A stretch of 64,000 bases of DNA, from positions 496,001-560,000 of the forward strand of contig PAAG01000047.1 in the NCBI GenBank assembly GCA_002698785.1, in the 5' to 3' direction. The notes below the pieces were generated by a model. That model was not told where the DNA came from, ran no database searches, and saw nothing but the letters and a program-made list of their open reading frames with translations. The DNA is from Verrucomicrobiales bacterium. Its GTDB lineage: Bacteria; Verrucomicrobiota; Verrucomicrobiia; Verrucomicrobiales; DEV007. Made by a program: the position numbers and the translations under genes. This document shows positions 1 through 64,000 of the stretch, piece after piece (within the stretch, counting starts at the first letter, position 1; each line of letters opens with the position of its first letter).

Positions 1-217
<217 letters not shown>

Positions 218-338
218 TTAGGATGGACGCCCCTATGGTCAAGCGAAAGTTTGGCACCGGATACAGTTTCATGGTCGATTTCCAACAGCTTTCCGCTTGA
301 AGACGTAACCCAGTGAGAGAACACTCTTCTACAAGGCT

Positions 339-674
339 ATGAAACCGACACTTCTTCTTGCCGCGCTCATCGCGAGCTCCCTTCTCATTGGTTGCACCAC
401 GACCGACCAGGCAAAGGCGAACATCACGCCTTACCCCTTCGACACTTGCGCAGTGATAAACAAGCCAATCAAGGACAAGCGCCCTCGACGCCGCGTCTAC
501 GATGGGCAGGAGGTTCTATTCTGCTGTGCGCCGTGTGTGAAAGCGTTCGAAGCGAATCCAGAGCCCTACGTAGCCAGGATTCGGGCAGCGATGGCAGCAG
601 GCCAGACCACTCTCATCCCACCCGCAAGCGGTATGCAGGAAGCAGCACAGGCCGCCTCGCGAATGGGGCAGTGA
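339..674 (+). CDS. Small lipoprotein with a YHS/TRASH-like cysteine site
   Basis: A 111-residue protein with a lipoprotein signal: hydrophobic residues 4-17 end in the lipobox LIGC, with Cys19 as the predicted lipid-modified residue. The mature part has TYPFDTC-like and FCCAPCVKAF segments, spaced like the YHS/TRASH family of small metal-binding domains (a first Cys near residue 33, then a CC-x2-C cluster near 66-70). In such proteins these cysteines bind a heavy metal ion. This one would face the periplasm or be anchored to a membrane leaflet. The C-terminal 30 residues are Ala/Gln-rich and probably disordered. The family assignment rests on motif pattern only. Its partner and metal are unknown. 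Confidence 0.75.
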   Translation: MKPTLLLAALIASSLLIGCTTTDQAKANITPYPFDTCAVINKPIKDKRPRRRVYDGQEVLFCCAPCVKAFEANPEPYVARIRAAMAAGQTTLIPPASGMQEAAQAASRMGQ

Positions 675-698
675 TCTTAACTGTGGATTGCGGGATCC

Positions 699-1001
699 CT
701 ATTTTTCGTCGACTTCGATGTCGATAAAATCTGCTTCTTCGTCCTTCTTTTTCTCTTTCCGTCCGAAAAGTCCGCCGAAATCGATCCCGAAATAGGCAAG
801 GCAACTGATCAAGAGTCCAGCTGCTGCAGCTTCATCAAGGTTACCGATCACCGGGATGTTATCCGGGATCAGTTCGATGAACCCGCCAGTTGGGTTGAAA
901 AGATAGATAAGGCTGACAATTCCGATAGCCCCTACGACGATGGAGTTTCCAATGCTCTTCTTGGCACCGGAATCCACCTCGACTGTTTTCTCATTTTCCA
1001 T
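699..1001 (-). CDS. DUF1232-family small membrane protein
   Basis: A 100-residue protein with a hydrophobic segment at about 20-37, followed by PDNIPVIGNLDEAAAAGLL at about 46-64 and a second hydrophobic stretch to about 75. The pattern PD-x-IP-x-x-G-x-x-D-(E/D) is the hallmark of the DUF1232 (YkvA-like) family of small membrane proteins of unknown function. The C-terminus is highly charged (KEKKKDEEADF) and would be cytosolic. It is convergent with the lipoprotein gene, 24 bp apart, with a short GGGATCCC palindrome between the stops. Start: the ATG at 999-1001, which opens an acidic N-terminus. Confidence 0.75.
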   Translation of the reverse strand: MENEKTVEVDSGAKKSIGNSIVVGAIGIVSLIYLFNPTGGFIELIPDNIPVIGNLDEAAAAGLLISCLAYFGIDFGGLFGRKEKKKDEEADFIDIEVDEK

Positions 1002-1082
1002 GGCTTACAATATGCGCTTAGGGTGATCAAAGGACGATTATAATCCTCTTTCGCTATTGTAACGTATCGTCCTACAGGCGAC

Positions 1083-1102
1083 TTTGTGAAATTTTTCACA
1101 AA
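1083..1102. promoter_or_regulatory. CRP/FNR-type operator palindrome upstream of nuoD
   Basis: A perfect inverted repeat with 9-bp arms (1083-1091 and 1094-1102) around a 2-bp centre. It contains TGTGA (1085-1089), six bases, then TCACA (1096-1100), the canonical half-site spacing of CRP-family operators. It lies just upstream of the promoter at 1109-1137, centred about 51 bp before the inferred transcription start. The palindrome is seen directly. The regulator and the sign of regulation are inferred. Confidence 0.7.
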
Positions 1103-1108
1103 CTCACC

Positions 1109-1137
1109 TTGAAACTCCAAAACGGCGCACCGATAAT
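1109..1137 (+). promoter_or_regulatory. Sigma70-like promoter of the nuo operon
   Basis: TTGAAA at 1109-1114 and GATAAT at 1132-1137 are separated by exactly 17 bp, each one mismatch from the -35 and -10 consensus. The inferred start near 1144 gives a leader of about 40 nt before the nuoD ATG. It is the best-matching promoter noticed in the 182-bp gap between the DUF1232 gene and nuoD. Confidence 0.65.
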
Positions 1138-1183
1138 CGAATTTTTGGCGACCCTGCCATCCGGGTGCCACCGCTAAGCTGCT

Positions 1184-2455
1184 ATGTCGACCGAGACACG
1201 AGAAATCGAAATTCAGGATTCCGCTGCCCGCGCTGCAAGTGCGCAGGCTACGGAGCTGGAAGGCTACCAGCAAACCACAGACGACCTCGTCGGCGAAAAG
1301 CTGGTTATCAATATGGGTCCATCCCACCCGGCTACCCACGGCGTTCTACGAGTCGTCCTGGAGCTGGACGGCGAGGTGATCACCAAAGCCGACCCCGACG
1401 TAGGCTACCTCCACCGCGGTGACGAAAAAATCGCGGAGAACATGCAATACAACCAGTTCGTCCCCTACACGGACCGACTGGACTATCTGGCCCCACTGGC
1501 AAACAATGTTGCCTATGCCTGTGCAGTTGAAAAGCTGATGGGCTGGGAACTCCCACCACGTGGCCAGGCAATCCGCACGATTTCCTGCGAGATGGCGCGT
1601 ATCTCGGCTCATCTGCTGGGAATTGGCGCTTACGCCATGGACGTCGGCGCGATGACAGTTTTCCTCTACACATTCACGCAGCGGGAAACCATCTACAACC
1701 TTTGCGAACTTCTTACAGGGGCGCGCTTTACTACCAGCTACACCCGTGCTGGCGGACAAATCCGAGACCTTCCCGAAGGATTTATCGATCAACTCAGCAC
1801 TTTCTGCGACGAGTTCATTCCCGCACTCGATGAGATCGACACCCTGCTGACCCGGAACAAGATCTTCCTCGACCGGACTCGTGACGTCGGTGTCATCTCC
1901 AAAGAAGACGCGATTTCGTTCGGTCTCAGCGGTCCTAATCTCCGCGGTTCGGGAGTGGAGCATGACGTTCGTAAAGCGAATCCTTATCTCGACTACGAGC
2001 GCTACGATTTCGATATTCCCATTGGCACCGTAGGTGACTGCTTCGACCGCTATCTTGTCCGTATGGAAGAGATGCGCCAGAGCGTCCGCATCCTGAGACA
2101 GGCCATCGCCGGCCTACCTGACGGACCAATCAACGTCGCCGACAGCAAAGAGCGCCTTCCGAACAAAGAGAAGGTCCTCATGAGCATGGAGGAACTCATT
2201 CACCACTTCATCCTGATTACGGAAGGCCTCGACGCCCCCGAGGGTGAAGTTTACTTCGGTGCGGAGAACCCGAAAGGTGAACTTGGATTTTACATCCACT
2301 CCAAAGGGGGTGGAGTCCCCTACCGACTCAAGATTCGCTCTCCCTCATTCGTGAACCTCAGCATCCTTTCCAAACTCCTCCCCGGCTCCATGATGAGTGA
2401 CACCGTCGCCATTCTCGGAAGCCTCGATTTCGTGATGGGTGAGTGCGACCGATAG
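1184..2455 (+). CDS. nuoD: NADH-quinone oxidoreductase subunit D
   Basis: 423 residues, the 49-kDa peripheral subunit of complex I that forms part of the quinone site at the membrane interface. Family signatures are NMGPSHPATHGVLR near residue 45, DVGYLHRGDEKIAE near 73-86 and the C-terminus SILGS-like LDFVMGECDR that ends the family. The length (about 400 in stand-alone NuoD) shows it is not fused to NuoC. About 40 residues precede the conserved core, a slightly extended N-terminus. It is the first gene of the operon here; nuoA, nuoB and nuoC are not upstream. nuoE follows after 25 nt. No Shine-Dalgarno sequence precedes the ATG. Confidence 0.97.
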   Translation: MSTETREIEIQDSAARAASAQATELEGYQQTTDDLVGEKLVINMGPSHPATHGVLRVVLELDGEVITKADPDVGYLHRGDEKIAENMQYNQFVPYTDRLDYLAPLANNVAYACAVEKLMGWELPPRGQAIRTISCEMARISAHLLGIGAYAMDVGAMTVFLYTFTQRETIYNLCELLTGARFTTSYTRAGGQIRDLPEGFIDQLSTFCDEFIPALDEIDTLLTRNKIFLDRTRDVGVISKEDAISFGLSGPNLRGSGVEHDVRKANPYLDYERYDFDIPIGTVGDCFDRYLVRMEEMRQSVRILRQAIAGLPDGPINVADSKERLPNKEKVLMSMEELIHHFILITEGLDAPEGEVYFGAENPKGELGFYIHSKGGGVPYRLKIRSPSFVNLSILSKLLPGSMMSDTVAILGSLDFVMGECDR

Positions 2456-2480
2456 GAAACGAATTTTGCGACCAATTACC

Positions 2481-2975
2481 ATGTCCCTCGAAGTACCAAA
2501 AGAACTGGAAAAGGAGATCGACGAACGCATCACGCATTACCCCGAGAGTAAGCGTTCTGCGGTTTTGCCGGTTCTTCACGCACTCCAGCACCACTTTCGC
2601 TACATTGACGAGAACGCGGTCGAGTGGGCTGCTGCCAAGCTGGATCTCGAACCAATCAAAGTTCTCGAAGTAGTCACTTTCTATCCTGGCTTTCGCCAGA
2701 CTGCTCCGGGCAAATACCACATCCGTGTCTGTCGCACTCTCAGCTGTGCGATGTCTGGCAGCTATGAGCTGATGGAATCCCTTTGTGAGAAAACCGGCAT
2801 CGACCGTTCCGGCGTGACTCACCACGATCCAATCGCAGTCAGCGCCGACGGAAAATTCAGCATCGAGTTCGCAGAGTGCCTCGCGAGCTGCGGGTTTGGC
2901 CCCGTCTGCATGGTAGAAGACGATTTTCACGAGGCAGTCACCGACGTGGACGAACTCCTCAAGCAGTATCCCTGA
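2481..2975 (+). CDS. nuoE: NADH-quinone oxidoreductase subunit E
   Basis: 164 residues, the 24-kDa thioredoxin-like [2Fe-2S] subunit of the NADH-oxidising module. The cluster ligands are visible as CRTLSC (Cys-x4-Cys) and, about 40 residues on, ECLASCG (Cys-x3-Cys). The helical N-terminus with YPESKRSAVLPVLH matches the family. The ATG at 2481 was chosen over an in-frame start at 2439 because the extra 14 residues would overlap nuoD and are not family-like. nuoF begins 3 nt after the stop, so the two are likely translationally coupled. There is no recognisable ribosome-binding site. Confidence 0.96.
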   Translation: MSLEVPKELEKEIDERITHYPESKRSAVLPVLHALQHHFRYIDENAVEWAAAKLDLEPIKVLEVVTFYPGFRQTAPGKYHIRVCRTLSCAMSGSYELMESLCEKTGIDRSGVTHHDPIAVSADGKFSIEFAECLASCGFGPVCMVEDDFHEAVTDVDELLKQYP

Positions 2976-2978
2976 TCT

Positions 2979-4376
2979 ATGAGCGGAATCACCTACAAGA
3001 GTGGCCGCGAGCCGCATCCGAAAGAGCACCGAGTCGTTTTCAAAAACATCGACCGCGAGGGCTGGGATACCTCAATCGACACCTACATGGGTGAAGGCGG
3101 TTACGATCAGCTCAAGAAGGCTCTCACCATGGAGCCAACGGCAATCACCAACGAGGTTAAGACAGCCGGACTTCGCGGCCGTGGCGGTGCCGGTTTCCCC
3201 TGCGGTGTGAAGTGGACTTTCATTCCTCCGAACAACACCAAGCCTGTCTACCTCATCTGCAATGCGGACGAATCCGAGCCAGGCACGTTTAAGGATCGCT
3301 ACATCATCCATCAGGATCCTCATCAATTGATCGAGGGGATGATCATTTCCTGCTTTGCTGTAGGTGCCCACCTTGCATACATCTACATTCGCGAGGAGTT
3401 TCCAGAAGGTGCTCAAATCCTTGAAAAAGCGATCGCCGAAGCTCACGAAAAAGGATTTCTTGGAAAAGACATTCAGGGAACCGGATTCGATCTCGAGATT
3501 TTCGTCCATCGTGGCGCCGGTGCTTACATTTGCGGAGAAGAGACCGGCCTCATCGAATCTCTCGAAGGCAAGCGCCCTTATCCGCGAATCAAGCCACCTT
3601 ATTTCCCGGCGGCAATGGGGCTTTACCTCTGCCCGACTATCGTAAATAACGTCGAAACGCTCTGCCATGTGAAACACATCATGGAGCTGGGTGGAGAAGC
3701 TTGGGCGAAGACCGGAACTCCGAACAACACGGGTACTCGAATCCTCTGTGTGAGCGGTGACGTCAAGAACCCCGGTTACTACGAAGTCGAAGTCGGCAAA
3801 GTGACCATGGGCGAAGTCATCAACGACATGTGCGGCGGGCTCAAGGAAGGGCGTGAACTCAAGGCCGTCATTCCCGGTGGATCTTCGGCGAAAGTTCTTC
3901 GCGCAGACGAAGTTTTCAAAGTGGGTCGCGGTGACGACACTCGCGAGCTGACAATCTGGGACATCCCGATGGATTTCGACACTCTTGCAGCCTGCGGATC
4001 GATGGCAGGTTCCGGAGGAGTTATCGTAATCGACGACAGCCGCTCCATCAGTTGGGTGCTGAACAACATCAACAATTTCTACGCCCACGAGTCCTGCGGA
4101 CAGTGCACGCCTTGCCGCGAAGGTTCGCTGTGGATGAAAAAAATCACCGACCGAGTCGTTGCAGGGAAGGCTTCTCCGGTCGACATCGAAACACTCGAAG
4201 GAGTTGCCAGAAACATTGATGGCCGCACCATTTGCGCGTTCGGAGAAGCCTGCTCATGGCCAACCGAGAGCTTTATCGACAAATTTAAAGACGAGCTGGT
4301 GAGCGACACAAACTCCGAGATGGAAGAAGCCCTCGTGAACCCCGAATCTGTCACAGCCGCTGCGAACCTAGGATGA
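2979..4376 (+). CDS. nuoF: NADH-quinone oxidoreductase subunit F
   Basis: 465 residues, the 51-kDa subunit carrying FMN and the NADH site and the entry point of electrons into complex I. Signatures are LRGRGGAGFPCGVKW (nucleotide-binding glycine-rich loop), NADESEPGTFKDR, GAGAYICGEETGLIESLEG (FMN site) and the N3 [4Fe-4S] ligands ESCGQCTPCREG followed by a fourth Cys in TICAFGEA. All four cluster cysteines are present. Its end overlaps nuoG by 4 nt (ATGA), a classical coupling arrangement. Confidence 0.97.
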   Translation: MSGITYKSGREPHPKEHRVVFKNIDREGWDTSIDTYMGEGGYDQLKKALTMEPTAITNEVKTAGLRGRGGAGFPCGVKWTFIPPNNTKPVYLICNADESEPGTFKDRYIIHQDPHQLIEGMIISCFAVGAHLAYIYIREEFPEGAQILEKAIAEAHEKGFLGKDIQGTGFDLEIFVHRGAGAYICGEETGLIESLEGKRPYPRIKPPYFPAAMGLYLCPTIVNNVETLCHVKHIMELGGEAWAKTGTPNNTGTRILCVSGDVKNPGYYEVEVGKVTMGEVINDMCGGLKEGRELKAVIPGGSSAKVLRADEVFKVGRGDDTRELTIWDIPMDFDTLAACGSMAGSGGVIVIDDSRSISWVLNNINNFYAHESCGQCTPCREGSLWMKKITDRVVAGKASPVDIETLEGVARNIDGRTICAFGEACSWPTESFIDKFKDELVSDTNSEMEEALVNPESVTAAANLG

Positions 4377-6085
4377 GCGAAGAAAAACCAGATCTCATTG
4401 ACGTCCAGATCAACGGGGAATGGCACAAGTTCCCCAAGGGAACCCGTATGATCGAGGCCTGCCGTGCCGTCGGCGCGGACGTGCCCCACTACTGCTATCA
4501 TCCGAAGCTCACCTCTCCCGGTAACTGCCGCATGTGCCTCGTGGAAATGGGAATGCCTCCCCGCCCACGTCCCGGCGAAGACCCGCCTGAACCGGATGAA
4601 GACGGTCACCTTCCAATTGGCTGGATGCCACGCCCGGCTATCGCCTGCGCCAACACGATTGCCCCCAACATGGGCATTCGCACGACCGGCGAGCTCACCG
4701 AAGGCTGCCGCAAGGGAGTCATGGAACTTCTTTTGGCAAACCACCCTCTCGATTGCCCCATTTGCGACCAAGCTGGTGAGTGCACCCTGCAGGAATACAG
4801 CGTAGAGCACGGCAAAAGCGAATCACGCTTCCGCGAGCGGAAAGTGAAGAAGCCGAAAAACGTTGAAGTCGGTCCTCGCATTCGCCTCGACGACGAACGT
4901 TGCATTATGTGCAGCCGCTGCATTCGTTTCACCGATGAAATCGCCGACGATCCTGTTCTTGGTTTTACCGATCGCGGCAGCCACACCGTCCTGACAGTCT
5001 ATCCCGGTCGTGAACTTGCGAACAATTACTCTCTGAACACGGTCGACATCTGTCCTGTAGGTGCCTTGACTTCCAATGACTTCCGCTTCCAGATGCGAGT
5101 CTGGTTCATGAAGGAAGTGAAGACGATCGACACCAATTGTGGAACGGGCTGCAACATCACTGTTTTCAGCCGTCAGGGGAAAATCTATCGGATCACACCT
5201 CGTCAAAACAACGACGTGAACTCCGACTGGATGCCCGATTCGCACCGCCTCAACTTTCACTGGATCGACAGCGAAGCCCGCCTCACCGAGCCTCTCATCA
5301 AGTTGGGAGACTCACACAAGCCGGCCGCGTGGACCGAAGCGATTGCACTGGCCTCTGACAAATTGAACGGCATCGACGGAAGCGAGATCGCCATCATCGC
5401 TTCCGCCCGGATGACCAATGAAGAGCTCTTCATGGTCGATCGACTTTCGAAACATCTGAAAGTCGGACATGTCGACACAGTTGCTCGCAAAGGAGAAAAC
5501 GACGGCTACCTCATTTCCGAGGATCGCAATCCGAACACCAACGGCGTAAAGCTCATCCTCGGACTCGATGACCCCGGTTCTCAGATCGAAGCCATCAAGG
5601 AAGGCATCGACCAGGGCCGCATCAAGGCACTCATCTCCCTCCAGGAGAACCTGATCGACGACGCAGGCTTCACCGCAGAAACCTTGCAAAAACTTGACTT
5701 TTTCGTCCACTCCTACCCTCTCGCAAACCCGACGGCCGACTTGGCAGACGTGGTTCTTCCGGGAGCATGCTGGGCAGAGAAGTCCGGGACTATGATCAAT
5801 GTCACTGGTCGCCTTCAGCGCCTCAACGAGGCTGTCGATGCACCGGGACAGACCCTGACCCCATGGGAGATCGTCCGCGACCTGATCCAGGCAACTGGCG
5901 GTGGAAACGGCATTTACTCCGTCACAGACATTTTCAATCAACTCTCCGCCGAAGTATCCGAATTCGACGGCATCACCTGGGGCCAGATCGGCGATCTCGG
6001 TGTCCCATTGATCGAAACCGGGGTCACGATTCCGCTTCTTGAGCGGGAGAAGGAAAGAATCGCACAAGGAATCATCGTCGGCTGA
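4373..6085 (+). CDS. nuoG: NADH-quinone oxidoreductase subunit G (short form)
   Basis: 570 residues, the 75-kDa electron-wiring subunit. The N-terminal 2Fe-2S domain shows CYHPKL and GNCRMCLVEMG near residues 42-62. The His-Cys3 domain shows DCPICDQAGECTLQ near 127-141. The N4/N5 region shows ERCIMCSRCIRF near 177-188 and ICPVGAL. A molybdopterin-oxidoreductase-like domain follows, but the total length is well below the 680-910 residues of many NuoG proteins, so this catalytically vestigial domain is reduced. All expected iron-sulfur ligands of the electron path are visible. It overlaps nuoF by 4 nt, and nuoH starts 9 nt downstream. Confidence 0.95.
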   Translation: MSEEKPDLIDVQINGEWHKFPKGTRMIEACRAVGADVPHYCYHPKLTSPGNCRMCLVEMGMPPRPRPGEDPPEPDEDGHLPIGWMPRPAIACANTIAPNMGIRTTGELTEGCRKGVMELLLANHPLDCPICDQAGECTLQEYSVEHGKSESRFRERKVKKPKNVEVGPRIRLDDERCIMCSRCIRFTDEIADDPVLGFTDRGSHTVLTVYPGRELANNYSLNTVDICPVGALTSNDFRFQMRVWFMKEVKTIDTNCGTGCNITVFSRQGKIYRITPRQNNDVNSDWMPDSHRLNFHWIDSEARLTEPLIKLGDSHKPAAWTEAIALASDKLNGIDGSEIAIIASARMTNEELFMVDRLSKHLKVGHVDTVARKGENDGYLISEDRNPNTNGVKLILGLDDPGSQIEAIKEGIDQGRIKALISLQENLIDDAGFTAETLQKLDFFVHSYPLANPTADLADVVLPGACWAEKSGTMINVTGRLQRLNEAVDAPGQTLTPWEIVRDLIQATGGGNGIYSVTDIFNQLSAEVSEFDGITWGQIGDLGVPLIETGVTIPLLEREKERIAQGIIVG

Positions 6086-6094
6086 CTTACCTGA

Positions 6095-7174
6095 ATGGAT
6101 TGGCAACTAATCATCGCATCTGTAATTAAGATCGTCGGATTCGTTTTCCTGACGACACTGCCTCTCGTGGCTCTATCTGTCTGGGCCGAGCGCCGAGTCA
6201 GTGCCGCGATCCAGGATCGGGTTGGACCGAACCGCGTTGGCCCTCTCGGTCTCCTTCAGCCCGTGGCAGACGGTATCAAATTCTTGCTCAAAGAGGACTT
6301 CACTCCGTCTCACGTGCGGAAAGGTTACTTCTGGCTGGCGCCGGCCCTGACGATGGTTCCGGCGCTCATGACATGCGCCGTTCTTCCTTTCGGCAGCAAG
6401 ATCTTTGGGGAAAAGATGGTCATCGCTGACCTCGACGTTGGTCCCCTCTTCGTTTTCGCCATCGCCTCTTTGACAGTCTATGGAATTGTCCTGGCAGGAT
6501 GGGCTTCAAACTCGAAGTATCCTTTCCTCGGCGGTGTCCGCTCGACAAGCCAGATGATCTCGTACGAGATCTCGCTTGGACTCTCAGTCGTCCCGTTGAT
6601 CATGATCTACGGGGACCTGAATCTTGGTCGCATCGTGCAGAATCAGGCGGAACACGGATGGGCGCTCCTTCCTCTCTGGGGTGAAGGGCTGAGCCTGAAA
6701 GGATTCATCCTCGCGATACCGGTATTTATCTCCTTCATCATTTTCACCACGTCGATGTTTGCAGAGACCAACCGTCTCCCCTTCGACCTTCCGGAGTGTG
6801 AAACAGAGCTTGTCGCCGGTTACCACACCGAATACAGCTCGATGAAATTCGCCCTTTTCTTCTTGGGCGAATACGCGGCCATGATTATCGGATCAGGCCT
6901 CGCGGTTACCCTTTTCTTTGGTGGTTGGAGTCTACCGTTCGGATGGCTCACTCCTGAAAGCGTTGATGCAGAAGTGCCTTGGTGGCATGGACTGATTCAC
7001 ATCGGAACCTTCTTTGCTAAAGTCATCGCTTTCATTCTATTCTTTATCGTCGTGCGCTGGACACTTCCACGCTTCCGTTATGACCAGTTGATGCGCCTGG
7101 GCTGGGTCTTCTTTTTCGAGATCGCCCTCTTCAACGTGGTCCTGACCGCAATCCTCCTCATCATTTTCAAGTAA
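6095..7174 (+). CDS. nuoH: NADH-quinone oxidoreductase subunit H
   Basis: 359 residues, about eight membrane helices. This subunit links the peripheral arm to the membrane arm and lines the quinone tunnel. Diagnostic segments are ERRVSAAIQDRVGPNRVGP near 30-48, LLQPVADGIKFLLKED near 51-66 and AETNRLPFDLPECETELVAG with the following YHTEYSS near 225-250, which carry the conserved acidic residues of the quinone/proton path. The ATG follows the nuoG stop by 9 nt without a Shine-Dalgarno motif. Length and motifs are typical. Confidence 0.97.
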   Translation: MDWQLIIASVIKIVGFVFLTTLPLVALSVWAERRVSAAIQDRVGPNRVGPLGLLQPVADGIKFLLKEDFTPSHVRKGYFWLAPALTMVPALMTCAVLPFGSKIFGEKMVIADLDVGPLFVFAIASLTVYGIVLAGWASNSKYPFLGGVRSTSQMISYEISLGLSVVPLIMIYGDLNLGRIVQNQAEHGWALLPLWGEGLSLKGFILAIPVFISFIIFTTSMFAETNRLPFDLPECETELVAGYHTEYSSMKFALFFLGEYAAMIIGSGLAVTLFFGGWSLPFGWLTPESVDAEVPWWHGLIHIGTFFAKVIAFILFFIVVRWTLPRFRYDQLMRLGWVFFFEIALFNVVLTAILLIIFK

Positions 7175-7195
7175 ACCCTCAACTCCTACCGAACC

Positions 7196-7726
7196 ATGGC
7201 AATCGTCTGTGAACGCCCAAAATTGAAATGGTGGGAACACTTGTACCTTCCCGCCCTCGCGAAAGGCATGCGAGTGACCCTCGGACACTTTTTCAAAATC
7301 GTATCCGGAAAGAAAAAGGTCACCATGCAGTATCCCGAAGAGAAATGGGATGATCATATGCCTGAGCACTATCGCGGTGCCCCAGCTCTCGTCACAGACG
7401 AGCAGGATCGCGAACGCTGCGTGGCCTGCCAGCTTTGTGAATTTATCTGCCCTCCTCGCGCCATCACCATCCATCCGGAAGAGATCCCAAGCGATGACAA
7501 GTGGGCAAAAGTAGAAAAGCGTCCTCAGAGCTTTGACATCGACATGATCCGCTGCATTTACTGCGGACTCTGCGAAGAAGTCTGCCCAGAGCAAGCGATC
7601 TTCCTGCGAAAAGATTACGCTATCACCGGCACTTCCCGCGCCGAGATGGTTCACGACAAGTCAAAACTCTACGAAATCGGCGGCAAACGCGTCGGTCTCG
7701 TCAATAAGTGGAACGAACTCAAATAA
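7196..7726 (+). CDS. nuoI: NADH-quinone oxidoreductase subunit I
   Basis: 176 residues, the 23-kDa ferredoxin-like subunit holding clusters N6a and N6b that deliver electrons towards the quinone. Two 8Fe ferredoxin motifs are present: CVACQLCEFICPPRAI near 77-92 and CIYCGLCEEVCPEQAI near 118-133, each Cys-x2-Cys-x2-Cys-x3-CysPro. The N-terminal amphipathic region (YLPALAKGMRVTLGHF) resembles the membrane-contacting helix of the family. The stop at 7724-7726 abuts the left inverted repeat of the IVS-type cassette, which separates this gene from nuoJ. Confidence 0.97.
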   Translation: MAIVCERPKLKWWEHLYLPALAKGMRVTLGHFFKIVSGKKKVTMQYPEEKWDDHMPEHYRGAPALVTDEQDRERCVACQLCEFICPPRAITIHPEEIPSDDKWAKVEKRPQSFDIDMIRCIYCGLCEEVCPEQAIFLRKDYAITGTSRAEMVHDKSKLYEIGGKRVGLVNKWNELK

Positions 7727-7755
7727 GAAGCAGGGAGCAGGAAGCAAGAAGCCGG
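7727..7755 (+). repeat. Left inverted repeat of the IVS-type cassette
   Basis: 29 nt starting immediately after the nuoI stop codon and ending one base before the ATG of the cassette gene. It is composed of purine-rich GAAGCAGG/GAGCAGG/AAGCAAG units. It pairs with 8126-8154; of the three differences, one becomes a G-U pair in RNA. Confidence 0.85.
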
Positions 7756-7756
7756 A

Positions 7757-8119
7757 ATGGCAGAGCCCGCACGCAGTTTTCAAGATTTACAAGTATGGCA
7801 AAAGGCGCACGAATTAGTTCTGGAACTCTATCGGACCACACGCGGGTTTCCGAAAGAAGAGATCTACGTACTGACTGCGCAATTACGGAGGGCAGCTATC
7901 TCTATCCCGTCGAACATTGCCGAGGGCTTTCATCGGCGCGGTACTTCGGACAAACTACGATTTCTAAACTTTGCCGAGGCGTCTTTGGAAGAAGTTCGCT
8001 ACCAACTGATCTTATCCAAAGACTTGGGATACTTGGACTCCGAAGAGATTTTTCAAATGCTCGACTCGACAGGACGCCTTCTTGGTGCCTACATCCGAAC
8101 CATCAGGAGCAACCGCTAA
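7757..8119 (+). CDS. Four-helix-bundle protein, 23S rRNA intervening-sequence family
   Basis: 120 residues. The pattern FQDLQVWQKAHELVLELYR near the N-terminus, then LRRAAISIPSNIAEGF near 45-60 and SLEEVRYQLILSKDLGYL near 76-93, is that of the small four-helix-bundle family (related to the S23/IVS proteins and to the diversity-generating-retroelement accessory protein Avd). Members are small, basic, probably nucleic-acid-binding proteins whose cellular role is unclear. Here the gene is an insertion in the complex I operon, co-directional with it, and would be transcribed with it. It has no counterpart in complex I. The ATG sits directly after the left repeat, so translation of this gene would have to occur from within the stem region. 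Confidence 0.9.
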   Translation: MAEPARSFQDLQVWQKAHELVLELYRTTRGFPKEEIYVLTAQLRRAAISIPSNIAEGFHRRGTSDKLRFLNFAEASLEEVRYQLILSKDLGYLDSEEIFQMLDSTGRLLGAYIRTIRSNR

Positions 8120-8125
8120 ATCATT

Positions 8126-8154
8126 CCTGCTTCTTGCTCCCTGCTTCCTGCTTC
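8126..8154 (-). repeat. Right inverted repeat of the IVS-type cassette
   Basis: The reverse complement of this 29-nt stretch matches 7727-7755 at 26 positions. It ends 11 nt before the nuoJ ATG, so it occupies the place where a nuoJ ribosome-binding site would lie and, when paired, could affect nuoJ translation. Confidence 0.85.
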
Positions 8155-8165
8155 ACTCTTACGAA

Positions 8166-8675
8166 ATGACATTTCTCTTTTTCATCTTTGCAGCTCTCGC
8201 CCTCATTGGAGGGATTGGAGTTGTGGCCTTTAAAAACCCGGTTTCATCGGCGTTTTCGATGGTTGTTTCCTTCTTAGGTCTCGCTGCTCTATTTATTCAG
8301 CTCAACGCCTTCCTCGTCGGTGTTCTGCAGATTCTTGTCTACGCGGGTGCCATCATGGTTCTATTCCTCTTCATCATCATGCTTCTCGATGTTCCGCAGG
8401 AAGAAAAGAAAAAGCTGCCCTTCTTCACCGCTCTTGGGGCGGGCGGAATCGTCCTGGCTTTCATTGCCCTCCTGGTAGTGATGCTCTCTCGCTCCGAAGT
8501 CGGAGACAAAACGTTGCCTGCCCTCGAGGCCACTTCAGGCCCTGGAACATCAGATGTTCACAAGATTGGCGAACTACTCTTCAGCCAATATTGGTTCCCG
8601 ATTCAAGTGGTCGGAATTCTTCTGCTGGTAGCCACCGTTGGAGTGGTTGTTCTAAGTAAACGCGAACTGAAGTGA
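8166..8675 (+). CDS. nuoJ: NADH-quinone oxidoreductase subunit J
   Basis: 169 residues with about five membrane helices. The family's pi-bulge helix region is visible in [20 protein letters not shown] near residues 51-70. The subunit couples quinone-site rearrangement to the antiporter-like modules. The ATG at 8166 was chosen. An in-frame extension back to 8082 would translate the right repeat and the end of the cassette gene and is not family-like. nuoK follows after 10 nt. The insertion upstream leaves this subunit 439 nt from nuoI, whereas other neighbours in the operon are within 37 nt. Confidence 0.95.
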
Positions 8676-8685
8676 TCGAATACGA

Positions 8686-9012
8686 ATGGAAACCGCTCTT
8701 ACCCTGAATCACTTCCTTTTTGTCAGTGGCGTCCTCTTCGCCATCGGACTTGCTGGTGTGCTCGTTCGCCGGAACTTGATTGTCATCTTCATGTGTCTGG
8801 AGTTGATGCTCAGCGCGGCGAACCTCACGCTTGTTGCCTTTTCACGATTCAACGTCCAGGAAGGTCAGCCTGACTACCACGGACATGTTCTTCTCTTTTT
8901 CATCATCACGGTTGCGGCGGCAGAAGTAGCCGTCGGTCTGGCCATCATCGTTGCGTTGTTCCGAACCAAGGGCACCACCGATGTCTCGAAGATCGATACG
9001 ATGAAGTTCTGA
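8686..9012 (+). CDS. nuoK: NADH-quinone oxidoreductase subunit K
   Basis: 108 residues, three membrane helices, homologous to MrpC. Conserved buried glutamates of the proton path are visible in [12 protein letters not shown] (helix 2) and in [17 protein letters not shown] (helix 3). Length and motifs are normal for the family. It lies between nuoJ (10 nt) and nuoL (24 nt) and has no Shine-Dalgarno motif. Confidence 0.97.
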
Positions 9013-9036
9013 ACCCTTTCCGCGACTGCTTTTTCT

Positions 9037-10854
9037 ATGGACGTAAATGATTTAGCCTGGGCCATTCTGCTCCTCCCGCTTGTGGTGGCTGCATCCATCC
9101 TGGTCGGCGTAAAAAGATTCGCTGGTGTCAGCGCACTGATCTCCACCGGTTCAGCGTTGCTGACCCTGATCTTCAGCATCATGCTGGCTGCCAACGGCGG
9201 TGGCGATGCGGAAGTAAATTCCTTTCCGTGGATCAATCTCGGTGAACACTTTCGCGTCGATATCGGCATCACAATCGATGAACTGAGCCGGGGAATGATG
9301 TTGATCGTCACTTCGATCGGATTCCTTGTTCACCTCTTCTCGCTCGCCTACATGAAGGATGATCCGGGCAAAGCACGTTACTTTGCTGGCCTTTCCCTCT
9401 TCATGTTCTCCATGACCGGAATTGTCCTCGCAGACAACTTCGTCATGATGTTCGTCTTCTGGGAGCTTGTCGGTGTCAGTTCCTACATCCTGATCGGCCA
9501 CTGGTTCGAAAAGAATTCCGCTGCCGACGCGGCCAAGAAAGCGTTCCTCACCAACCGTATCGGTGACTTCGGTTTCATGATCGGTATTCTCCTCGTGTGG
9601 ACGCTTACGAAATCGATCTATTTCGAGGGAATTGAAGCAGCCATTGGAAGCGTCACTAACACTGCCCTGCTCAACATCGCCGTTCTCTGTGTGTTCTGCG
9701 GAGCGATTGGTAAATCCGCGCAGCTTCCCCTTCACGTCTGGCTTCCTGACGCGATGGAAGGTCCGACTCCCGTTTCCGCCCTCATCCATGCCGCTACGAT
9801 GGTTGCAGCCGGTGTTTACATGCTGGCACGGGTCGTCTTTCTCGTAGAAGCAGCCGAGGTCGCTGCTCAGTGGATCGCCTGGATCGGAGCAATTACCGCT
9901 CTGGTCGCTGCGCTCATGGCGCTTCAGCAAAACGATATCAAGCGAATCCTCGCCTACTCCACGCTCTCTCAGCTGGGCTACATGATCATGGCTCAAGGGA
10001 TTGCCGACGGGGGCAGTAATGCAGGAATGTTTCACCTCTATACTCACGCATTCTTCAAGGCGCTGCTCTTCCTAGGATCAGGAGCGGTCATCTTCGCTTG
10101 CCACCACGAGCAGGACATCTGGAAGATGGGCGGTCTTCGCAAGAAGATGCCAATCACTTTCATCACCTTCGCGCTCGGAACGGCGGCTCTTATTGCAGTG
10201 CCGCTGACCAGTGGCTTCTGGAGTAAAGAAACCATCCTTGAAGCTGCGCACGACCAGCACATGTATGGCCCCTACATCATGGGGATCATCGTTGCTTTCC
10301 TCACACCATTCTATATGACTCGCCTCGTCATCGTGGCATTCTTCGGAAAGAACCGCACCGACGACTCTGGTCATGCCAAAGAAGTCGGACCGATCATGTG
10401 GATCCCATTGGCGATCCTTGCCATCATGGCGGTCTTCTCGGCCTACTCTTTCATCTCTGGTCCGTTGCTCGCTCGTGGTCATGCTGACTTCGGCCACTTT
10501 CACTTTGGACTGACAGCAATCCTCTCACTGATCGGCTTGGCCGTTGGGGTTGGCGCAGCAGTATTTCTCTACAGAGGAAAAGATTCCGATCCCATCAGCA
10601 TTCCTCTTTTCCGAGACAAGTTTTACATCGACGAAATCTACAAAGGCATCGTCGCGATCTTCCAGGATGCTGTTGCTGCATTCCTCGATATCGTTGACCG
10701 CTTCATCGTTGATCCTGTGGTTGCTCGCTTCCCTGCCAAGAGCGCCATGGGTGCAGGAAACTTCCTGAGATTTTTCCAGGTAGGAAATGTCCAGGGCTAC
10801 GCCTTCCTCTTCGGGATGGCAGTCGTCCTGATTGTTGTGCTTTTGATTCTCTGA
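9037..10854 (+). CDS. nuoL: NADH-quinone oxidoreductase subunit L
   Basis: 605 residues, the distal antiporter-like proton-pumping subunit with the long lateral helix. Key segments are FVFWELVGVSSYILIG (conserved Glu), PLHVWLPDAMEGPTPVSALI, HAATMVAAGVYML, KRILAYSTLSQLGYM (conserved Lys) and HAFFKALLFLGSGAVI. The C-terminal region carrying the amphipathic helix (RDKFYIDEIYKGIVAIFQ) is present, so the protein looks full length. nuoM starts 19 nt downstream. Confidence 0.97.
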   Translation: MDVNDLAWAILLLPLVVAASILVGVKRFAGVSALISTGSALLTLIFSIMLAANGGGDAEVNSFPWINLGEHFRVDIGITIDELSRGMMLIVTSIGFLVHLFSLAYMKDDPGKARYFAGLSLFMFSMTGIVLADNFVMMFVFWELVGVSSYILIGHWFEKNSAADAAKKAFLTNRIGDFGFMIGILLVWTLTKSIYFEGIEAAIGSVTNTALLNIAVLCVFCGAIGKSAQLPLHVWLPDAMEGPTPVSALIHAATMVAAGVYMLARVVFLVEAAEVAAQWIAWIGAITALVAALMALQQNDIKRILAYSTLSQLGYMIMAQGIADGGSNAGMFHLYTHAFFKALLFLGSGAVIFACHHEQDIWKMGGLRKKMPITFITFALGTAALIAVPLTSGFWSKETILEAAHDQHMYGPYIMGIIVAFLTPFYMTRLVIVAFFGKNRTDDSGHAKEVGPIMWIPLAILAIMAVFSAYSFISGPLLARGHADFGHFHFGLTAILSLIGLAVGVGAAVFLYRGKDSDPISIPLFRDKFYIDEIYKGIVAIFQDAVAAFLDIVDRFIVDPVVARFPAKSAMGAGNFLRFFQVGNVQGYAFLFGMAVVLIVVLLIL

Positions 10855-10873
10855 CCGAACCCATCGTACCATC

Positions 10874-12382
10874 GTGAACACACTGGAAATCATCGTTTTT
10901 CTTCCGCTTGTCGCCGCCCTGGCCATTGGGTTCGGAGCCCCGTCCCGTGCCACTGCGCTGGGAGCATCCGCCCTGACACTCATCCTTTCGCTGGTGATGG
11001 CGATTCGGTTCCTAAAATTGACTGATGTTGAGGGAACAATCTTTTTTGAGTCTTCGAGATCATTGCTCGACATGGAAGGTTTCCCTCAGTTGAGTCTCTC
11101 GTTCGGACTCGACGGCATCAGCCTCGTTCTTCTACTTCTTTCGACTATCGTGATGTTTGCTGCAGTGCTCGCAGCACCAAAGGAGAATGAGATCAAAGGA
11201 AGCTCGAAACTGTTTTATTTGTCGCTCCTACTCATCGGTGGAGGTGCCATTGGAGCCTTCTGCGCTACTGACCTTTTCTTCCTCTACGCTTTCCACGAAC
11301 TGGCGCTCATCCCAACTTTCTTGATGATCGGTATTTTCGGACACGGTGAGAATCGTGTCAGGACTGCTTGGACAATTACGATATACCTTGGCGTCGGAAG
11401 TTTAATCCTTCTACTCGGACTTATCCTCACTGTTGTGGGACTCGGAGGAACAACATTTAATATCCAAGATCTGATCGCGATTGCTAGAGTGGAGGGAATA
11501 CCGGCAGAAAGCCAGCCATGGATCTTCGGCCTTCTTCTTGTCGGTTTCGGGGTTCTGGTTTCGCTCTTTCCGTTCCACAGCTGGGCCGCGCCAGCCTATG
11601 CAGAAGCGCCCTCTTCCGTCACCATGCTCCACGCTGGTGTCCTGAAGAAGTTCGGCCTCTACGGTCTCATTCGTGTCGCTCTCCCCATGCTTCCTGCGGG
11701 AGCTGAGCAGCTGACCAACCTTCTTCTTGTCCTGCTTCTCGGAAACATCATCTATCTCGGTCTCGTTACAATCGCTCAGAAGAAACTCGATCGCATGCTT
11801 GGTTACTCAAGCGTCATGCACATGGGGTATGTTTTCCTCGGTATCGCTGCCGGAAATGAGATCGGCATTTCCGGAGCAGTACTTCTGATGTTCGGACACG
11901 GATTGTCCATCGCCCTTCTCTTCGCTCTTGCCGGTTGGATGCGGGATAAATTCGGAACGCTCGAATTTGAAAAACTTGGTGGGATAGCCAAATCACTCCC
12001 AAGACTGGGTCTCGTCTTTGGCTTTGCGGCTTTCGCTTCTGCAGGGCTTCCCGGATTTGCAAACTTCGCTGCAGAAGTGGAAGTGTTCTTCGGCGCCTTT
12101 GCCAGCGGAAGCGGCGAAGAGATTGGCTGGATTCGCTGGACCACGATCATTGCTCTCTGGGGTGTGGTTATTTCCGCTGTCTACATGCTGCGCGCCTACC
12201 GCTATCTTTTCTTTGGGCCTAAGCCAGCCAAGCTGGAAATACCTGGCGACCTCAACTGGGCAAGCCGCGCACCTATGCTGCTCCTGCTTGCTGGTCTACT
12301 CGCCGTGGGATTCGTCCCAGAACTTCTGAACCAATTCATTCGCCCCGCTGTTGAGGGACTGTCCCTCGGCTCAGCCGGATAA
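10874..12382 (+). CDS. nuoM: NADH-quinone oxidoreductase subunit M
   Basis: 502 residues, the middle antiporter-like proton-pumping subunit. Signatures are FHELALIPTFLMIGIFGHG (conserved Glu), FPFHSWAAPAYAEAPSSVTM, HAGVLKKFGLYGLIR (conserved Lys) and LDRMLGYSSVMHMGYVFLG. It begins with GTG at 10874; the peptide MNTLEIIVFLPL fits a normal NuoM N-terminus and there is no better ATG upstream. Typical length. nuoN starts 37 nt after the stop. Confidence 0.97.
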   Translation: MNTLEIIVFLPLVAALAIGFGAPSRATALGASALTLILSLVMAIRFLKLTDVEGTIFFESSRSLLDMEGFPQLSLSFGLDGISLVLLLLSTIVMFAAVLAAPKENEIKGSSKLFYLSLLLIGGGAIGAFCATDLFFLYAFHELALIPTFLMIGIFGHGENRVRTAWTITIYLGVGSLILLLGLILTVVGLGGTTFNIQDLIAIARVEGIPAESQPWIFGLLLVGFGVLVSLFPFHSWAAPAYAEAPSSVTMLHAGVLKKFGLYGLIRVALPMLPAGAEQLTNLLLVLLLGNIIYLGLVTIAQKKLDRMLGYSSVMHMGYVFLGIAAGNEIGISGAVLLMFGHGLSIALLFALAGWMRDKFGTLEFEKLGGIAKSLPRLGLVFGFAAFASAGLPGFANFAAEVEVFFGAFASGSGEEIGWIRWTTIIALWGVVISAVYMLRAYRYLFFGPKPAKLEIPGDLNWASRAPMLLLLAGLLAVGFVPELLNQFIRPAVEGLSLGSAG

Positions 12383-12419
12383 CCCGATTTCGTTTTTCTT
12401 TACGCAACATTTTGCCATC

Positions 12420-13898
12420 ATGCCGGTCTACTCCCTGGAAATCATCGTTGTTGCCCTCGGCCTCGTCATGCTGTTGGTCGACGCATTCGTCAATCTGACG
12501 GACAAGCGATCCATCGCCTGGATTGGGATGCTCGGACTGCTGGTCGTTTTCGGCCTCCTCTTTATGGTGGAAACTCCGGAGAACACCGACAGCGTGTTCT
12601 GGAAATTCTATGCACCCGACGACAGCTATGCCCTGTTTTTCAAAGGCATCGCCGTCCTGACGACACTAGTCGTCCTAATCATGGGCGCCAACTTCAGCAA
12701 AGTGGTCGTCGAGCAGACAGCCGCTGCCGCCAAGGGAGCTCACCCGCAGGCAGGTCTTGGTGAATTCTTTGCCCTTCCCATGTTCACCTGCGCGGGCCTA
12801 ATGTGGATGGCTTCGGCGAATAACCTCGTCAGCATCTTCGTAGCTCTCGAGACAGTGACTATTTCCTTTTACGTCCTTGTCGCCTACCTGCGCAGGAACG
12901 TCGGCTCACTGGAAGCTGGTGTAAAATACCTCATCCTCGGTGCGCTCTCGACGGGATTTCTCGTTTACGGATTTGCCTGGTTGTTCGGAATTACCGGAAG
13001 CATGGAACTCCCTGTGATTGCGGAGAAGCTCTCTAGCCCAGATGTGAATGCGACGGCTTCGCTTTTCGCCTTCGCACTTATTCTCGTGGCACTCGCATTC
13101 AAAGTCGGAGCAGCTCCGTTCCACCTCTGGATTCCAGATGTATACCAAGGTTCTCCAACTCCGATCACGGCTTTCCTTTCTGTAGCATCGAAGGCAGCAG
13201 GATTTATCATCTTTCTCCGACTCTCCGCACCATTTCTCGCCAGTGGATCACTTGTCGGAAAGGTGACGTTTGTTCTCACCATCATCGCAATTCTGACCCT
13301 GCTGATCGGTAACCTTGCGGCGATGCCGCAGAAGAATTTCAAACGCCTTCTCGCCTACTCCAGTATCGCGCATGCGGGTTTCCTTGTGATGGCTCTCGCT
13401 TCTTCTCCCGTAAAAGGTACTGCGAATGCCCTTACTCCTGCCACAGTGATCACCTTTTACCTCGGCGCTTATCTTCTGATGACGCTCCTGGCATTCCTGG
13501 TGATGGCAGTCGTTCGCTCCAGCACTACGAGCGAAGATCTCGATTCCTACAAGGGGCTGGCAAAGCGCTCTCCGTTTCTCGCATTCGCCATGCTGATCTC
13601 GATGGCCTCTCTCGCAGGCATCCCGCTGACAGCTGGATTCTTCGGAAAATTCTTCGTTTTCAAACTCGCCGCTGAAGCTCATCAGTGGCTTCTCCTTGGT
13701 GCCGGCATCCTCGGTGCGGCGGCAGGATTCTATTACTACCTGAAGATTGCGGCTTCGATGTTCCTTTCCGACTCTGATAGTCCTGAATCGGAGCCAATCG
13801 CGATCGATGGCATCACGAGATTCGCGATGATTATTCTTATCGTCGCCATCTTCGCAGCGGGGATAAATCCGAATTTGATCATCGGTCTCCTGACCTGA
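12420..13898 (+). CDS. nuoN: NADH-quinone oxidoreductase subunit N
   Basis: 492 residues, the third antiporter-like subunit, adjacent to NuoK and NuoA in the membrane arm. Signatures are FKVGAAPFHLWIPDVYQGSP and the following ASKAAGF, and KRLLAYSSIAHAGFLVMA. The ATG at 12420 (MPVYSLEIIV) was chosen. A TTG start at 12351 would overlap nuoM by 32 nt and add an atypical leader. This is the last complex I gene; the next gene begins 55 nt downstream and encodes an unrelated secreted protein. Confidence 0.96.
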   Translation: MPVYSLEIIVVALGLVMLLVDAFVNLTDKRSIAWIGMLGLLVVFGLLFMVETPENTDSVFWKFYAPDDSYALFFKGIAVLTTLVVLIMGANFSKVVVEQTAAAAKGAHPQAGLGEFFALPMFTCAGLMWMASANNLVSIFVALETVTISFYVLVAYLRRNVGSLEAGVKYLILGALSTGFLVYGFAWLFGITGSMELPVIAEKLSSPDVNATASLFAFALILVALAFKVGAAPFHLWIPDVYQGSPTPITAFLSVASKAAGFIIFLRLSAPFLASGSLVGKVTFVLTIIAILTLLIGNLAAMPQKNFKRLLAYSSIAHAGFLVMALASSPVKGTANALTPATVITFYLGAYLLMTLLAFLVMAVVRSSTTSEDLDSYKGLAKRSPFLAFAMLISMASLAGIPLTAGFFGKFFVFKLAAEAHQWLLLGAGILGAAAGFYYYLKIAASMFLSDSDSPESEPIAIDGITRFAMIILIVAIFAAGINPNLIIGLLT

Positions 13899-13919
13899 TT
13901 TCCCGAAAATTCGCGGATT

Positions 13920-13951
13920 GGCAAATGGGAGAATCTTCCTCTACATTTGCC
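13920..13951 (+). promoter_or_regulatory. Stem-loop between nuoN and the following gene
   Basis: GGCAAAT (13920-13926) pairs with ATTTGCC (13945-13951) around an 18-nt loop. It lies directly in front of the ATG at 13954. It may mark the end of the nuo transcript or affect the next start codon. No T-tract follows, so it is not a canonical intrinsic terminator. Confidence 0.3.
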
Positions 13952-13953
13952 GC

Positions 13954-15414
13954 ATGCCCCCTTCAATTTCCTTCCCGGTAATAATTGCAGCTTTCGCGTT
14001 TTTGGGCGCGACACAATCTGTTAGAGCTGAGGAATACCGCACGTTCACCAACACAAAGGGACAATCGATCAAAGCCAAGGTCATGGCGGTAGCAAATGGC
14101 CAAGCGAAGATCGCCATGGAAAATGGGGGCGAGTTCAACATACCGATCAACTCCCTTTCTCCCGCTGATCAGGAGTATCTGAAAAACTGGACCGCTCCTT
14201 CATCTTCCGCACCTCTGCCATCCGGCGGCACCGATGTGGCGAAGATCAATGAGGTGATCGGGCATTCTCTTTTTGTCGACAAACCTTTGTGGGACAGCCA
14301 ACCGTCCGAAGTCGCCGGTCGCCTCGACTGGCCACGCGAGTCCCAGACAGAAATCTCCGAGAGCTACCGCGCTTACCCGGACAAAGAATATCGCTTTCTC
14401 GGTGCCCGCCCCTATTCCGCCGCGCTCTATGGGGAGAATGGCAAGGTCACTTCCATTTCAATCGTCTTCGCAAATAAAGGCGACTCTTTTGGTGCTCTTG
14501 GCAGCGGAGAAGAACACTTCATCAAAGGAGAAGAAGTTCCACGGACCATGGAAGGCGTGAAGATGATCATGGAGAATGATGAGGCCACCATCGCAGAGGA
14601 GTTGACAGCTTTGTTAGGCGAGCCGGAACGCCAGAAGTTTGGAGAAGGTGAATCCCGTGTCGACGTTCAACGTTGGGACTGGGCAGGACATTCCTTTCTC
14701 CTCTCTCATGTAGAAGAGGAGTATGTATCCCTCGCCATTGAAACGACGGAATTCGCCGATGCACGTGGCAGAAACGCCCGCATCTCCGATGCAACAATTC
14801 GAGAGCGAGTCCGTGGATTTGTTGAAAAAAGAGAGAACGGAGACGTTGTCATCACAAATATCCCGATGGTCGACCAGGGACCGAAGGGCTACTGTGTCCC
14901 CGCCACCGCAGAGCGCTGCATGCGTTTCCTAGGCATTCAGGCAGATATGTATCTTCTCGCAATGGTCGGGGAAACCAGCATCGGTGGAGGAACCTCAGTG
15001 GACGTTCTACTTTCCAACATCGGTCGGGACATCAAGCGCAAAGGGCGCTCGTTTGAGATCGAGACGGGAGAACTGAAAATGCGGGACATACAGAGGTCAA
15101 TCGACGACGGCATACCCATCATCTGGGCAATCCAGAGCACGAAAGAATTCAACGACATTGCAACGGCTAGAACGGAGTCTCGGAAGTCCGACCCGTGGGA
15201 TGCCTACAAAGCCAGTGTCGCCGCTGGAATTGAAGATCCGCAGCTGTATCCTGCAAATGATCGTGGCCATGTCGTCATCATCATTGGCTACAACGAAGAG
15301 ACCAACGAAATCGCGTTCAGTGACTCCTGGGGTGAGCGATTTTTGGAACGATGGATTTCGATCCCTGAAGGCGAAATCATCTCCCAGAAGCGATTTTACA
15401 TCATCGATTTGTGA
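13954..15414 (+). CDS. Secreted SHD1-like / C39-like cysteine peptidase candidate
   Basis: 486 residues from the ATG at 13954, which opens a signal peptide (hydrophobic to about residue 18, cleavage near SVRAEE). Residues about 25-70 form an SHD1-like small beta domain (FTNTKGQSIKAKV ... INSLSPADQEYLKNW) that recurs in the protein at 49576. The C-terminal part resembles a C39-type papain fold: QGPKGYCVPATAERCM carries a candidate catalytic Cys near residue 314, GHVVIIIGYNE a His and FSDSWGE the third polar residue. The middle is unassigned. The predicted product is exported; its substrate is unknown. A TTG start at 13918 was rejected. It ends 1 bp from the end of the convergent gene at 15416. 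Confidence 0.75.
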   Translation: MPPSISFPVIIAAFAFLGATQSVRAEEYRTFTNTKGQSIKAKVMAVANGQAKIAMENGGEFNIPINSLSPADQEYLKNWTAPSSSAPLPSGGTDVAKINEVIGHSLFVDKPLWDSQPSEVAGRLDWPRESQTEISESYRAYPDKEYRFLGARPYSAALYGENGKVTSISIVFANKGDSFGALGSGEEHFIKGEEVPRTMEGVKMIMENDEATIAEELTALLGEPERQKFGEGESRVDVQRWDWAGHSFLLSHVEEEYVSLAIETTEFADARGRNARISDATIRERVRGFVEKRENGDVVITNIPMVDQGPKGYCVPATAERCMRFLGIQADMYLLAMVGETSIGGGTSVDVLLSNIGRDIKRKGRSFEIETGELKMRDIQRSIDDGIPIIWAIQSTKEFNDIATARTESRKSDPWDAYKASVAAGIEDPQLYPANDRGHVVIIIGYNEETNEIAFSDSWGERFLERWISIPEGEIISQKRFYIIDL

Positions 15415-15415
15415 T

Positions 15416-16552
15416 TCAGTTCGCTGGTGCAAAATTCCTTAATTCTCGGAATGGACGGCAAGTTGCACGTGAAGGCTCAGCTCGGTGGATCTTTGATATT
15501 GTAGTAGGCTCACGCCCGCGATCGTCGGTATAGTTCGTGATGCGGATGTAAGGCACATCGCCGTATGGTTTCAAATAACGTTTCGCTCCTACTGTTGGAA
15601 CATCAGCCACGCCTTTCCCCAGAGGCAGCGGCGTCCGGAATGGTTTCACTCGATCCAGAAAGGCTAGCCCTAGAGTGGTGCAGTTTCTCCGAATCGGTTT
15701 GAACTGCCCCGCCTCGTGAACCTGCACCATATCGGAAAAGTGATAGAATAATTCCACCTGCTCCCGATAGACCGGCAGGAACCAGAAGTCGGCATGACAG
15801 TTTCTCAACTCGGTCTGTGTATACAACCAATCGTATAAGTTTTTGGTGTAGCCCCGCATGGGCAGATCATTGTTAAGATTCAGCGCCTCAGTGAGCGTCG
15901 CTCTCCGCTCGAGATACCACTCTGCCCGAAAATCAAAAACGATATCACGATTCGGATTTCCTCCCTTTTCTCGTATCGCGAAAGCAAAATGTCCTGCACG
16001 CTGTTTTCCATCTTCACGATCATAATGAAGATTCATGATAATGAGTTGGTGATTCGGATCTGGGTGCATCGGTAACCCCATCCGTGCGATCCACCAAGTC
16101 TGGAACCACTTCGGATTTCCAGGTCTCCGAAGCAAGCGACGAGTACTCATCTTTGCAAATTCCTCTTTTGTCATGGGAATCAGCTCCTGGATGCGAATCC
16201 GCTTCTCATGCATCGTGAGGTTTTTCCTCGCGATCACTTCCTCAAAAAATCTTTCTGAAAGGAGATTTGCGAGTCGTTCTTTCACTCCCCCTTCCCCGAT
16301 CAAAGACGCATCAACGACAACCCGAGGTTTTTGCACTTCCCTCTCGAAACCGCCTTTCGGGGTAAATTCACCCACGCCCGTCAACCGAATCTCATCTCTC
16401 ACGCCTTCCTTCCAATCAATTGCGGGATCGCCAAACAATCTCACAAACGACGGAGGAAAATCCAGCCAGTCACTAACAGACGCACCGAAAGCAGTCCTTT
16501 CAGATACAAGCACGCAGCAAAACACTGCTACGAAAATTGTTCGCCATGCCAT
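15416..16552 (-). CDS. Secreted protein, possible permuted papain-like fold
   Basis: 378 residues with an N-terminal signal peptide (hydrophobic 5-17, AFGA cleavage). I do not recognise a definite family. The segment GHFAFAIREKG near residue 189 and the later RRNCTTLGLAFLD near 290-302 give a His-then-Asn/Cys order seen in permuted papain-like families such as DUF4105/Lnb proteins, whose cysteine acts in the periplasm. The arrangement is suggestive, not proof. The rest is Arg/Pro-rich. It converges on the C39-like gene, and the two end 1 bp apart. Upstream, 112 bp separates it from the divergent cytochrome gene. Confidence 0.55.
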   Translation of the reverse strand: MAWRTIFVAVFCCVLVSERTAFGASVSDWLDFPPSFVRLFGDPAIDWKEGVRDEIRLTGVGEFTPKGGFEREVQKPRVVVDASLIGEGGVKERLANLLSERFFEEVIARKNLTMHEKRIRIQELIPMTKEEFAKMSTRRLLRRPGNPKWFQTWWIARMGLPMHPDPNHQLIIMNLHYDREDGKQRAGHFAFAIREKGGNPNRDIVFDFRAEWYLERRATLTEALNLNNDLPMRGYTKNLYDWLYTQTELRNCHADFWFLPVYREQVELFYHFSDMVQVHEAGQFKPIRRNCTTLGLAFLDRVKPFRTPLPLGKGVADVPTVGAKRYLKPYGDVPYIRITNYTDDRGREPTTISKIHRAEPSRATCRPFRELRNFAPAN

Positions 16553-16664
16553 CGCTTGTATAAAATCTGTCGATCAGGTGTTAATCAAGACACAAATGCG
16601 CAAATGAAACGCGCTATTGAATCGGCACTCAAACTCGCTCAACTTGATACTTCGATTGCGCAAA

Positions 16665-19313
16665 ATGAAATCCCCTTTTCTTCTCCTCATCCTCAGCATT
16701 GTTCTGGCAGCACCCATGAGCAATGGGCAGGACAAACGACATCTTGAGATCGAGTCAGAGTTTGGTTCCTACGTCGCCGACGATTTCCCCTACTTTTGCC
16801 AGACACTGGATGCCCGAGAATTTGGAGAGAACCCTGAGACAGACAATCTAACACCGCGTGGAATCGTCGTCCGATTAGGTTCCGGATACTGGGCATGCTT
16901 CGATCCGGATCTCCTGCGGTGGTCTCTGATCTGGAAAGAGAACGACGAGGGAGAGTTCCTCACGATGGATGGAATGGCGCCAGGCAGCTATCGCCTTCCA
17001 AATCGAAAAGCACCCGCTGGCCAGGAGAGTCTGCCAAGACCCATCGGAACGCCCATTTCTGCTTCACCGGAGTTACCCGGATGGAAAAACTCACCAGGTG
17101 CTTCAGATACCGATCCACGCGATCACTTGAATGCAGAAGAGGGCGAAATTGGTCTCGGTCCGATCCCTGAGTCGATGGGACGATTTTCTGGAGTCCGCGT
17201 TTTAGAAGGAGGAGTCCAAATCGAATACACGGTAGGAGATGCACAAATTTCCGAGCAGCTTGCAGGCAGTTCCGATGGAGTGATTCGAAAGATTGCAGTG
17301 GCCAATCTCACTGGACCGATTTCTCTTCGCACAGCGATTGGCGAGGATCCGTGGAAAGAGATATCCCCTGAGACGGAAACAGGCACTCTTGCCTCCACAA
17401 AGGGTTACCAGATTTTCCTCGTGGAATCCCTCCCGGCGACACCCGCGCCTGCAATGTGGCCAGAGCCTGTAACCGTGAGTTCGACTCCCGCCGAGGGCAC
17501 AGCCCCTTTTGTATTCGATGATCTTTCGCTACCAGTTCCAAATCCGTGGAAACGAAACGTCCGCCTTTCCGGTTTCGATTTTTTCTCTGACGGTAGCGCC
17601 GCATTCTGCACTTTTGATGGTGATGTCTGGATCGTAGAAAACCTCACGGAAGGCCAGAAAGAGGCAACTTGGAAACGATTTGCCTCTGGCCTACACGAGC
17701 CCAAAACCATCTGCATCGTCGAGGATGAGATCTTTGTCTCCGACAGGAACGGCATCGTGAAGCTTCACGACACAGGCAAGAATGGAGAGGCTGACTGGTA
17801 TGAGAACTTTTCTAATATTGTTCCACAGACGGCCGAAACTCGTGAGTTCGCCATGGATATGGCAGCCATACCTGACGGAGGCTTCTACCTTGCCAAGGGA
17901 GGCCAGATCGGAAATACCCGGGGTATCGCCAACGGAACCGTAGTCAAAGTCTCCCCCGACGGACGCTCCTACGAGATTGTCGCGACCGGGTTACGTCAGC
18001 CCTACATCGGTTACGACCCGGAGACGGGAATTCTCACTTCCAGCGACCAGCAAGGTCACTGGAAACCTGCCACTCCCATCTACCGAATTGAACAAGGGAA
18101 ATACTATGGGTTTCAGCCAGCGAAGCTGAAAGACAAAGCCGTTCATCCAGCTCCTATCAATCCTCCAGAGGTTTGGATTCCTCATTTTATCAATCAATCG
18201 GGAGCCTCCCAGGTCTGGATGAAAGGCCCGGATGGCACAAACGCCGACATGGGAGCCCTGAACAAGTCGCTGGTGCACATTGGCTACAATCGTCCCGAAC
18301 TCTTCAAGGTATTTCTCGATGACGACAGAAATCAGGGAGCTGTCGCGCCCATCCTTTCTGGCTTCCCATCCGGAATCTTGAAAGGCCGGGTGAATCCCGC
18401 AGATGGTCGCCTTTATGTTTGTGGCTTTGAGATCTGGGGTACTTCGGGGACACGAGTCAGCGGGCTGTTCCGCGTTCGTCCAACGGAAACGATATCCTGG
18501 CTTCCCAGAAAGGTAAAAGCATTCACTCGTGGCGTGCTTCTCACGTTCGATCACGAGTTGGACTCAGAGCTTGCCTCCGACCTTGGCCGGTATTCCGTCG
18601 ATCGATGGAATTACGAGCAGACACACAACTACGGGTCCGGGAACTTCAAGCTGAACGGCGAACCGGGACAAGAATCCGTCGCACTCGCGAGCGCCAACCT
18701 TTCAACAGACCGGAAGAGCCTTTTCCTCGCCCTCGCGGACATGGCCCCGAGCCACTCCCTTCGAGTCACCTACCGCATCCCGGTGGCCGATTCCATGCAG
18801 GTAGATTCGGCCTATCTCACAGTCTGGGCGCTGGATAAGGTAGATTTGACCAGTATTGGCTTCGAAACTGACGAGATCGATATGGAGCCGAAACGTTCCC
18901 TCACCGGAACAGGCGAGAAGATCAAACCGACTGTCGAAATCGGGAAGGCCGTAGCACTCCAATATGGATGCATTGCCTGCCATGCGACCGGAGATGGAAC
19001 CACCCCCGCTGTTCCTGCTCCCGCGACGGCGGCAGAAGGTGCCCAGGTCGCGGTCGGACCTCCGTGGACAGGCCTTTGGAAATCTTACAGAACCTTTTCA
19101 GACGGCTCTTTCATCAAATCTGTCGACGAAACCTATCTCCGCGAGTCCATCCTCGATCCGGGAAGACGGGTTGCCGAAGGGTTTGAAACGGAAAAAACGG
19201 GAGTCGGCATGCCGTCCTACCTCGGCGTCCTGAAGGACCACGAAATCGAATCTATCATCCTCTACATCAAGACCTTGGGAAAAGGAAAAGGCAAAGGAAA
19301 GAAAAAGGCTTAG
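16665..19313 (+). CDS. Large secreted propeller protein with C-terminal cytochrome c domain
   Basis: 882 residues from the ATG at 16665, which starts a signal peptide (SPFLLLILSIVLAAPMSNGQ). The upstream in-frame ATG at 16617 would bury it. The middle (about 280-600) has repeated NHL/glucose-sorbosone-dehydrogenase-like blades (FDFFSDGSAAFCTFDGDVW, GLRQPYIGYDPE). The last 130 residues are a mono-haem cytochrome c domain with GCIACHATGD near residue 768 and a Met in VGMPSYLG. This architecture is common in PVC-group bacteria, where such proteins are thought to oxidise sugars or related compounds in the periplasm. The N-terminal 250 residues match the DUF6797-type region only from memory. It is a lone gene with no obvious operon partner. 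Confidence 0.75.
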   Translation: MKSPFLLLILSIVLAAPMSNGQDKRHLEIESEFGSYVADDFPYFCQTLDAREFGENPETDNLTPRGIVVRLGSGYWACFDPDLLRWSLIWKENDEGEFLTMDGMAPGSYRLPNRKAPAGQESLPRPIGTPISASPELPGWKNSPGASDTDPRDHLNAEEGEIGLGPIPESMGRFSGVRVLEGGVQIEYTVGDAQISEQLAGSSDGVIRKIAVANLTGPISLRTAIGEDPWKEISPETETGTLASTKGYQIFLVESLPATPAPAMWPEPVTVSSTPAEGTAPFVFDDLSLPVPNPWKRNVRLSGFDFFSDGSAAFCTFDGDVWIVENLTEGQKEATWKRFASGLHEPKTICIVEDEIFVSDRNGIVKLHDTGKNGEADWYENFSNIVPQTAETREFAMDMAAIPDGGFYLAKGGQIGNTRGIANGTVVKVSPDGRSYEIVATGLRQPYIGYDPETGILTSSDQQGHWKPATPIYRIEQGKYYGFQPAKLKDKAVHPAPINPPEVWIPHFINQSGASQVWMKGPDGTNADMGALNKSLVHIGYNRPELFKVFLDDDRNQGAVAPILSGFPSGILKGRVNPADGRLYVCGFEIWGTSGTRVSGLFRVRPTETISWLPRKVKAFTRGVLLTFDHELDSELASDLGRYSVDRWNYEQTHNYGSGNFKLNGEPGQESVALASANLSTDRKSLFLALADMAPSHSLRVTYRIPVADSMQVDSAYLTVWALDKVDLTSIGFETDEIDMEPKRSLTGTGEKIKPTVEIGKAVALQYGCIACHATGDGTTPAVPAPATAAEGAQVAVGPPWTGLWKSYRTFSDGSFIKSVDETYLRESILDPGRRVAEGFETEKTGVGMPSYLGVLKDHEIESIILYIKTLGKGKGKGKKKA

Positions 19314-19517
19314 TCGAGCGATCTCCCAGGCACTCGGAATTGACCGCGCCCGTCCGGAATTGTCGGAAAGGCTTCACATCGAGCCATTTTTCGCTACATT
19401 TGGATATTTTACGTTGATTCGGGAATCGCGGTTCAGCCCCTCAAAACGGCTTGAAACCGAGCCCTTCCCGTCGGAAAAGTAGGAAGTGCATTTCTTGATG
19501 CACAGTGACCACCCAAT
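19314..19517. other. Intergenic region before xseB
   Basis: 204 bp without a gene. It holds a short perfect hairpin at 19486-19503 (GTGCAT, 6-nt loop, ATGCAC) that ends 15 nt before the xseB ATG and could influence its translation. No convincing promoter hexamers were found by eye. Confidence 0.4.
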
Positions 19518-19835
19518 ATGCCGAAAAAATCTGACAGTCCTGCGCCGGTCGACAGCGATCTGGCGTTCGAAGAGGCTCTCTCTCAACTTGAGAGCCTCGT
19601 GCAGGAAATGGAGTCCGATCAAGTTCCCCTTGAGGAATTGATCGAAAACTATGAAAAGGGCTCTCGCCTTTATCAGGTTTGTGAAAAACGACTCGACGAA
19701 GCTCAAGGTCGCATCGAAATCATTCGGAAGAATCGTAACGGAGAAACCGTATTAGAACCCTTTGGAGAAGAAGCTGCAGAATCAGAAAACAGCAGCGAAG
19801 CGGACGCATCCCAGGAACATGGAGAACTATTTTGA
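19518..19835 (+). CDS. xseB: Exodeoxyribonuclease VII small subunit
   Basis: 105 residues. The core FEEALSQLESLVQEMES and PLEELIENYEKGSRLYQVCEKRL with DEAQGRIEII is the helical hairpin of XseB, which binds the large subunit XseA to form the single-strand-specific exonuclease VII. An acidic tail of about 25 residues (EEAAESENSSEAD) extends beyond the family core. The gene overlaps dxs by 17 nt, the familiar xseB-dxs linkage seen in many bacteria; ispA, often found between them, is absent here. Confidence 0.92.
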   Translation: MPKKSDSPAPVDSDLAFEEALSQLESLVQEMESDQVPLEELIENYEKGSRLYQVCEKRLDEAQGRIEIIRKNRNGETVLEPFGEEAAESENSSEADASQEHGELF

Positions 19836-21738
19836 ATTTCCCGAAATCCCGACTGAAGACCTGCCAAAGGTAGATTCAGCGGAAGAGTTGAAGCGCCTGC
19901 CGCTCGAAGAGCTCCCCAAACTTGCGGAGAACATTCGCCGCACTCTGATCCACTCACTCGCAAAAACAGGAGGCCATCTCGGTCCGAACCTGGGAGTCGT
20001 GGAGCTGACCATTGCTCTCCATCGAATTTTTAATACTCCTGACGACAAGTTCGTGTTCGACGTCAGCCACCAGGGCTATGTCCACAAAATGCTGACGGGC
20101 CGGTGGGACGAGATTCATACCATTCGGACGTACAAGGGCCTAAATGGCTTTCTGTTGAGAAGCGAAAGCGAGCACGACTGCTACGGAGCTGGACACGCCG
20201 GAACGGCGGTCTCTGCGGCACTCGGCATGGCCGCGGCGCGTGACATCAACGGGACTGATGAACATGTCGTAGCCGTCGCAGGTGATGCAGCCTTTACTTG
20301 TGGTCCCACTTTCGAAGCTCTCAACAACATCGCCGAAACAACCAAACGCTTCATTCTTGTTCTCAACGACAATGAATGGTCGATTGACCGTAACGTTGGA
20401 GCTATCGCGAAATATTTTCACGCCCTCCAGACAAGTTCAACCTATTCTCATATCCACGAGAAAGCTGCCGATTTCGTCGAGCGTATCGCTGGAAAATCCA
20501 TTCGATCGATCGCAAAGCGGGTTGAGAGCGGAGCAAAGAACCTCCTTTTCCCCAACGTGCTTTTCGAGAAATTCGGCATGCACTACTACGGCCCTATCGA
20601 CGGTCACGACCTTGATCTTCTGGTCAAGACCTTCGATTTCCTGAAAGACCAGGAAGAGCCTGTCGTTCTCCACGTGATCACCGAGAAAGGGCGTGGATAC
20701 GAACCAGCCAAGGCGAATCCGATGAAGTTTCACGGACTTGGTCCATACAAATCGGATACAGGAGAGACTCCGGGGGGTGGAGCGCCAACCTTTTCCCAGC
20801 TTTATGGTCGTCACCTTGGAAAATTCGCAGAAGACGACAAAAAGATCGTCGCGGTCACAGCAGCAATGCCGACTGGGACAGGTCTCGTGGAATTCCAGAA
20901 AGTCGTTCCAGAACGCTACTACGATGTGGGAATTGCCGAGGAGCACGCCGCTCTCTTTGCCTGCGGCCAGGCAACTCAGGGCCTGAAGCCATTCCTCACT
21001 ATCTACTCAACATTCTTCCAGCGCGCCTACGACATGGCAGTGCATGACATCGGTATCCAGAATCTGCCAGTGCGTCTCTGTATGGACCGCGCCGGCTTGA
21101 GTGGTGACGATGGTCCAACTCACCATGGTCTCTTCGACATTGGTTACATGCGCCACATTCCAAACTGGGTGTTCATGCAGGCCAAGGACGAAGACGAATT
21201 CGTCGACATGCTCTGGACAATGGCTAACTACGACGACGGTCCCATTGCAATCCGTTACCCTCGAGGTGCCGGAGTCGGGGCCACACCGAAAGAGCAGCCC
21301 GAACTACTTGAGATTGGAAAAGCAGAAGTCGTCGCCGACGGAACGGACATCGCCCTGTTTGGACTTGGCCACCTGTTTGATATGGCTTCACAGACTCGCG
21401 ATCGCCTGGAGGAAATGGGCTATTCCGTTGCCTTGATTAACCCTCGCTGGATCAAGCCGCTCGATACTGCCTGTATCGAGAAGTTTGCACGGCAGTGTCC
21501 TGTGGTGATGTCGTTCGAAGATCATGTCCTACACAATGGTTTCGGAGCCGCTATCATCGAACACTTGAACGATGCTGGCATTCAGACACCAGTGGAACGT
21601 ATCGGCTGGCCAGATGAGTTCGTCGAGCACGGTAAAGTAGACATTCTCCGAGAGAAGCACGGACTCACAGTAGAAGCTGCTGTGGAGAAAGCACTGAAGC
21701 ACCTTCCTGCCAGAAAAGCGCAGGCAATGGCGAGCTAG
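19819..21738 (+). CDS. dxs: 1-deoxy-D-xylulose-5-phosphate synthase
   Basis: 639 residues, thiamine-diphosphate enzyme that condenses pyruvate and glyceraldehyde-3-phosphate in the first step of the MEP isoprenoid pathway. Visible features are SLAKTGGHLGPNLGVVELT near 50-70 (conserved His), GAGHAGTAVSAALGMA, the ThDP motif GDAAFTCGPTFEALNN, NDNEWSIDRNVGA, and the pyrimidine-domain DRAGLSGDDGPTHHG. Usual length. The ATG at 19819 lies inside the end of xseB. An earlier in-frame start at 19762 would add 19 lysine-rich residues and was rejected. Its stop overlaps the stop of the opposing kinase gene by 4 bp. Confidence 0.96.
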   Translation: MENYFEFPEIPTEDLPKVDSAEELKRLPLEELPKLAENIRRTLIHSLAKTGGHLGPNLGVVELTIALHRIFNTPDDKFVFDVSHQGYVHKMLTGRWDEIHTIRTYKGLNGFLLRSESEHDCYGAGHAGTAVSAALGMAAARDINGTDEHVVAVAGDAAFTCGPTFEALNNIAETTKRFILVLNDNEWSIDRNVGAIAKYFHALQTSSTYSHIHEKAADFVERIAGKSIRSIAKRVESGAKNLLFPNVLFEKFGMHYYGPIDGHDLDLLVKTFDFLKDQEEPVVLHVITEKGRGYEPAKANPMKFHGLGPYKSDTGETPGGGAPTFSQLYGRHLGKFAEDDKKIVAVTAAMPTGTGLVEFQKVVPERYYDVGIAEEHAALFACGQATQGLKPFLTIYSTFFQRAYDMAVHDIGIQNLPVRLCMDRAGLSGDDGPTHHGLFDIGYMRHIPNWVFMQAKDEDEFVDMLWTMANYDDGPIAIRYPRGAGVGATPKEQPELLEIGKAEVVADGTDIALFGLGHLFDMASQTRDRLEEMGYSVALINPRWIKPLDTACIEKFARQCPVVMSFEDHVLHNGFGAAIIEHLNDAGIQTPVERIGWPDEFVEHGKVDILREKHGLTVEAAVEKALKHLPARKAQAMAS

Positions 21739-23342
21739 GAAAGCCTCGGGGCGGGAGGAAGAGTCACCACAAAACGGGTCTCTTCTTCGTCAGCATGTTC
21801 CAGCACTAACTTGCCTCCGTGGCCTTCGAATACTGCTTTTGCAAGGCTCAAGCCTAGACCAAATCCGTGGACGCCACGACTACGCGCAGCATCTGCACGA
21901 AAGAACCGATCGAATACTTTTTCTCGTTCTTCTTCTGCGATCCCGGGACCGGAGTTGGCTACGACTAGCTTCAGCTTCCCGTCCACTTTGCTGAGTTCCA
22001 AGCGAACAAAACCGTCTTCCTTGTTGTACTTGATCGCATTGTTCACGAGATTCAGCAGCGCTTGCCGGAGCAAAACAGCATCACCGATGATCTCGGCACC
22101 TTCCTCAATCACCGCGTCAATAAACACGTTTGCTGACTCAGCCATAATCTCAGCATCCTCAACAATCGAGATCAACTCTTCAGTCACCTGGACGCGATCA
22201 GTTTTCCGTATCAGCTCTCCCACATCCGCCTGAGAAAGCAGCATCAGACTGCGAATGATCGACTTTAGGCGGTTCGTTTCTTCTCGTAAAACGAGCAGCC
22301 TCTTCTCCTCTGATGTTCCCGGCCTGCATTCGCGAAGTGCCGATTCAATCTCCCCCTGGATAATGGCGAGCGGAGTTTTCAACTCGTGAGATACATCGGC
22401 GCTGAAACGATTCGCATGAGAGAAGCTCATCTCAAGTCGATCCATCATACGATTCAGAACTGCGACAAGACGGGAAATTTCAGGATCCGTATCCTTGTTT
22501 TCGGGCATACGCGCACTCAACTCCCGGGCGGTAACTTGGCTCGCCGTTTCAGATATCGTCCTCAGAGGGCGCAACGCTCTTTCAGCCACCAGCCAACCAC
22601 CAAACGCGATCATTGCGAGAGCAATCGGAACAGCGATCAACAATCCTCTTTCCAGCTGTTTCAACTCCTCACGCGAACGGGATAGGTCGAGACCCGCAAG
22701 AATGAAATAGCCTCTCTCTCTAACCACGACAAACCGCCAACGTTTTCCGTCGTAGCTCGCGGTAGCATACTCTTCTTGCCCCTCTCTTGCACGGCCTGGT
22801 CCTTTCTTTCCAGAAAGTGGTGGTGGTCGATCACCATCTTTCCACTTTCCTTTCTCGCCCTTCCCTTTTGGAAAGCCACCGCTCCCGCCTGCCCCAGCAG
22901 GTCGTGGACGAGCGGGCGGACCTTGTTCTGAATCAGAATTTATCCTTTCCAAACGCTCTAACGGATCGTGCCATTCAGGACGTCGACGCGGTTCAGGAAC
23001 AGCAGATGGAAAACCCTCGGGAAAATTGCTCCTCAGTTCATCGAATTTATCAACAGATGAATAGACGACTTCGTCATTTACATCGTCACGAGCGTAGAGA
23101 ATCAAAACGCCTTCCTCCATGTCGTCACCATGCGTGATGTCGATCGTTCGGGTGATACTGTTCCAATCTACCCTGGGATGCATGTCCCTTATCGTTCTCC
23201 CTGCAATTCCTGCCAGGCGGATGTCTATCGACTCCAGGACAGTACGTCGCATCACAAACCATGAGAGCACTGCCATGCCGACAATCGCCACCCCTGAAAT
23301 CAGGGTGGAAATTAGCACCAGTCGAATACGGAGAGAATGCAT
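21735..23342 (-). CDS. Sensor histidine kinase of an OmpR-type two-component system
   Basis: 535 residues. Layout: a membrane helix near 8-30, a periplasmic domain to about 230, a second helix near 234-252, HAMP to about 305, the phosphoacceptor box FSADVSHELKTPL with His319, N-box NLVNNAIKYN and G-box GFGLGLSLAKAV. The architecture resembles CusS/QseC-type kinases. The periplasmic domain contains an unusual basic, Gly/Pro-rich low-complexity stretch near residues 142-187 (for example GKGEKGKWKDGDRPPP), absent from typical relatives. The gene follows the response regulator gene by 3 bp and is surely co-transcribed with it. The signal is unknown; CusS likeness would suggest metal or envelope stress. 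Confidence 0.93.
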   Translation of the reverse strand: MHSLRIRLVLISTLISGVAIVGMAVLSWFVMRRTVLESIDIRLAGIAGRTIRDMHPRVDWNSITRTIDITHGDDMEEGVLILYARDDVNDEVVYSSVDKFDELRSNFPEGFPSAVPEPRRRPEWHDPLERLERINSDSEQGPPARPRPAGAGGSGGFPKGKGEKGKWKDGDRPPPLSGKKGPGRAREGQEEYATASYDGKRWRFVVVRERGYFILAGLDLSRSREELKQLERGLLIAVPIALAMIAFGGWLVAERALRPLRTISETASQVTARELSARMPENKDTDPEISRLVAVLNRMMDRLEMSFSHANRFSADVSHELKTPLAIIQGEIESALRECRPGTSEEKRLLVLREETNRLKSIIRSLMLLSQADVGELIRKTDRVQVTEELISIVEDAEIMAESANVFIDAVIEEGAEIIGDAVLLRQALLNLVNNAIKYNKEDGFVRLELSKVDGKLKLVVANSGPGIAEEEREKVFDRFFRADAARSRGVHGFGLGLSLAKAVFEGHGGKLVLEHADEEETRFVVTLPPAPRLS

Positions 23343-23345
23343 CGG

Positions 23346-24020
23346 CTACTTCGGTTTACCGATGCGATAGCCGACTCCTCGCACTGTTTCGATTAATTTC
23401 TGGTCAAAGTCCTTGTCGATCTTCTTCCGGAGGCGCTGGATGTAGACGTCGACAAGGTTAGTGTCAGGGTCGAAAGAATAGTTCCAGACATGCTCGCAGA
23501 TCTGCGTCCGGCTCAATACCCTACCTGGAGAACGCATGAGGAATTCCAGCAGTGAAAACTCCCGCATGGAAAGCTGTATTTCCTCGTTGTTGCGGCGAAC
23601 CACTCGATTCACAAGGTCCATACTGAGGTCTTCAACACGCAGAACGTGAGTAGGTTCACCAGCCGATCTTCTAACAATGGTATGCAGGCGTGCCACAAGT
23701 TCTTCTATGTAGAACGGTTTGGTCATGTAATCGTCAGCACCAAGGTTCAGACCTTCAAGACGCTCGTCGAGTTCGCTCCTTGCTGTAAGCAATATCACTG
23801 GCGTGCTGAAACCTTTCTTGCGGAGATTCCGCAATATGCTCAGCCCATCCCTACCCGGCAGCATGATATCCAGGACAATGGCATCGTAGGGCTCAGTAGT
23901 CGCCAAGCCATACCCGTCGTCGCCATTGTGAGTCATATCGACAACAAAGCCCTGCTCCTTCAGCCCCTTCTCGACGAAGGAAGCAATTCTCTCCTGATCC
24001 TCTACCACCAGTACTCTCAT
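23346..24020 (-). CDS. OmpR/PhoB-type response regulator
   Basis: 224 residues from the ATG at 24018-24020 (MRVLVVEDQ); a longer frame adds a non-homologous 23-residue leader. The receiver domain has the acidic pair ED at 7-8, phosphoacceptor Asp51 in IVLDIMLPG, Thr in LLTARSE and Lys in YMTKPFY. The C-terminal winged helix shows SMREFSLLEFLMRSPGRV and VDVYIQRLRKKID, and ends GVGYRIG, all typical of PhoB-type DNA-binding domains. It is the partner of the kinase 3 bp downstream. A strong terminator at 24101-24135 separates it from the peroxidase gene upstream, so the pair has its own promoter. Confidence 0.95.
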   Translation of the reverse strand: MRVLVVEDQERIASFVEKGLKEQGFVVDMTHNGDDGYGLATTEPYDAIVLDIMLPGRDGLSILRNLRKKGFSTPVILLTARSELDERLEGLNLGADDYMTKPFYIEELVARLHTIVRRSAGEPTHVLRVEDLSMDLVNRVVRRNNEEIQLSMREFSLLEFLMRSPGRVLSRTQICEHVWNYSFDPDTNLVDVYIQRLRKKIDKDFDQKLIETVRGVGYRIGKPK

Positions 24021-24100
24021 AAACGTTTCGGATTCTTTTTCAGCATTGCGGGATTCGGAAGGTGCATCAAGGAAATAGCCATTCCTCATTTGCGAACTGA

Positions 24101-24135
24101 GCGGAGCCCCGGAACAACACCACCCGGGACCCCGC
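24101..24135 (-). terminator. Intrinsic-type stem-loop downstream of the peroxidase gene
   Basis: Two 12-nt arms (24101-24112 and 24124-24135) enclose an 11-nt loop. On the minus-strand transcript all 12 positions pair, two of them as G-U, which points to function in that direction. It lies 40 bp after the peroxidase stop and ahead of the response regulator gene. There is no strong U-run behind it. Confidence 0.55.
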
Positions 24136-24174
24136 TACCCGCTCAACCTTCCAAGTTGAAATTCAATAACATCA

Positions 24175-25995
24175 TTATCTGTGACCCATTCCACCACGGA
24201 ACGCAGGCCGATGCCCCATACCGCCTCTTCCTGAAAGCTCGAGCGGGAGGCGATCGAGAACCCAGATATTGTCTGGTAGCTCCCGGTCAATTTCGGTATT
24301 CCTGCGAATAATTTTGGCTAAAGTCTGCTGCTCGATAAGGCCCTGCAGTTTTCTATCCAGGTGATTTTGATACCAGAATCTGTCACCATCTCTCAGCCGA
24401 ATGAATTGCTCTCGCAAGATCGCCCGCACCGACTCACCCACCATTGCTCCCCGAACAGGCGGCTCGGCCAAACCACCGACCCAGAAGTCAATCTCCTCTA
24501 CATCTGGATAGACGGAGGCAAAGGCATCCTGAAGTTCTTCGTCAGGAGTGATCTCATCAAAATCGTCTACCGGTTCCAGACCAAAGTTGCGGCGCACCTC
24601 GTTGTATCCCGGCAAGCCATGATCCCGACCGCGTTGAATATTCAAAGCCGCGAGGTCGAACCCTCCTGCCCCCGGAGGCCCAAAAAGAAAATTACGAACA
24701 GCATCGACCAGTTTCGTGTCAATTTCCTGAGCCGGCTGGCGAGACAGTCCTCTCAAAATAGGTTCGATACCTCCCTCGTCGGTGATTTTTGTGGGATCGA
24801 AAAATGCCCGCGCTAGATCAAGATGTCCTTCGTCAATCTCCTCCATGCGGCGATCCAACCGCAGCAACTGCGGCGAGAGCATCGTGTGTCCGAACCGATA
24901 AGCAGCAGTAGCAAACACGTTCGTAATGCCGGGATTAAGATCAGGTTTGTATCCTCGGTATCGAGGAATTGCATCGCGACCCAATAGTAACGGGAGAAAT
25001 TCCTGATACGTAATCACCTGCATTTCAGCACCGACGATGGATCGGGCGACTTCATAAATTGTATCTCCGTCGATACCAGGATTCGATTTTTGAATCACTT
25101 CTGCCCAGTAGTTGTGTTCCCTGACAAAGAGCGTGTGCAGCGAAGTGAGCCCCACCTGTTCGTTGGCTCTGAAATCTCCCGCGACGAAATAGTCCGGATC
25201 GTCGGAATCAGGAGCATTTGGTAAACCGTCCTCGTTAAACGGAAGCAAATTCTCGCTGCTGGTCTTCAGCTTGCCCGAGCCGTCCAGCATTCGAAGCGCC
25301 TCTGCTCTTTCTACATCGGAGCCATAGACATTCGAAGCATCAATAAAAGCTGTGATTTCGTTGATCTGTTCCCGAACTCCGTCGACATCAACGCTAAAGG
25401 AGCGATCCATGGGAATTTCCTGCGTCCCAGTAGCCTGCGGATCAAAATAGGGATCCCCAGCGGGAATCGGAATGTTGAACGGCTCGATCAGGTCGCTGGT
25501 AGGCGTCAGCGTGATGTCATGGTCGAGGAATTGCCCCCATTGCCACAAATAATCAGTCACCTTTCTGTGATTAATTATCGATTCTTCCTGGGCAGAAACG
25601 GCATTACTGATCTCCCGGGCGCCACGCCGATCCCCCCCCGACGGCGCATCCACCCCATCAGAATAATCCGCCGTAGTCCGTCTGAGAAAGGGAATCTCGG
25701 CGTTTCCCCAGTGTGGATGTTCGACATTGTTGCCTTGCCCCGTTATTGTTCGAAACTCGTTGGGGAACAATATAGTGCGCATACCCATGCGTACCTGACC
25801 TGGATGCTTTTGATTGTTCCGAGGCTCCTCAGGGCCTCGGATGTGGGACTTCCTAAAATCGTTGGGAGAGCCGCCATCCAAATCATCATCAGCAGTCGCC
25901 AGTGACAAAAGCACTGCTGAAAGAATGGAAAACACCCAGAAGAAAGGGGCGTTTCCCGGCAGGTGGCACCTTGGGGAGAGGGATTTTTTCTTCAT
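24175..25995 (-). CDS. Secreted animal-type haem peroxidase
   Basis: 606 residues with an N-terminal export signal (hydrophobic about 17-33, cleavage near SLATADD). It belongs to the peroxidase-cyclooxygenase superfamily (animal haem peroxidases such as peroxidasin). The distal haem motif WGQFLDHDITLTP near residue 153 holds the catalytic His and the Asp for the covalent haem link. The proximal His lies in AAYRFGHTML near 344. ALNIQRGRDHGLPGYNE near 424 is the best family fingerprint. Such bacterial enzymes oxidise halides or thiocyanate with hydrogen peroxide outside the cell. The C-terminus repeats GGMGHR twice. It is divergent from glgX, with nested palindromes in the gap. Confidence 0.93.
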   Translation of the reverse strand: MKKKSLSPRCHLPGNAPFFWVFSILSAVLLSLATADDDLDGGSPNDFRKSHIRGPEEPRNNQKHPGQVRMGMRTILFPNEFRTITGQGNNVEHPHWGNAEIPFLRRTTADYSDGVDAPSGGDRRGAREISNAVSAQEESIINHRKVTDYLWQWGQFLDHDITLTPTSDLIEPFNIPIPAGDPYFDPQATGTQEIPMDRSFSVDVDGVREQINEITAFIDASNVYGSDVERAEALRMLDGSGKLKTSSENLLPFNEDGLPNAPDSDDPDYFVAGDFRANEQVGLTSLHTLFVREHNYWAEVIQKSNPGIDGDTIYEVARSIVGAEMQVITYQEFLPLLLGRDAIPRYRGYKPDLNPGITNVFATAAYRFGHTMLSPQLLRLDRRMEEIDEGHLDLARAFFDPTKITDEGGIEPILRGLSRQPAQEIDTKLVDAVRNFLFGPPGAGGFDLAALNIQRGRDHGLPGYNEVRRNFGLEPVDDFDEITPDEELQDAFASVYPDVEEIDFWVGGLAEPPVRGAMVGESVRAILREQFIRLRDGDRFWYQNHLDRKLQGLIEQQTLAKIIRRNTEIDRELPDNIWVLDRLPLELSGRGGMGHRPAFRGGMGHR

Positions 25996-26015
25996 GATGG
26001 CACCATTCCTTCTTA

Positions 26016-26084
26016 AAGTGACAGAATCGGAAGCCCATAAATGACAAAACTGTCATTTTTCCATTTTTTCCCGGTGTGTCACTT
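26016..26084. promoter_or_regulatory. Nested palindromes between the peroxidase gene and glgX
   Basis: An inner palindrome ATGACA-AAAC-TGTCAT (26041-26056) is framed almost concentrically by AAGTGACA (26016-26023) and TGTCACTT (26077-26084). That makes four TGACA half-sites in 69 bp. The arrangement looks like a two-tier operator for a dimeric or looping regulator. The inner part followed by T-rich sequence could instead act as a terminator in the plus direction, but no gene ends there. Confidence 0.5.
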
Positions 26085-26145
26085 GATTCAACCGATGAGA
26101 AGACCGAAAACTGGCACCCCGAACCGCTACACACTATATTAGCTC

Positions 26146-28239
26146 ATGCTGACTGCTCCCACGCCGCCGCAACTCGCCGTCATGGAAGGCTCTCCATTTC
26201 CTTTGGGAGCCCATGTGATGGAAGACGGCTCGGTGAATTTCGCCGTTGTTTCCCAATTCGCTCAGGCTATCAACCTTTGCCTGTTCACAGACACGCATGC
26301 ACCGTCACGGGAAACACACCGAGTCCGGCTGACCAACCGGACAGGAGACGTCTGGCACGTCTGCATTTCAGGGATTCCGGAAGGATCTACCTACGGTTAC
26401 CGAGCAGACGGAACTTGGGATCCCAATGCTGGACTTTTCTTCAACCCTCTCAAGCTACTCCTCGATCCCTACGCTACGAGAATTGATGGACCATCAGCCT
26501 TCCACATCACGATGGGAGCAACTCGCAAGGGAGACAAAATGGAGAAGACGGACAGCGCTCCCCATGCGCCTCGCGCTTTCGTCCCTGAGCCCGAATACTA
26601 CGATTGGGAGGGAGATGCTCCACTGAAAATCCCCATGGAGAATACCGTGATCTCCGAATTTCACGTTAAGGGATTCTCAAAGCTCAATACCGCTCTTCCT
26701 GAAGAAATCCGCGGCACCTATGCTGGCCTCGCCCACCCCGCGAGCATCGAATACCTCAAGGGCATTGGTATCACCACGGTTCAGTTGCTTCCCGTCCATC
26801 AACACCTCGACGACGGCTTTCTGCTCGATCGTGATCTGGTGAACTACTGGGGCTACAATACTCTGGGCTTTTTCGCTCCAGAGGCTCGGTACGCCGCCAC
26901 TTCCCATGCGGTCAACGAGTTCAGGGATATGGTAAAAGCCCTCCACAGGGCAGGTATCGAGGTCATTCTCGACGTCGTCTACAACCACACCTGCGAAGCA
27001 GGCACCCACGGACCAACTTGTATGTTCCGCGGTCTGGACAATATTGCGTACTACCACACGGATCCGGATAAGCCAGGGCACTATCGGGATTACACGGGAT
27101 GCGGCAACTCTGTTGATGTTTCGCACCCACGCGCCCTTCGCCTGGTCATGGATAGCCTTCGCTACTGGGTCGAAGAAATGCACGTGGACGGATTTCGATT
27201 CGACCTCGCGGTAGAACTGGGTCGTTCCGCAGAAGGCTACGACCGCAGAGCGGCCTTCTTCCAAGCAGTCCATCAAGACCCCGTCTTATCACAGACCAAG
27301 TTGATCGCAGAACCGTGGGACCTTGGCCCAGGAGGATATCAAATCGGCAATTTTCCCACTGACTGGGCGGAGTTGAACGGAAAATTCCGTGATATCACCC
27401 GTCGATTCTGGCGGGGCGATCCGGGTGTTTCCGGCGAGTTCGCGAAGCGAATCACAGGTAGCGAAGACATGTTCGCTCACAATCGTCGTCGACCTACGGC
27501 GAGCATCAACTTCATCACTTCGCACGATGGGTTTACCCTTCGAGATCTGGTCAGCTACAACCAGAAGCACAATCTCGACAACGGTGAGAAGAACAACGAT
27601 GGAGATTCTCATAACATTTCCTACAACCACGGCGCAGAAGGCGAAACAAGTGACAAGAAAATCCTGGCATTGAGACAAAGGCAAATTCGTAACTTTCTTG
27701 CTACAACGATTTGCGCACAGGGCGTGCCTTTCATCCTCGGTGGCGACGAACGGTATCGAACCCAGAGAGGCAACAACAACGCCTACTGTCAGGACAGCGA
27801 CATCGCCTGGATTTCCTGGGAAGATTCGAAAGAAGCCAGGACCGTCCAGGAATTCACAAAACGACTGTTGAAATTCCGAGCTGACAACCCGGCTCTACGC
27901 CGAACCTCTTTTTTCACAGGACAAAAAGTCAACGGCACCGAGCTCCCGGATGTTTGCTGGTTTCGACCAGACGGAGAAAAGAAACGTGCTAACGATTGGG
28001 AAGTCGAAAAGCCGGGCACCTTCACAATGATGATCTACGGAGCCAGCACCGAGAAGACGATCGTCTTTTTCTTCAATGCTCGCCACAAGCCAGAAGTATT
28101 TCGCTTTCCTGCCAATCTCACTTGCTCATGGGAGCTGGTAGCCGATACAGACGATCCTTCTCTGGAGGGAACCGGAGCCGAGTGCGGTACCGAAATCACT
28201 CTCGTAGATCGCTCCATGCAAATTTGGCTGGAAGCCTGA
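26146..28239 (+). CDS. glgX: Glycogen debranching enzyme (isoamylase type)
   Basis: 697 residues, GH13 enzyme hydrolysing alpha-1,6 branches of glycogen limit dextrins. An N-terminal CBM48-like domain (GAHVMEDGSVNFAVVS) precedes the barrel. GH13 regions are visible as DVVYNHTCE, DGFRFDLAVELGR (nucleophile Asp), LIAEPWDLGPGGYQ (acid/base Glu) and NFITSHDGFTLRDLVSYN. Length fits GlgX/TreX (650-750). The C-terminal beta domain contains an insertion rich in charged residues. It is a monocistronic gene; a TATATT box lies 6 bp before the ATG, too near to serve a normal leader. It is convergent with murJ. Confidence 0.95.
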   Translation: MLTAPTPPQLAVMEGSPFPLGAHVMEDGSVNFAVVSQFAQAINLCLFTDTHAPSRETHRVRLTNRTGDVWHVCISGIPEGSTYGYRADGTWDPNAGLFFNPLKLLLDPYATRIDGPSAFHITMGATRKGDKMEKTDSAPHAPRAFVPEPEYYDWEGDAPLKIPMENTVISEFHVKGFSKLNTALPEEIRGTYAGLAHPASIEYLKGIGITTVQLLPVHQHLDDGFLLDRDLVNYWGYNTLGFFAPEARYAATSHAVNEFRDMVKALHRAGIEVILDVVYNHTCEAGTHGPTCMFRGLDNIAYYHTDPDKPGHYRDYTGCGNSVDVSHPRALRLVMDSLRYWVEEMHVDGFRFDLAVELGRSAEGYDRRAAFFQAVHQDPVLSQTKLIAEPWDLGPGGYQIGNFPTDWAELNGKFRDITRRFWRGDPGVSGEFAKRITGSEDMFAHNRRRPTASINFITSHDGFTLRDLVSYNQKHNLDNGEKNNDGDSHNISYNHGAEGETSDKKILALRQRQIRNFLATTICAQGVPFILGGDERYRTQRGNNNAYCQDSDIAWISWEDSKEARTVQEFTKRLLKFRADNPALRRTSFFTGQKVNGTELPDVCWFRPDGEKKRANDWEVEKPGTFTMMIYGASTEKTIVFFFNARHKPEVFRFPANLTCSWELVADTDDPSLEGTGAECGTEITLVDRSMQIWLEA

Positions 28240-28241
28240 TT

Positions 28242-28255
28242 GTTCCCTCAGGAAC
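28242..28255. terminator. Short stem-loop between convergent glgX and murJ
   Basis: GTTCC, a CTCA loop and GGAAC form a perfect 5-bp hairpin between the two convergent stops, partly inside the last codons of murJ. Weak evidence for a bidirectional terminator. Confidence 0.3.
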
Positions 28256-29789
28256 GCCTTCGGAGAAATTTTCGTTTCAGCTCTGAGACGGAGTAAACCC
28301 GTGTGGCTACCACGGCAATCAGATAGACGATCACCCCGGCTACGACGATTGCACCGATGACACCAACCCTCACGTAGAAGTTCACATCCCCGAAAATATA
28401 ATCTTCCAATAACCTGGCGGCTCCCCAGACCGCGACTCCCATGATCGCAGACGCGAGAAAGATACGCAGAATCTTCGTGAAAAAGCCGGGAACAACACCC
28501 ATGAACCCAGAGCCTCGCAAACCAAACCAGAGCAAAAGAGTGTTCACCCAGCCAGCAACAGACGTCGCCAGTGCACAGCCAATTGGCCCCAGCCAGAGGA
28601 ACATCGGATAGACGAGAATCATATTTGTTACCGCCGATGCAATCGTAAATCGCATCGGCGTTTTTGTATCCTCGCGCGCGAAGTATCCCGGCTGAAACAC
28701 TTTTGCCAGAACATATGCTGGCGTTCCTGTCGCAAAAGCGGCCAGGACCCACCCGCCCTCGATTGCCGCAGCTCGAGTGAACTCTCCGCCTTCCCAAATC
28801 ATCATCATCTCCCGCGGAATGGCTAACATAGCAACCATTGCAGGTAGGCAAAGGAGGAGAGCCATTTCCACTCCTTGGTTGAGTGTTCGTTTGGCAGCCG
28901 TTTCGTCACCTCCCCGGAGTGCCCTTGTTATTTCAGGAAGAAGCACAACGGAAGCAGCCATTCCGATCAGTCCCAGAGGCAGCTGGTTGATGCGATCCGA
29001 AAAATAGATGAGGGTGTTTCCTCCCTTGTCGAACGACGCTACCGATTGCCCCACGAGAAGGTTTGCCTGCTGCACGCCAGCGCTCACTAGTCCCGGAGCC
29101 ATTAGAATCCCTAGTTTTTTCATGTCCGAGTCGATTCTCGGCAAGCGAGGTCTCAGGTCTACACCTCTTCGCAGGCACGCCACAACGACTACGGCCAGTT
29201 GGAGAACTCCAGCCACCGCAACCGTCCAACTGAGAACGTAAAGCGGTTCTTCAAAACGAGGAACAACGAAAAGGAGGGAGACGATAAAGACAATATTCAG
29301 AACCACATAAGCAAATGCCGGCGCCCCAAAGACTCGTCGGCTGTTCAGCACGCCTCCTACCGCAGCCATTAAACAAATTAGCACTAGGTAAACAAGTGTG
29401 ATGCGGGAGGCCACCACAGCTGGGCCCAGCCGACCGTCGTCCTCGAAGCCCAAGTTGGTTAGTTTCACCACCGGCTCCATGAAAATGAAGAGGACCACGA
29501 AAATGGTCATGAGGATGGTAAACATCAGAGACAGAGTCCTACGAGCCAACGCATCGGCTTGCTCTTTCCCCTCCTCTTCCAGGCGACGGCTATACATGGG
29601 CACGAAAGCCGCATTGAAAGCACCTTCGCCGAAAATACGCCGAAACAAATTCGGGAGTCGAAATGCTGCCACCCAAACGTCCCCAATTCCCCCACTACCG
29701 ATATAAACAGCGATCAGTTTATCCCGGACAAACCCGAGAAGGCGGCTCATCAGCGTAAAGCCACCGACAGTAAACATCGAACGAAACAT
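28248..29789 (-). CDS. murJ: Lipid II flippase MurJ
   Basis: 513 residues with about 14 membrane helices, of the MviN/MATE-like family that flips lipid II for peptidoglycan synthesis. Diagnostic parts are TLMSRLLGFVRDKLIA near the N-terminus, AFRLPNLFRRIFGEGAFNAAFVP near 45-67, and FSDRINQLPLGLIGMAASVVLLP near 245-267, which holds the conserved cytoplasmic motif. Length is typical. It follows the LRR lipoprotein gene by 56 bp on the same strand and may share its transcript. Its conservation indicates that this organism makes peptidoglycan. Confidence 0.95.
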   Translation of the reverse strand: MFRSMFTVGGFTLMSRLLGFVRDKLIAVYIGSGGIGDVWVAAFRLPNLFRRIFGEGAFNAAFVPMYSRRLEEEGKEQADALARRTLSLMFTILMTIFVVLFIFMEPVVKLTNLGFEDDGRLGPAVVASRITLVYLVLICLMAAVGGVLNSRRVFGAPAFAYVVLNIVFIVSLLFVVPRFEEPLYVLSWTVAVAGVLQLAVVVVACLRRGVDLRPRLPRIDSDMKKLGILMAPGLVSAGVQQANLLVGQSVASFDKGGNTLIYFSDRINQLPLGLIGMAASVVLLPEITRALRGGDETAAKRTLNQGVEMALLLCLPAMVAMLAIPREMMMIWEGGEFTRAAAIEGGWVLAAFATGTPAYVLAKVFQPGYFAREDTKTPMRFTIASAVTNMILVYPMFLWLGPIGCALATSVAGWVNTLLLWFGLRGSGFMGVVPGFFTKILRIFLASAIMGVAVWGAARLLEDYIFGDVNFYVRVGVIGAIVVAGVIVYLIAVVATRVYSVSELKRKFLRRRS

Positions 29790-29845
29790 AGCGGCGAAAA
29801 TGATTGATGAAGAAACGAACAGACGTCGCCGTTTCTTTCATGTTT

Positions 29846-30742
29846 TTATCCCTGCTCCTGCCAGAATAGAGCAGGCGGCTTGAGGTCATTTGCCCCGTCC
29901 TCAAACTTGGTTCCCAGTTCCTTAAGAGTCGGCATGGATCGAATCACATCCATACCCTTCTCGATCTTGGAAGGATCGAAAACAAGACGGGTCAAAGGCA
30001 ATCCTTGAAGTGGAGTAAGGTCAGTGACGTTAGTCTCACCAATGTGGAGGCGCTGCAGCGATGTGTTCTTCAACGGGGATAGGTCGGTCACTTTAGTTCG
30101 ATGTAGTGTCAGGCTGATCATCGAACTTCCAGCCAGGGGACTAATATCGGATACCGGAGTGTCTGTCAGCCACAACATTTGAAGCGGCATTCCTTTCAGA
30201 GCAGACAAGTCAGTCACATTCGTTCCAACGAGATTCATTTCCACAATCGGGAGCCCCTTGAGGGGAGACAGGTCACTGACAACAGTTCCACTCAAATACA
30301 ATTTTCGAAGAGACGTCATTCCACTGAGAGGAGACAGATCTTTCACCGCTGAGTTTTCGAGGTAGAGCTCGACCAGGGGCATACCTTTCAGCGCTTCGAT
30401 ATCGGGCACCGGGCATCCTTGCAGATACAGGGCCATCAACTCCATCCCTTTGAACGGTGACAAATTGGTGACGCCACAATTATCGAGAGCAATCGCCCGG
30501 GGTTGCCCCGCCTCATCGATCTGGAACTGTCCGTTCCCTGAGTATCCAGGGTTCGCGGAACGAATCACCTCGTGCATTTTCACCTCGCTCCAGAAGGTTG
30601 GCTGTTTCGGCGGAGCAGGTTTCTCTTCCACCGCCTCGGGGGCTGGCTCGATTTCAGTTGAAGCTGTTTCAACAGCTTCCTCTTCTCCACAGGAACAAAG
30701 AAAAGCAGAAAGGGCTACAAAAAATAGAATTCGGAGACTCAT
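29846..30742 (-). CDS. Leucine-rich-repeat lipoprotein
   Basis: 298 residues from the ATG at 30740-30742; a TTG two codons upstream is possible. The signal ends in lipobox FLCSC, so it is probably a lipoprotein. After an acidic Glu/Pro-rich linker (to about residue 50) come roughly nine internalin-like repeats of about 22 residues with the pattern VTDLSPLKGMPLxxLxLxxT. Such repeats form a curved beta surface for protein contact, and nothing in the sequence indicates an enzymatic role. It lies upstream of murJ on the same strand. The partner is unknown. Confidence 0.85.
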   Translation of the reverse strand: MSLRILFFVALSAFLCSCGEEEAVETASTEIEPAPEAVEEKPAPPKQPTFWSEVKMHEVIRSANPGYSGNGQFQIDEAGQPRAIALDNCGVTNLSPFKGMELMALYLQGCPVPDIEALKGMPLVELYLENSAVKDLSPLSGMTSLRKLYLSGTVVSDLSPLKGLPIVEMNLVGTNVTDLSALKGMPLQMLWLTDTPVSDISPLAGSSMISLTLHRTKVTDLSPLKNTSLQRLHIGETNVTDLTPLQGLPLTRLVFDPSKIEKGMDVIRSMPTLKELGTKFEDGANDLKPPALFWQEQG

Positions 30743-31242
30743 CGACAAATCCTCAACTCATCTTCCACCGCAATCAACAAATGCTTCTTTCCAAAGGAGT
30801 CGCAGAAAAGAGGCGGCCCGACTGAATTTTCCGCAAGTAACCCCCGAAACCAGCAGAAAAATACATCAGTCGGACCGCCTTCTGATTGTCGTCTCCCCTG
30901 ACGACGGCGCGACACTAATTCGTTTCGCTAAGCTCGCAACCGGAATTTTTGAGGTGCCTATTTTTCCTCCAGAGGGCTAATAGAAAGCTCCAGCCTCTCG
31001 ACTTCCCGCACGACAGTATTGCTTTGCATTGTGAGGCAGAACCAAAGCCAGCACCTGACCTGGAAGGTCCCATCAGGTGTTCTTTTCCCTGTGACTCTAT
31101 CTCACAGATTTGAATTGGTCGATAACGTGAACAGCCGTTTTCCTTAGAAAAAATTGATAGTCTTGATTAGTAAATAACCCTCTTATTTTCAAAGTTTTAC
31201 AAAGACACTTAGCGTGATAATTTATGGTTTTTTACAAATTTT
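30743..31242. other. 500-bp divergent intergenic region with inverted repeats
   Basis: No gene seen. The part before 31243 is strongly AT-rich, as expected for a promoter. At 31052-31079, CACCTGA and TCAGGTG form perfect 7-bp arms; an alternative inner hairpin GACCT/AGGTC starts at 31057. At 31089-31107, CTGTGA and TCACAG form an inverted repeat with a 7-bp spacer, one base longer than the CRP-type site before nuoD. A leader structure or operator for the large secreted protein is possible. No known riboswitch was recognised. Confidence 0.35.
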
Positions 31243-34200
31243 ATGATTTCTATTCGGCGAGTTGCCGGGTTCGTCCTCCTCGGTTTCCTTTTGATCCCCG
31301 GCTATGTGTCTGGCCAGGGGTTTCCTAACGTCGTACAAACTCCCGGGGAACTGCTCACTCCACTGCTCGCCCCGAACCAGGGAAGAACCGCTGTAATCGC
31401 CTATCACAACGGCTGGCTCTACACCGTCCCTGAGATTCCTTCCAGCCAATCTGGATCCGATTACCAAGTGAGAAGGTGGAATATCTCCAATCTGAGTAAC
31501 GTCACCGTTGAGGAAGTTCTCGGGGAGACGGAACACCCCGTCATGGCCCATGGATATCTCAAGATCGGCGATTACCTCTGTCTCGGTGACAACTGGCCCA
31601 ACGAAGCGCCTTTTTCATTCCGGGCGATTTCTCCGAACGTAAACCAACGGACGACCACCCCTGGCCTCATTGGCCCATATGCGCGAGGCAACCTCTATCA
31701 GCCCTGGGACATCAACACCTACTGGTCCTACAATCCGGATGAAATCGACGATCTAGCTGTCCTCAGCAAAAACGGAGAGACTCTCGCCACGTGGGACCAC
31801 ATTGCTGAGACCGGAGTCATCGGCCACCCTTTTATAGTGGGGAATCTTCTGATCTTTGCTTCCGACCAAAGCCGAACTGGAGTCGCGACCTACGACATCA
31901 GCGATCCGACTAATCCAAGACTACTCGATGTTCTGAAAACCGGTGGCCCTGGTGGATACTGGCCAGAGCTATGGGGTGGGGACGGACGACTCTACGTCGT
32001 ATTCCCCTATCGCGAACCGACGGCAGGGATGCGGGTCGTCGAAGTAACCGATCCGGAAAACATTCGCTTTATCTCTGACATCTCTCTTCCCGGAGACGCC
32101 GCCATGTATGTGCAGTTCCAGGACAACCACGCGTTCCTCGGCAGCCACAAGGTCGACATGAACACCTTAAGCTCCGTTCTCGTTTTCGACGGATACAATC
32201 GGGGAGTCGACACGAGCCAGTTTCTGTTGCCCATTGGAAATCTCGTCGCTACCGGAGGAATTGGTGAATACCAGGGGCTCGCAGTCTGGGCTCATCAGGC
32301 AGCGCCGGATACTCAGGGGCCAACGGTCGGCTATCATATTCCTAAGGTTGGGGAAACCAACTACCCCACCTCCGCATCCATCTCGCTGTTGATCCACGAG
32401 ACATTGGAATCACCAACGATCACGGTTGGAGAAAACTTTATCGTCCGACCGGTCGGTGGATCACCAATTGCAGGAAGAGCGGTCTTTTCTTTTGGCGATA
32501 TCCTGACATTCACTCCAGATTCTGACCTTCTCTCAGATACCACGTACGAGGTGGTAATTCCTTCAGGGGGTATCAAGGATGTCGCGGGAAATGGCATCGA
32601 AGGATACTCTTTCACGTTTTCCACAGGCAGTGAAGTCGAAGGAAACCAGCCTCCAGTGATTGAGGATTTCTCCAGTTCTGCTTATCCGGTAGCTCCCGAT
32701 GAGTCGGTGACACTCCTGGCAAGCGCCTCCGACCCTGAGGACGGAGATCTCGAATACCGATTCGATTTTGGCGACGGCACACCAAGAACTGCGTGGTCGA
32801 GTTCTTCTTCCACCTCTTACTCATACAGCGTACAGGGCCACTATCCCGCAAAGGTTCAAGTCCGCGACGAAGAAGGACTTATCGAAACAGCGATCCTCTC
32901 CATCACCGTTACCTCGGAAACAGCAGCCCAACCTCCAGCACGCAGCAGCAGTGTAACGATCGACGAGACACGCAGACGGATCTGGACAGTCAATCCTGAC
33001 AACAATACCATCACAGCTGTTGATGCCGACACTTTGGAAGTCGAATTTGAAACCACAGTAGCCGAAGAACCGAGAAGCGTTGCAATCGACTCATCAGGAA
33101 ACGCCTGGGTAGCCTGTCATAAAGGGGATCAGATTGATGTGGTCAGTCCAGCAGGATCCATAATCAACAGCGTCAGCCTCGACTATGGTGATGGCCCCTT
33201 TGGCATTCTTCCTTCGCTCGATGGAGAGATGCTCTACGTAAGTCTTTTCAATTCTGGAGAAGTGATCCGCGTCGCATCCGCGACGGGCACGGTCTCGGGT
33301 CGATTAAGCCTTGGACCAACTCCGCGAGCGATGGCCCTGTCTCCCGATGGCTCTACGCTTTATATTTCTCGTTTCATTTCCGCAAAAGACTTTGCAGAAG
33401 TATGGGAAGTTTCGACGAGCAACCTCACCTTGAGTCGCACGTTCCGTCTCGACAAACTCGGAGGCGACGACCATCGCGACACCACCGCCGAGGGAAAGGG
33501 AGCACCAAACTACCTTGCGGGACTAGCGGTATCGCCAAACGGTTCTCGACTCCTTGTTACTTCCACAAAAGTGAACAGCGAAAAAGGTCTACTCACTGGC
33601 CCTGACCTCGATCCTGACAATACCGTCAGAAACCTTCTCTCCGTGATCGACACATCAAACGGGGAAGCCCTGCATGCCATAGATATCGACAACAGCGAAT
33701 CCGCCTCTTCCGTTTGCTTCAGCCCTCTCGGCGATTACTTCTTCGTCACACTTCAGGGAAACAACGACATTATCGTGTTCGATTACTTTTCCCTTGATGA
33801 TTCTTCAGGCCTTGGAGGTTTTGTCTCTCGTCAGAAGATTGGCAGAGCACCTCAAGGCCTATGCGTCGACCCCGCAACTGATCGCCTTTTTGCGAAAAAC
33901 TATCTCAGCCGGGATCTCACCGTCTTCGAACTCGAGGGCTTCAACTCGCGAGGTGAAGCAGATTTTCCTCAGTCGACCATTTCGACGGTAGAAACCGAGT
34001 CTCTCGATCCACAAATCCTCCTGGGGAAACAGATCTTCTATCACGGAAGTGATCCTCGCATGAGCGGCGAGGGATACCTATCCTGCGCCACCTGCCACAT
34101 CGATGGCGGTCACGACGGACGCACCTGGGACTTCACGGGACGGGGCGAAGGTCTGCGAAATACAACTTCATTGAATGGGCGTAGCGGAATGGGACAAGGC

Positions 34201-35919
34201 AACGTCCACTGGACCGCGAACTTCGACGAAATCCAAGACTTCGAACATGACATACGCGGCCCGTTCGGAGGACTTGGCTTTCTCTCTGATAGTGACTTTG
34301 CCAACACGGACACTCCAGGAGGCTCTCCCAAGGCAGGACTGAATGCCGACCTGGATGCACTGGCCGCATACGTAACCAGCCTCAGCCATGAGTCGATACC
34401 GAAGAGCCCTCACCGAGAGACCAACGGAGACCTGACAGCGGATGCGACCGCGGGGCGACTTGTGTTTCAGTCAAGCGGCTGCGCTGCGTGTCACAGCGGT
34501 TCCGAAATGACAGATGGAACACTCCATAATGTCGGCACACTCCGAACCACTTCCGGCATGCGACTGGGGGGCGATCTCCCGGGAATCGAAACACCCACGC
34601 TACGCGGCCTTTGGGAAAGCGCCCCCTACCTTCACGACGGAAGCGCTGAAGAACTCGCCGATGTGTTTACTCAAGCAGGCGGAACCGTCATACAGGGAGA
34701 AACCGGTACACCCACAGGAAACTCAAGTATTGTCTCGCAATGGACCGATCTGAACAATGATGCAACGGTCAGGGGCGGAGCCTATGCAGAAATATGGGAT
34801 GGGGGCCACCTGATCTTTTCGAATGTCGACGGTGGCAGCGGGGGTACGGGTGCTTTGGAAATTCGCTACAGCTCTGGATACACCAGCGCCACCATCGTTG
34901 TGGAAGTGAATGGAGTGATCCATCGTATCACAAGCCATCCCACTGGTAACGTTCCCGACTGGCGCTATGTGAACTGGGCTTCCCTGCGAGTCGAGGGCGT
35001 CGCGTTCAACTCGGGGACAAACAATACCATCGACATCTACGTGGAGGATCCCACCTGGTTGGCCTTCGGCGTCGACGAGATAACCGTCTCCACCTCGGAC
35101 GACCTCGCACTGGCATCCCCTCACCGCCTAGTTTCGGATCTCTTAGCCACAGACAGAAACAACCTCCTTGCGTATCTACGACAACTTGATGGTTCGCCCG
35201 TCGAATCCATCGATCTCCCAACCCCTAACAGTCCTACTAATTTGCAAATCACGGATGCAGAGACAGACTCACCTCTTATTCAATGGACGGCCTCTCCCGG
35301 TGCTACTCTTTATCTGATTCACCGATCCAGCAGCGACTCATTTGAGACAGCTACAATTGTTGGTGAAACGACGACGTCATCTTTTCGGGATGAAGGCGCG
35401 GGAAATGGCGAGTTCTACTATTGGGTTACAGCCAGCAATTCGACTGGCACGAGTTCACCGAGTTCTTCCCTGCTTCGTTCGGAATTCGAACCACAACCCG
35501 ACGTCCTCGCCCAACCAGACCTCAGCATAGGCCCAAAGCGTCGAGACCTGATCGGCAACGGTGAATACAGCGGCCGTCAGATGTATACGAAAGCCATCAA
35601 ACGACGTAAGGGAGGGAAGGCTTTCCTGATGGTAGAAAACGACACGACACCAGATGGCGTTTCTCTTTCAGCAACCCCCGGTTCCCGAAACCTGAAAGTG
35701 AAATACTTCCACCTGAAACGTGGGCGAACGAATGTTACTTCTGCCATTTCCTCGGGAAAGCTTGAGCTTCCCGACATGTCGGCGTCGGTGGGAGAGATGT
35801 TCCTGATTCGCTACCGCCACAAGAAGGGAGGTCGCAAGTTTATACTTTCAACGCGCGGGCAATCCATTGCTCCTCCCGGAAACAGAGACAAAGCACGTCT
35901 TCGTCTTCTGATTCGATAA
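31243..35919 (+). CDS. Giant secreted multidomain di-haem cytochrome protein
   Basis: 1558 residues with a signal peptide ending near SGQG. Domains in order: an LVIVD-like propeller (about 25-350), a Big_5-type Ig domain (about 355-463), a PKD domain (467-555, FDFGDGTPRTAW), a YVTN-like propeller (566-905, with SPDGSTLYISR), a di-haem cytochrome region with CATCH at 948 and CAACH at 1080, and after PYLHDGSAEELADVF a CBM6-like beta domain (about 1163-1284). The cytochrome fold then resumes (NNLLAYLRQLDG), followed by fibronectin III (about 1325-1410). The last 135 residues are basic and resemble the C-terminus of the beta-helix protein at 42713. It probably acts outside the cell in electron transfer to or from a bound polymer. 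Substrate unknown. Confidence 0.8.
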   Translation: MISIRRVAGFVLLGFLLIPGYVSGQGFPNVVQTPGELLTPLLAPNQGRTAVIAYHNGWLYTVPEIPSSQSGSDYQVRRWNISNLSNVTVEEVLGETEHPVMAHGYLKIGDYLCLGDNWPNEAPFSFRAISPNVNQRTTTPGLIGPYARGNLYQPWDINTYWSYNPDEIDDLAVLSKNGETLATWDHIAETGVIGHPFIVGNLLIFASDQSRTGVATYDISDPTNPRLLDVLKTGGPGGYWPELWGGDGRLYVVFPYREPTAGMRVVEVTDPENIRFISDISLPGDAAMYVQFQDNHAFLGSHKVDMNTLSSVLVFDGYNRGVDTSQFLLPIGNLVATGGIGEYQGLAVWAHQAAPDTQGPTVGYHIPKVGETNYPTSASISLLIHETLESPTITVGENFIVRPVGGSPIAGRAVFSFGDILTFTPDSDLLSDTTYEVVIPSGGIKDVAGNGIEGYSFTFSTGSEVEGNQPPVIEDFSSSAYPVAPDESVTLLASASDPEDGDLEYRFDFGDGTPRTAWSSSSSTSYSYSVQGHYPAKVQVRDEEGLIETAILSITVTSETAAQPPARSSSVTIDETRRRIWTVNPDNNTITAVDADTLEVEFETTVAEEPRSVAIDSSGNAWVACHKGDQIDVVSPAGSIINSVSLDYGDGPFGILPSLDGEMLYVSLFNSGEVIRVASATGTVSGRLSLGPTPRAMALSPDGSTLYISRFISAKDFAEVWEVSTSNLTLSRTFRLDKLGGDDHRDTTAEGKGAPNYLAGLAVSPNGSRLLVTSTKVNSEKGLLTGPDLDPDNTVRNLLSVIDTSNGEALHAIDIDNSESASSVCFSPLGDYFFVTLQGNNDIIVFDYFSLDDSSGLGGFVSRQKIGRAPQGLCVDPATDRLFAKNYLSRDLTVFELEGFNSRGEADFPQSTISTVETESLDPQILLGKQIFYHGSDPRMSGEGYLSCATCHIDGGHDGRTWDFTGRGEGLRNTTSLNGRSGMGQGNVHWTANFDEIQDFEHDIRGPFGGLGFLSDSDFANTDTPGGSPKAGLNADLDALAAYVTSLSHESIPKSPHRETNGDLTADATAGRLVFQSSGCAACHSGSEMTDGTLHNVGTLRTTSGMRLGGDLPGIETPTLRGLWESAPYLHDGSAEELADVFTQAGGTVIQGETGTPTGNSSIVSQWTDLNNDATVRGGAYAEIWDGGHLIFSNVDGGSGGTGALEIRYSSGYTSATIVVEVNGVIHRITSHPTGNVPDWRYVNWASLRVEGVAFNSGTNNTIDIYVEDPTWLAFGVDEITVSTSDDLALASPHRLVSDLLATDRNNLLAYLRQLDGSPVESIDLPTPNSPTNLQITDAETDSPLIQWTASPGATLYLIHRSSSDSFETATIVGETTTSSFRDEGAGNGEFYYWVTASNSTGTSSPSSSLLRSEFEPQPDVLAQPDLSIGPKRRDLIGNGEYSGRQMYTKAIKRRKGGKAFLMVENDTTPDGVSLSATPGSRNLKVKYFHLKRGRTNVTSAISSGKLELPDMSASVGEMFLIRYRHKKGGRKFILSTRGQSIAPPGNRDKARLRLLIR

Positions 35920-35976
35920 AATTCCAAAGTGAGCAATTCGATGAAATATCGAGCATAATCCGCCCGTATAGGTCCC

Positions 35977-36711
35977 ATGGAAGAGAAACCATTTCCCTCT
36001 CAAGCCATGGAGAATCAAGACGAGCAGAAATTCCCGCAGGAGTCACCTCTACTGACGCGGGAAGAATTTGAGAGTGTTTCTGACTCGCCGAAGAAAACGC
36101 GGCGGAAAGCATTGGCCTTGGTAGCGCTCGGTTCAGCCGCTGCGGCTGGCATCGGTTCACGAACCGAACAGGGCAAACGTCTTCTCGCCAGCGGGAGAAA
36201 CCTCCTTGAGCGCCTCGAAGACCAATGGCACGAACACCGGTCTGGAGGCAGCTTTGCCACTCAAAGGATCCCTCTCCCCAACGAACTGGAATACATCGCA
36301 TTCCTTGAGAAGCTCTCTCTTCGCTACATCTCCCCTTCTGAGATCGTCAAACCGCACCGCAATATTCGCAATGGAGTCGCGAATGAGATCCCACCGCGCC
36401 ATATGTGGAATCGGGTCGTGGATACTTTGAAGGTTGCTGACGAGATTCGCCATCGTCTTGGGAAACCATTGTATTGCATCAACTCCGCCTACCGCTGCCC
36501 TGCCTATAATGCAGAGTGTTCTGGAGCGGCTAGCCACTCCTATCACATGAAGAACCGCGCCCTCGATCTGATGTTCACCGGTGGGCCGGAAGCAGCTGCA
36601 GATGTCGCTCGAAAACTTCGAGAGGAAGGGTTTTTCTCAGGTGGGATTGGAGTGTATTCCTCATTCATCCATGTCGATACCCGTGGATACGATGCCTCCT
36701 GGGGAGCTTGA
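35977..36711 (+). CDS. M15-family (DUF882-like) peptidase, membrane-anchored
   Basis: 244 residues. An N-terminal cytosolic tail of about 40 charged residues precedes a single hydrophobic segment (ALALVALGSAAAAGIG). The C-terminal half carries the M15 zinc site: SHSYHMKNRALDLMF gives His-x6-Asp near 190, and FIHVDTRG gives the second His near 230. The segment INSAYRCPAYNAE is the conserved stretch before the site. Relatives cleave D-Ala-containing peptide bonds of peptidoglycan or bind it. The sequence supports an anchored cell-wall peptidase; catalytic competence is likely because all three ligands are present. Confidence 0.85.
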   Translation: MEEKPFPSQAMENQDEQKFPQESPLLTREEFESVSDSPKKTRRKALALVALGSAAAAGIGSRTEQGKRLLASGRNLLERLEDQWHEHRSGGSFATQRIPLPNELEYIAFLEKLSLRYISPSEIVKPHRNIRNGVANEIPPRHMWNRVVDTLKVADEIRHRLGKPLYCINSAYRCPAYNAECSGAASHSYHMKNRALDLMFTGGPEAAADVARKLREEGFFSGGIGVYSSFIHVDTRGYDASWGA

Positions 36712-36792
36712 GAGGCTGATTTTTTCTCAAAAAAGGCTCTGATCCGCTTTTGCCATTAGAGTGGTAGCTGCCATAGTGCCACTCCTTCAAAA

Positions 36793-37476
36793 ATGGCAGA
36801 TTCTTCCCCCCCTCCCCTTGGCGTCGTATTTGACCTTGATGGCGTGCTGATCGACTCACACGACCAACATGAGCGCAGCTGGTTCGCTCTCGCGGAAAAG
36901 ATTGGAAAGCCGCTGACGCCAGAGCAGTTTAAGGAATCGTTTGGAATGCGGAACGAGACATGCATTCCCGATGTCTTCGGCTGGACCACACGAGAGGACA
37001 AGGAAGGCATCCACGAGTTGGGTGAGAGAAAAGAGGAATTGTACCGCGAGCTACTCGCTTCGGACGGACTGGAGCCGCTTCCCGGCGTGATGGCACTCGT
37101 GGAAGCACTTACCGAAAAAGGAATTCCTATTTCGCTAGGATCTTCGACTTCACGAAAAAACATCGAAGTCTGCTTTGCTACCACGGGTCTCGATCTCTAT
37201 TTCGGTGAGAACTATACGGGAGCCGAAGACGTGAGTCGCGGGAAGCCCGCGCCTGATGTGTTTCTCGAAGCCGCACGGAAGATTGGTCGCGCTCCAGAAA
37301 ATTGTATCGTCATTGAAGATGCGCACGTTGGAGTTGAGGCCGCCCTCGCTGCCGGAATGAAAGCTGTTGCGGTTACCACCACACATCCTTCGGAAACATT
37401 TGAAAAGAGTGGTGCTTCTCTTGTAGTTTCTTCTCTTGAGGAATTATCGCCTGATACTCTCCTTCAACTTTTATAA
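36793..37476 (+). CDS. HAD-superfamily phosphatase / beta-phosphoglucomutase-like
   Basis: 227 residues, subclass I HAD hydrolase. Motif I is FDLDGVLIDS (nucleophile Asp and acid/base Asp), motif II GSSTSRKN, motif III Lys in GKPAPDVFLEA and motif IV IEDAHVGVEAA. The four-helix cap between motifs I and II fits sugar-phosphate phosphatases and beta-phosphoglucomutases. The exact substrate cannot be read. The TIM-barrel protein gene follows after 26 bp on the same strand. Confidence 0.88.
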   Translation: MADSSPPPLGVVFDLDGVLIDSHDQHERSWFALAEKIGKPLTPEQFKESFGMRNETCIPDVFGWTTREDKEGIHELGERKEELYRELLASDGLEPLPGVMALVEALTEKGIPISLGSSTSRKNIEVCFATTGLDLYFGENYTGAEDVSRGKPAPDVFLEAARKIGRAPENCIVIEDAHVGVEAALAAGMKAVAVTTTHPSETFEKSGASLVVSSLEELSPDTLLQLL

Positions 37477-37502
37477 ACCTAAGAACTGAACCCTCGAATA
37501 TC

Positions 37503-38444
37503 ATGAATAGAAGATCCCTCCTTGCCTCTGCCACAGGAATCGCTGCCGCAGGTGCCGCCATTCAATCCTCCAAAGCGCAGGAAGAAGCCGCAACCAAGCA
37601 CGACTTCAAACTCAAGTATGCTCCCCACTTCGGGATGTTTTCTGCCATTGCGGGACAGTCGCTCTCCGACCAGTTGAAATTTGCCCACGACCGTGGCTTC
37701 ACCGCATGGGAAGACAACCGCTACCTGAAGCGCACTCCTGAAGAACAGAAGGAGATTGCCGACACCATGACCGAGCTCGGCATGTCGATGGGAGTTTTCG
37801 TTCTTTCCGGAAATGCAGGAGCTACGGAGCCGACCTTCACGGTTAAGAATGAAGACGTTTGGAATGGCGTTCTCGAAGAGATCAAAGCCGGCATCGAGCC
37901 TGCCAAGCAATGTAACGCAAAGTGGTTGACCGTTGTTCCTGGTGCCTACGATCTGAAGCTGGACTGGAACTACCAGACCGCTAACTGTATCGAGCTCCTC
38001 AAGCGCTGCAGTGATATCCTTGAGCCCCACGGTCTCGTAATGGTGCTGGAACCTTTGAACCAGCACGCAAACCACCCGACGATGTTCCTGCGTGAATCAC
38101 CACAGTCTTTTCAGATTTGTCAGGCCGTTGGTAGCCCCGCATGTAAGACGTTGTTCGATATCTATCACCAGCAGATCACAGAAGGAAATCTGATCCCCAA
38201 CATCGAGAAGTGCTGGGATGAAATCGGTTACTTCCAGGCGGGAGACAATCCTGGACGCAAAGAGCCCGGAACTGGTGAGATCAACTATCGGAATGTTTTC
38301 AAATACATCCATGACCGCTCCAAGAAAGAAGGTCAGGATTTCATCATCGGTATGGAGCACGGTAACTCCATGAAAGGTGCCGAAGGTGCTGAAGCAGTGA
38401 TCCAGGCATACGTCGACGCGGATAACTTTTCGGTAGAAGGTTGA
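37503..38444 (+). CDS. Exported hydroxypyruvate isomerase-like TIM-barrel protein
   Basis: 313 residues with a twin-arginine-like leader (NRRSLLASATGIAAAG) and predicted cleavage near SSKAQ. The remainder matches the xylose-isomerase-like / hydroxypyruvate isomerase family (AP endonuclease 2 fold). Metal-ligand-type acidic residues lie in MVLEPLNQHANHP, LFDIYHQQI and the following EIGYFQAGDNPGR, all hallmark segments of Hyi-like proteins. Planctomycete and verrucomicrobial genomes have many exported members of unknown substrate. The Hyi reaction itself (hydroxypyruvate to tartronate semialdehyde) is a family inference. Confidence 0.85.
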   Translation: MNRRSLLASATGIAAAGAAIQSSKAQEEAATKHDFKLKYAPHFGMFSAIAGQSLSDQLKFAHDRGFTAWEDNRYLKRTPEEQKEIADTMTELGMSMGVFVLSGNAGATEPTFTVKNEDVWNGVLEEIKAGIEPAKQCNAKWLTVVPGAYDLKLDWNYQTANCIELLKRCSDILEPHGLVMVLEPLNQHANHPTMFLRESPQSFQICQAVGSPACKTLFDIYHQQITEGNLIPNIEKCWDEIGYFQAGDNPGRKEPGTGEINYRNVFKYIHDRSKKEGQDFIIGMEHGNSMKGAEGAEAVIQAYVDADNFSVEG

Positions 38445-38445
38445 T

Positions 38446-39849
38446 TCAGGGGGCCGCGAGTTGTTCGAGCAATTCGATCGCGGCCTTTCTGATGTAAGTC
38501 TCCGCATCTCGCTCCAGACAGCTGGAGCGAGCCGGCCACGTTTCGTAACCTCCCCACTCGTGTTGCTGCGGTGTGGGGAGATATCCGTAATAGCCGTTGG
38601 CCAGTTCGATGACCATCGTGTTCGGGAAAATTTTGGCGGCTTTGATTGCGAGCCCCGTCTCTGCGAATACCTCGCAGGGAATTCCTACGATTCCAATCTC
38701 CCCGATCCGCAATGCCTGAATGCGGACAGGTAAAGTGTCGGGATACTTTTCCAGTTCGATTGTCTCCCGTGCGTAGACTTGAGGACGAGTCAGGCGCTTC
38801 GTGGCGTCTATAGTAGAAGAAGTCTCTCTTGCCCATGCTAGTTTCTCGGCATCGGGTTTGCGGACTTTCAGCTTCAAGACCGCCTCGGCGGTCGCAATGG
38901 TGATGTCGCTTTTGTGCTGGATTCCTTTTACCACCGGCTTGGCCCGAGAAGCGAGATCCGTCCCGACCTGAGTTAGATTCTGGAAAGGCTCGTATTTCAC
39001 ACGAGGGTGAGAAAAGTCGACTGCGTTTACGTCTCCGCTCGTGCCATTGCTCATAATCCCAAGGAAGCTGTCTCCTCCACCGAGTTGGCTTTTGATCTCT
39101 TCGGCAAAGACACCGAAATAGTCAGCACTAACACTGCCCCTTTTTGTTCCACCGATATAGTGGACGCCGTAGTTCCCGAGAACCGCAAGTGGTGAGCCGG
39201 ACGCGTCCTGGACAGAGAGAAGAGATACCTCTGGATCGACGGGCCCCGCAGGGTCGATCAATCCGTCACGCCCCGGATTCATTCTCACCCGTTCGCCTTC
39301 TTCGCCGAACGGGTTGGCGATTTGTTCGGAAGGTTCGACGAACCATCGACGATTGTGGACGTATTCGGGCACGTCCAAACTCCCCCATCCTATCGAGGCC
39401 GGCTGGAGGTTTTCGTTGGCTCTATTTACGGCTGCGGCAATTCCTTCTGGTAGCGAGGCGAGGTATTCATTGAAAAGGATATCGTCCAGCAACCCGACCA
39501 TCGCCCGCGGTGTGCTGTGAGTGTGAGTGGCTGCGATGATTGAGTTTGATCCGGGTATCCCGGTTTGCGTCTCAATGAGTGCTTTTGCCTCGTCGATCAG
39601 GGAGGCAGAAATCATCGTGTTGTCCACGATGGCGATGGTCGCTTTGGTTTCCCCATCATCAAAGACCAACGCGCGAACATGAGGTGCATCGTGAATTTCT
39701 GAGACCGGACCATTCTGGCTGATCGCTCCGTCGAGAGGCACCCCCATCTGCGGGGTGATGTCGGATTTGCCCGTACCGACTTGGAAGTCACCCGCATCCA
39801 AGGAGGCGATTCCGATGGTCAAGATAAGTAGGATTGTTCTTAATAACAT
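38446..39849 (-). CDS. Secreted neutral-ceramidase-like hydrolase
   Basis: 467 residues from the ATG at 39847-39849, which opens a signal peptide (LLRTILLILTIGIASLDAG); the longer frame adds a non-signal leader. The sequence KSDITPQMGVPLDG near the start, AATHTHSTPRAMVG near 125 (zinc-binding His pair), FLGIMSNGTSGDVNAVDF near 268 (region of the nucleophilic serine in neutral ceramidases) and NGYYGYLPTPQQHEWGGYE near the C-terminus follow the alkaline/neutral ceramidase order. In PVC bacteria such proteins are often expanded and their true substrates unknown. A GGGGA stretch lies about 6 nt before the ATG. It shares the strand with the gene at 39903. Confidence 0.85.
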   Translation of the reverse strand: MLLRTILLILTIGIASLDAGDFQVGTGKSDITPQMGVPLDGAISQNGPVSEIHDAPHVRALVFDDGETKATIAIVDNTMISASLIDEAKALIETQTGIPGSNSIIAATHTHSTPRAMVGLLDDILFNEYLASLPEGIAAAVNRANENLQPASIGWGSLDVPEYVHNRRWFVEPSEQIANPFGEEGERVRMNPGRDGLIDPAGPVDPEVSLLSVQDASGSPLAVLGNYGVHYIGGTKRGSVSADYFGVFAEEIKSQLGGGDSFLGIMSNGTSGDVNAVDFSHPRVKYEPFQNLTQVGTDLASRAKPVVKGIQHKSDITIATAEAVLKLKVRKPDAEKLAWARETSSTIDATKRLTRPQVYARETIELEKYPDTLPVRIQALRIGEIGIVGIPCEVFAETGLAIKAAKIFPNTMVIELANGYYGYLPTPQQHEWGGYETWPARSSCLERDAETYIRKAAIELLEQLAAP

Positions 39850-39902
39850 CGTTGTTCCCCAAGGAATGTTTGGAGTTCTCGGAAACCCGATTGGAATGCA
39901 TC

Positions 39903-41381
39903 TTACAAACTCTTCAACGGTTCGATCCAAATGATAAACTCTGCCTCTTCACCATAATAGAGATCTAGATCGAGGGTGGGCCCAATGAGCGGTACCTGCT
40001 CAACAAGAACCTTACTGGGGCCCCACGCGATCCACCTGCCGTTACCGTGCTGCACGGCGTTCATGAGCCCTCCTGCTTGCACTTCGATGGCACCGACTGC
40101 TTCCGAGGGGACACTCTCCATTGTCCCCAATCCACCGGATACATCGAACACCTTCACATCACCCTTTTGGTCGAGTATTATGTAATGGCTGTTTCCTCCA
40201 TCGCCCTTGATCACCTCCGAGGTTTCCAACACGCTAACTGGAATTTCAACCCCTTTCCTCATGTCCCAGGCATGCCCCTTATTTTCCCTGTCGACTACAA
40301 GAAAACTGTGTTTTGTCGAGTAGAGATCTTTGACAGTCTTGATGAGGGATTCATCCGGAATTGCAACTTGCCCAGGAGAAATAAAATCCCGCAATTCAGC
40401 TTTTCCTCGTGATCCTAACATAAGCCCAGTTGCGTGTCCCCCTGCAACTGCGACAGGACTGCTCAGGAAGGTCGAATAATTCAGATCCCAACTGATAAGG
40501 CGGTGTAGAGTTCTGTCTCTCGTGTATACCCAAGGGTCAAACCCCTTGGTTACGAGTTTTATTCCTAAATCATCGCTTGGAACTGCTTCTGTGCGCTCTC
40601 GATTTAAGGTCAGTACAAAGGAAGCTCCATTGGCTCTTAAACCGATCCAACAGGAACGGAACGCGTACACTTTCACAAAATCGGTCGGTAGTTCTTCAAG
40701 TTCGGGAATAACAGCCGAAATGCTTGGTGAAAAGATCCCGGATACTTTCAGCTTCCCTCCCTTCTCTTTGAGTTGTTTTAACCTCAATAAATTTGCCTCA
40801 CTGACCGGTTCTGATGCAATGCTGGTTCCTGCACTGGCAATGGCCGCTTCCAGCTTTTCCCGAAAACTTCGAACAACAAGAGCATCGTCGATCCGTGTCT
40901 CGCGAGTAAGTGAAGATTCCAGTTCTTGAACTTTCTCCGCCAGCGCCTTGTGAAGTGTGTACATTTCACGCAGTTCTCTTACACCTATTTTGTCACGCTC
41001 GGTCTCGAAAATATGCCTGTAGGTTCGAAATTCCTTGCTTGCTTCGGTTGGGAGTGGTTCTAGAACAAAATTCTTCTTTTGTAATCTTTCGATTTCTTCT
41101 CTTAGTCGAACGGCCCGATCGAGGTTTGCAGAATCCGTCGCTTCTTTTAAAAGACCGGTGATCGCCCCGATGTATTTCGCAAGCAAGTTCGCTCTTTGTT
41201 CATCAAAAGGTGCAATCAACTCCTCTTTCTTTATCGAGAAGGAATCGAAAAGGTCATTCAACTCTTCTAAATCTCCCTCAGGCGCGGTGACATCTGATGC
41301 AGTAAGGATTGCTACATTCAATAAGGTCGCGCACACAAGAACAGCACAATACGAAAATCGACTAGATGAGAAGAAGTTCAT
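39903..41381 (-). CDS. Secreted coiled-coil and propeller-like protein of unknown function
   Basis: 492 residues from the ATG at 41379-41381; an in-frame ATG 8 codons upstream (41403-41405) is an alternative. After a signal peptide (YCAVLVCATLLNVAILTA) the first half is strongly charged and helical (EEIERLQKKN, LHKALAEKVQELESSL), a predicted coiled coil to about residue 190. The second half, from about 215, has repeating short beta segments with Trp and Gly (SCWIGLRANGASFVLTL, GLMLGSRGKAELRDF), like an RCC1/propeller fold. No catalytic motif is seen. This type of exported protein is frequent in Verrucomicrobiota. Confidence 0.7.
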   Translation of the reverse strand: MNFFSSSRFSYCAVLVCATLLNVAILTASDVTAPEGDLEELNDLFDSFSIKKEELIAPFDEQRANLLAKYIGAITGLLKEATDSANLDRAVRLREEIERLQKKNFVLEPLPTEASKEFRTYRHIFETERDKIGVRELREMYTLHKALAEKVQELESSLTRETRIDDALVVRSFREKLEAAIASAGTSIASEPVSEANLLRLKQLKEKGGKLKVSGIFSPSISAVIPELEELPTDFVKVYAFRSCWIGLRANGASFVLTLNRERTEAVPSDDLGIKLVTKGFDPWVYTRDRTLHRLISWDLNYSTFLSSPVAVAGGHATGLMLGSRGKAELRDFISPGQVAIPDESLIKTVKDLYSTKHSFLVVDRENKGHAWDMRKGVEIPVSVLETSEVIKGDGGNSHYIILDQKGDVKVFDVSGGLGTMESVPSEAVGAIEVQAGGLMNAVQHGNGRWIAWGPSKVLVEQVPLIGPTLDLDLYYGEEAEFIIWIEPLKSL

Positions 41382-41518
41382 CTCACAAGGAAGTATCAAA
41401 TACATCTCTATATGTCACGCAATCCCTTGCCTTCAGATTCTCGATTTTCGTGAGGTAATCGGTGAAAGAGACGAGAAATTCTGTTTTCGCCTTCACTTCG
41501 TATGCATTGATTGGTTGG

Positions 41519-42589
41519 TTAGGGAGAAAACCTCCCTATCAACCGGGCTTGGCCTTTTCTTCCGCCGGTGGTTTCGTAGGTCATTTCGGTGAAGTTGTCG
41601 TTGAAGGTTGCGACGAAGCCTCCGATGCCGAAGAGGACGGAATTGGAATTGAGAACTTTGTAGCCTCGTGGGAGTTCGGGCTGGTTCTCGTCCCAAACGA
41701 GTTTTCCGTCGTCGTCGACGTGTTGCTGGAGCATCTTTCCGTCGGGGAGAAATCGGGCCAATCTTCGGCGGTAGAAATCCTGGAGATACCATTCGGTGCC
41801 GATGAGACGTTGCTCGAACTCCGTTTCTGTTTTTGCGAGATCTCGAATCACTTCGGTACGGAGGGATTTGATGGCTTCGTCCCGTGTGAGGGGTTTCCCG
41901 TCCGGTCCAGTGAGTCCGGACTGGTTGCTCTTGGGGATCATGTTGTCGAGGGCGCGATAGAGTCGGCTATTCTCGCTGAGCTGTCCTCCCAACAGGTTCA
42001 GCATGGTCATTTCCGCCTCAGTGTCGGCGGGAAGTTCGCTGAGGACAGAGAAAGCGAGAAGTCCGTACAGCGTGAGCTGGCCACTGACCTGACGAATGGC
42101 AATGCGTGTCGCAGTGGGATGCTTCGACATCGGCACAATATACGTGTCGGTGCCTGCCAGAACGCTATTCTCAGAAACGTTCCCGAAAAGGTCGACCGCT
42201 ACCACCTTGTCATTGTCGTCGTAGAGCTGGATGGCGAAATCACATTCCGCCTCTGCGGAGAAGGACAATGTCAGGGCGAGGTCTCCTTTGAGGGTTTCAT
42301 TGTCGACGTGGAGATTGAATGCGGTTTCATCCTCACTGTTCAACCCGCCTTGCCAGGACCGGTTGTCGACGATGGACCCATTACTTTGGGAGATGCCACG
42401 AATCCATTCAGGCCAGTCGTCCGGCAGGGTGGCATCATCGTCTGATTCCAAAAGAGAAAGGGTGTCGTCGGAGAACGTGACGGCGAATACCTCGGGTTCG
42501 AGATTCTCCTGTGCACGAATGCGGTCGACGATCGGGTAGTGAATCGTCAGCAGGAGGAAAAGGAAGATGGGAAAGGAGATCGCCTTCAT
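41519..42589 (-). CDS. Secreted protein of unknown function
   Basis: 356 residues with a signal peptide (FPIFLFLLLTIHYP, cleavage near IRAQE). No family recognised. An acidic N-terminal part contains DDDATLPDDWPEWIRG, followed by a beta-rich domain (LALTLSFSAEAECDFAIQLYD). The C-terminal third has EFEQRLIGTEWYLQDFYRRR and an all-beta end (FNDNFTEMTYETTGGRKG), similar in feel to a lipocalin-like or SMP-30-like display module. It is divergent from the beta-helix gene, sharing the 42590-42712 gap. Confidence 0.6.
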   Translation of the reverse strand: MKAISFPIFLFLLLTIHYPIVDRIRAQENLEPEVFAVTFSDDTLSLLESDDDATLPDDWPEWIRGISQSNGSIVDNRSWQGGLNSEDETAFNLHVDNETLKGDLALTLSFSAEAECDFAIQLYDDNDKVVAVDLFGNVSENSVLAGTDTYIVPMSKHPTATRIAIRQVSGQLTLYGLLAFSVLSELPADTEAEMTMLNLLGGQLSENSRLYRALDNMIPKSNQSGLTGPDGKPLTRDEAIKSLRTEVIRDLAKTETEFEQRLIGTEWYLQDFYRRRLARFLPDGKMLQQHVDDDGKLVWDENQPELPRGYKVLNSNSVLFGIGGFVATFNDNFTEMTYETTGGRKGQARLIGRFSP

Positions 42590-42712
42590 TGGGTTTCAGG
42601 GATGGTGCTCAGAATCGATTGCTCAATTCAAGGGAAAACAAGGGGACGGATTTCCCCAAACTTCTCCCTTCAGGTGCTTTTCAGGCGATGGGATCGGGGG
42701 TATCCTCCTCGA

Positions 42713-45019
42713 ATGGCGCGCCCTCCCCGTATATTCGCTTTCATGGCATGCGTTTGCTTTCTGTCGCTGGCTTCGGCTGGTGACTTTTATGTCAGCACGA
42801 CTGGCGATAATGGAAACGCCGGAACGGAGATGTCTCCGTGGCGGACGATCCAGAAGGCGGCGGATACCGTTGGCCCAGGGGATGTGGTTCATATTCGAGG
42901 CGGCGTGTATGAGGAGAAGGTGGAGATCAATGTTTCTGGGACTTCGGGGAAATTGATCGTGTTTCAATCGTATGCTGGTGAGGAGGCGATCATCGACGGG
43001 ACGAGCCTCGGATTCGATCCGAATAACTCGAATGCTCTGATCTCGATCTACAGCCAGAGTTTTCTGCGGATCGAAGGGATCACATTGCGGAACTATGGTA
43101 CGGCGCAGCGATATCTGGTGCCTGTGGGAATCCTGGTCGACGGCGAGTCGCATCACATCGAGATCGTGGGGAACCGCATCCATGATATTGAGACGAGATA
43201 CAACGGGTATGATGGCGGCGATGCTCACGGGATCGGTGTTTTCGGAAATATGGCGAATTCCATTCATGATATCTTGATTTCGGAGAATGAGCTTTTTGAT
43301 CTGAAGCTTGGGTCGAGTGAGGCACTGGTGCTCAACGGGAACGTGGAAGACTTTGAGGTGAGCTACAATGTCGTTCGAGACTGCAACAATATCGGGATCG
43401 ACTTCATCGGGTTTGAGGAGACCGGGCCTACGCCTTCCGTCGATCAGGCGCGAAATGGAGTGTGTCGAGGGAACCTCGTTTTCAACATCGATTCGTCTTT
43501 CAATCCTGCGTATGGGGGTTCGTTTACGAGCGGTGGAGGCGATACGAGTGCGGGAGGAATCTATGTCGATGGCGGGGCAAACATCCTCGTCGAGCAAAAC
43601 GTGGTGCACGACTGCAATATCGGAATCGAGCTGGCGAGTGAGCATTCGGGGCGCTCGACCAGTGGGATCACGGTGCGGAACAATCTGGTCTATCACAACC
43701 ATATTGGCGGACTCTTCATGGGAGGCTACGACCGGCAGCGCGGCATGACTCGCAATTGCGAGGTCCTGAACAACACGTTTTTCGAGAACGATACGAAGCA
43801 GGACGGCAATGGTGAAATCCATCTCCAATTCGATGTCGGGGACTGCACGGTGAAGAACAACATTCTCTTCACGAATGATCAGGGATTGTTGGTTGGAAAT
43901 CCGTATACGGAGAACACGAACAATACGGTGGACTACAACCTGTCTTTCGCTCCAAACGATGCGGAAGAGTGGCAGTGGAAGAATGTCTACTACACCGATT
44001 TGACGGCATATCGGAACGCATCGGGCAATGATGCGAACAGCCTGCTTGCCGATCCGATGTTTCTCGATCCTGCACAGTCGGACTGGCGGCTTTCGAGCAG
44101 CTCCCCTGCCCGTGATGAGGGTGATAATGCGCCCGACTTTGGCTCTTCGGACCTGGACGGTCTTTCCCGAGTCGAGAACTCGGTGGTCGATATGGGAGCG
44201 TTTGAGTATCGTGCTGGTTCGCCGAGTGCGCAGCGAGCTGTTTCCGGAAATGGCATGATGATTGTGGATGGCGACGACACGCCGTCTTCAGGCGACGACA
44301 CCGATCTGGGTGATGTGCCTTGGAAAGAAGGAGGTAACGAGAGTATTTTCGAGGTGACTAACAATGGTTCGACCGTATTCCGCCCGAGCTTGTTTGGGAT
44401 AGATGGAGCCGGAAGTGACGCATTTCATTTTACAGGGTTGTTTGCGATGATTCCTCCGGGAGAGACGAGGTTGCTGCGAGTTTCCTTCGATCCGGATTCG
44501 CCGGGCGTTTTTGATGCCATTGTCAGAGTTGGAGGACATGCCAGTTCCGGTTCTGTGTTTTCCTTTTCTATTCGAGGAACTGGTGTTCGTCCCGATTACT
44601 TACTCGATCAGAAGGTGGGGCTTCGACCGACCTCTTTGATTGGGAACGATCAATACGGTGGTGGGCAGCAGGTTCGTTTTCGCCTTCGTAGAAAGTCGGG
44701 AAATGTCTGGTTTGTTTGTGAGAACGATGGAGCGCTGACTGATACGGTTCGCTTGCGAGGGACGAAGAAGAATCGTTTCATTCTCGCGAAGTATTTTCGA
44801 GAGGGCGGCGCTGGAAGTGCGAATGTGACGGGGGCAATGGTTTCCGGGAGAGAGGTTGTTGCGATTGGATCAACGGATAGTCAGCGGTATCGGCTAAAAT
44901 TGCGGAAGTCGAAGCGGCTTGATGGCAGGAAAAAGAAGCGGCGTTTCACCATGGCGGCGACTTCTTCCAACGACGGTTCCGCAAGAGACTCCGCGAGTGC
45001 TTTGGTGATTGCTCGGTAG
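42713..45019 (+). CDS. Secreted right-handed beta-helix protein with shared C-terminal domain
   Basis: 768 residues from the ATG at 42713 (RPPRIFAFMACVCFLSLASA signal); longer frames extend into non-coding sequence. Residues about 24-505 are pectate-lyase-like parallel beta-helix repeats starting with DFYVSTTGDNGNAGTEMSPW, the DUF1565-type entry strand seen in exported polysaccharide lyases and related enzymes. Residues about 515-625 form an abundant HYDIN/choice-of-anchor-D-like Ig domain (FEVTNNGSTVFRPSLFGI, PPGETRLLRVSFDPDSPG). The basic end (627-768) resembles that of the giant protein at 31243. Substrate unknown; no catalytic residue can be assigned with confidence. Confidence 0.78.
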   Translation: MARPPRIFAFMACVCFLSLASAGDFYVSTTGDNGNAGTEMSPWRTIQKAADTVGPGDVVHIRGGVYEEKVEINVSGTSGKLIVFQSYAGEEAIIDGTSLGFDPNNSNALISIYSQSFLRIEGITLRNYGTAQRYLVPVGILVDGESHHIEIVGNRIHDIETRYNGYDGGDAHGIGVFGNMANSIHDILISENELFDLKLGSSEALVLNGNVEDFEVSYNVVRDCNNIGIDFIGFEETGPTPSVDQARNGVCRGNLVFNIDSSFNPAYGGSFTSGGGDTSAGGIYVDGGANILVEQNVVHDCNIGIELASEHSGRSTSGITVRNNLVYHNHIGGLFMGGYDRQRGMTRNCEVLNNTFFENDTKQDGNGEIHLQFDVGDCTVKNNILFTNDQGLLVGNPYTENTNNTVDYNLSFAPNDAEEWQWKNVYYTDLTAYRNASGNDANSLLADPMFLDPAQSDWRLSSSSPARDEGDNAPDFGSSDLDGLSRVENSVVDMGAFEYRAGSPSAQRAVSGNGMMIVDGDDTPSSGDDTDLGDVPWKEGGNESIFEVTNNGSTVFRPSLFGIDGAGSDAFHFTGLFAMIPPGETRLLRVSFDPDSPGVFDAIVRVGGHASSGSVFSFSIRGTGVRPDYLLDQKVGLRPTSLIGNDQYGGGQQVRFRLRRKSGNVWFVCENDGALTDTVRLRGTKKNRFILAKYFREGGAGSANVTGAMVSGREVVAIGSTDSQRYRLKLRKSKRLDGRKKKRRFTMAATSSNDGSARDSASALVIAR

Positions 45020-45505
45020 GGATAGCTGATCTTTTTCAGCCAACACTAACATTACCACATATCAGTAGGTTGGTCGAGAATTTCTCGACCTGGTGAAAAT
45101 GTTAACAAATCACAATGGGTTTTTCTGTGGCTGGGAATATCGATTGGTTCTGCCCCCGGTGAGGTGATTTCGAAAATGATGAGAAATGATGGGGTTTTCG
45201 TTTTCCATCATTTTCCGGCTATGGCGTTGATTATGTGTGAGTTGAATAATTTTACCGACCATCATTTCCGGTTTTCTTCGTCGTTTACATTTTCATTGAA
45301 AGCTAAGGCTACAGAAGACTTCCCTGAATCAACTAACAATACCACACACTAAAGCTTGCGTCGAGTTGGGAGTCAGCAAGGTGGCCACCATTGAACCCCT
45401 TGACGCAGATAGGAATATCCATTTCAGTCGCAGTAGAAATACGGACCACATCGACTTATGAATCTCGATGGAGAACTCCCAGAATACTGCTTATTCGCCT
45501 AAGAA
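45020..45505. other. 486-bp intergenic stretch with palindromes
   Basis: No credible gene (a 62-codon frame at 45164 looks spurious). It holds a 19-bp palindrome at 45072-45090 and, before the HIT gene, an 8-bp inverted repeat (45358-45365 with 45399-45406, one G-A mismatch) enclosing 33 nt. Sequence is AT-rich compared with flanking genes. Nothing else recognised. Confidence 0.4.
45072..45090. repeat. GGTCGAGAA palindrome
   Basis: GGTCGAGAA (45072-45080), one central T, TTCTCGACC (45082-45090), a perfect 9-bp inverted repeat in the gene-poor interval. The partial half TTTCTCGACC occurs again around 46209-46218. It may be a REP-like element or an operator. Confidence 0.5.
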
Positions 45506-46027
45506 ATGCCACCGTTTCTCCCGCCTGCTGACTTAGTTGTTGCTGAGACAGATCACTGGATCATCAATCACAGGGTCGATTCTGCGCTACCTGGTTACTT
45601 CATGGTTGGATCTCGTTCGGAGACGAATTCACTTTCAGATCTTCCTGAAGCGGCCGTGCACGAGCTCGGCATTCACCTTGCCTGGTTGCAGGAAAATCTC
45701 ACCGAGCTTTTTGATCCTCCACATTTCTATATTGGGCGAAACGGCCATATGGCTGGCCATTCGATTCACTTTCATGTGATTCCTGTTTATGACTGGGTGG
45801 CAGATGCGTTTGTGGCCGACGATCGCTATCGCGTCCTCCACCAGTTTTACACACCGGGCGATTACGACGAAGGATCGGATGCTCCGTTTGATGGCGCTGA
45901 GATGACGCTTTATATCTGGCGAGAATTTTGCGAGAGCAGCACTCCGCCCGCTGTGGTTGGCCCATCGGTTGCAGAAGTTGTGGCCTCGATCAGAACCAGA
46001 TGGAGCGAACAAGTCGGTGCTGGATAA
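45506..46027 (+). CDS. HIT-family protein
   Basis: 173 residues, HIT superfamily of nucleotide hydrolases and transferases. The active-site segment reads GHMAGHSIHFHVIP near 82-95; the usual His-x-His-x-His triad is Ser-Ile-His-Phe-His here, so the first His is Ser while the middle (catalytic in Hint) and last are kept. N-terminal features include the conserved segment ETDHWIINHRVD. Substrate unpredicted. It stands alone between palindromic spacers. The reduced motif makes activity uncertain. Confidence 0.82.
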   Translation: MPPFLPPADLVVAETDHWIINHRVDSALPGYFMVGSRSETNSLSDLPEAAVHELGIHLAWLQENLTELFDPPHFYIGRNGHMAGHSIHFHVIPVYDWVADAFVADDRYRVLHQFYTPGDYDEGSDAPFDGAEMTLYIWREFCESSTPPAVVGPSVAEVVASIRTRWSEQVGAG

Positions 46028-46135
46028 GCCGCTCCCTTGTTATGAGTTGATTGACATTCTTTGTTCGAATCATCAGCTTTTCATAACGGTGGCGCTTTCG
46101 GATGGTGTTACCTCCGAGTCGCTTTGCACTGAGAA

Positions 46136-46828
46136 ATGAGATGTGTCCCTGATGGCTGGTGTTCCGATGACTATCGAATCAAGATTGGTGATCGGAATGG
46201 GTATGTGGGTTTCTCGACCAAGCCTCCCTTCGGAACGATAAATGACGGTCACAAAGATTACTCGATTGTCCTAGCTGGAAAGATCAAGCGGAGGTGGGAT
46301 CTAGACCTCTTGCCAGAAATCTTTGCCGAAACGAATTTTTGACGGCTGGGAAATTTGCTTCGCTGTGCGAAGAAAGTAAGTTTGAGTCTCGGACTGAGAT
46401 CGCGCCTGGCTTCGTTCCTTGCTCGGTCGTTGGGGAAACCCAACTCCCTTACAAGCGCCTCGCCAATCAGAATCTCAGCCTCGAGATTTCGACAAATATT
46501 TCTGGCAAGAGGTCTAATGGATGGAGAAACCGTGGTTTCTTCGGCCACCAGAAAGCTCGGCCTCAAGCGTGTGGTGAAGATTACGAAAGGTGGGGATGTC
46601 TACACGCTCTCACGTAAAGCTGACAGTGAAGCCAAGATTCTCGAGGGGCCTTCGACTTCTGCTTCCTATCAGCACATCCATCCGTTTACAAAGCGTCAGA
46701 AAATTACGGGTCAATGGAGTGACGATTGCCTGGTGATTTTCGGGTTCTGGTTCGTGGCTTATTACGAGCAGATTGATTCGGTGATTGGAGATATCGTTGG
46801 AAGTGCGTTGGTTTCGGTGACGAATTAG
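46136..46828 (+). pseudogene. Gene split by a MITE-like palindromic element
   Basis: The frame starting with the ATG at 46136 runs to 46303 (56 codons ending KIKRRWDL) and resumes at 46517 with MDGETVVSSATRKLG, to a stop at 46828. The interruption, 213 bp (46304-46516), is a multiple of three, so removing it restores one 160-codon frame. With it, translation ends at 46340-46342. The rebuilt sequence has alternating beta-like segments such as GDVYTLSRK and FGFWFVAYYE. Its loose likeness to tubby/LURP-one-type domains is a weak guess. The family is not recognised. The downstream half could still be translated from 46517. Confidence 0.65.
46304..46514. mobile_element. 211-bp palindromic (MITE-like) element flanked by TA
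   Basis: The ends are inverted repeats, 46304-46331 and 46487-46514, matching at 26 of 28 positions (GACCTCTTGCCAGAAAT outward). Both ends are flanked by TA (46302-46303 and 46515-46516), the target duplication of IS630/Tc1-mariner-type elements. Inside is a GTTGGG-GAAA-CCCAAC hairpin (46429-46444). No transposase is encoded, so it is a non-autonomous element. It sits in the frame of the gene above. Confidence 0.75.
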
Positions 46829-46898
46829 TCTGGCGAATCTGTGGCTGGATCCGATGGGGTGTTGACGATTCGGGAGCATTTGGTGGTCCGAACGATCC

Positions 46899-46927
46899 GG
46901 CCTCATAGAGCTGAGCTCGGTGAGGCC
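46899..46927. repeat. Compound stem-loop GGCCTCA...TGAGGCC
   Basis: GGCCTCA (46899-46905) pairs with TGAGGCC (46921-46927); between them GAGCT-G-AGCTC (46908-46918) gives a second perfect stem. It stands 12 nt from the next hairpin. Confidence 0.5.
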
Positions 46928-46938
46928 AGCTACAGGTC

Positions 46939-46956
46939 CGAACTCTGGCGAGTTCG
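46939..46956. repeat. Stem-loop CGAACTC-TGGC-GAGTTCG
   Basis: Perfect 7-bp arms around a 4-nt loop. The surrounding CCGAACTC...GAGTTCGGCTAC pattern has the look of a dispersed intergenic repeat; other copies were not found in the window. Confidence 0.5.
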
Positions 46957-47022
46957 GCTACGCTTATGGGCTTCGCGTTTCTACCGGGAGTAGGGGTAGG
47001 ATTAAGAGGATGAGAAGGAGGT

Positions 47023-47625
47023 CTATTCGACCTTCTTTGTTCCCGGGCGGATGGCTTCGATTTCGTTGAGCCAGTCGGGGATTTCGTCGGGGGCGTAGAC
47101 GGGGAATTGGATCTCCATGCAGGAGACGACGGGGAAGTCGCCTACTTTGTCTTTGCCACTGCGGTTTACGACTACGAAGACTCCGGCAACTTCGCCGCCT
47201 TGTGATGCGATGAAGTCGGTGAGCTCAAGGAGGGTTCCGCCGGTGGTGATGACGTCTTCGACAAGAAGGAGGCGTTCGCCGGGTTTGATCTCGAATCCAC
47301 GCTTGAGTTCGAGTTCGTTGGTTTCGGCGTTTCGCTCGGCGTAGATGGTGCGGGCGTGGACGGCGAGTCCGACTTGCTGTCCTACGGGAACGCCACCCAT
47401 GGCGGGACTAAGGACAACGTCGATCTGGCCGAGGTCCTTCATGGCATCGACCTTTTGCTCGATCATTTTCTGCAGCTCGTACGGATGCTGCACGAGCTTG
47501 CCCTTCTTCACGTAGTAGTTGGAGTGGTTCCCACTCGCGAGGATGAAGTGCCCCTGTTCGACGGCTCCGTAGTCTTTGAGGAGCTCGATGGTTTCTTCAG
47601 GAGATGTCGGCAATTCGGTACGCAT
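47023..47625 (-). CDS. pyrE: Orotate phosphoribosyltransferase
   Basis: 200 residues from the ATG at 47623-47625. It transfers orotate to PRPP, the fifth step of UMP synthesis. The PRPP-binding motif LLLVEDVITTGGT is near residues 116-128, and FILASGNHSNYYV and PAMGGVPVGQQVGLAVH mark the family. A longer frame starting at 47778 would add a 51-residue low-complexity leader that overlaps pyrF and was rejected. The start lies 29 nt inside the end of pyrF, so the two are translated from one mRNA. Confidence 0.95.
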   Translation of the reverse strand: MRTELPTSPEETIELLKDYGAVEQGHFILASGNHSNYYVKKGKLVQHPYELQKMIEQKVDAMKDLGQIDVVLSPAMGGVPVGQQVGLAVHARTIYAERNAETNELELKRGFEIKPGERLLLVEDVITTGGTLLELTDFIASQGGEVAGVFVVVNRSGKDKVGDFPVVSCMEIQFPVYAPDEIPDWLNEIEAIRPGTKKVE

Positions 47626-48364
47626 AGTCTTTGGCTCTTTCTTTGAAGGTGTATTCGTCTTCGGCATAGAGGATGCCGCGGGAAACGTTGATGACGCAGG
47701 GGGCTTTTCTTTCTTCGCCGCTGAGGGAATCGAGGTCGCCGCCCTGGGCTCCGAGTCCGGGAATGAGAAGCGGCACATCGGGGATGCGCTTAAGGACGTC
47801 AGCAGAGGCGTTGGTCAATCCTAACACGAGCCCCACGGAACCGGGCTCGGCTCTTTCTGCCATGTCGCCTACGAGTTCGAAAACCATGCGGCCAGAGGCC
47901 AGCTTGTGCGTTTCGAGGTCGTCGGCTCCGGCGTTGGAGGTGACTCCGAGAAGGTAGATGCCTTTCCCCTCGTACGGGAGGAATGGCTCGACGGAGTCGT
48001 ATCCCATGTAGGGACTGAGAGTGACGGCGTCGACGTCCCAGTTTTCGAAATAGCCTTTGGCGTAGTGTTCCTGGGTGGTGCCGATGTCGCCGCGTTTCGC
48101 ATCGAGAATGATGGGGACGTCAGTCTCCTTCATCTTTTCGATGAGATGCTCGATGAGTCGGTATCCGGGAACGCCGAGCGCTTCGAAGTAGGCGATGTTC
48201 GGTTTGTAGGCGGCAGCGTATTTCTCGGTCTGCTCGATGACCTGCTCGCAGAACTCCTGGATGGCCTCGATGGAATTGTGTTTTTCCGGGCGAGGATCGA
48301 TGCCTACGCAGAGGCAGCTTTCACAATCGTCGATGCGTTTCTGAAGACGTTCTGCGTAGGTCAT
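47597..48364 (-). CDS. pyrF: Orotidine-5'-phosphate decarboxylase (type 2)
   Basis: 255 residues from the ATG at 48362-48364. It decarboxylates OMP to UMP. LCVGIDPRPEKHN and ILDAKRGDIGTTQEHYAKGYF (active-site Asp/Lys pair), with SPYMGYDSVEPFL, show the type 2 form also found in mycobacteria and Myxococcus rather than the E. coli type. A TTG start 4 codons upstream is possible. The gene follows leuB by 52 bp and overlaps pyrE. It converts the PyrE product. Confidence 0.95.
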   Translation of the reverse strand: MTYAERLQKRIDDCESCLCVGIDPRPEKHNSIEAIQEFCEQVIEQTEKYAAAYKPNIAYFEALGVPGYRLIEHLIEKMKETDVPIILDAKRGDIGTTQEHYAKGYFENWDVDAVTLSPYMGYDSVEPFLPYEGKGIYLLGVTSNAGADDLETHKLASGRMVFELVGDMAERAEPGSVGLVLGLTNASADVLKRIPDVPLLIPGLGAQGGDLDSLSGEERKAPCVINVSRGILYAEDEYTFKERAKDYAYRIADIS

Positions 48365-48416
48365 AGTATGATTCAACAGGATTCGCTGAGCGAGTCAAAT
48401 GGCTTTGCCCAAGGAA

Positions 48417-50343
<1,927 letters not shown>

Positions 50344-50398
50344 GGCTGTAACAATATAGCTCTTGTCCTGCCATACGGCAGCAGAAATTTACGCTACT

Positions 50399-51436
50399 TT
50401 ATGGACACGGGTTAGGGTACCGGTGATGGACGTGATCAATGGCCTTGCGCACTTCTCCGGGCAATTTCACGTCAATACTCGCAATATTGTCTCTCAATTG
50501 TTCCATGGTTGTCGCACCTATGAGATTGCTGGCAACGTGGTGACGATCATTGACCCACGAGAGGCACATCTGAGCGAGATTGAGGCCGGCTTCGTCCGCG
50601 ATTTTTGCGTATTCTTCGATGGCGGCGTCGGCGTTCGGGCCGTTGTATCGAGCAAATCTTTCCCAAATGGAACATCTGGCTCCTTCGGGTTTTGCTCCGC
50701 CACGATATTTTCCTGAAAGTCGGCCAAACGCGAGGGGTGAATAAGGCAAGGAGCGCATTCCTTCTTCGTGGCAGACTTCACCGAGTCCTCCGTCGAAGGT
50801 GCGGTTCAAGAGGTTATAGGAATTCTGGATGGTGACCATCCGGGGTAATCCGTTCTCTTTTGCCACCTGGAGGAATTTCATCGCTCCCCACGCGGTCTCG
50901 TTCGACAGGCCGACGTAGCGGATTTTTCCCTCTTTGATGAGATCGTCGAGAACCTGAAGGGTTTCTTCGATGGGGACGGTGTCTTTGTTCTTCGGTGGGG
51001 AGTAGTCTCGCGTTCCGAACAAGGGAACCGGTCGATCGGGCCAATGAAGCTGATAGAGATCGACGTGATCGGTCTGAAGGCGCTTGAGGCTACCCTCGAG
51101 GGCCTTGGTGATGTTTTCGCGATTCAGACGAGCGTTTTCGCGAACGTGGGTCACGTGAGGCCCCGGGCCGACGACTTTTGTCGCGAGGAGGACTTTGTCG
51201 CGATTCTTTCGATCTGCGAACCAGGTGCCGATGATCCGCTCGGTCTCGTGGCAGGTCTCAGCCACGGGAGGAACGGGATACATTTCGGCCGTATCGAAAA
51301 AGTTTACGCCCTGTTCGAGAGCGTAGTCCATCTGCTCGTGCCCTTCGGCCTCGGTGTTCTGTTCGCCCCAGGTCATTGTGCCTAAGCCAATGACGCTGAC
51401 GCGAAGATCCGTGTGGGGGATTTCCCTGTATTCCAT
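50399..51436 (-). CDS. tas: Aldo-keto reductase, Tas-type
   Basis: 345 residues from the ATG at 51434-51436. The start YREIPHTDLRVSVIGLGTMT and the segment GEQNTEAEGHEQMDYAL, with FFDTAEMYPVPP, are very close to E. coli Tas. The AKR tetrad is visible: Asp and Tyr in FDTAEMYPV, Lys in LLATKVVGPG, His in LYQLHWPDR. NADPH-dependent reduction of a carbonyl substrate is the family reaction; the physiological substrate is unknown. The longer frame at 51520 overlaps the gene at 51463 and was rejected. Confidence 0.93.
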   Translation of the reverse strand: MEYREIPHTDLRVSVIGLGTMTWGEQNTEAEGHEQMDYALEQGVNFFDTAEMYPVPPVAETCHETERIIGTWFADRKNRDKVLLATKVVGPGPHVTHVRENARLNRENITKALEGSLKRLQTDHVDLYQLHWPDRPVPLFGTRDYSPPKNKDTVPIEETLQVLDDLIKEGKIRYVGLSNETAWGAMKFLQVAKENGLPRMVTIQNSYNLLNRTFDGGLGEVCHEEGMRSLPYSPLAFGRLSGKYRGGAKPEGARCSIWERFARYNGPNADAAIEEYAKIADEAGLNLAQMCLSWVNDRHHVASNLIGATTMEQLRDNIASIDVKLPGEVRKAIDHVHHRYPNPCP

Positions 51437-51462
51437 AACTCGACTGAAAAAGACGGTTTCTT

Positions 51463-51999
51463 TTACCCGTTTCGAATGATCAGACGGTTTTTGGCGCCCC
51501 TTCCTTTCTCTTCGGCCCAAACTCGGAGAATATCCTCGTAGATCTGTTTGACGGTTTCTTTATTTTTCAGGCGAAATTCGGAAGTCTTGGCGTGGGTGGT
51601 TTCCGGATAGTGCTTGGTGACAATCATGTCGATATCTCCGGTGCCAGCTTTGTCGGAGACTTTATTGGCAAGGTCTTTCAGGCGATTCACGGTAGCGGAT
51701 CCGCTGGTGATCGAACTGCCCTCGGTAACTGGCTCGAGGTAGTAGAAACGTGCGGTCTGCCCACCATCGGTGTCCACGGTGCACTCGTAGACCTTTACTC
51801 CACCGTCGATGAAATATTCATGCTCGCTCGCTGAAGCGATCTGGTCGATGCGGGAGACGAAACGCCCGGTGGAAGTGACGACTTCCCAGAATCCCTGGAA
51901 ACCGGCTTGATTTCCGTCCTGATTATCGTCCTGGGCTACAATCGGCAAAGCAAGGAAGCCCGAAAGGAGAAGGCTGAAGGCTACGATGGGAGTTTTCAT
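51463..51999 (-). CDS. Small exported protein of unknown function
   Basis: 178 residues with a signal peptide (FSLLLSGFLALPIVAQ). Mature part begins with an acidic DDNQDGNQAG stretch, then FQGFWEVVTSTGRFV and beta-rich sequence. The C-terminus is basic (EEKGRGAKNRLIIRNG). No family recognised. It is followed by tas with 26 bp between them, likely one operon. It is divergent from the DUF1549/DUF1553 gene at 52178. Confidence 0.6.
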   Translation of the reverse strand: MKTPIVAFSLLLSGFLALPIVAQDDNQDGNQAGFQGFWEVVTSTGRFVSRIDQIASASEHEYFIDGGVKVYECTVDTDGGQTARFYYLEPVTEGSSITSGSATVNRLKDLANKVSDKAGTGDIDMIVTKHYPETTHAKTSEFRLKNKETVKQIYEDILRVWAEEKGRGAKNRLIIRNG

Positions 52000-52177
52000 A
52001 TGCCCGAGCGTATAACAACGGGCCAGCTATGTCTATGCGTGAAGCAGCCTCGGGCGGGCTTTTCGGAACCAGACTTCACGGAGTTGCTGAATCTTACGCC
52101 ATTTCCCCAAAGCGAATGCGTACCCCGAAAAAAGGCGCTTCGAACGCGGAAGACTGATAGTTTTCCCGATCATTTTC

Positions 52178-55100
52178 ATGAAATTACGAATCTCCATGCT
52201 CCTCCCGGGAATTGTATTTCTGAATTTCTCCGGGGCTTTCGGCGCCGACATCGATTTTTCGCGCGACATCCGGCCGATTCTTTCTGACAAATGCTTTTCC
52301 TGCCATGGTCCAGATGAGGAACACAGGAAGGCGAAGCTGAGGCTGGATCTGCGGGAAGATGCTTTTGCCGACAAGGATGGAGTGATGGCTTTTCACGCCG
52401 GGAACCTGGAGAAGAGCGAAGCATGGCACCGAATCGACTCCTCTGATCCGGATGAAGTGATGCCTCCGCCGAAATACAACAAGCCGGTAACGGAGAGCGA
52501 AAAGAAGATGCTGCGGGAATGGATCGAGTCAGGTGCGGAATGGAAAGAGCACTGGTCCTTTGTGGCACCGGAACGGCCTGAAACGCCAAAGAGCAAATTG
52601 CATCCGATCGACGCGTTCGTGCGCGCAGGTCTCGACAAGGGGCTGGAGCCTTCGCCAGAAGCGGACAAGCGGACTCTGATTCGACGAATCACTTTTGACC
52701 TGACAGGACTGCCTCCAACTCGGGAAGAGGTGCAGGCATTTGTGGGCGACACTTCTCCTGAAGCATACGAAAAAGTCGTGGACCGTTTGCTCTCATCCCA
52801 AGCCTACGGGCAGCGGATGGCCCTGATGTGGTTGGATGCCGCTAGGTATGGCGACACCTCAGTGATGCATGCGGATGGCCCTCGCGATATGTGGCCATGG
52901 CGCGACTGGGTGGTGAATGCTTACAATCAGAATCAGCCGTTTGATCAGTTTTCGATCGAGCAGCTGGCTGGCGACCTGCTTCCCGAACCGACGAACGAAC
53001 AATTGATCGCGACGGGGTTTAATCGCAACCACCCGAGTTCGGATGAAGGCGGTGCTATCGCTGAGGAGCTGCGGGTCGGCTACGTGGTGGATCGAGTAAA
53101 GACGACCGCAAACGTCTGGCTGGGGCTGTCGATGGAATGCGCCCAGTGTCACGACCACAAGTATGATGCGATTTCGCAGAAAGAATATTTTCAGTTCTAC
53201 GCCTACTTCAACAACACCGCCGACCCTGGCATGCAAACCCGAAAAGGGAACCAGGCGCCGTTTGTGGAAGTGGTGACAGATATTGAAGAAGATAAGCTGA
53301 ATGAAATCGATAAGAAGCTGACGAATCTGACGAAGAAAGTCGGGGAAGCAAAATCGAAAGCACTCGCTGCGAACGCCGCACCAGGAGACAAGGAACCCGC
53401 TGCGGATGTAGAAAAGCGGGTGAAGAACCTGAAACACTTTTACCCACTCGACGATGTTATTGGAAATCTGTTAGTCGATGCAAAGGGATCAAAAGATGCC
53501 ACTGGCGAGAAACCCATCACCCCTGTCTTTGAAGGAAAGAATGGTCGAGGAATCCAACTCGAAGGCGGCAAGGTCTACGATGCTCCGGGTATTACTGAAT
53601 TCGACAACAAGAGCAAGTTCACCCTTTCTGCGTGGATCAAACTGGCCAAAGGGAATGAAGGGGGAGCGGTCATTTCCAAAATGGACGTGGCGAACAGTCA
53701 TCGTGGCTATGACCTCTGGATGCAGGGAGGCAAGCCAGGGATTCACATCATCAACAAGTGGCCTTCGAATGCGTTGAAGGTAGTGGCCGAGCAGAAATTG
53801 ACTCCGGGAGAATGGCAACACGTTGCCGTAACCTACAATGGTGGTGGAAAACCAGAGAGCGTAAAAATTTACATCAATGGCAAGGTGGTTCCCCATTCTG
53901 TCGAAGCGAAACGTTTGACGGGAACGATCAAGAACGACGTTCCGTTTCGAATCGGGGGAAGGTCTGAGGGAGCGAATTTCACAGGAGAAGTAGACGACAT
54001 CCACATTTATGATCGCCACCTCACTCACGAAGAGATTTCCTGGGCGATGGAGGATCTCGTGAAGGAAGCGCAATCAACCGTCGCTGAAAAAAGGACGCCC
54101 GCTCAGAAGACCATTTCTCAAGGTTCTCAGTTGGCAGCGTCGCCCGAATACGGTGCGCTGCGGACTCAGCAGTTACGGACGGAACTGGAGAAGGTGGAGT
54201 TACTTCGTGGGAAGACCACGACGATGGTGATGGAGGATAATCCAGCTGACAAAATGCGGATGACCTATGTTTTGAATCGAGGGCAGTATGACTCACCCGT
54301 AGAGGACGAAGCGATTCTGCCGGGAACACCCGCTGCGCTCCCTCCCCTGCCCGACGATGCCCCTGAGAATCGACTGGGATTGGCGCGTTGGCTTTTTGCC
54401 GACAACCATCCGCTGACGTCGCGCGTGGCAGCGAACCAGTTGTGGCAGATCTTTTTCGGAAGCGGCATCGTGACGACTCCGGCCGACTTTGGCGCACAGG
54501 GAGCGTTTCCGACGCATCCTAAGTTGTTAGACTGGCTGGCGGTGGAGTTTCGCGAGAGCGGTTGGGATGTGAAGGCGATGGTTCGGCAAATCGTCCTATC
54601 AAAGACCTATCGCCAATCCTCAAACGTGCGCCCGCATGATATCGAAGTCGACCCGGACAACCGTTATCTTGCACGTGCTCCCCGGTTTCGCCTTCAGGCG
54701 GAAATGATTCGAGACAATGCTTTGATGCTTAGTGGTCTTCTCGGAGACAAAGCCAGCGGTCCAGGAGTAAAACCTTACCAGCCATCCGGATTGTGGGCAG
54801 AAGTCGGACTGGGTGGAAACCCCAAGTTTGTGCAAGACCATGGCGAGAAACTTTATCAGAAGACGCTCTACACTTACTGGAAACGCTCAGCGCCACCCCC
54901 GGCAATGGTCATTTTCGACGCCCCGAATCGGGAGACGTGTGTGATCAAACGTCCTATCACGAATACCCCGCTTCAAGCTCTCGCAGCGATGAATGATGTG
55001 CAGATGTTAGAAGCATCTCGTCACTTCGCGGAACGCCTGATGAAGGAAGGCGGAAAGACTCCCGAGGCACGTGCCTCGTGGGCATTCGAAACGGCAACCT

Positions 55101-55312
55101 CTCGAACACCGGAAAGCGGAGAGCTAGCGGCTTTGTTAGAAATTCACCAGTATGGTTTCGATGAATTCTCCACAGAGCCGGATAAAGCGAAATCATTTCT
55201 TGGATCGGGTGAGTCCGATCGTGATGAGTCGCTGAACGTGGCAGACCATGCTGCCTGGACAGTGGTAGCGAGCACGATCTTGAACCTCGACGAAGTTTTG
55301 ACCCGCAATTGA
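52178..55312 (+). CDS. Planctomycete cytochrome C / DUF1549 / LamG / DUF1553 protein
   Basis: 1044 residues with a signal peptide (cleavage near GAFGA). PSCyt1 haem motif [12 protein letters not shown] with Cys39, Cys42 and His43. DUF1549 (about 137-345) with [17 protein letters not shown] LamG/concanavalin-like domain (about 416-625: [23 protein letters not shown]) is inserted before DUF1553 (about 735-1000, with [13 protein letters not shown] and [10 protein letters not shown]). Members occur as pairs with DUF1501 proteins in PVC bacteria and are thought to be exported redox-linked enzymes acting on polysaccharides. Here the DUF1501 gene starts 4 bp after this stop. The LamG insertion suggests substrate binding. 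Confidence 0.9.
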
Positions 55313-55316
55313 CGCT

Positions 55317-56762
55317 ATGAATCCTCTCGAAGAATTCCAAAAGCACGAGACCCGAAGAAATTTCCTGGGGCGCTCTTGTAGCCTCGTGGGTGGAGCTGCG
55401 CTGGCCAGCCTTTTACCCAAAAGTGCAGGCGCTGCGAGTGCGACCTCTCTCGGCGGGTTACCCCATTTTGCCCCAAAAGCGAAGCGAGTCATTTATCTAT
55501 TTATGGCCGGGGGGCCTTCGCATATCGACCTTTTCGATTACAAGCCCAAGATGCGGGAGCTGCATGGAACGGAGCTCCCTGACTCGGTTCGAAACGGTCA
55601 ACGCATCACTGGAATGACGAGTGGACAGTCGACCTTCCCCTGTGTCGCTCCCATGTTCAACTTTGAGCGTGTCGGTGAAAGACAGACGTGGATGAATACT
55701 GATCTGCTCCCCCACACGGCTTCGATAGCGGATAAGATATCGATCATCCGGACGATGAATACGGAGGCGATCAACCATGATCCGGCGATTACTTACATCA
55801 ACACTGGCACGCAGCAGTTCGGGCATCCAAGTATGGGTGCCTGGTTGGCGTATGGGTTAGGATCCCTGAGCGATAATCTGCCGGCGTACGTAACGATGAT
55901 CTCGGTAGGCAAAAAGCCGGGACAAGCTCTCTACGCAAGGCTCTGGGGAAGCGGCTTTCTCCCTTCAAAATACCAAGGGGTCCAATTTCGTAGTGGAAAC
56001 GATCCGGTTCTTTATCTGAATGATCCTCCGGGCATGGATCGCAGTTTGCGCCGCAAGATGCTGGATGGACTTGGTAGCCTAAACCGCCAGCGATACCAGA
56101 CTGTTCGAGATCCAGAAATTGAATCGCGGATTTCTCAATATGAAATGGCCTTCCGCATGCAGGCTTCCGTTCCTGATCTGATGGATACCGCCAGTGAGCC
56201 GGATCGCGTCTTTGAGCAATATGGTCCTCAGTCCCGCGAGAAAGGAACGTTTGCAGCGAACTGTGTTCTGGCTCGCCGAATGGCAGAACGGGGCGTTCGT
56301 TTTATCCAGTTGTTCCACCGTGGATGGGATCAGCACAACAATTTACCAAAGGATTTGGCCCACAACTGCGAAAGCGTGGACCAGCCAGCGGCGGCGTTGG
56401 TAAAAGACCTCGAAGAAAGAGGGATGCTGGACGACACCATGGTGGTTTTCGGAGGAGAATTCGGCCGGACCATTTACAGCCAGGGCACCCTGACGAAAGA
56501 TAATCATGGTCGAGATCACCATGGCCGGTGTTTTTCCACCTGGGTTGCCGGAGGAGGGTTTCAGCCAGGTGTCGACTACGGAGAGACTGACGATTATGCC
56601 TGGAACATCGTAAAGGACCCTGTCCACATCAATGACTTCAGCGCCACCGTGCTTCACAACCTGGGTATCGATCACGAACGATTCAGCGTGAAACACCAAG
56701 GGCTGGACTCGCGACTGACTGGTGTAGAAGAACGGCGCGTCGTAAAGGAAATCTTGACCTGA
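55317..56762 (+). CDS. DUF1501 protein (Tat-exported, sulfatase-like fold)
   Basis: 481 residues. A twin-arginine leader ([20 protein letters not shown]) implies export in folded form. The core [36 protein letters not shown] and [10 protein letters not shown] are the DUF1501 signatures, a family distantly related to the alkaline phosphatase/sulfatase fold. The gene starts 4 bp after the DUF1549/DUF1553 gene, so the pair is co-translated and presumably forms a functional unit. No ligand or substrate can be read from sequence. Confidence 0.9.
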
Positions 56763-56777
56763 GGATAGAACCTATCC
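56763..56777. terminator. Stem-loop after the DUF1501 gene
   Basis: GGATAG-AAC-CTATCC, a perfect 6-bp stem starting directly after the stop codon. A short A-rich run follows, not the T-tract of a canonical terminator. Confidence 0.35.
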
Positions 56778-56902
56778 CAAAACCTTAAACGCTCCCGCCT
56801 GTATCATTTCGTGGGATTCCGGTTAGCGACTTCGTCGGACAACAGCAAGATGGCCCTATGGGCGATAAGTCTTTCACCCACAGCCTGCGTTCTGCCTCGA
56901 TC

Positions 56903-56918
56903 GCGGGTGAAAACCCGC
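56903..56918. repeat. GCGGGT-GAAA-ACCCGC hairpin
   Basis: A perfect 6-bp stem closed by a GAAA tetraloop in the 225-bp gap between the convergent genes. Flanking sequence (about 56889-56929) offers further pairing, so a compact structured element is possible. No gene is seen in 56763-56987. Confidence 0.35.
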
Positions 56919-56987
56919 TTCCTCGCCACGCCTCGCCTGAGGTCAAAATCCTTAATCGCGGAAGCACTCAAGGCTTTGGGGTAGGTT

Positions 56988-57539
56988 CTACTCCCCTCGC
57001 ATAGCGCGGCGGATGTCGCCCGGTTTGTAGCCGTAGAGTTCCTTGGGGAGTTCCGGCTGATCAATCGAACTGATTCTCCAACTGCTGGGTAGAAAGCTCT
57101 GCTTTTCCCATGTGAAGACAAACGGCTCTTTCAAGCGATTGATGCGGCGAGTGACTTCGTTGCCGACTGGTCCAACGGGATTTCCCCCCACCGTGAGCTT
57201 CGTTTTCACTTCAGCGGTCCCATCTTCGAACGTAGCAGTCTGCTCGTCTGCTGTGACGACGAGCGTCATGAACTGACTTCCCACGTCGACGATAGATTTC
57301 GCCGCATCTGCACCGGAAAATCCCCATCGGTCCTCATAATCGTCGGCGAGTAGACGTTCGATCAACCTGGGGTCTCTTCTCTCCACACCTTCAAAAAAGG
57401 ATTCCTGCCTCTTGGTAACCACGCGTTCCGCCCGCGATTGCCAGATTACCACTCCGACAGCCACCAAAAGCGCGCTGAACGATGCAATTACCACCCATCG
57501 AGTGCTTCCAGATTCAATTTTGCGTTGCGATTTATTCAC
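56988..57539 (-). CDS. Membrane-anchored protein of unknown function
   Basis: 183 residues beginning with GTG at 57537-57539. A single hydrophobic segment (VVIASFSALLVAVGVVIW, about 15-32) is followed by a periplasmic domain with the pattern RQESFFEGVERRDPRLIERLLADDYED and later beta strands (AEVKTKLTVGGNPV), which resembles an NTF2-like cone fold. This is a suggestion from helix and strand order only. It is divergent from rppH, 74 bp away. Confidence 0.6.
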   Translation of the reverse strand: MNKSQRKIESGSTRWVVIASFSALLVAVGVVIWQSRAERVVTKRQESFFEGVERRDPRLIERLLADDYEDRWGFSGADAAKSIVDVGSQFMTLVVTADEQTATFEDGTAEVKTKLTVGGNPVGPVGNEVTRRINRLKEPFVFTWEKQSFLPSSWRISSIDQPELPKELYGYKPGDIRRAMRGE

Positions 57540-57613
57540 AGCCGGTATCTTCCACAGATTCGGTTCAGTTGTAAAACCGCTTTAACTTAAAAGCTGAATC
57601 GGAACCTACTTGT

Positions 57614-58093
57614 ATGGCCACTTATCGTTCAAACGTCGCAGCAATCCTCCGCAGACCCAAGAACGGTAAGATTTTGATCGCGGAGAGAGCGAGCCACCGT
57701 GGAAGCTGGCAATTTCCCCAGGGAGGAGTCGACCGTAAGGAAGACCTGATCGGTGCCCTGTATCGAGAAGTGGAGGAGGAGATCGGCGTGAAGCCGGAGT
57801 CCTACAAGATCGTGGCCTGCCGGACGGGATACCGATACAAATTCCCCGGCGGACATTTGAAGAAAAACCGATATTGCGGGCAGAACCAGACCTATTTTCT
57901 CTGCGACTACTTCGGAGGAAAGAACGATATCGATCTGGAGAACCACGTTCAGGAGTTCGTGGACTACAAATGGATCCATCCTGAGAATTTCAATCTTGCG
58001 TGGGTTCCGCCTTTTAAACGCCCTGTTTTTCGACGCGTCTTTTTTGACTTCTTCGGTCTCAAGCGGCTCGCTTCCAAGTCTAAGAAGAAATAG
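57614..58093 (+). CDS. rppH: RNA pyrophosphohydrolase (RppH-type Nudix hydrolase)
   Basis: 159 residues. The Nudix box GGVDRKEDLIGALYREVEEEIG is complete (Gly-x5-Glu-x7-Arg-Glu-x2-Glu-Glu-x-Gly) near residues 36-58. The start YRSNVAAILRR and segment SWQFPQGGVD, plus the C-terminal FKRPVFRRVFFDF, fit RppH, which removes pyrophosphate from 5'-triphosphate mRNA to trigger decay. Usual length (about 160). The upstream gap of 74 bp has no obvious ribosome-binding site. The hybrid kinase gene follows after 68 bp. Confidence 0.88.
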   Translation: MATYRSNVAAILRRPKNGKILIAERASHRGSWQFPQGGVDRKEDLIGALYREVEEEIGVKPESYKIVACRTGYRYKFPGGHLKKNRYCGQNQTYFLCDYFGGKNDIDLENHVQEFVDYKWIHPENFNLAWVPPFKRPVFRRVFFDFFGLKRLASKSKKK

Positions 58094-58161
58094 GCTGATC
58101 GTTTGCTCTTTCGAAAAGTTCGAATCAATGGCACGTTCTATACGTCTCTCCCATTGGTGCT

Positions 58162-61100
58162 ATGTCTTTCGGAATAAGAGAAAAGGTCGCCCTGTTGGTC
58201 ATGTTGGCGACAGCCGCTTCCTGCTATCTGGTAGCAAAAGTCCTCACTCATCGCGCGACAGCCAATCTTCGTGAACACGAATTAGTCGACCTGGGAGATG
58301 AGGCATCTCTCCGCGGCTGGGTCATGATCGACCGTATCGAAGGCCTCAAGGACGACCTCATTAAAATCGCCTACAATTCGAACTTCGCGAATGACGTCAC
58401 AAGCGACAAGACCGAGGAAGAACTTTTCAAAATCGCCCGTGGACTGTGCCGCCGATACTGGAAGAATCACCTGAGACTCGATGTCGTCACGATTCGAGAT
58501 GGCATTCCGAAAACGAAGGTCATTTCATCCAAAGCCATCGTTGACGAGAAGGACATGTGGCTGCCACCACTGGAACAACTGGCGAGGCCAGGCCTGAACG
58601 TTTCTTCAATCCAACGGATGCGGGTAGTCCATACGAACATCCCGGGTCACGATGAATTCCCGAGGTGGGAACCCGTCATCTGGGCGACAGCGAACCTTGA
58701 TCGTGAGGGCAGCCAGTCGACCGATACTTCCCGGTATGTTCGCATCATGATGACGCTCTACGATGAGCCGTCACCAAGGCATCTTTTTACACTGGAAAAC
58801 AGCGATGGAGCCCAACTTGTCCGGCACGACGAATCAGATTCGCTGGAACGAGGTAACGATCAGGTGTTTCTCAAGCTGAGTAAAACAGAGGAGTTGCAGA
58901 GTGCTCTGGAAGAGCGCCGGGAGGAGAGGAAGAATCCAACAGAAAACGAAGAAGAGCCAAAAGTGGAAAGGCTGGTGCGAAATGAGAACGTCCCGCTCAA
59001 TAGCCCCTACTTTTTCCGCGAAGGAACGCCTGGGCAAGCTTTGACAGACGTGCTCGATGAAATGGAGGATCCTGAAGTTCTCGAAATCCTCGAAAGGATC
59101 CAAGTCGAGGCAGCCCCATACGGTCGAGTGGGAGGGATGCAGGGCGGAGTACGCGAGGTGCGGATCTTAGCACATTCTCGAGAAGAGCTGGAAACCATTC
59201 AGCAACTGGTGACCGATGCCCTTGAGAAGGAATTCTCTATCGAACACACTCATATCAATTGGCGCGCTGTCGTGGAATGCGATGAGATCCACTCCTGGGC
59301 CGTAAAAATCGTATCAGGCAGCGTCGATCACTGGGAGGAGTATTTGATCCACTACGCCGTGCTCGACGACGAACTTGCTTCCTCGATTGAATACGAAATG
59401 AAGGCCGTACAGAATGTAGCACTCGCTGTCGCGGCTATGTTCGGGATCTTCGGGTTTCTGATCGCTATGCACTTTATCCGACCGCTGAGGCAGATGACTC
59501 TCACAGCGCAAAAAATTACGGATAGCCACGGTAAGGGCCTTTATAAAAAGGTAGGAGCACTGGCCCGAAATCTCGAGATCAAACGGAGAGATGAAGTGGG
59601 AGATATCGCTCGGGCTTCCAAGAGACTGTTCGAAGAGCTAATCTCATCGCAGGAAGAGTTGGAAGATCGAGTGCATGAGCGAACCCATGAGCTTCGCAGA
59701 GCCAATTCCAGCCTGGAAGAAGCGAATGAGAAACTCATGAGCCTGAGTCATGAGAAAGATGCTTTTGTCGCAAAGATCAGCCACGATCTACGGCAGCCAC
59801 TCAACGCGATTTTCCTGCAGGTAGAGGCTTTGAAACTTTCTGAGCTCGATGACGCACAGAAGAAGGATGTGCAGCGCATTCATGACCACGCTGCGCGAGA
59901 ATTGAATCTGGTGAATGATATCCTGGAATATCAGAAGATCATCATGGGTGCGGAGACGCTCAATAAGGATACCATCGATATTCAATCACTCGTGGACGAT
60001 CTCGTCGAAGCGCACACCGCCAGCCTCGACCAGAAGCCTGTGGAATTAAAAGAAACGTGCGACAAGGACATCGGTAGTCTCGTGGCAGACGACCGGCGCC
60101 TTCGTCAGGTATTAGGCAACCTGGTGGGTAATGCCTGTAAATTCACCAAGGAGGGATCCGTCACCATAGAAGCGCGTGCCCGGGAGATTGGTGAGGTTCC
60201 GTGGGTCGAATTCACAGTGGCAGATACGGGTCGCGGAATGAGCCCGGAAGAACAGTCCAAAGCATTTACCCCCTTTGTTTCAAACAAGAAAGACAACGCC
60301 GGGGGCAGCGGGTTGGGGCTCTCCATTTGCAAGGAGCTCGTGTCACAAATGGGCGGTCGGATTGGTTTCATAAGTGAACTTGGCGAGGGCACACAATTCA
60401 GTGTCTTTCTTCCTCGCATACCGGACTCAGAGCACTACGAGAAACGAGAAATTCCCGAGAGTGAAGCCGAGTTCCTGATCAAGCCCTCCATGAACGGAGA
60501 CCGCCTGTTGCCGGGCTCTGACGGAGGCACGATTCTAGTGATCGACGACGACGAGCGGGTAAGAAACATGCTTTCACGCATTCTTGGGGCAGAAGGCTAC
60601 GACGTCATCACCGCTCCCGACGGACCATCAGGCATTGCACTCGCAAAAAGAGAACAGCCAGATGCCATCACTCTGGACGTCGTGATGCCTGGCGGAAAAG
60701 ACGGGTGGGATGTTTTGCATACCCTGAAGGAATCCCCCGAGACCGAGCGGATCCCGGTGATCATGGTTTCCGTAATGGCAGAAAGTGAAAATGGATTCGC
60801 CCTCGGAGTTGAAGACTACCTGGTGAAGCCGATCGACATTGACCGATTGAGTCGAGTCATTGCACGGGTGACAAGCCATGCCCCCCAGCGAAACATTCTC
60901 CTTGTCGACGATGATGTGGACTCCCTTCAGGCACTCCAGCGATTGATGGAACAGGCCGGTCTGCAGACAGTAATTGCCGAGAATGGAGCAAGAGCTCTCG
61001 ATGTGCTTCAGAAAACTCGCCCTGCAGCGATTGTGCTCGACCTGATGATGCCGGAGATGGATGGCTTTGAGTTTCTCCAGCGGCTGCAAACCGACAGCAG

Positions 61101-61272
61101 CTTGAGTTCTATTCCAGTCATTGTCATGACTGGGAAAGAACCCTCGGAAGAAGAATTCGAGTTTCTTCGCGAACGAGTGGCCACGGTTCTCAGAAAAGGA
61201 GAGAGCTCCCCCTCTGAGTTACTTCGACTCATCCAAAAGAGAGTTCGCCCTGCCGTCGAGCTACGTGCCTGA
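58162..61272 (+). CDS. Hybrid sensor histidine kinase with two receiver domains
   Basis: 1036 residues. A membrane helix near 10-27, a large periplasmic domain (to about 415), second helix near 416-438, HAMP to about 500, a coiled-coil linker, HisKA with His541 (KISHDLRQPLNA), HATPase near 650-760 (NACKFTKEGS, GGSGLGLSICKELV), then two receivers at about 791-905 and 911-1025. Phosphoacceptors are Asp839 (TLDVVMPG) and Asp960 (VLDLMMPEMDG). It lacks a DNA-binding output, so phosphoryl groups must pass to another protein. The periplasmic domain has a 25-residue Glu/Arg-rich run near 248-270. Signal unknown. Confidence 0.93.
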   Translation: MSFGIREKVALLVMLATAASCYLVAKVLTHRATANLREHELVDLGDEASLRGWVMIDRIEGLKDDLIKIAYNSNFANDVTSDKTEEELFKIARGLCRRYWKNHLRLDVVTIRDGIPKTKVISSKAIVDEKDMWLPPLEQLARPGLNVSSIQRMRVVHTNIPGHDEFPRWEPVIWATANLDREGSQSTDTSRYVRIMMTLYDEPSPRHLFTLENSDGAQLVRHDESDSLERGNDQVFLKLSKTEELQSALEERREERKNPTENEEEPKVERLVRNENVPLNSPYFFREGTPGQALTDVLDEMEDPEVLEILERIQVEAAPYGRVGGMQGGVREVRILAHSREELETIQQLVTDALEKEFSIEHTHINWRAVVECDEIHSWAVKIVSGSVDHWEEYLIHYAVLDDELASSIEYEMKAVQNVALAVAAMFGIFGFLIAMHFIRPLRQMTLTAQKITDSHGKGLYKKVGALARNLEIKRRDEVGDIARASKRLFEELISSQEELEDRVHERTHELRRANSSLEEANEKLMSLSHEKDAFVAKISHDLRQPLNAIFLQVEALKLSELDDAQKKDVQRIHDHAARELNLVNDILEYQKIIMGAETLNKDTIDIQSLVDDLVEAHTASLDQKPVELKETCDKDIGSLVADDRRLRQVLGNLVGNACKFTKEGSVTIEARAREIGEVPWVEFTVADTGRGMSPEEQSKAFTPFVSNKKDNAGGSGLGLSICKELVSQMGGRIGFISELGEGTQFSVFLPRIPDSEHYEKREIPESEAEFLIKPSMNGDRLLPGSDGGTILVIDDDERVRNMLSRILGAEGYDVITAPDGPSGIALAKREQPDAITLDVVMPGGKDGWDVLHTLKESPETERIPVIMVSVMAESENGFALGVEDYLVKPIDIDRLSRVIARVTSHAPQRNILLVDDDVDSLQALQRLMEQAGLQTVIAENGARALDVLQKTRPAAIVLDLMMPEMDGFEFLQRLQTDSSLSSIPVIVMTGKEPSEEEFEFLRERVATVLRKGESSPSELLRLIQKRVRPAVELRA

Positions 61273-61320
61273 GGAAGGAGATCTTCTTCCCAAATAAAGA
61301 AAGATGGATATGTTTCTTCG

Positions 61321-61737
61321 ATGAAGCTGCTCGCCCTCACATTCGTGTTTGTTGGTCTCACCCTTCCTTCTCTTGCTGACGAGACTTTTTCCAAATACGA
61401 TACCAACGGCGACAAAGTGGTTACCTTTGCGGAGCTTCTCCGGAAGAAGGATCTCGAGCTTACCCATGCGAGGGAAAATCTGGCGGAGAAAGATGATTCT
61501 CTGAAAGGCGATATTGATGTCGATGCTAATGAGCGGACCATTGATTTTTTCGCCAGTTCCGAGTTCAGAGCTTCCGACTCCAGCGCTGAGCTTCGCTTTT
61601 CGCCAGTTGAATTGGGGATTTTCGTCCGGGATCTGATCAGTCGCCTCGATACTAATGCCGACAACGCTGTCAGCGGAACTGAGTGGGAAATGGAAAAACG
61701 GAAGCAACTAGAGCACTCCTCCACTAGCGTTGACTGA
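61321..61737 (+). CDS. Secreted EF-hand-type protein
   Basis: 138 residues with a signal peptide (LLALTFVFVGLTLPSLA). Two calcium-loop-like segments are visible: DTNGDKVVTFAELL near 24-37 and DTNADNAVSGTEWE near 112-125, both with Asp-x-Asn-x-Asp spacing. A middle acidic stretch DIDVDANERTID could be a third, poorer loop. The fold resembles dockerin/EF-hand calcium-binding proteins. It lies 48 bp after the hybrid kinase, and its stop overlaps the -35 of the next gene. Role unknown, possibly calcium-regulated adhesion. Confidence 0.75.
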   Translation: MKLLALTFVFVGLTLPSLADETFSKYDTNGDKVVTFAELLRKKDLELTHARENLAEKDDSLKGDIDVDANERTIDFFASSEFRASDSSAELRFSPVELGIFVRDLISRLDTNADNAVSGTEWEMEKRKQLEHSSTSVD

Positions 61738-61758
61738 TCATTTTATTTGATCTCTATT
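61730..61758 (+). promoter_or_regulatory. Sigma70-like promoter of the radical SAM gene
   Basis: TTGACT (61730-61735) and TCTATT (61753-61758) are 17 bp apart. The inferred start, near 61765, falls at the edge of the LexA-type palindrome, which gives the repressor site the right place to block transcription. The leader would be about 22 nt. Confidence 0.6.
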
Positions 61759-61761
61759 CGC

Positions 61762-61787
61762 TTAAAGTGTTCATTAGAACACTTTAA
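61762..61787. promoter_or_regulatory. LexA-type operator TGTTC-N4-GAACA
   Basis: A perfect inverted repeat with 11-bp arms (61762-61772 and 61777-61787) around ATTA. Its core, 61768-61781, is TGTTC-N4-GAACA, the operator form I recall being described for LexA of Verrucomicrobia. It overlaps the inferred transcription start and reaches the A of the ATG. No other copy was noticed in the window. Confidence 0.82.
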
Positions 61788-62872
61788 TGTCTAAACCGAC
61801 CTCCCATAAAGGCCGAGGAACCATCTCGGCTCCCGGAAATCGATTCGAGTCGCTGCATATTGAGCAGGATCCCGGCGCTTGGGAGGAAATCGCTGCCACT
61901 GATCCAGACTTCGAATTGGATCGTCCCAAGACCATTGTTTCTCATGATGACAGCCAGAGCATTATCACACAAAACCACAGCCCGGATTTAGGATTCGACT
62001 TCAGCCTGAATCCTTACCGGGGGTGCGAGCATGGGTGCGCTTACTGCTATGCCCGCCCCTATCACGAGTATCTCGGATTCAATTGTGGAATTGATTTTGA
62101 GACCCGTATTCTGGCAAAGCCCAAGGCGGCAGAGTTACTCGAAGAGACTCTCTCCAAAAAGTCCTGGAAGCCCGCCTCACTCGCCTGCAGTGGCGTGACA
62201 GACTGCTATCAGCCAGTCGAAAGGGAATTGAAAGTCACCCGTTCCTGCCTCGAAATACTCGCTGATTTCAGAAATCCGGTGGGAATCGTGACCAAAAATG
62301 CCTTGGCAACACGAGATGTCGATTTGCTGGCAAATCTCGCCAATCACGGAGCTTCCGCCGTTGTTTTATCGATCACCACCCTTGACGCCAAACTCGCAGG
62401 AACGCTGGAGCCACGTGCGTCCCGACCACAAGCGAGACTGGAAGCGATTCGCACGTTGAGTGAGGCAGGAATACCGACAGGAGTGTCGGTAGCCCCTATT
62501 ATTTCCGGACTGAACGATCACGAAATACCCGCCATCCTTGAAGCGGCCGCAGAACATGGGGCCCAGTTTGCGACGGGAATCGTTTTGAGGCTCCCATTCG
62601 CGGTGAAAGATATTTTCTCGGCATGGCTGGATCAGTTCGCAGCAGGTAGAAAAGAGACCATCCTGAACCGTGTCAGAGAAATGCGGGGAGGGAGTCTCAA
62701 CGACTCCCGATTTGGCCACAGAATGAAGGGAAAAGGGCCTCTGGCAGAGCAGATTGAGCAGATGCTGGCGGTCTCCAAAAAGCGCTATGGCCTAGATCGG
62801 AAGCGAGAACCGCTCTCGATTGCAGCTTTTCGTCGACGAATCCCCGGCCAAATGGAACTCTTCGACTGTTGA
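61787..62872 (+). CDS. SPL-family radical SAM protein, predicted SOS gene
   Basis: 361 residues. The radical SAM cluster motif is in NPYRGCEHGCAYCYARPYHEY near residues 70-90 (Cys-x3-Cys-x2-Cys). The motif and RGCEHGC/YCYARP wording, with LACSGVTDCYQPVEREL, match the PA0069/spore-photoproduct-lyase-like branch. These enzymes use S-adenosylmethionine to start radical chemistry; relatives of SplB repair UV photoproducts, and the member here may do related repair, though its substrate is not proven. The LexA palindrome covers its promoter, which fits a DNA-damage role. Monocistronic unless it extends into the EF-G gene. Confidence 0.85.
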   Translation: MSKPTSHKGRGTISAPGNRFESLHIEQDPGAWEEIAATDPDFELDRPKTIVSHDDSQSIITQNHSPDLGFDFSLNPYRGCEHGCAYCYARPYHEYLGFNCGIDFETRILAKPKAAELLEETLSKKSWKPASLACSGVTDCYQPVERELKVTRSCLEILADFRNPVGIVTKNALATRDVDLLANLANHGASAVVLSITTLDAKLAGTLEPRASRPQARLEAIRTLSEAGIPTGVSVAPIISGLNDHEIPAILEAAAEHGAQFATGIVLRLPFAVKDIFSAWLDQFAAGRKETILNRVREMRGGSLNDSRFGHRMKGKGPLAEQIEQMLAVSKKRYGLDRKREPLSIAAFRRRIPGQMELFDC

Positions 62873-62908
62873 ATTTACGCCAAGGACGTGCATATTCCCG
62901 CGCGTCGA

Positions 62909-62941
62909 CCGAGAATATTCCCCCGAAATCGGAATTCTCGG
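62909..62941 (+). promoter_or_regulatory. Stem-loop before the EF-G gene
   Basis: CCGAGAAT (62909-62916) pairs with ATTCTCGG (62934-62941), with an inner CCGA/TCGG stem. It lies 69 nt before the ATG. It may end the radical SAM transcript or shape the EF-G leader. Confidence 0.4.
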
Positions 62942-63010
62942 TTGCCAACGGACGGCTTTGATCAACTATAGCCGCTCCCAATTACGGTTCAATCCAAACA
63001 ACCCAGGTAG

Positions 63011-64000
63011 ATGGCAGACCTCTCCAAATATAGAAACATTGGTATCTTCGCACACGTGGATGCCGGTAAGACAACTACGACCGAGCGTATTCTCAAGCTC
63101 ACCGGAAAAATCCACAAACTCGGGGAGGTGCACGATGGTGCCGCTACCACCGACTTCATGGAACAGGAGCAGGAACGTGGTATCACGATTCAGTCTGCTG
63201 CAACGACCTGTTTCTGGGACGACCACCGTTTCAACATTATTGATACTCCCGGACACGTTGACTTCACCATCGAGGTGTATCGTTCATTGAAGGTTCTCGA
63301 TGGCGGTATCGGTGTTTTCTGCGGATCTGGAGGAGTTGAGCCCCAGTCCGAGACCAACTGGCGTTACGCAAACGATTCCAAAGTTGCTCGTGTCATTTTC
63401 GTAAACAAGCTCGACCGCCTTGGTGCTGACTTCTATCGCGTCGTTCAGCAGGTGAAAGACGTTCTCGCAGCAAAGCCTCTCGTGATGGTTCTTCCGATCG
63501 GTATCGAAGACGATTTCACCGGTGTGGTCGACCTGCTTACCCGCAAGGCCTACATTTGGGACGACACTGGACTCCCTGAAAACTACACGGTTGAAGATGT
63601 CCCCGCTGACATGGTCGACAAAGTCGAAGAGTATCGCAACGAACTCATCGAAACCGCAGTCGAGCAGGACGACGAAGTCATGGAGGCTTACCTCGAAGGT
63701 GAAGAGCCAGACATCGACACGATCAAAAAGTGTATCCGTAAGGGAACGATCAATCTTTCTTTCTTCCCAACCTACTGCGGTTCCGCGTTCAAGAACAAGG
63801 GTATCCAGCTCGTTCTCAACGCTGTTATCGACTTCCTCCCCAGCCCAACCGAGGTGCCACCACAGCCCGAAGTTGATATGGAAGGTAACGAAACAGGAGA
63901 ATTTGCGATTGTTGATTCCAGTGAGCCACTTCGTGCTCTGGCGTTCAAAATTATGGATGACCAGTATGGCGCACTTACTTTCACCCGCGTTTACTCCGGT
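63011..64000 (+). CDS. fusA: Elongation factor G paralogue (5' part, runs off right edge)
   Basis: 330 codons are in the window. The GTPase motifs are [15 protein letters not shown] (P-loop), the switch segment [25 protein letters not shown] and [11 protein letters not shown] (NKxD). The segment [20 protein letters not shown] differs from canonical EF-G (usually [14 protein letters not shown]) and matches, in my memory, the EF-G2-type paralogue of Vibrio and other gammaproteobacteria. EF-G catalyses ribosomal translocation. A second paralogue would suggest a specialised role. Domain IV is outside the window. The start is the ATG at 63011, after AGGTAG. Confidence 0.93.

Follow-up and report, generated by a model that had tools for sequence, protein, structure and literature searches.

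A 428-nt cassette (positions 7727–8154) fills the junction between nuoI and nuoJ in a 64,000-nt (64-kb) stretch of Verrucomicrobiales DNA, the whole of which we refer to as the window. We put at about 60% the probability that this cassette is an operon-borne element of the intervening-sequence (IVS) kind, probably selfish, in which one IVP gene stands between two inverted arms made of heptamers. Because the same architecture recurs in other genomes with variable letters, the rRNA IVS of Coxiella also contains heptamers and the arms of one Rhodanobacter element are built of GGGATTC, we class the window cassette with the IVS elements, as one carried in an operon, and what marks the ends of such elements seems to be the length of the unit and the mirror symmetry of the arms rather than the letters.

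The nuoI–nuoJ cassette and its protein

All parts of the cassette and both host genes lie on the forward strand. The left inverted arm (7727..7759) starts 0 nt after the stop codon of nuoI (7196..7726), its end is the start codon of the IVP gene (7757..8119), and nuoJ (8166..8675) starts at 8166, 11 nt beyond the end of the right inverted arm (8122..8154), a spacing that the original prediction had given correctly. Tandem Repeats Finder resolves each arm into a 7-nt unit (GAAGCAG / TTCCTGC) repeated 4.4 times; the left arm reads as the degenerate heptamers GAAGCAG, GGAGCAG, GAAGCAA and GAAGCCG, and the right arm carries heptamers in mirror order, with the unit TTCCTGC. A period scan of the 64-kb window found no period-7 array besides these arms, and Tandem Repeats Finder added just a very short array at 60437, of 2.1 copies. 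In the inverted-repeat alignment, 30 of the 33 arm positions pair (91%). The 29-nt repeats with 26 matches of the original prediction are real and, on a count by eye, form only the outer part of these 33-nt arms; their make-up of heptamers, which proved to be the most general feature of the arms, had gone unnoticed. As in an IVS, the complementary ends are predicted to form a stem around the IVP gene, the RNA of 7700–8180 folding at −158.2 kcal/mol (z −5.07; none of 100 shuffles as low), and the stem consists of heptamers, as printed for Coxiella. The classical location in an rRNA gene is replaced here by a place between nuoI and nuoJ. Positions 7000–9000 gave no Rfam match up to an E value of 1, and thus no known RNA family at this site.

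The IVP gene encodes a four-helix-bundle protein of 120 amino acids that matches PF05635 (23S_rRNA_IVP; 5.9e-37, 126.6 bits, cut-off 33.8) and TIGR02436 (1.7e-34, 118.3 bits, cut-off 24). Together with the paired arms and the gene coordinates, the PF05635 match bears out the claim that an IVS-type cassette lies between nuoI and nuoJ. The only solved chain that the protein matches at an E value of 0.001 is 2gsc_A (XCC0516), whose entry holds five chains and which the available part of one report describes as a homopentamer of four-helix bundles (PMC4990558).

The window's genome has seven PF05635 copies, so that related genes also lie elsewhere in it, which favours the original prediction. Exact seeds detect clear enclosing inverted repeats at four of the seven, and six score above 24 in the arm alignment described below, five of these six with a best period of 7. 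The units differ among the copies (GAAGCAG in the window, and AGGCAGA, GTAATCA and GATATTG), so the terminal repeats common to all copies by which a MITE or insertion sequence is recognized are not seen in this genome. Locus L016 has, at approximately 1490–1620 (G000 C39 near 68324), a heptamer array of the GGAGCAG type next to a different one of the TTGGATN type, and the family search found no IVP gene there.

Inverted heptamer arms at PF05635 genes

To score enclosing arms, the left flank of each PF05635 gene was aligned with the reverse complement of its right flank. Mismatched pairs of loci served as the null, and the threshold of 24, its 95% point, was derived from the controls of two locus sets (the order and GTDB) and then applied to the other sets. 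The GTDB sample comprises the best 80 of at least 584 confirmed loci, found with one conserved peptide pattern, and is biased by both of these choices; it spans 27 named phyla or candidate phyla plus eight loci without a phylum label. Arms above the threshold enclose the gene in 63 of these best 80 loci, with a best period of 7 in 48, of 8 in 13 and another in 2, and 17 of the 80 lack significant arms; control positions elsewhere in the same loci exceeded the threshold in 7 of 152 cases, none with period 7. Within the order, sampled as part of the PF05635 places found (36 + 40 loci; places are present in 42 of 56 genomes), 64 of 73 places counted once each have arms, 10 of the 64 without a clear period and 4 with a period besides 7 or 8. 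Arms were also found at all nine further nuo-junction places and at 17 of 21 loci on contigs classed as viral (L284–L309; 26 loci before identical flanks were removed), 15 of them with period 7. With places counted once (L053, L058 and L059 being the same places as L048, L047 and L090), the pooled set contains 183 places, of which 153 are armed, including the 63 from the best 80 of at least 584 GTDB loci. The median arm in these 153 is 32 nt long, that is, four to five units, and G exceeds C in the left arm of 139. As judged from aligned flanks, the cassette architecture recurs at PF05635 genes of many phyla.

The unit length is more stable than the letters. In Flavobacterium, at one site of the Flavobacteriales whose neighbours are homologous, some genomes have the unit AGGTTCAA and another species has AGTAGCTG, and comparison of the arms indicates that unit sequence varies between elements while unit length stays at 7 or 8. 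When strict period labels (113 rows, 95 of period 7 and 18 of period 8, viral rows left out) are placed on the IVP tree, ten changes suffice, whereas 500 shuffles needed 16.9 on average and never fewer than 13. In an 11-row clade of Nitrospirota, Thermodesulfobacteriota, KSB1 and Bacteroidota, all seven labelled rows have period 8; two more lean to 8 and two are without significant arms. There are counter-examples, periods 7 and 8 being mixed inside small clades of the order, and the clustering could reflect plain inheritance of the whole element, to which near relatives add. The arms of L076, which forms a clade with L186 and L201, have a best period of 11. Unit-by-unit mirroring of the two arms left a modest sign: in 44 elements, up to 3 of them counted twice, a mean of 0.28 of the unit-order permutations reach the real arm score, and in 9 of these 44 none does.

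The original prediction proposed that the sense nuo transcript folds and that RNase III cuts the stem, splitting or tuning the nuo mRNA, which would make the cassette an mRNA equivalent of the rRNA IVS. The strength of the predicted stem (z −5.07) agrees with this proposal, as do the gene, size and heptamers shared with the Coxiella rRNA IVS, which, in the accessible text, is excised by RNase III in vitro (PMC4990558). The IVP gene also runs in sense in 54 of 56 loci with co-directional neighbours among the best 80 of at least 584 GTDB loci (p 4e-14 against even odds), with neighbours called by open-frame length only. Ordinary genes between co-directional genes are also mostly in sense.

The mismatches between the arms point the other way. 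A stem kept as sense RNA would predict that transition mismatches are mostly of the kind that leaves a G·U pair in the sense transcript; across 153 elements, in a comparison that carries no positive control, 107 are sense G·U and 172 are of the opposite kind (p 0.0001). Counted per element, the skew is 37 against 57 (p 0.049), again with fewer sense G·U, and in the gap-free subset it is 72 against 93 (p 0.12). On this distribution, the arms look as if they were kept as DNA or by frequent renewal rather than for RNA pairing. We rejected selection on the sense RNA stem on the lack of a sense G·U excess, and likewise an antisense-RNA reading, as the opposite skew is not significant without gaps and lies in the half of the arm adjoining the start codon (inner half, 45 sense G·U against 96; outer half, 62 against 76), where it may stem from an A-rich translation start. 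The likeness of the cassette, set in a protein-coding operon, to an rRNA IVS in gene, stem and size is supported; upkeep of the stem as RNA structure is not supported, and we regard cutting of the nuo mRNA as an unlikely account of the cassette.

History at operon junctions and competing explanations

Both nuoI and nuoJ were present in 96 of the 103 loci examined in the order. Ten of these 96 junctions carry an IVP cassette, the window's own included (G000, G022, G024, G040, G042, G032, G168, G073, G110 and G155; the junction cassette of G029 is cut by a contig end and stands outside this count), and all ten start 0–9 nt past the nuoI stop codon and end 4–16 nt before nuoJ. The cassette is confined to some of the related junctions, and the pattern that had been named as contrary to the prediction, a cassette in all relatives with no repeats elsewhere, is not the one we found. 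A further 59 junctions are shorter than 60 nt (in two, the genes share 4 nt), and 26 span 60–250 nt without an IVP gene. Seven of these 26 have inverted arms above control, and their sequences mark such ORF-less pairs as putative mini-forms or remnants of IVP elements. The nuoI–nuoJ spacer of L030 (G016), 483 nt long and without IVP similarity, seems by eye to hold another open frame.

The window's family has seven junction IVPs, counting the cut one of G029, and these group in one clade (99/83), so the recurrence at nuoI|nuoJ may partly be old vertical inheritance. The junction IVPs of family f2 fall in a separate, starred clade, which also has a long branch. The nuoI–nuoJ tree is rejected by the IVP data (AU p 0.00013) and the IVP tree by the nuo data (p 0.006); the nuo tree skipped L098, L102 and L105 because of gaps, and the large nuo tree is weakly supported in parts. 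Between G040 and G032, nuoI has a dS of 0.54, yet the IVPs are 55% identical with saturated synonymous sites. This divergence and the conflict between the trees fit repeated arrival or replacement of cassettes at nuoI–nuoJ. A single old insertion was rejected on the same conflict and on the starred branches, which force at least two changes of the junction label, one row behind these changes sitting with a long branch.

The junction is no unique hot spot, since arrays of period 7 or 8 occur at nuoH|nuoI (6/42) and nuoJ|nuoK (3/36) as well as at nuoI|nuoJ (8/40); none was found at nuoG|nuoH (n = 33) or nuoK|nuoL (n = 32). The gaps at the other nuo junctions reach 220 nt at most, which leaves too little room for a cassette. 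Two IVP clades also occupy the pheS|pheT junction in related genomes (L011, L197 and L198 versus L061, L063, L166, L167 and L169; sites set by flank similarity of 78–84% where aligned, with Pfam gene names for L011 only), and IVPs of two clades lie at a PSCyt3/DUF1552 gene pair (L008, L052 and L237 versus L078 and L189, the last assigned by one flank only). With elements numbering in the hundreds and gaps in the low thousands, chance alone should produce some double occupancies, on an estimate made without computation.

The closest junction IVP pairs have dN/dS values of 0.055 (G040/G042) and 0.061 (G168/G073), and those with the partial gene of G029 values of 0.105 (G042/G029) and 0.119 (G040/G029); dS in the four pairs is 0.86–1.61, two of them at 1.5–1.6 and so near saturation. 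These ratios indicate purifying selection on the junction IVP genes, which argues that the protein is used. Such selection, and the clade of junction IVPs in the window's family, would also suit a domesticated nuo regulator, a host gene flanked by an attenuator of its own and retained to control nuoJ. The cassette is missing from 86 of the 96 junctions, the IVPs at the same junction in family f2 are distant, and other operons hold the same architecture, all of which makes domestication improbable.

We give similarly little weight to a retro-mobile element, in which an IVP related to Avd would be the trans-acting helper of a reverse transcriptase, and primer slippage on the template would give rise to the 7-nt unit. 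The window's IVP is indeed related by HMM to the Avd proteins of diversity-generating retroelements: it matches phrog_3206, an Avd protein of such an element (4.1e-13), and scores against the Avd model NF033474 (44.8 bits, cut-off 80) and the bAvd model PF22296 (25.4 bits, cut-off 40). Unlike an Avd protein, it stays below both curated cut-offs, and the window's genome, 96% complete and with seven IVP copies, has no RVT_1 match at an E value of 0.001. Half of the IVP carriers (21/42) lack RVT_1, and a raw correlation between IVP and RVT_1 copy numbers (rho 0.31, p 0.02) is lost after correction for genome size (p 0.28). A reverse transcriptase as the helper was rejected on these grounds.

It is very unlikely that a Y1 (REP-associated) transposase mobilizes the cassette as a miniature element with the IVP as passenger: copy numbers of IVP and Y1 correlate after genome-size correction (rho 0.38, p 0.004), 40 of 42 IVP carriers have Y1 and ORF-less inverted pairs exist (in 7 of 26 ORF-less spacers of 60–250 nt), but the arm sequences differ from copy to copy and so offer no shared site for the transposase to read, no Y1 match was found in G002 or G019, which do have IVPs, and both counts may just track the load of mobile DNA. 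An anti-phage role was set aside, as no PADLOC model matched.

Proposed mechanism and comparison with known systems

If the window cassette is an operon-borne, probably selfish IVS-type element, we infer its mobility from the patchy distribution and the conflict between the trees. Such an element would spread at the DNA level, as one unit, and settle in gaps between cistrons, breaking no gene there and being transcribed from the host promoter; no near-identical copies were found at different sites among the loci compared, which counts against such spread. The IVP, a solved relative of which is a ring of five chains, would act on the arms by reading unit length and mirror symmetry instead of a fixed sequence. 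Renewal of the arms in place, by copying of units both inside each arm and between the two, would explain how the letters change while length and complementarity are kept. Pairing of the arms in the transcript could place the IVP gene in a loop and leave the nuoI stop codon beside the start of nuoJ, an arrangement that would let the host tolerate the insertion.

More tentatively, and on balance with some doubt, these elements may form one large class of intercistronic elements whose ends are known by unit length and mirror symmetry; the IVP would set or read the 7- or 8-nt unit, the arms would be rewritten in place, the rRNA IVS would be a side branch, and many unexplained bacterial heptamers would be arms or footprints of the class. 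Such a class would join two puzzles, the role of the IVP family outside rRNA and the origin of over-represented bacterial heptamers, and it would be unusual for a protein to recognize its own element by ends that are set by length and not by letters. If this is true, the IVP of a lineage with period 8 should favour octamer over heptamer arms whatever their letters.

The closest known counterpart is the IVS in the 23S rRNA of Coxiella burnetii, which, in the part of the report available, has an S23p/IVP gene, a length of 428 nt, a 28-bp terminal stem and tandem GACAGAT heptamers upstream of the gene in a strain-variable copy number (PMC4990558). The window cassette shares the IVP gene, the length of 428 nt, the terminal stem and the presence of heptamers; in contrast to the Coxiella IVS, it lies in an mRNA operon, both of its arms are heptameric and its unit is different. 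The Coxiella gene is described there as undergoing reductive evolution (PMC4990558), whereas the junction IVPs seem to be under purifying selection. Insertions in the 16S and 23S rRNA genes of CPR bacteria also carry genes of the IVP family, according to the accessible text of another study (PMC11270868); in contrast to this rRNA location, none of the 80 fetched GTDB stretches (the best 80 of at least 584) matched rRNA.

Several bacterial heptamer repeats resemble the arms. The GGGNATC heptamers of Xanthomonas and Nostoc are intergenic, prefer four units, are read as G-quadruplex formers and occur as 70–75 convergent (mirror) pairs per Xanthomonas genome; in the portion of that paper available they are not linked to IVP genes (PMC4692102). 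The GGGATTC arms of the Rhodanobacter element (L267) are like these repeats, whereas the G-quadruplex reading suits few of the elements studied here, with four GGG runs in just 9 of 153 left arms. The TAACTGA heptamers of Beggiatoaceae, mostly intergenic sets, some of them split by related 7-mers, share the intergenic position of the IVP arms and differ from them in being nearly all direct (169 direct sets and one inverted); the accessible text contains no terms for IVS or four-helix genes (PMC4679880). Among the literature matches listed, which lie mainly outside subscription papers and bioRxiv, no general link between IVP genes and heptamers appears, the Coxiella paper alone having both. Already known, then, as far as these sources go, are heptamers in one IVS, that of Coxiella (PMC4990558), and bacterial heptamer repeats without a link to IVP; new here is that each arm of the cassettes is built of about four degenerate heptamers, one array being the inverse of the other, and that such arms are general around PF05635 genes.
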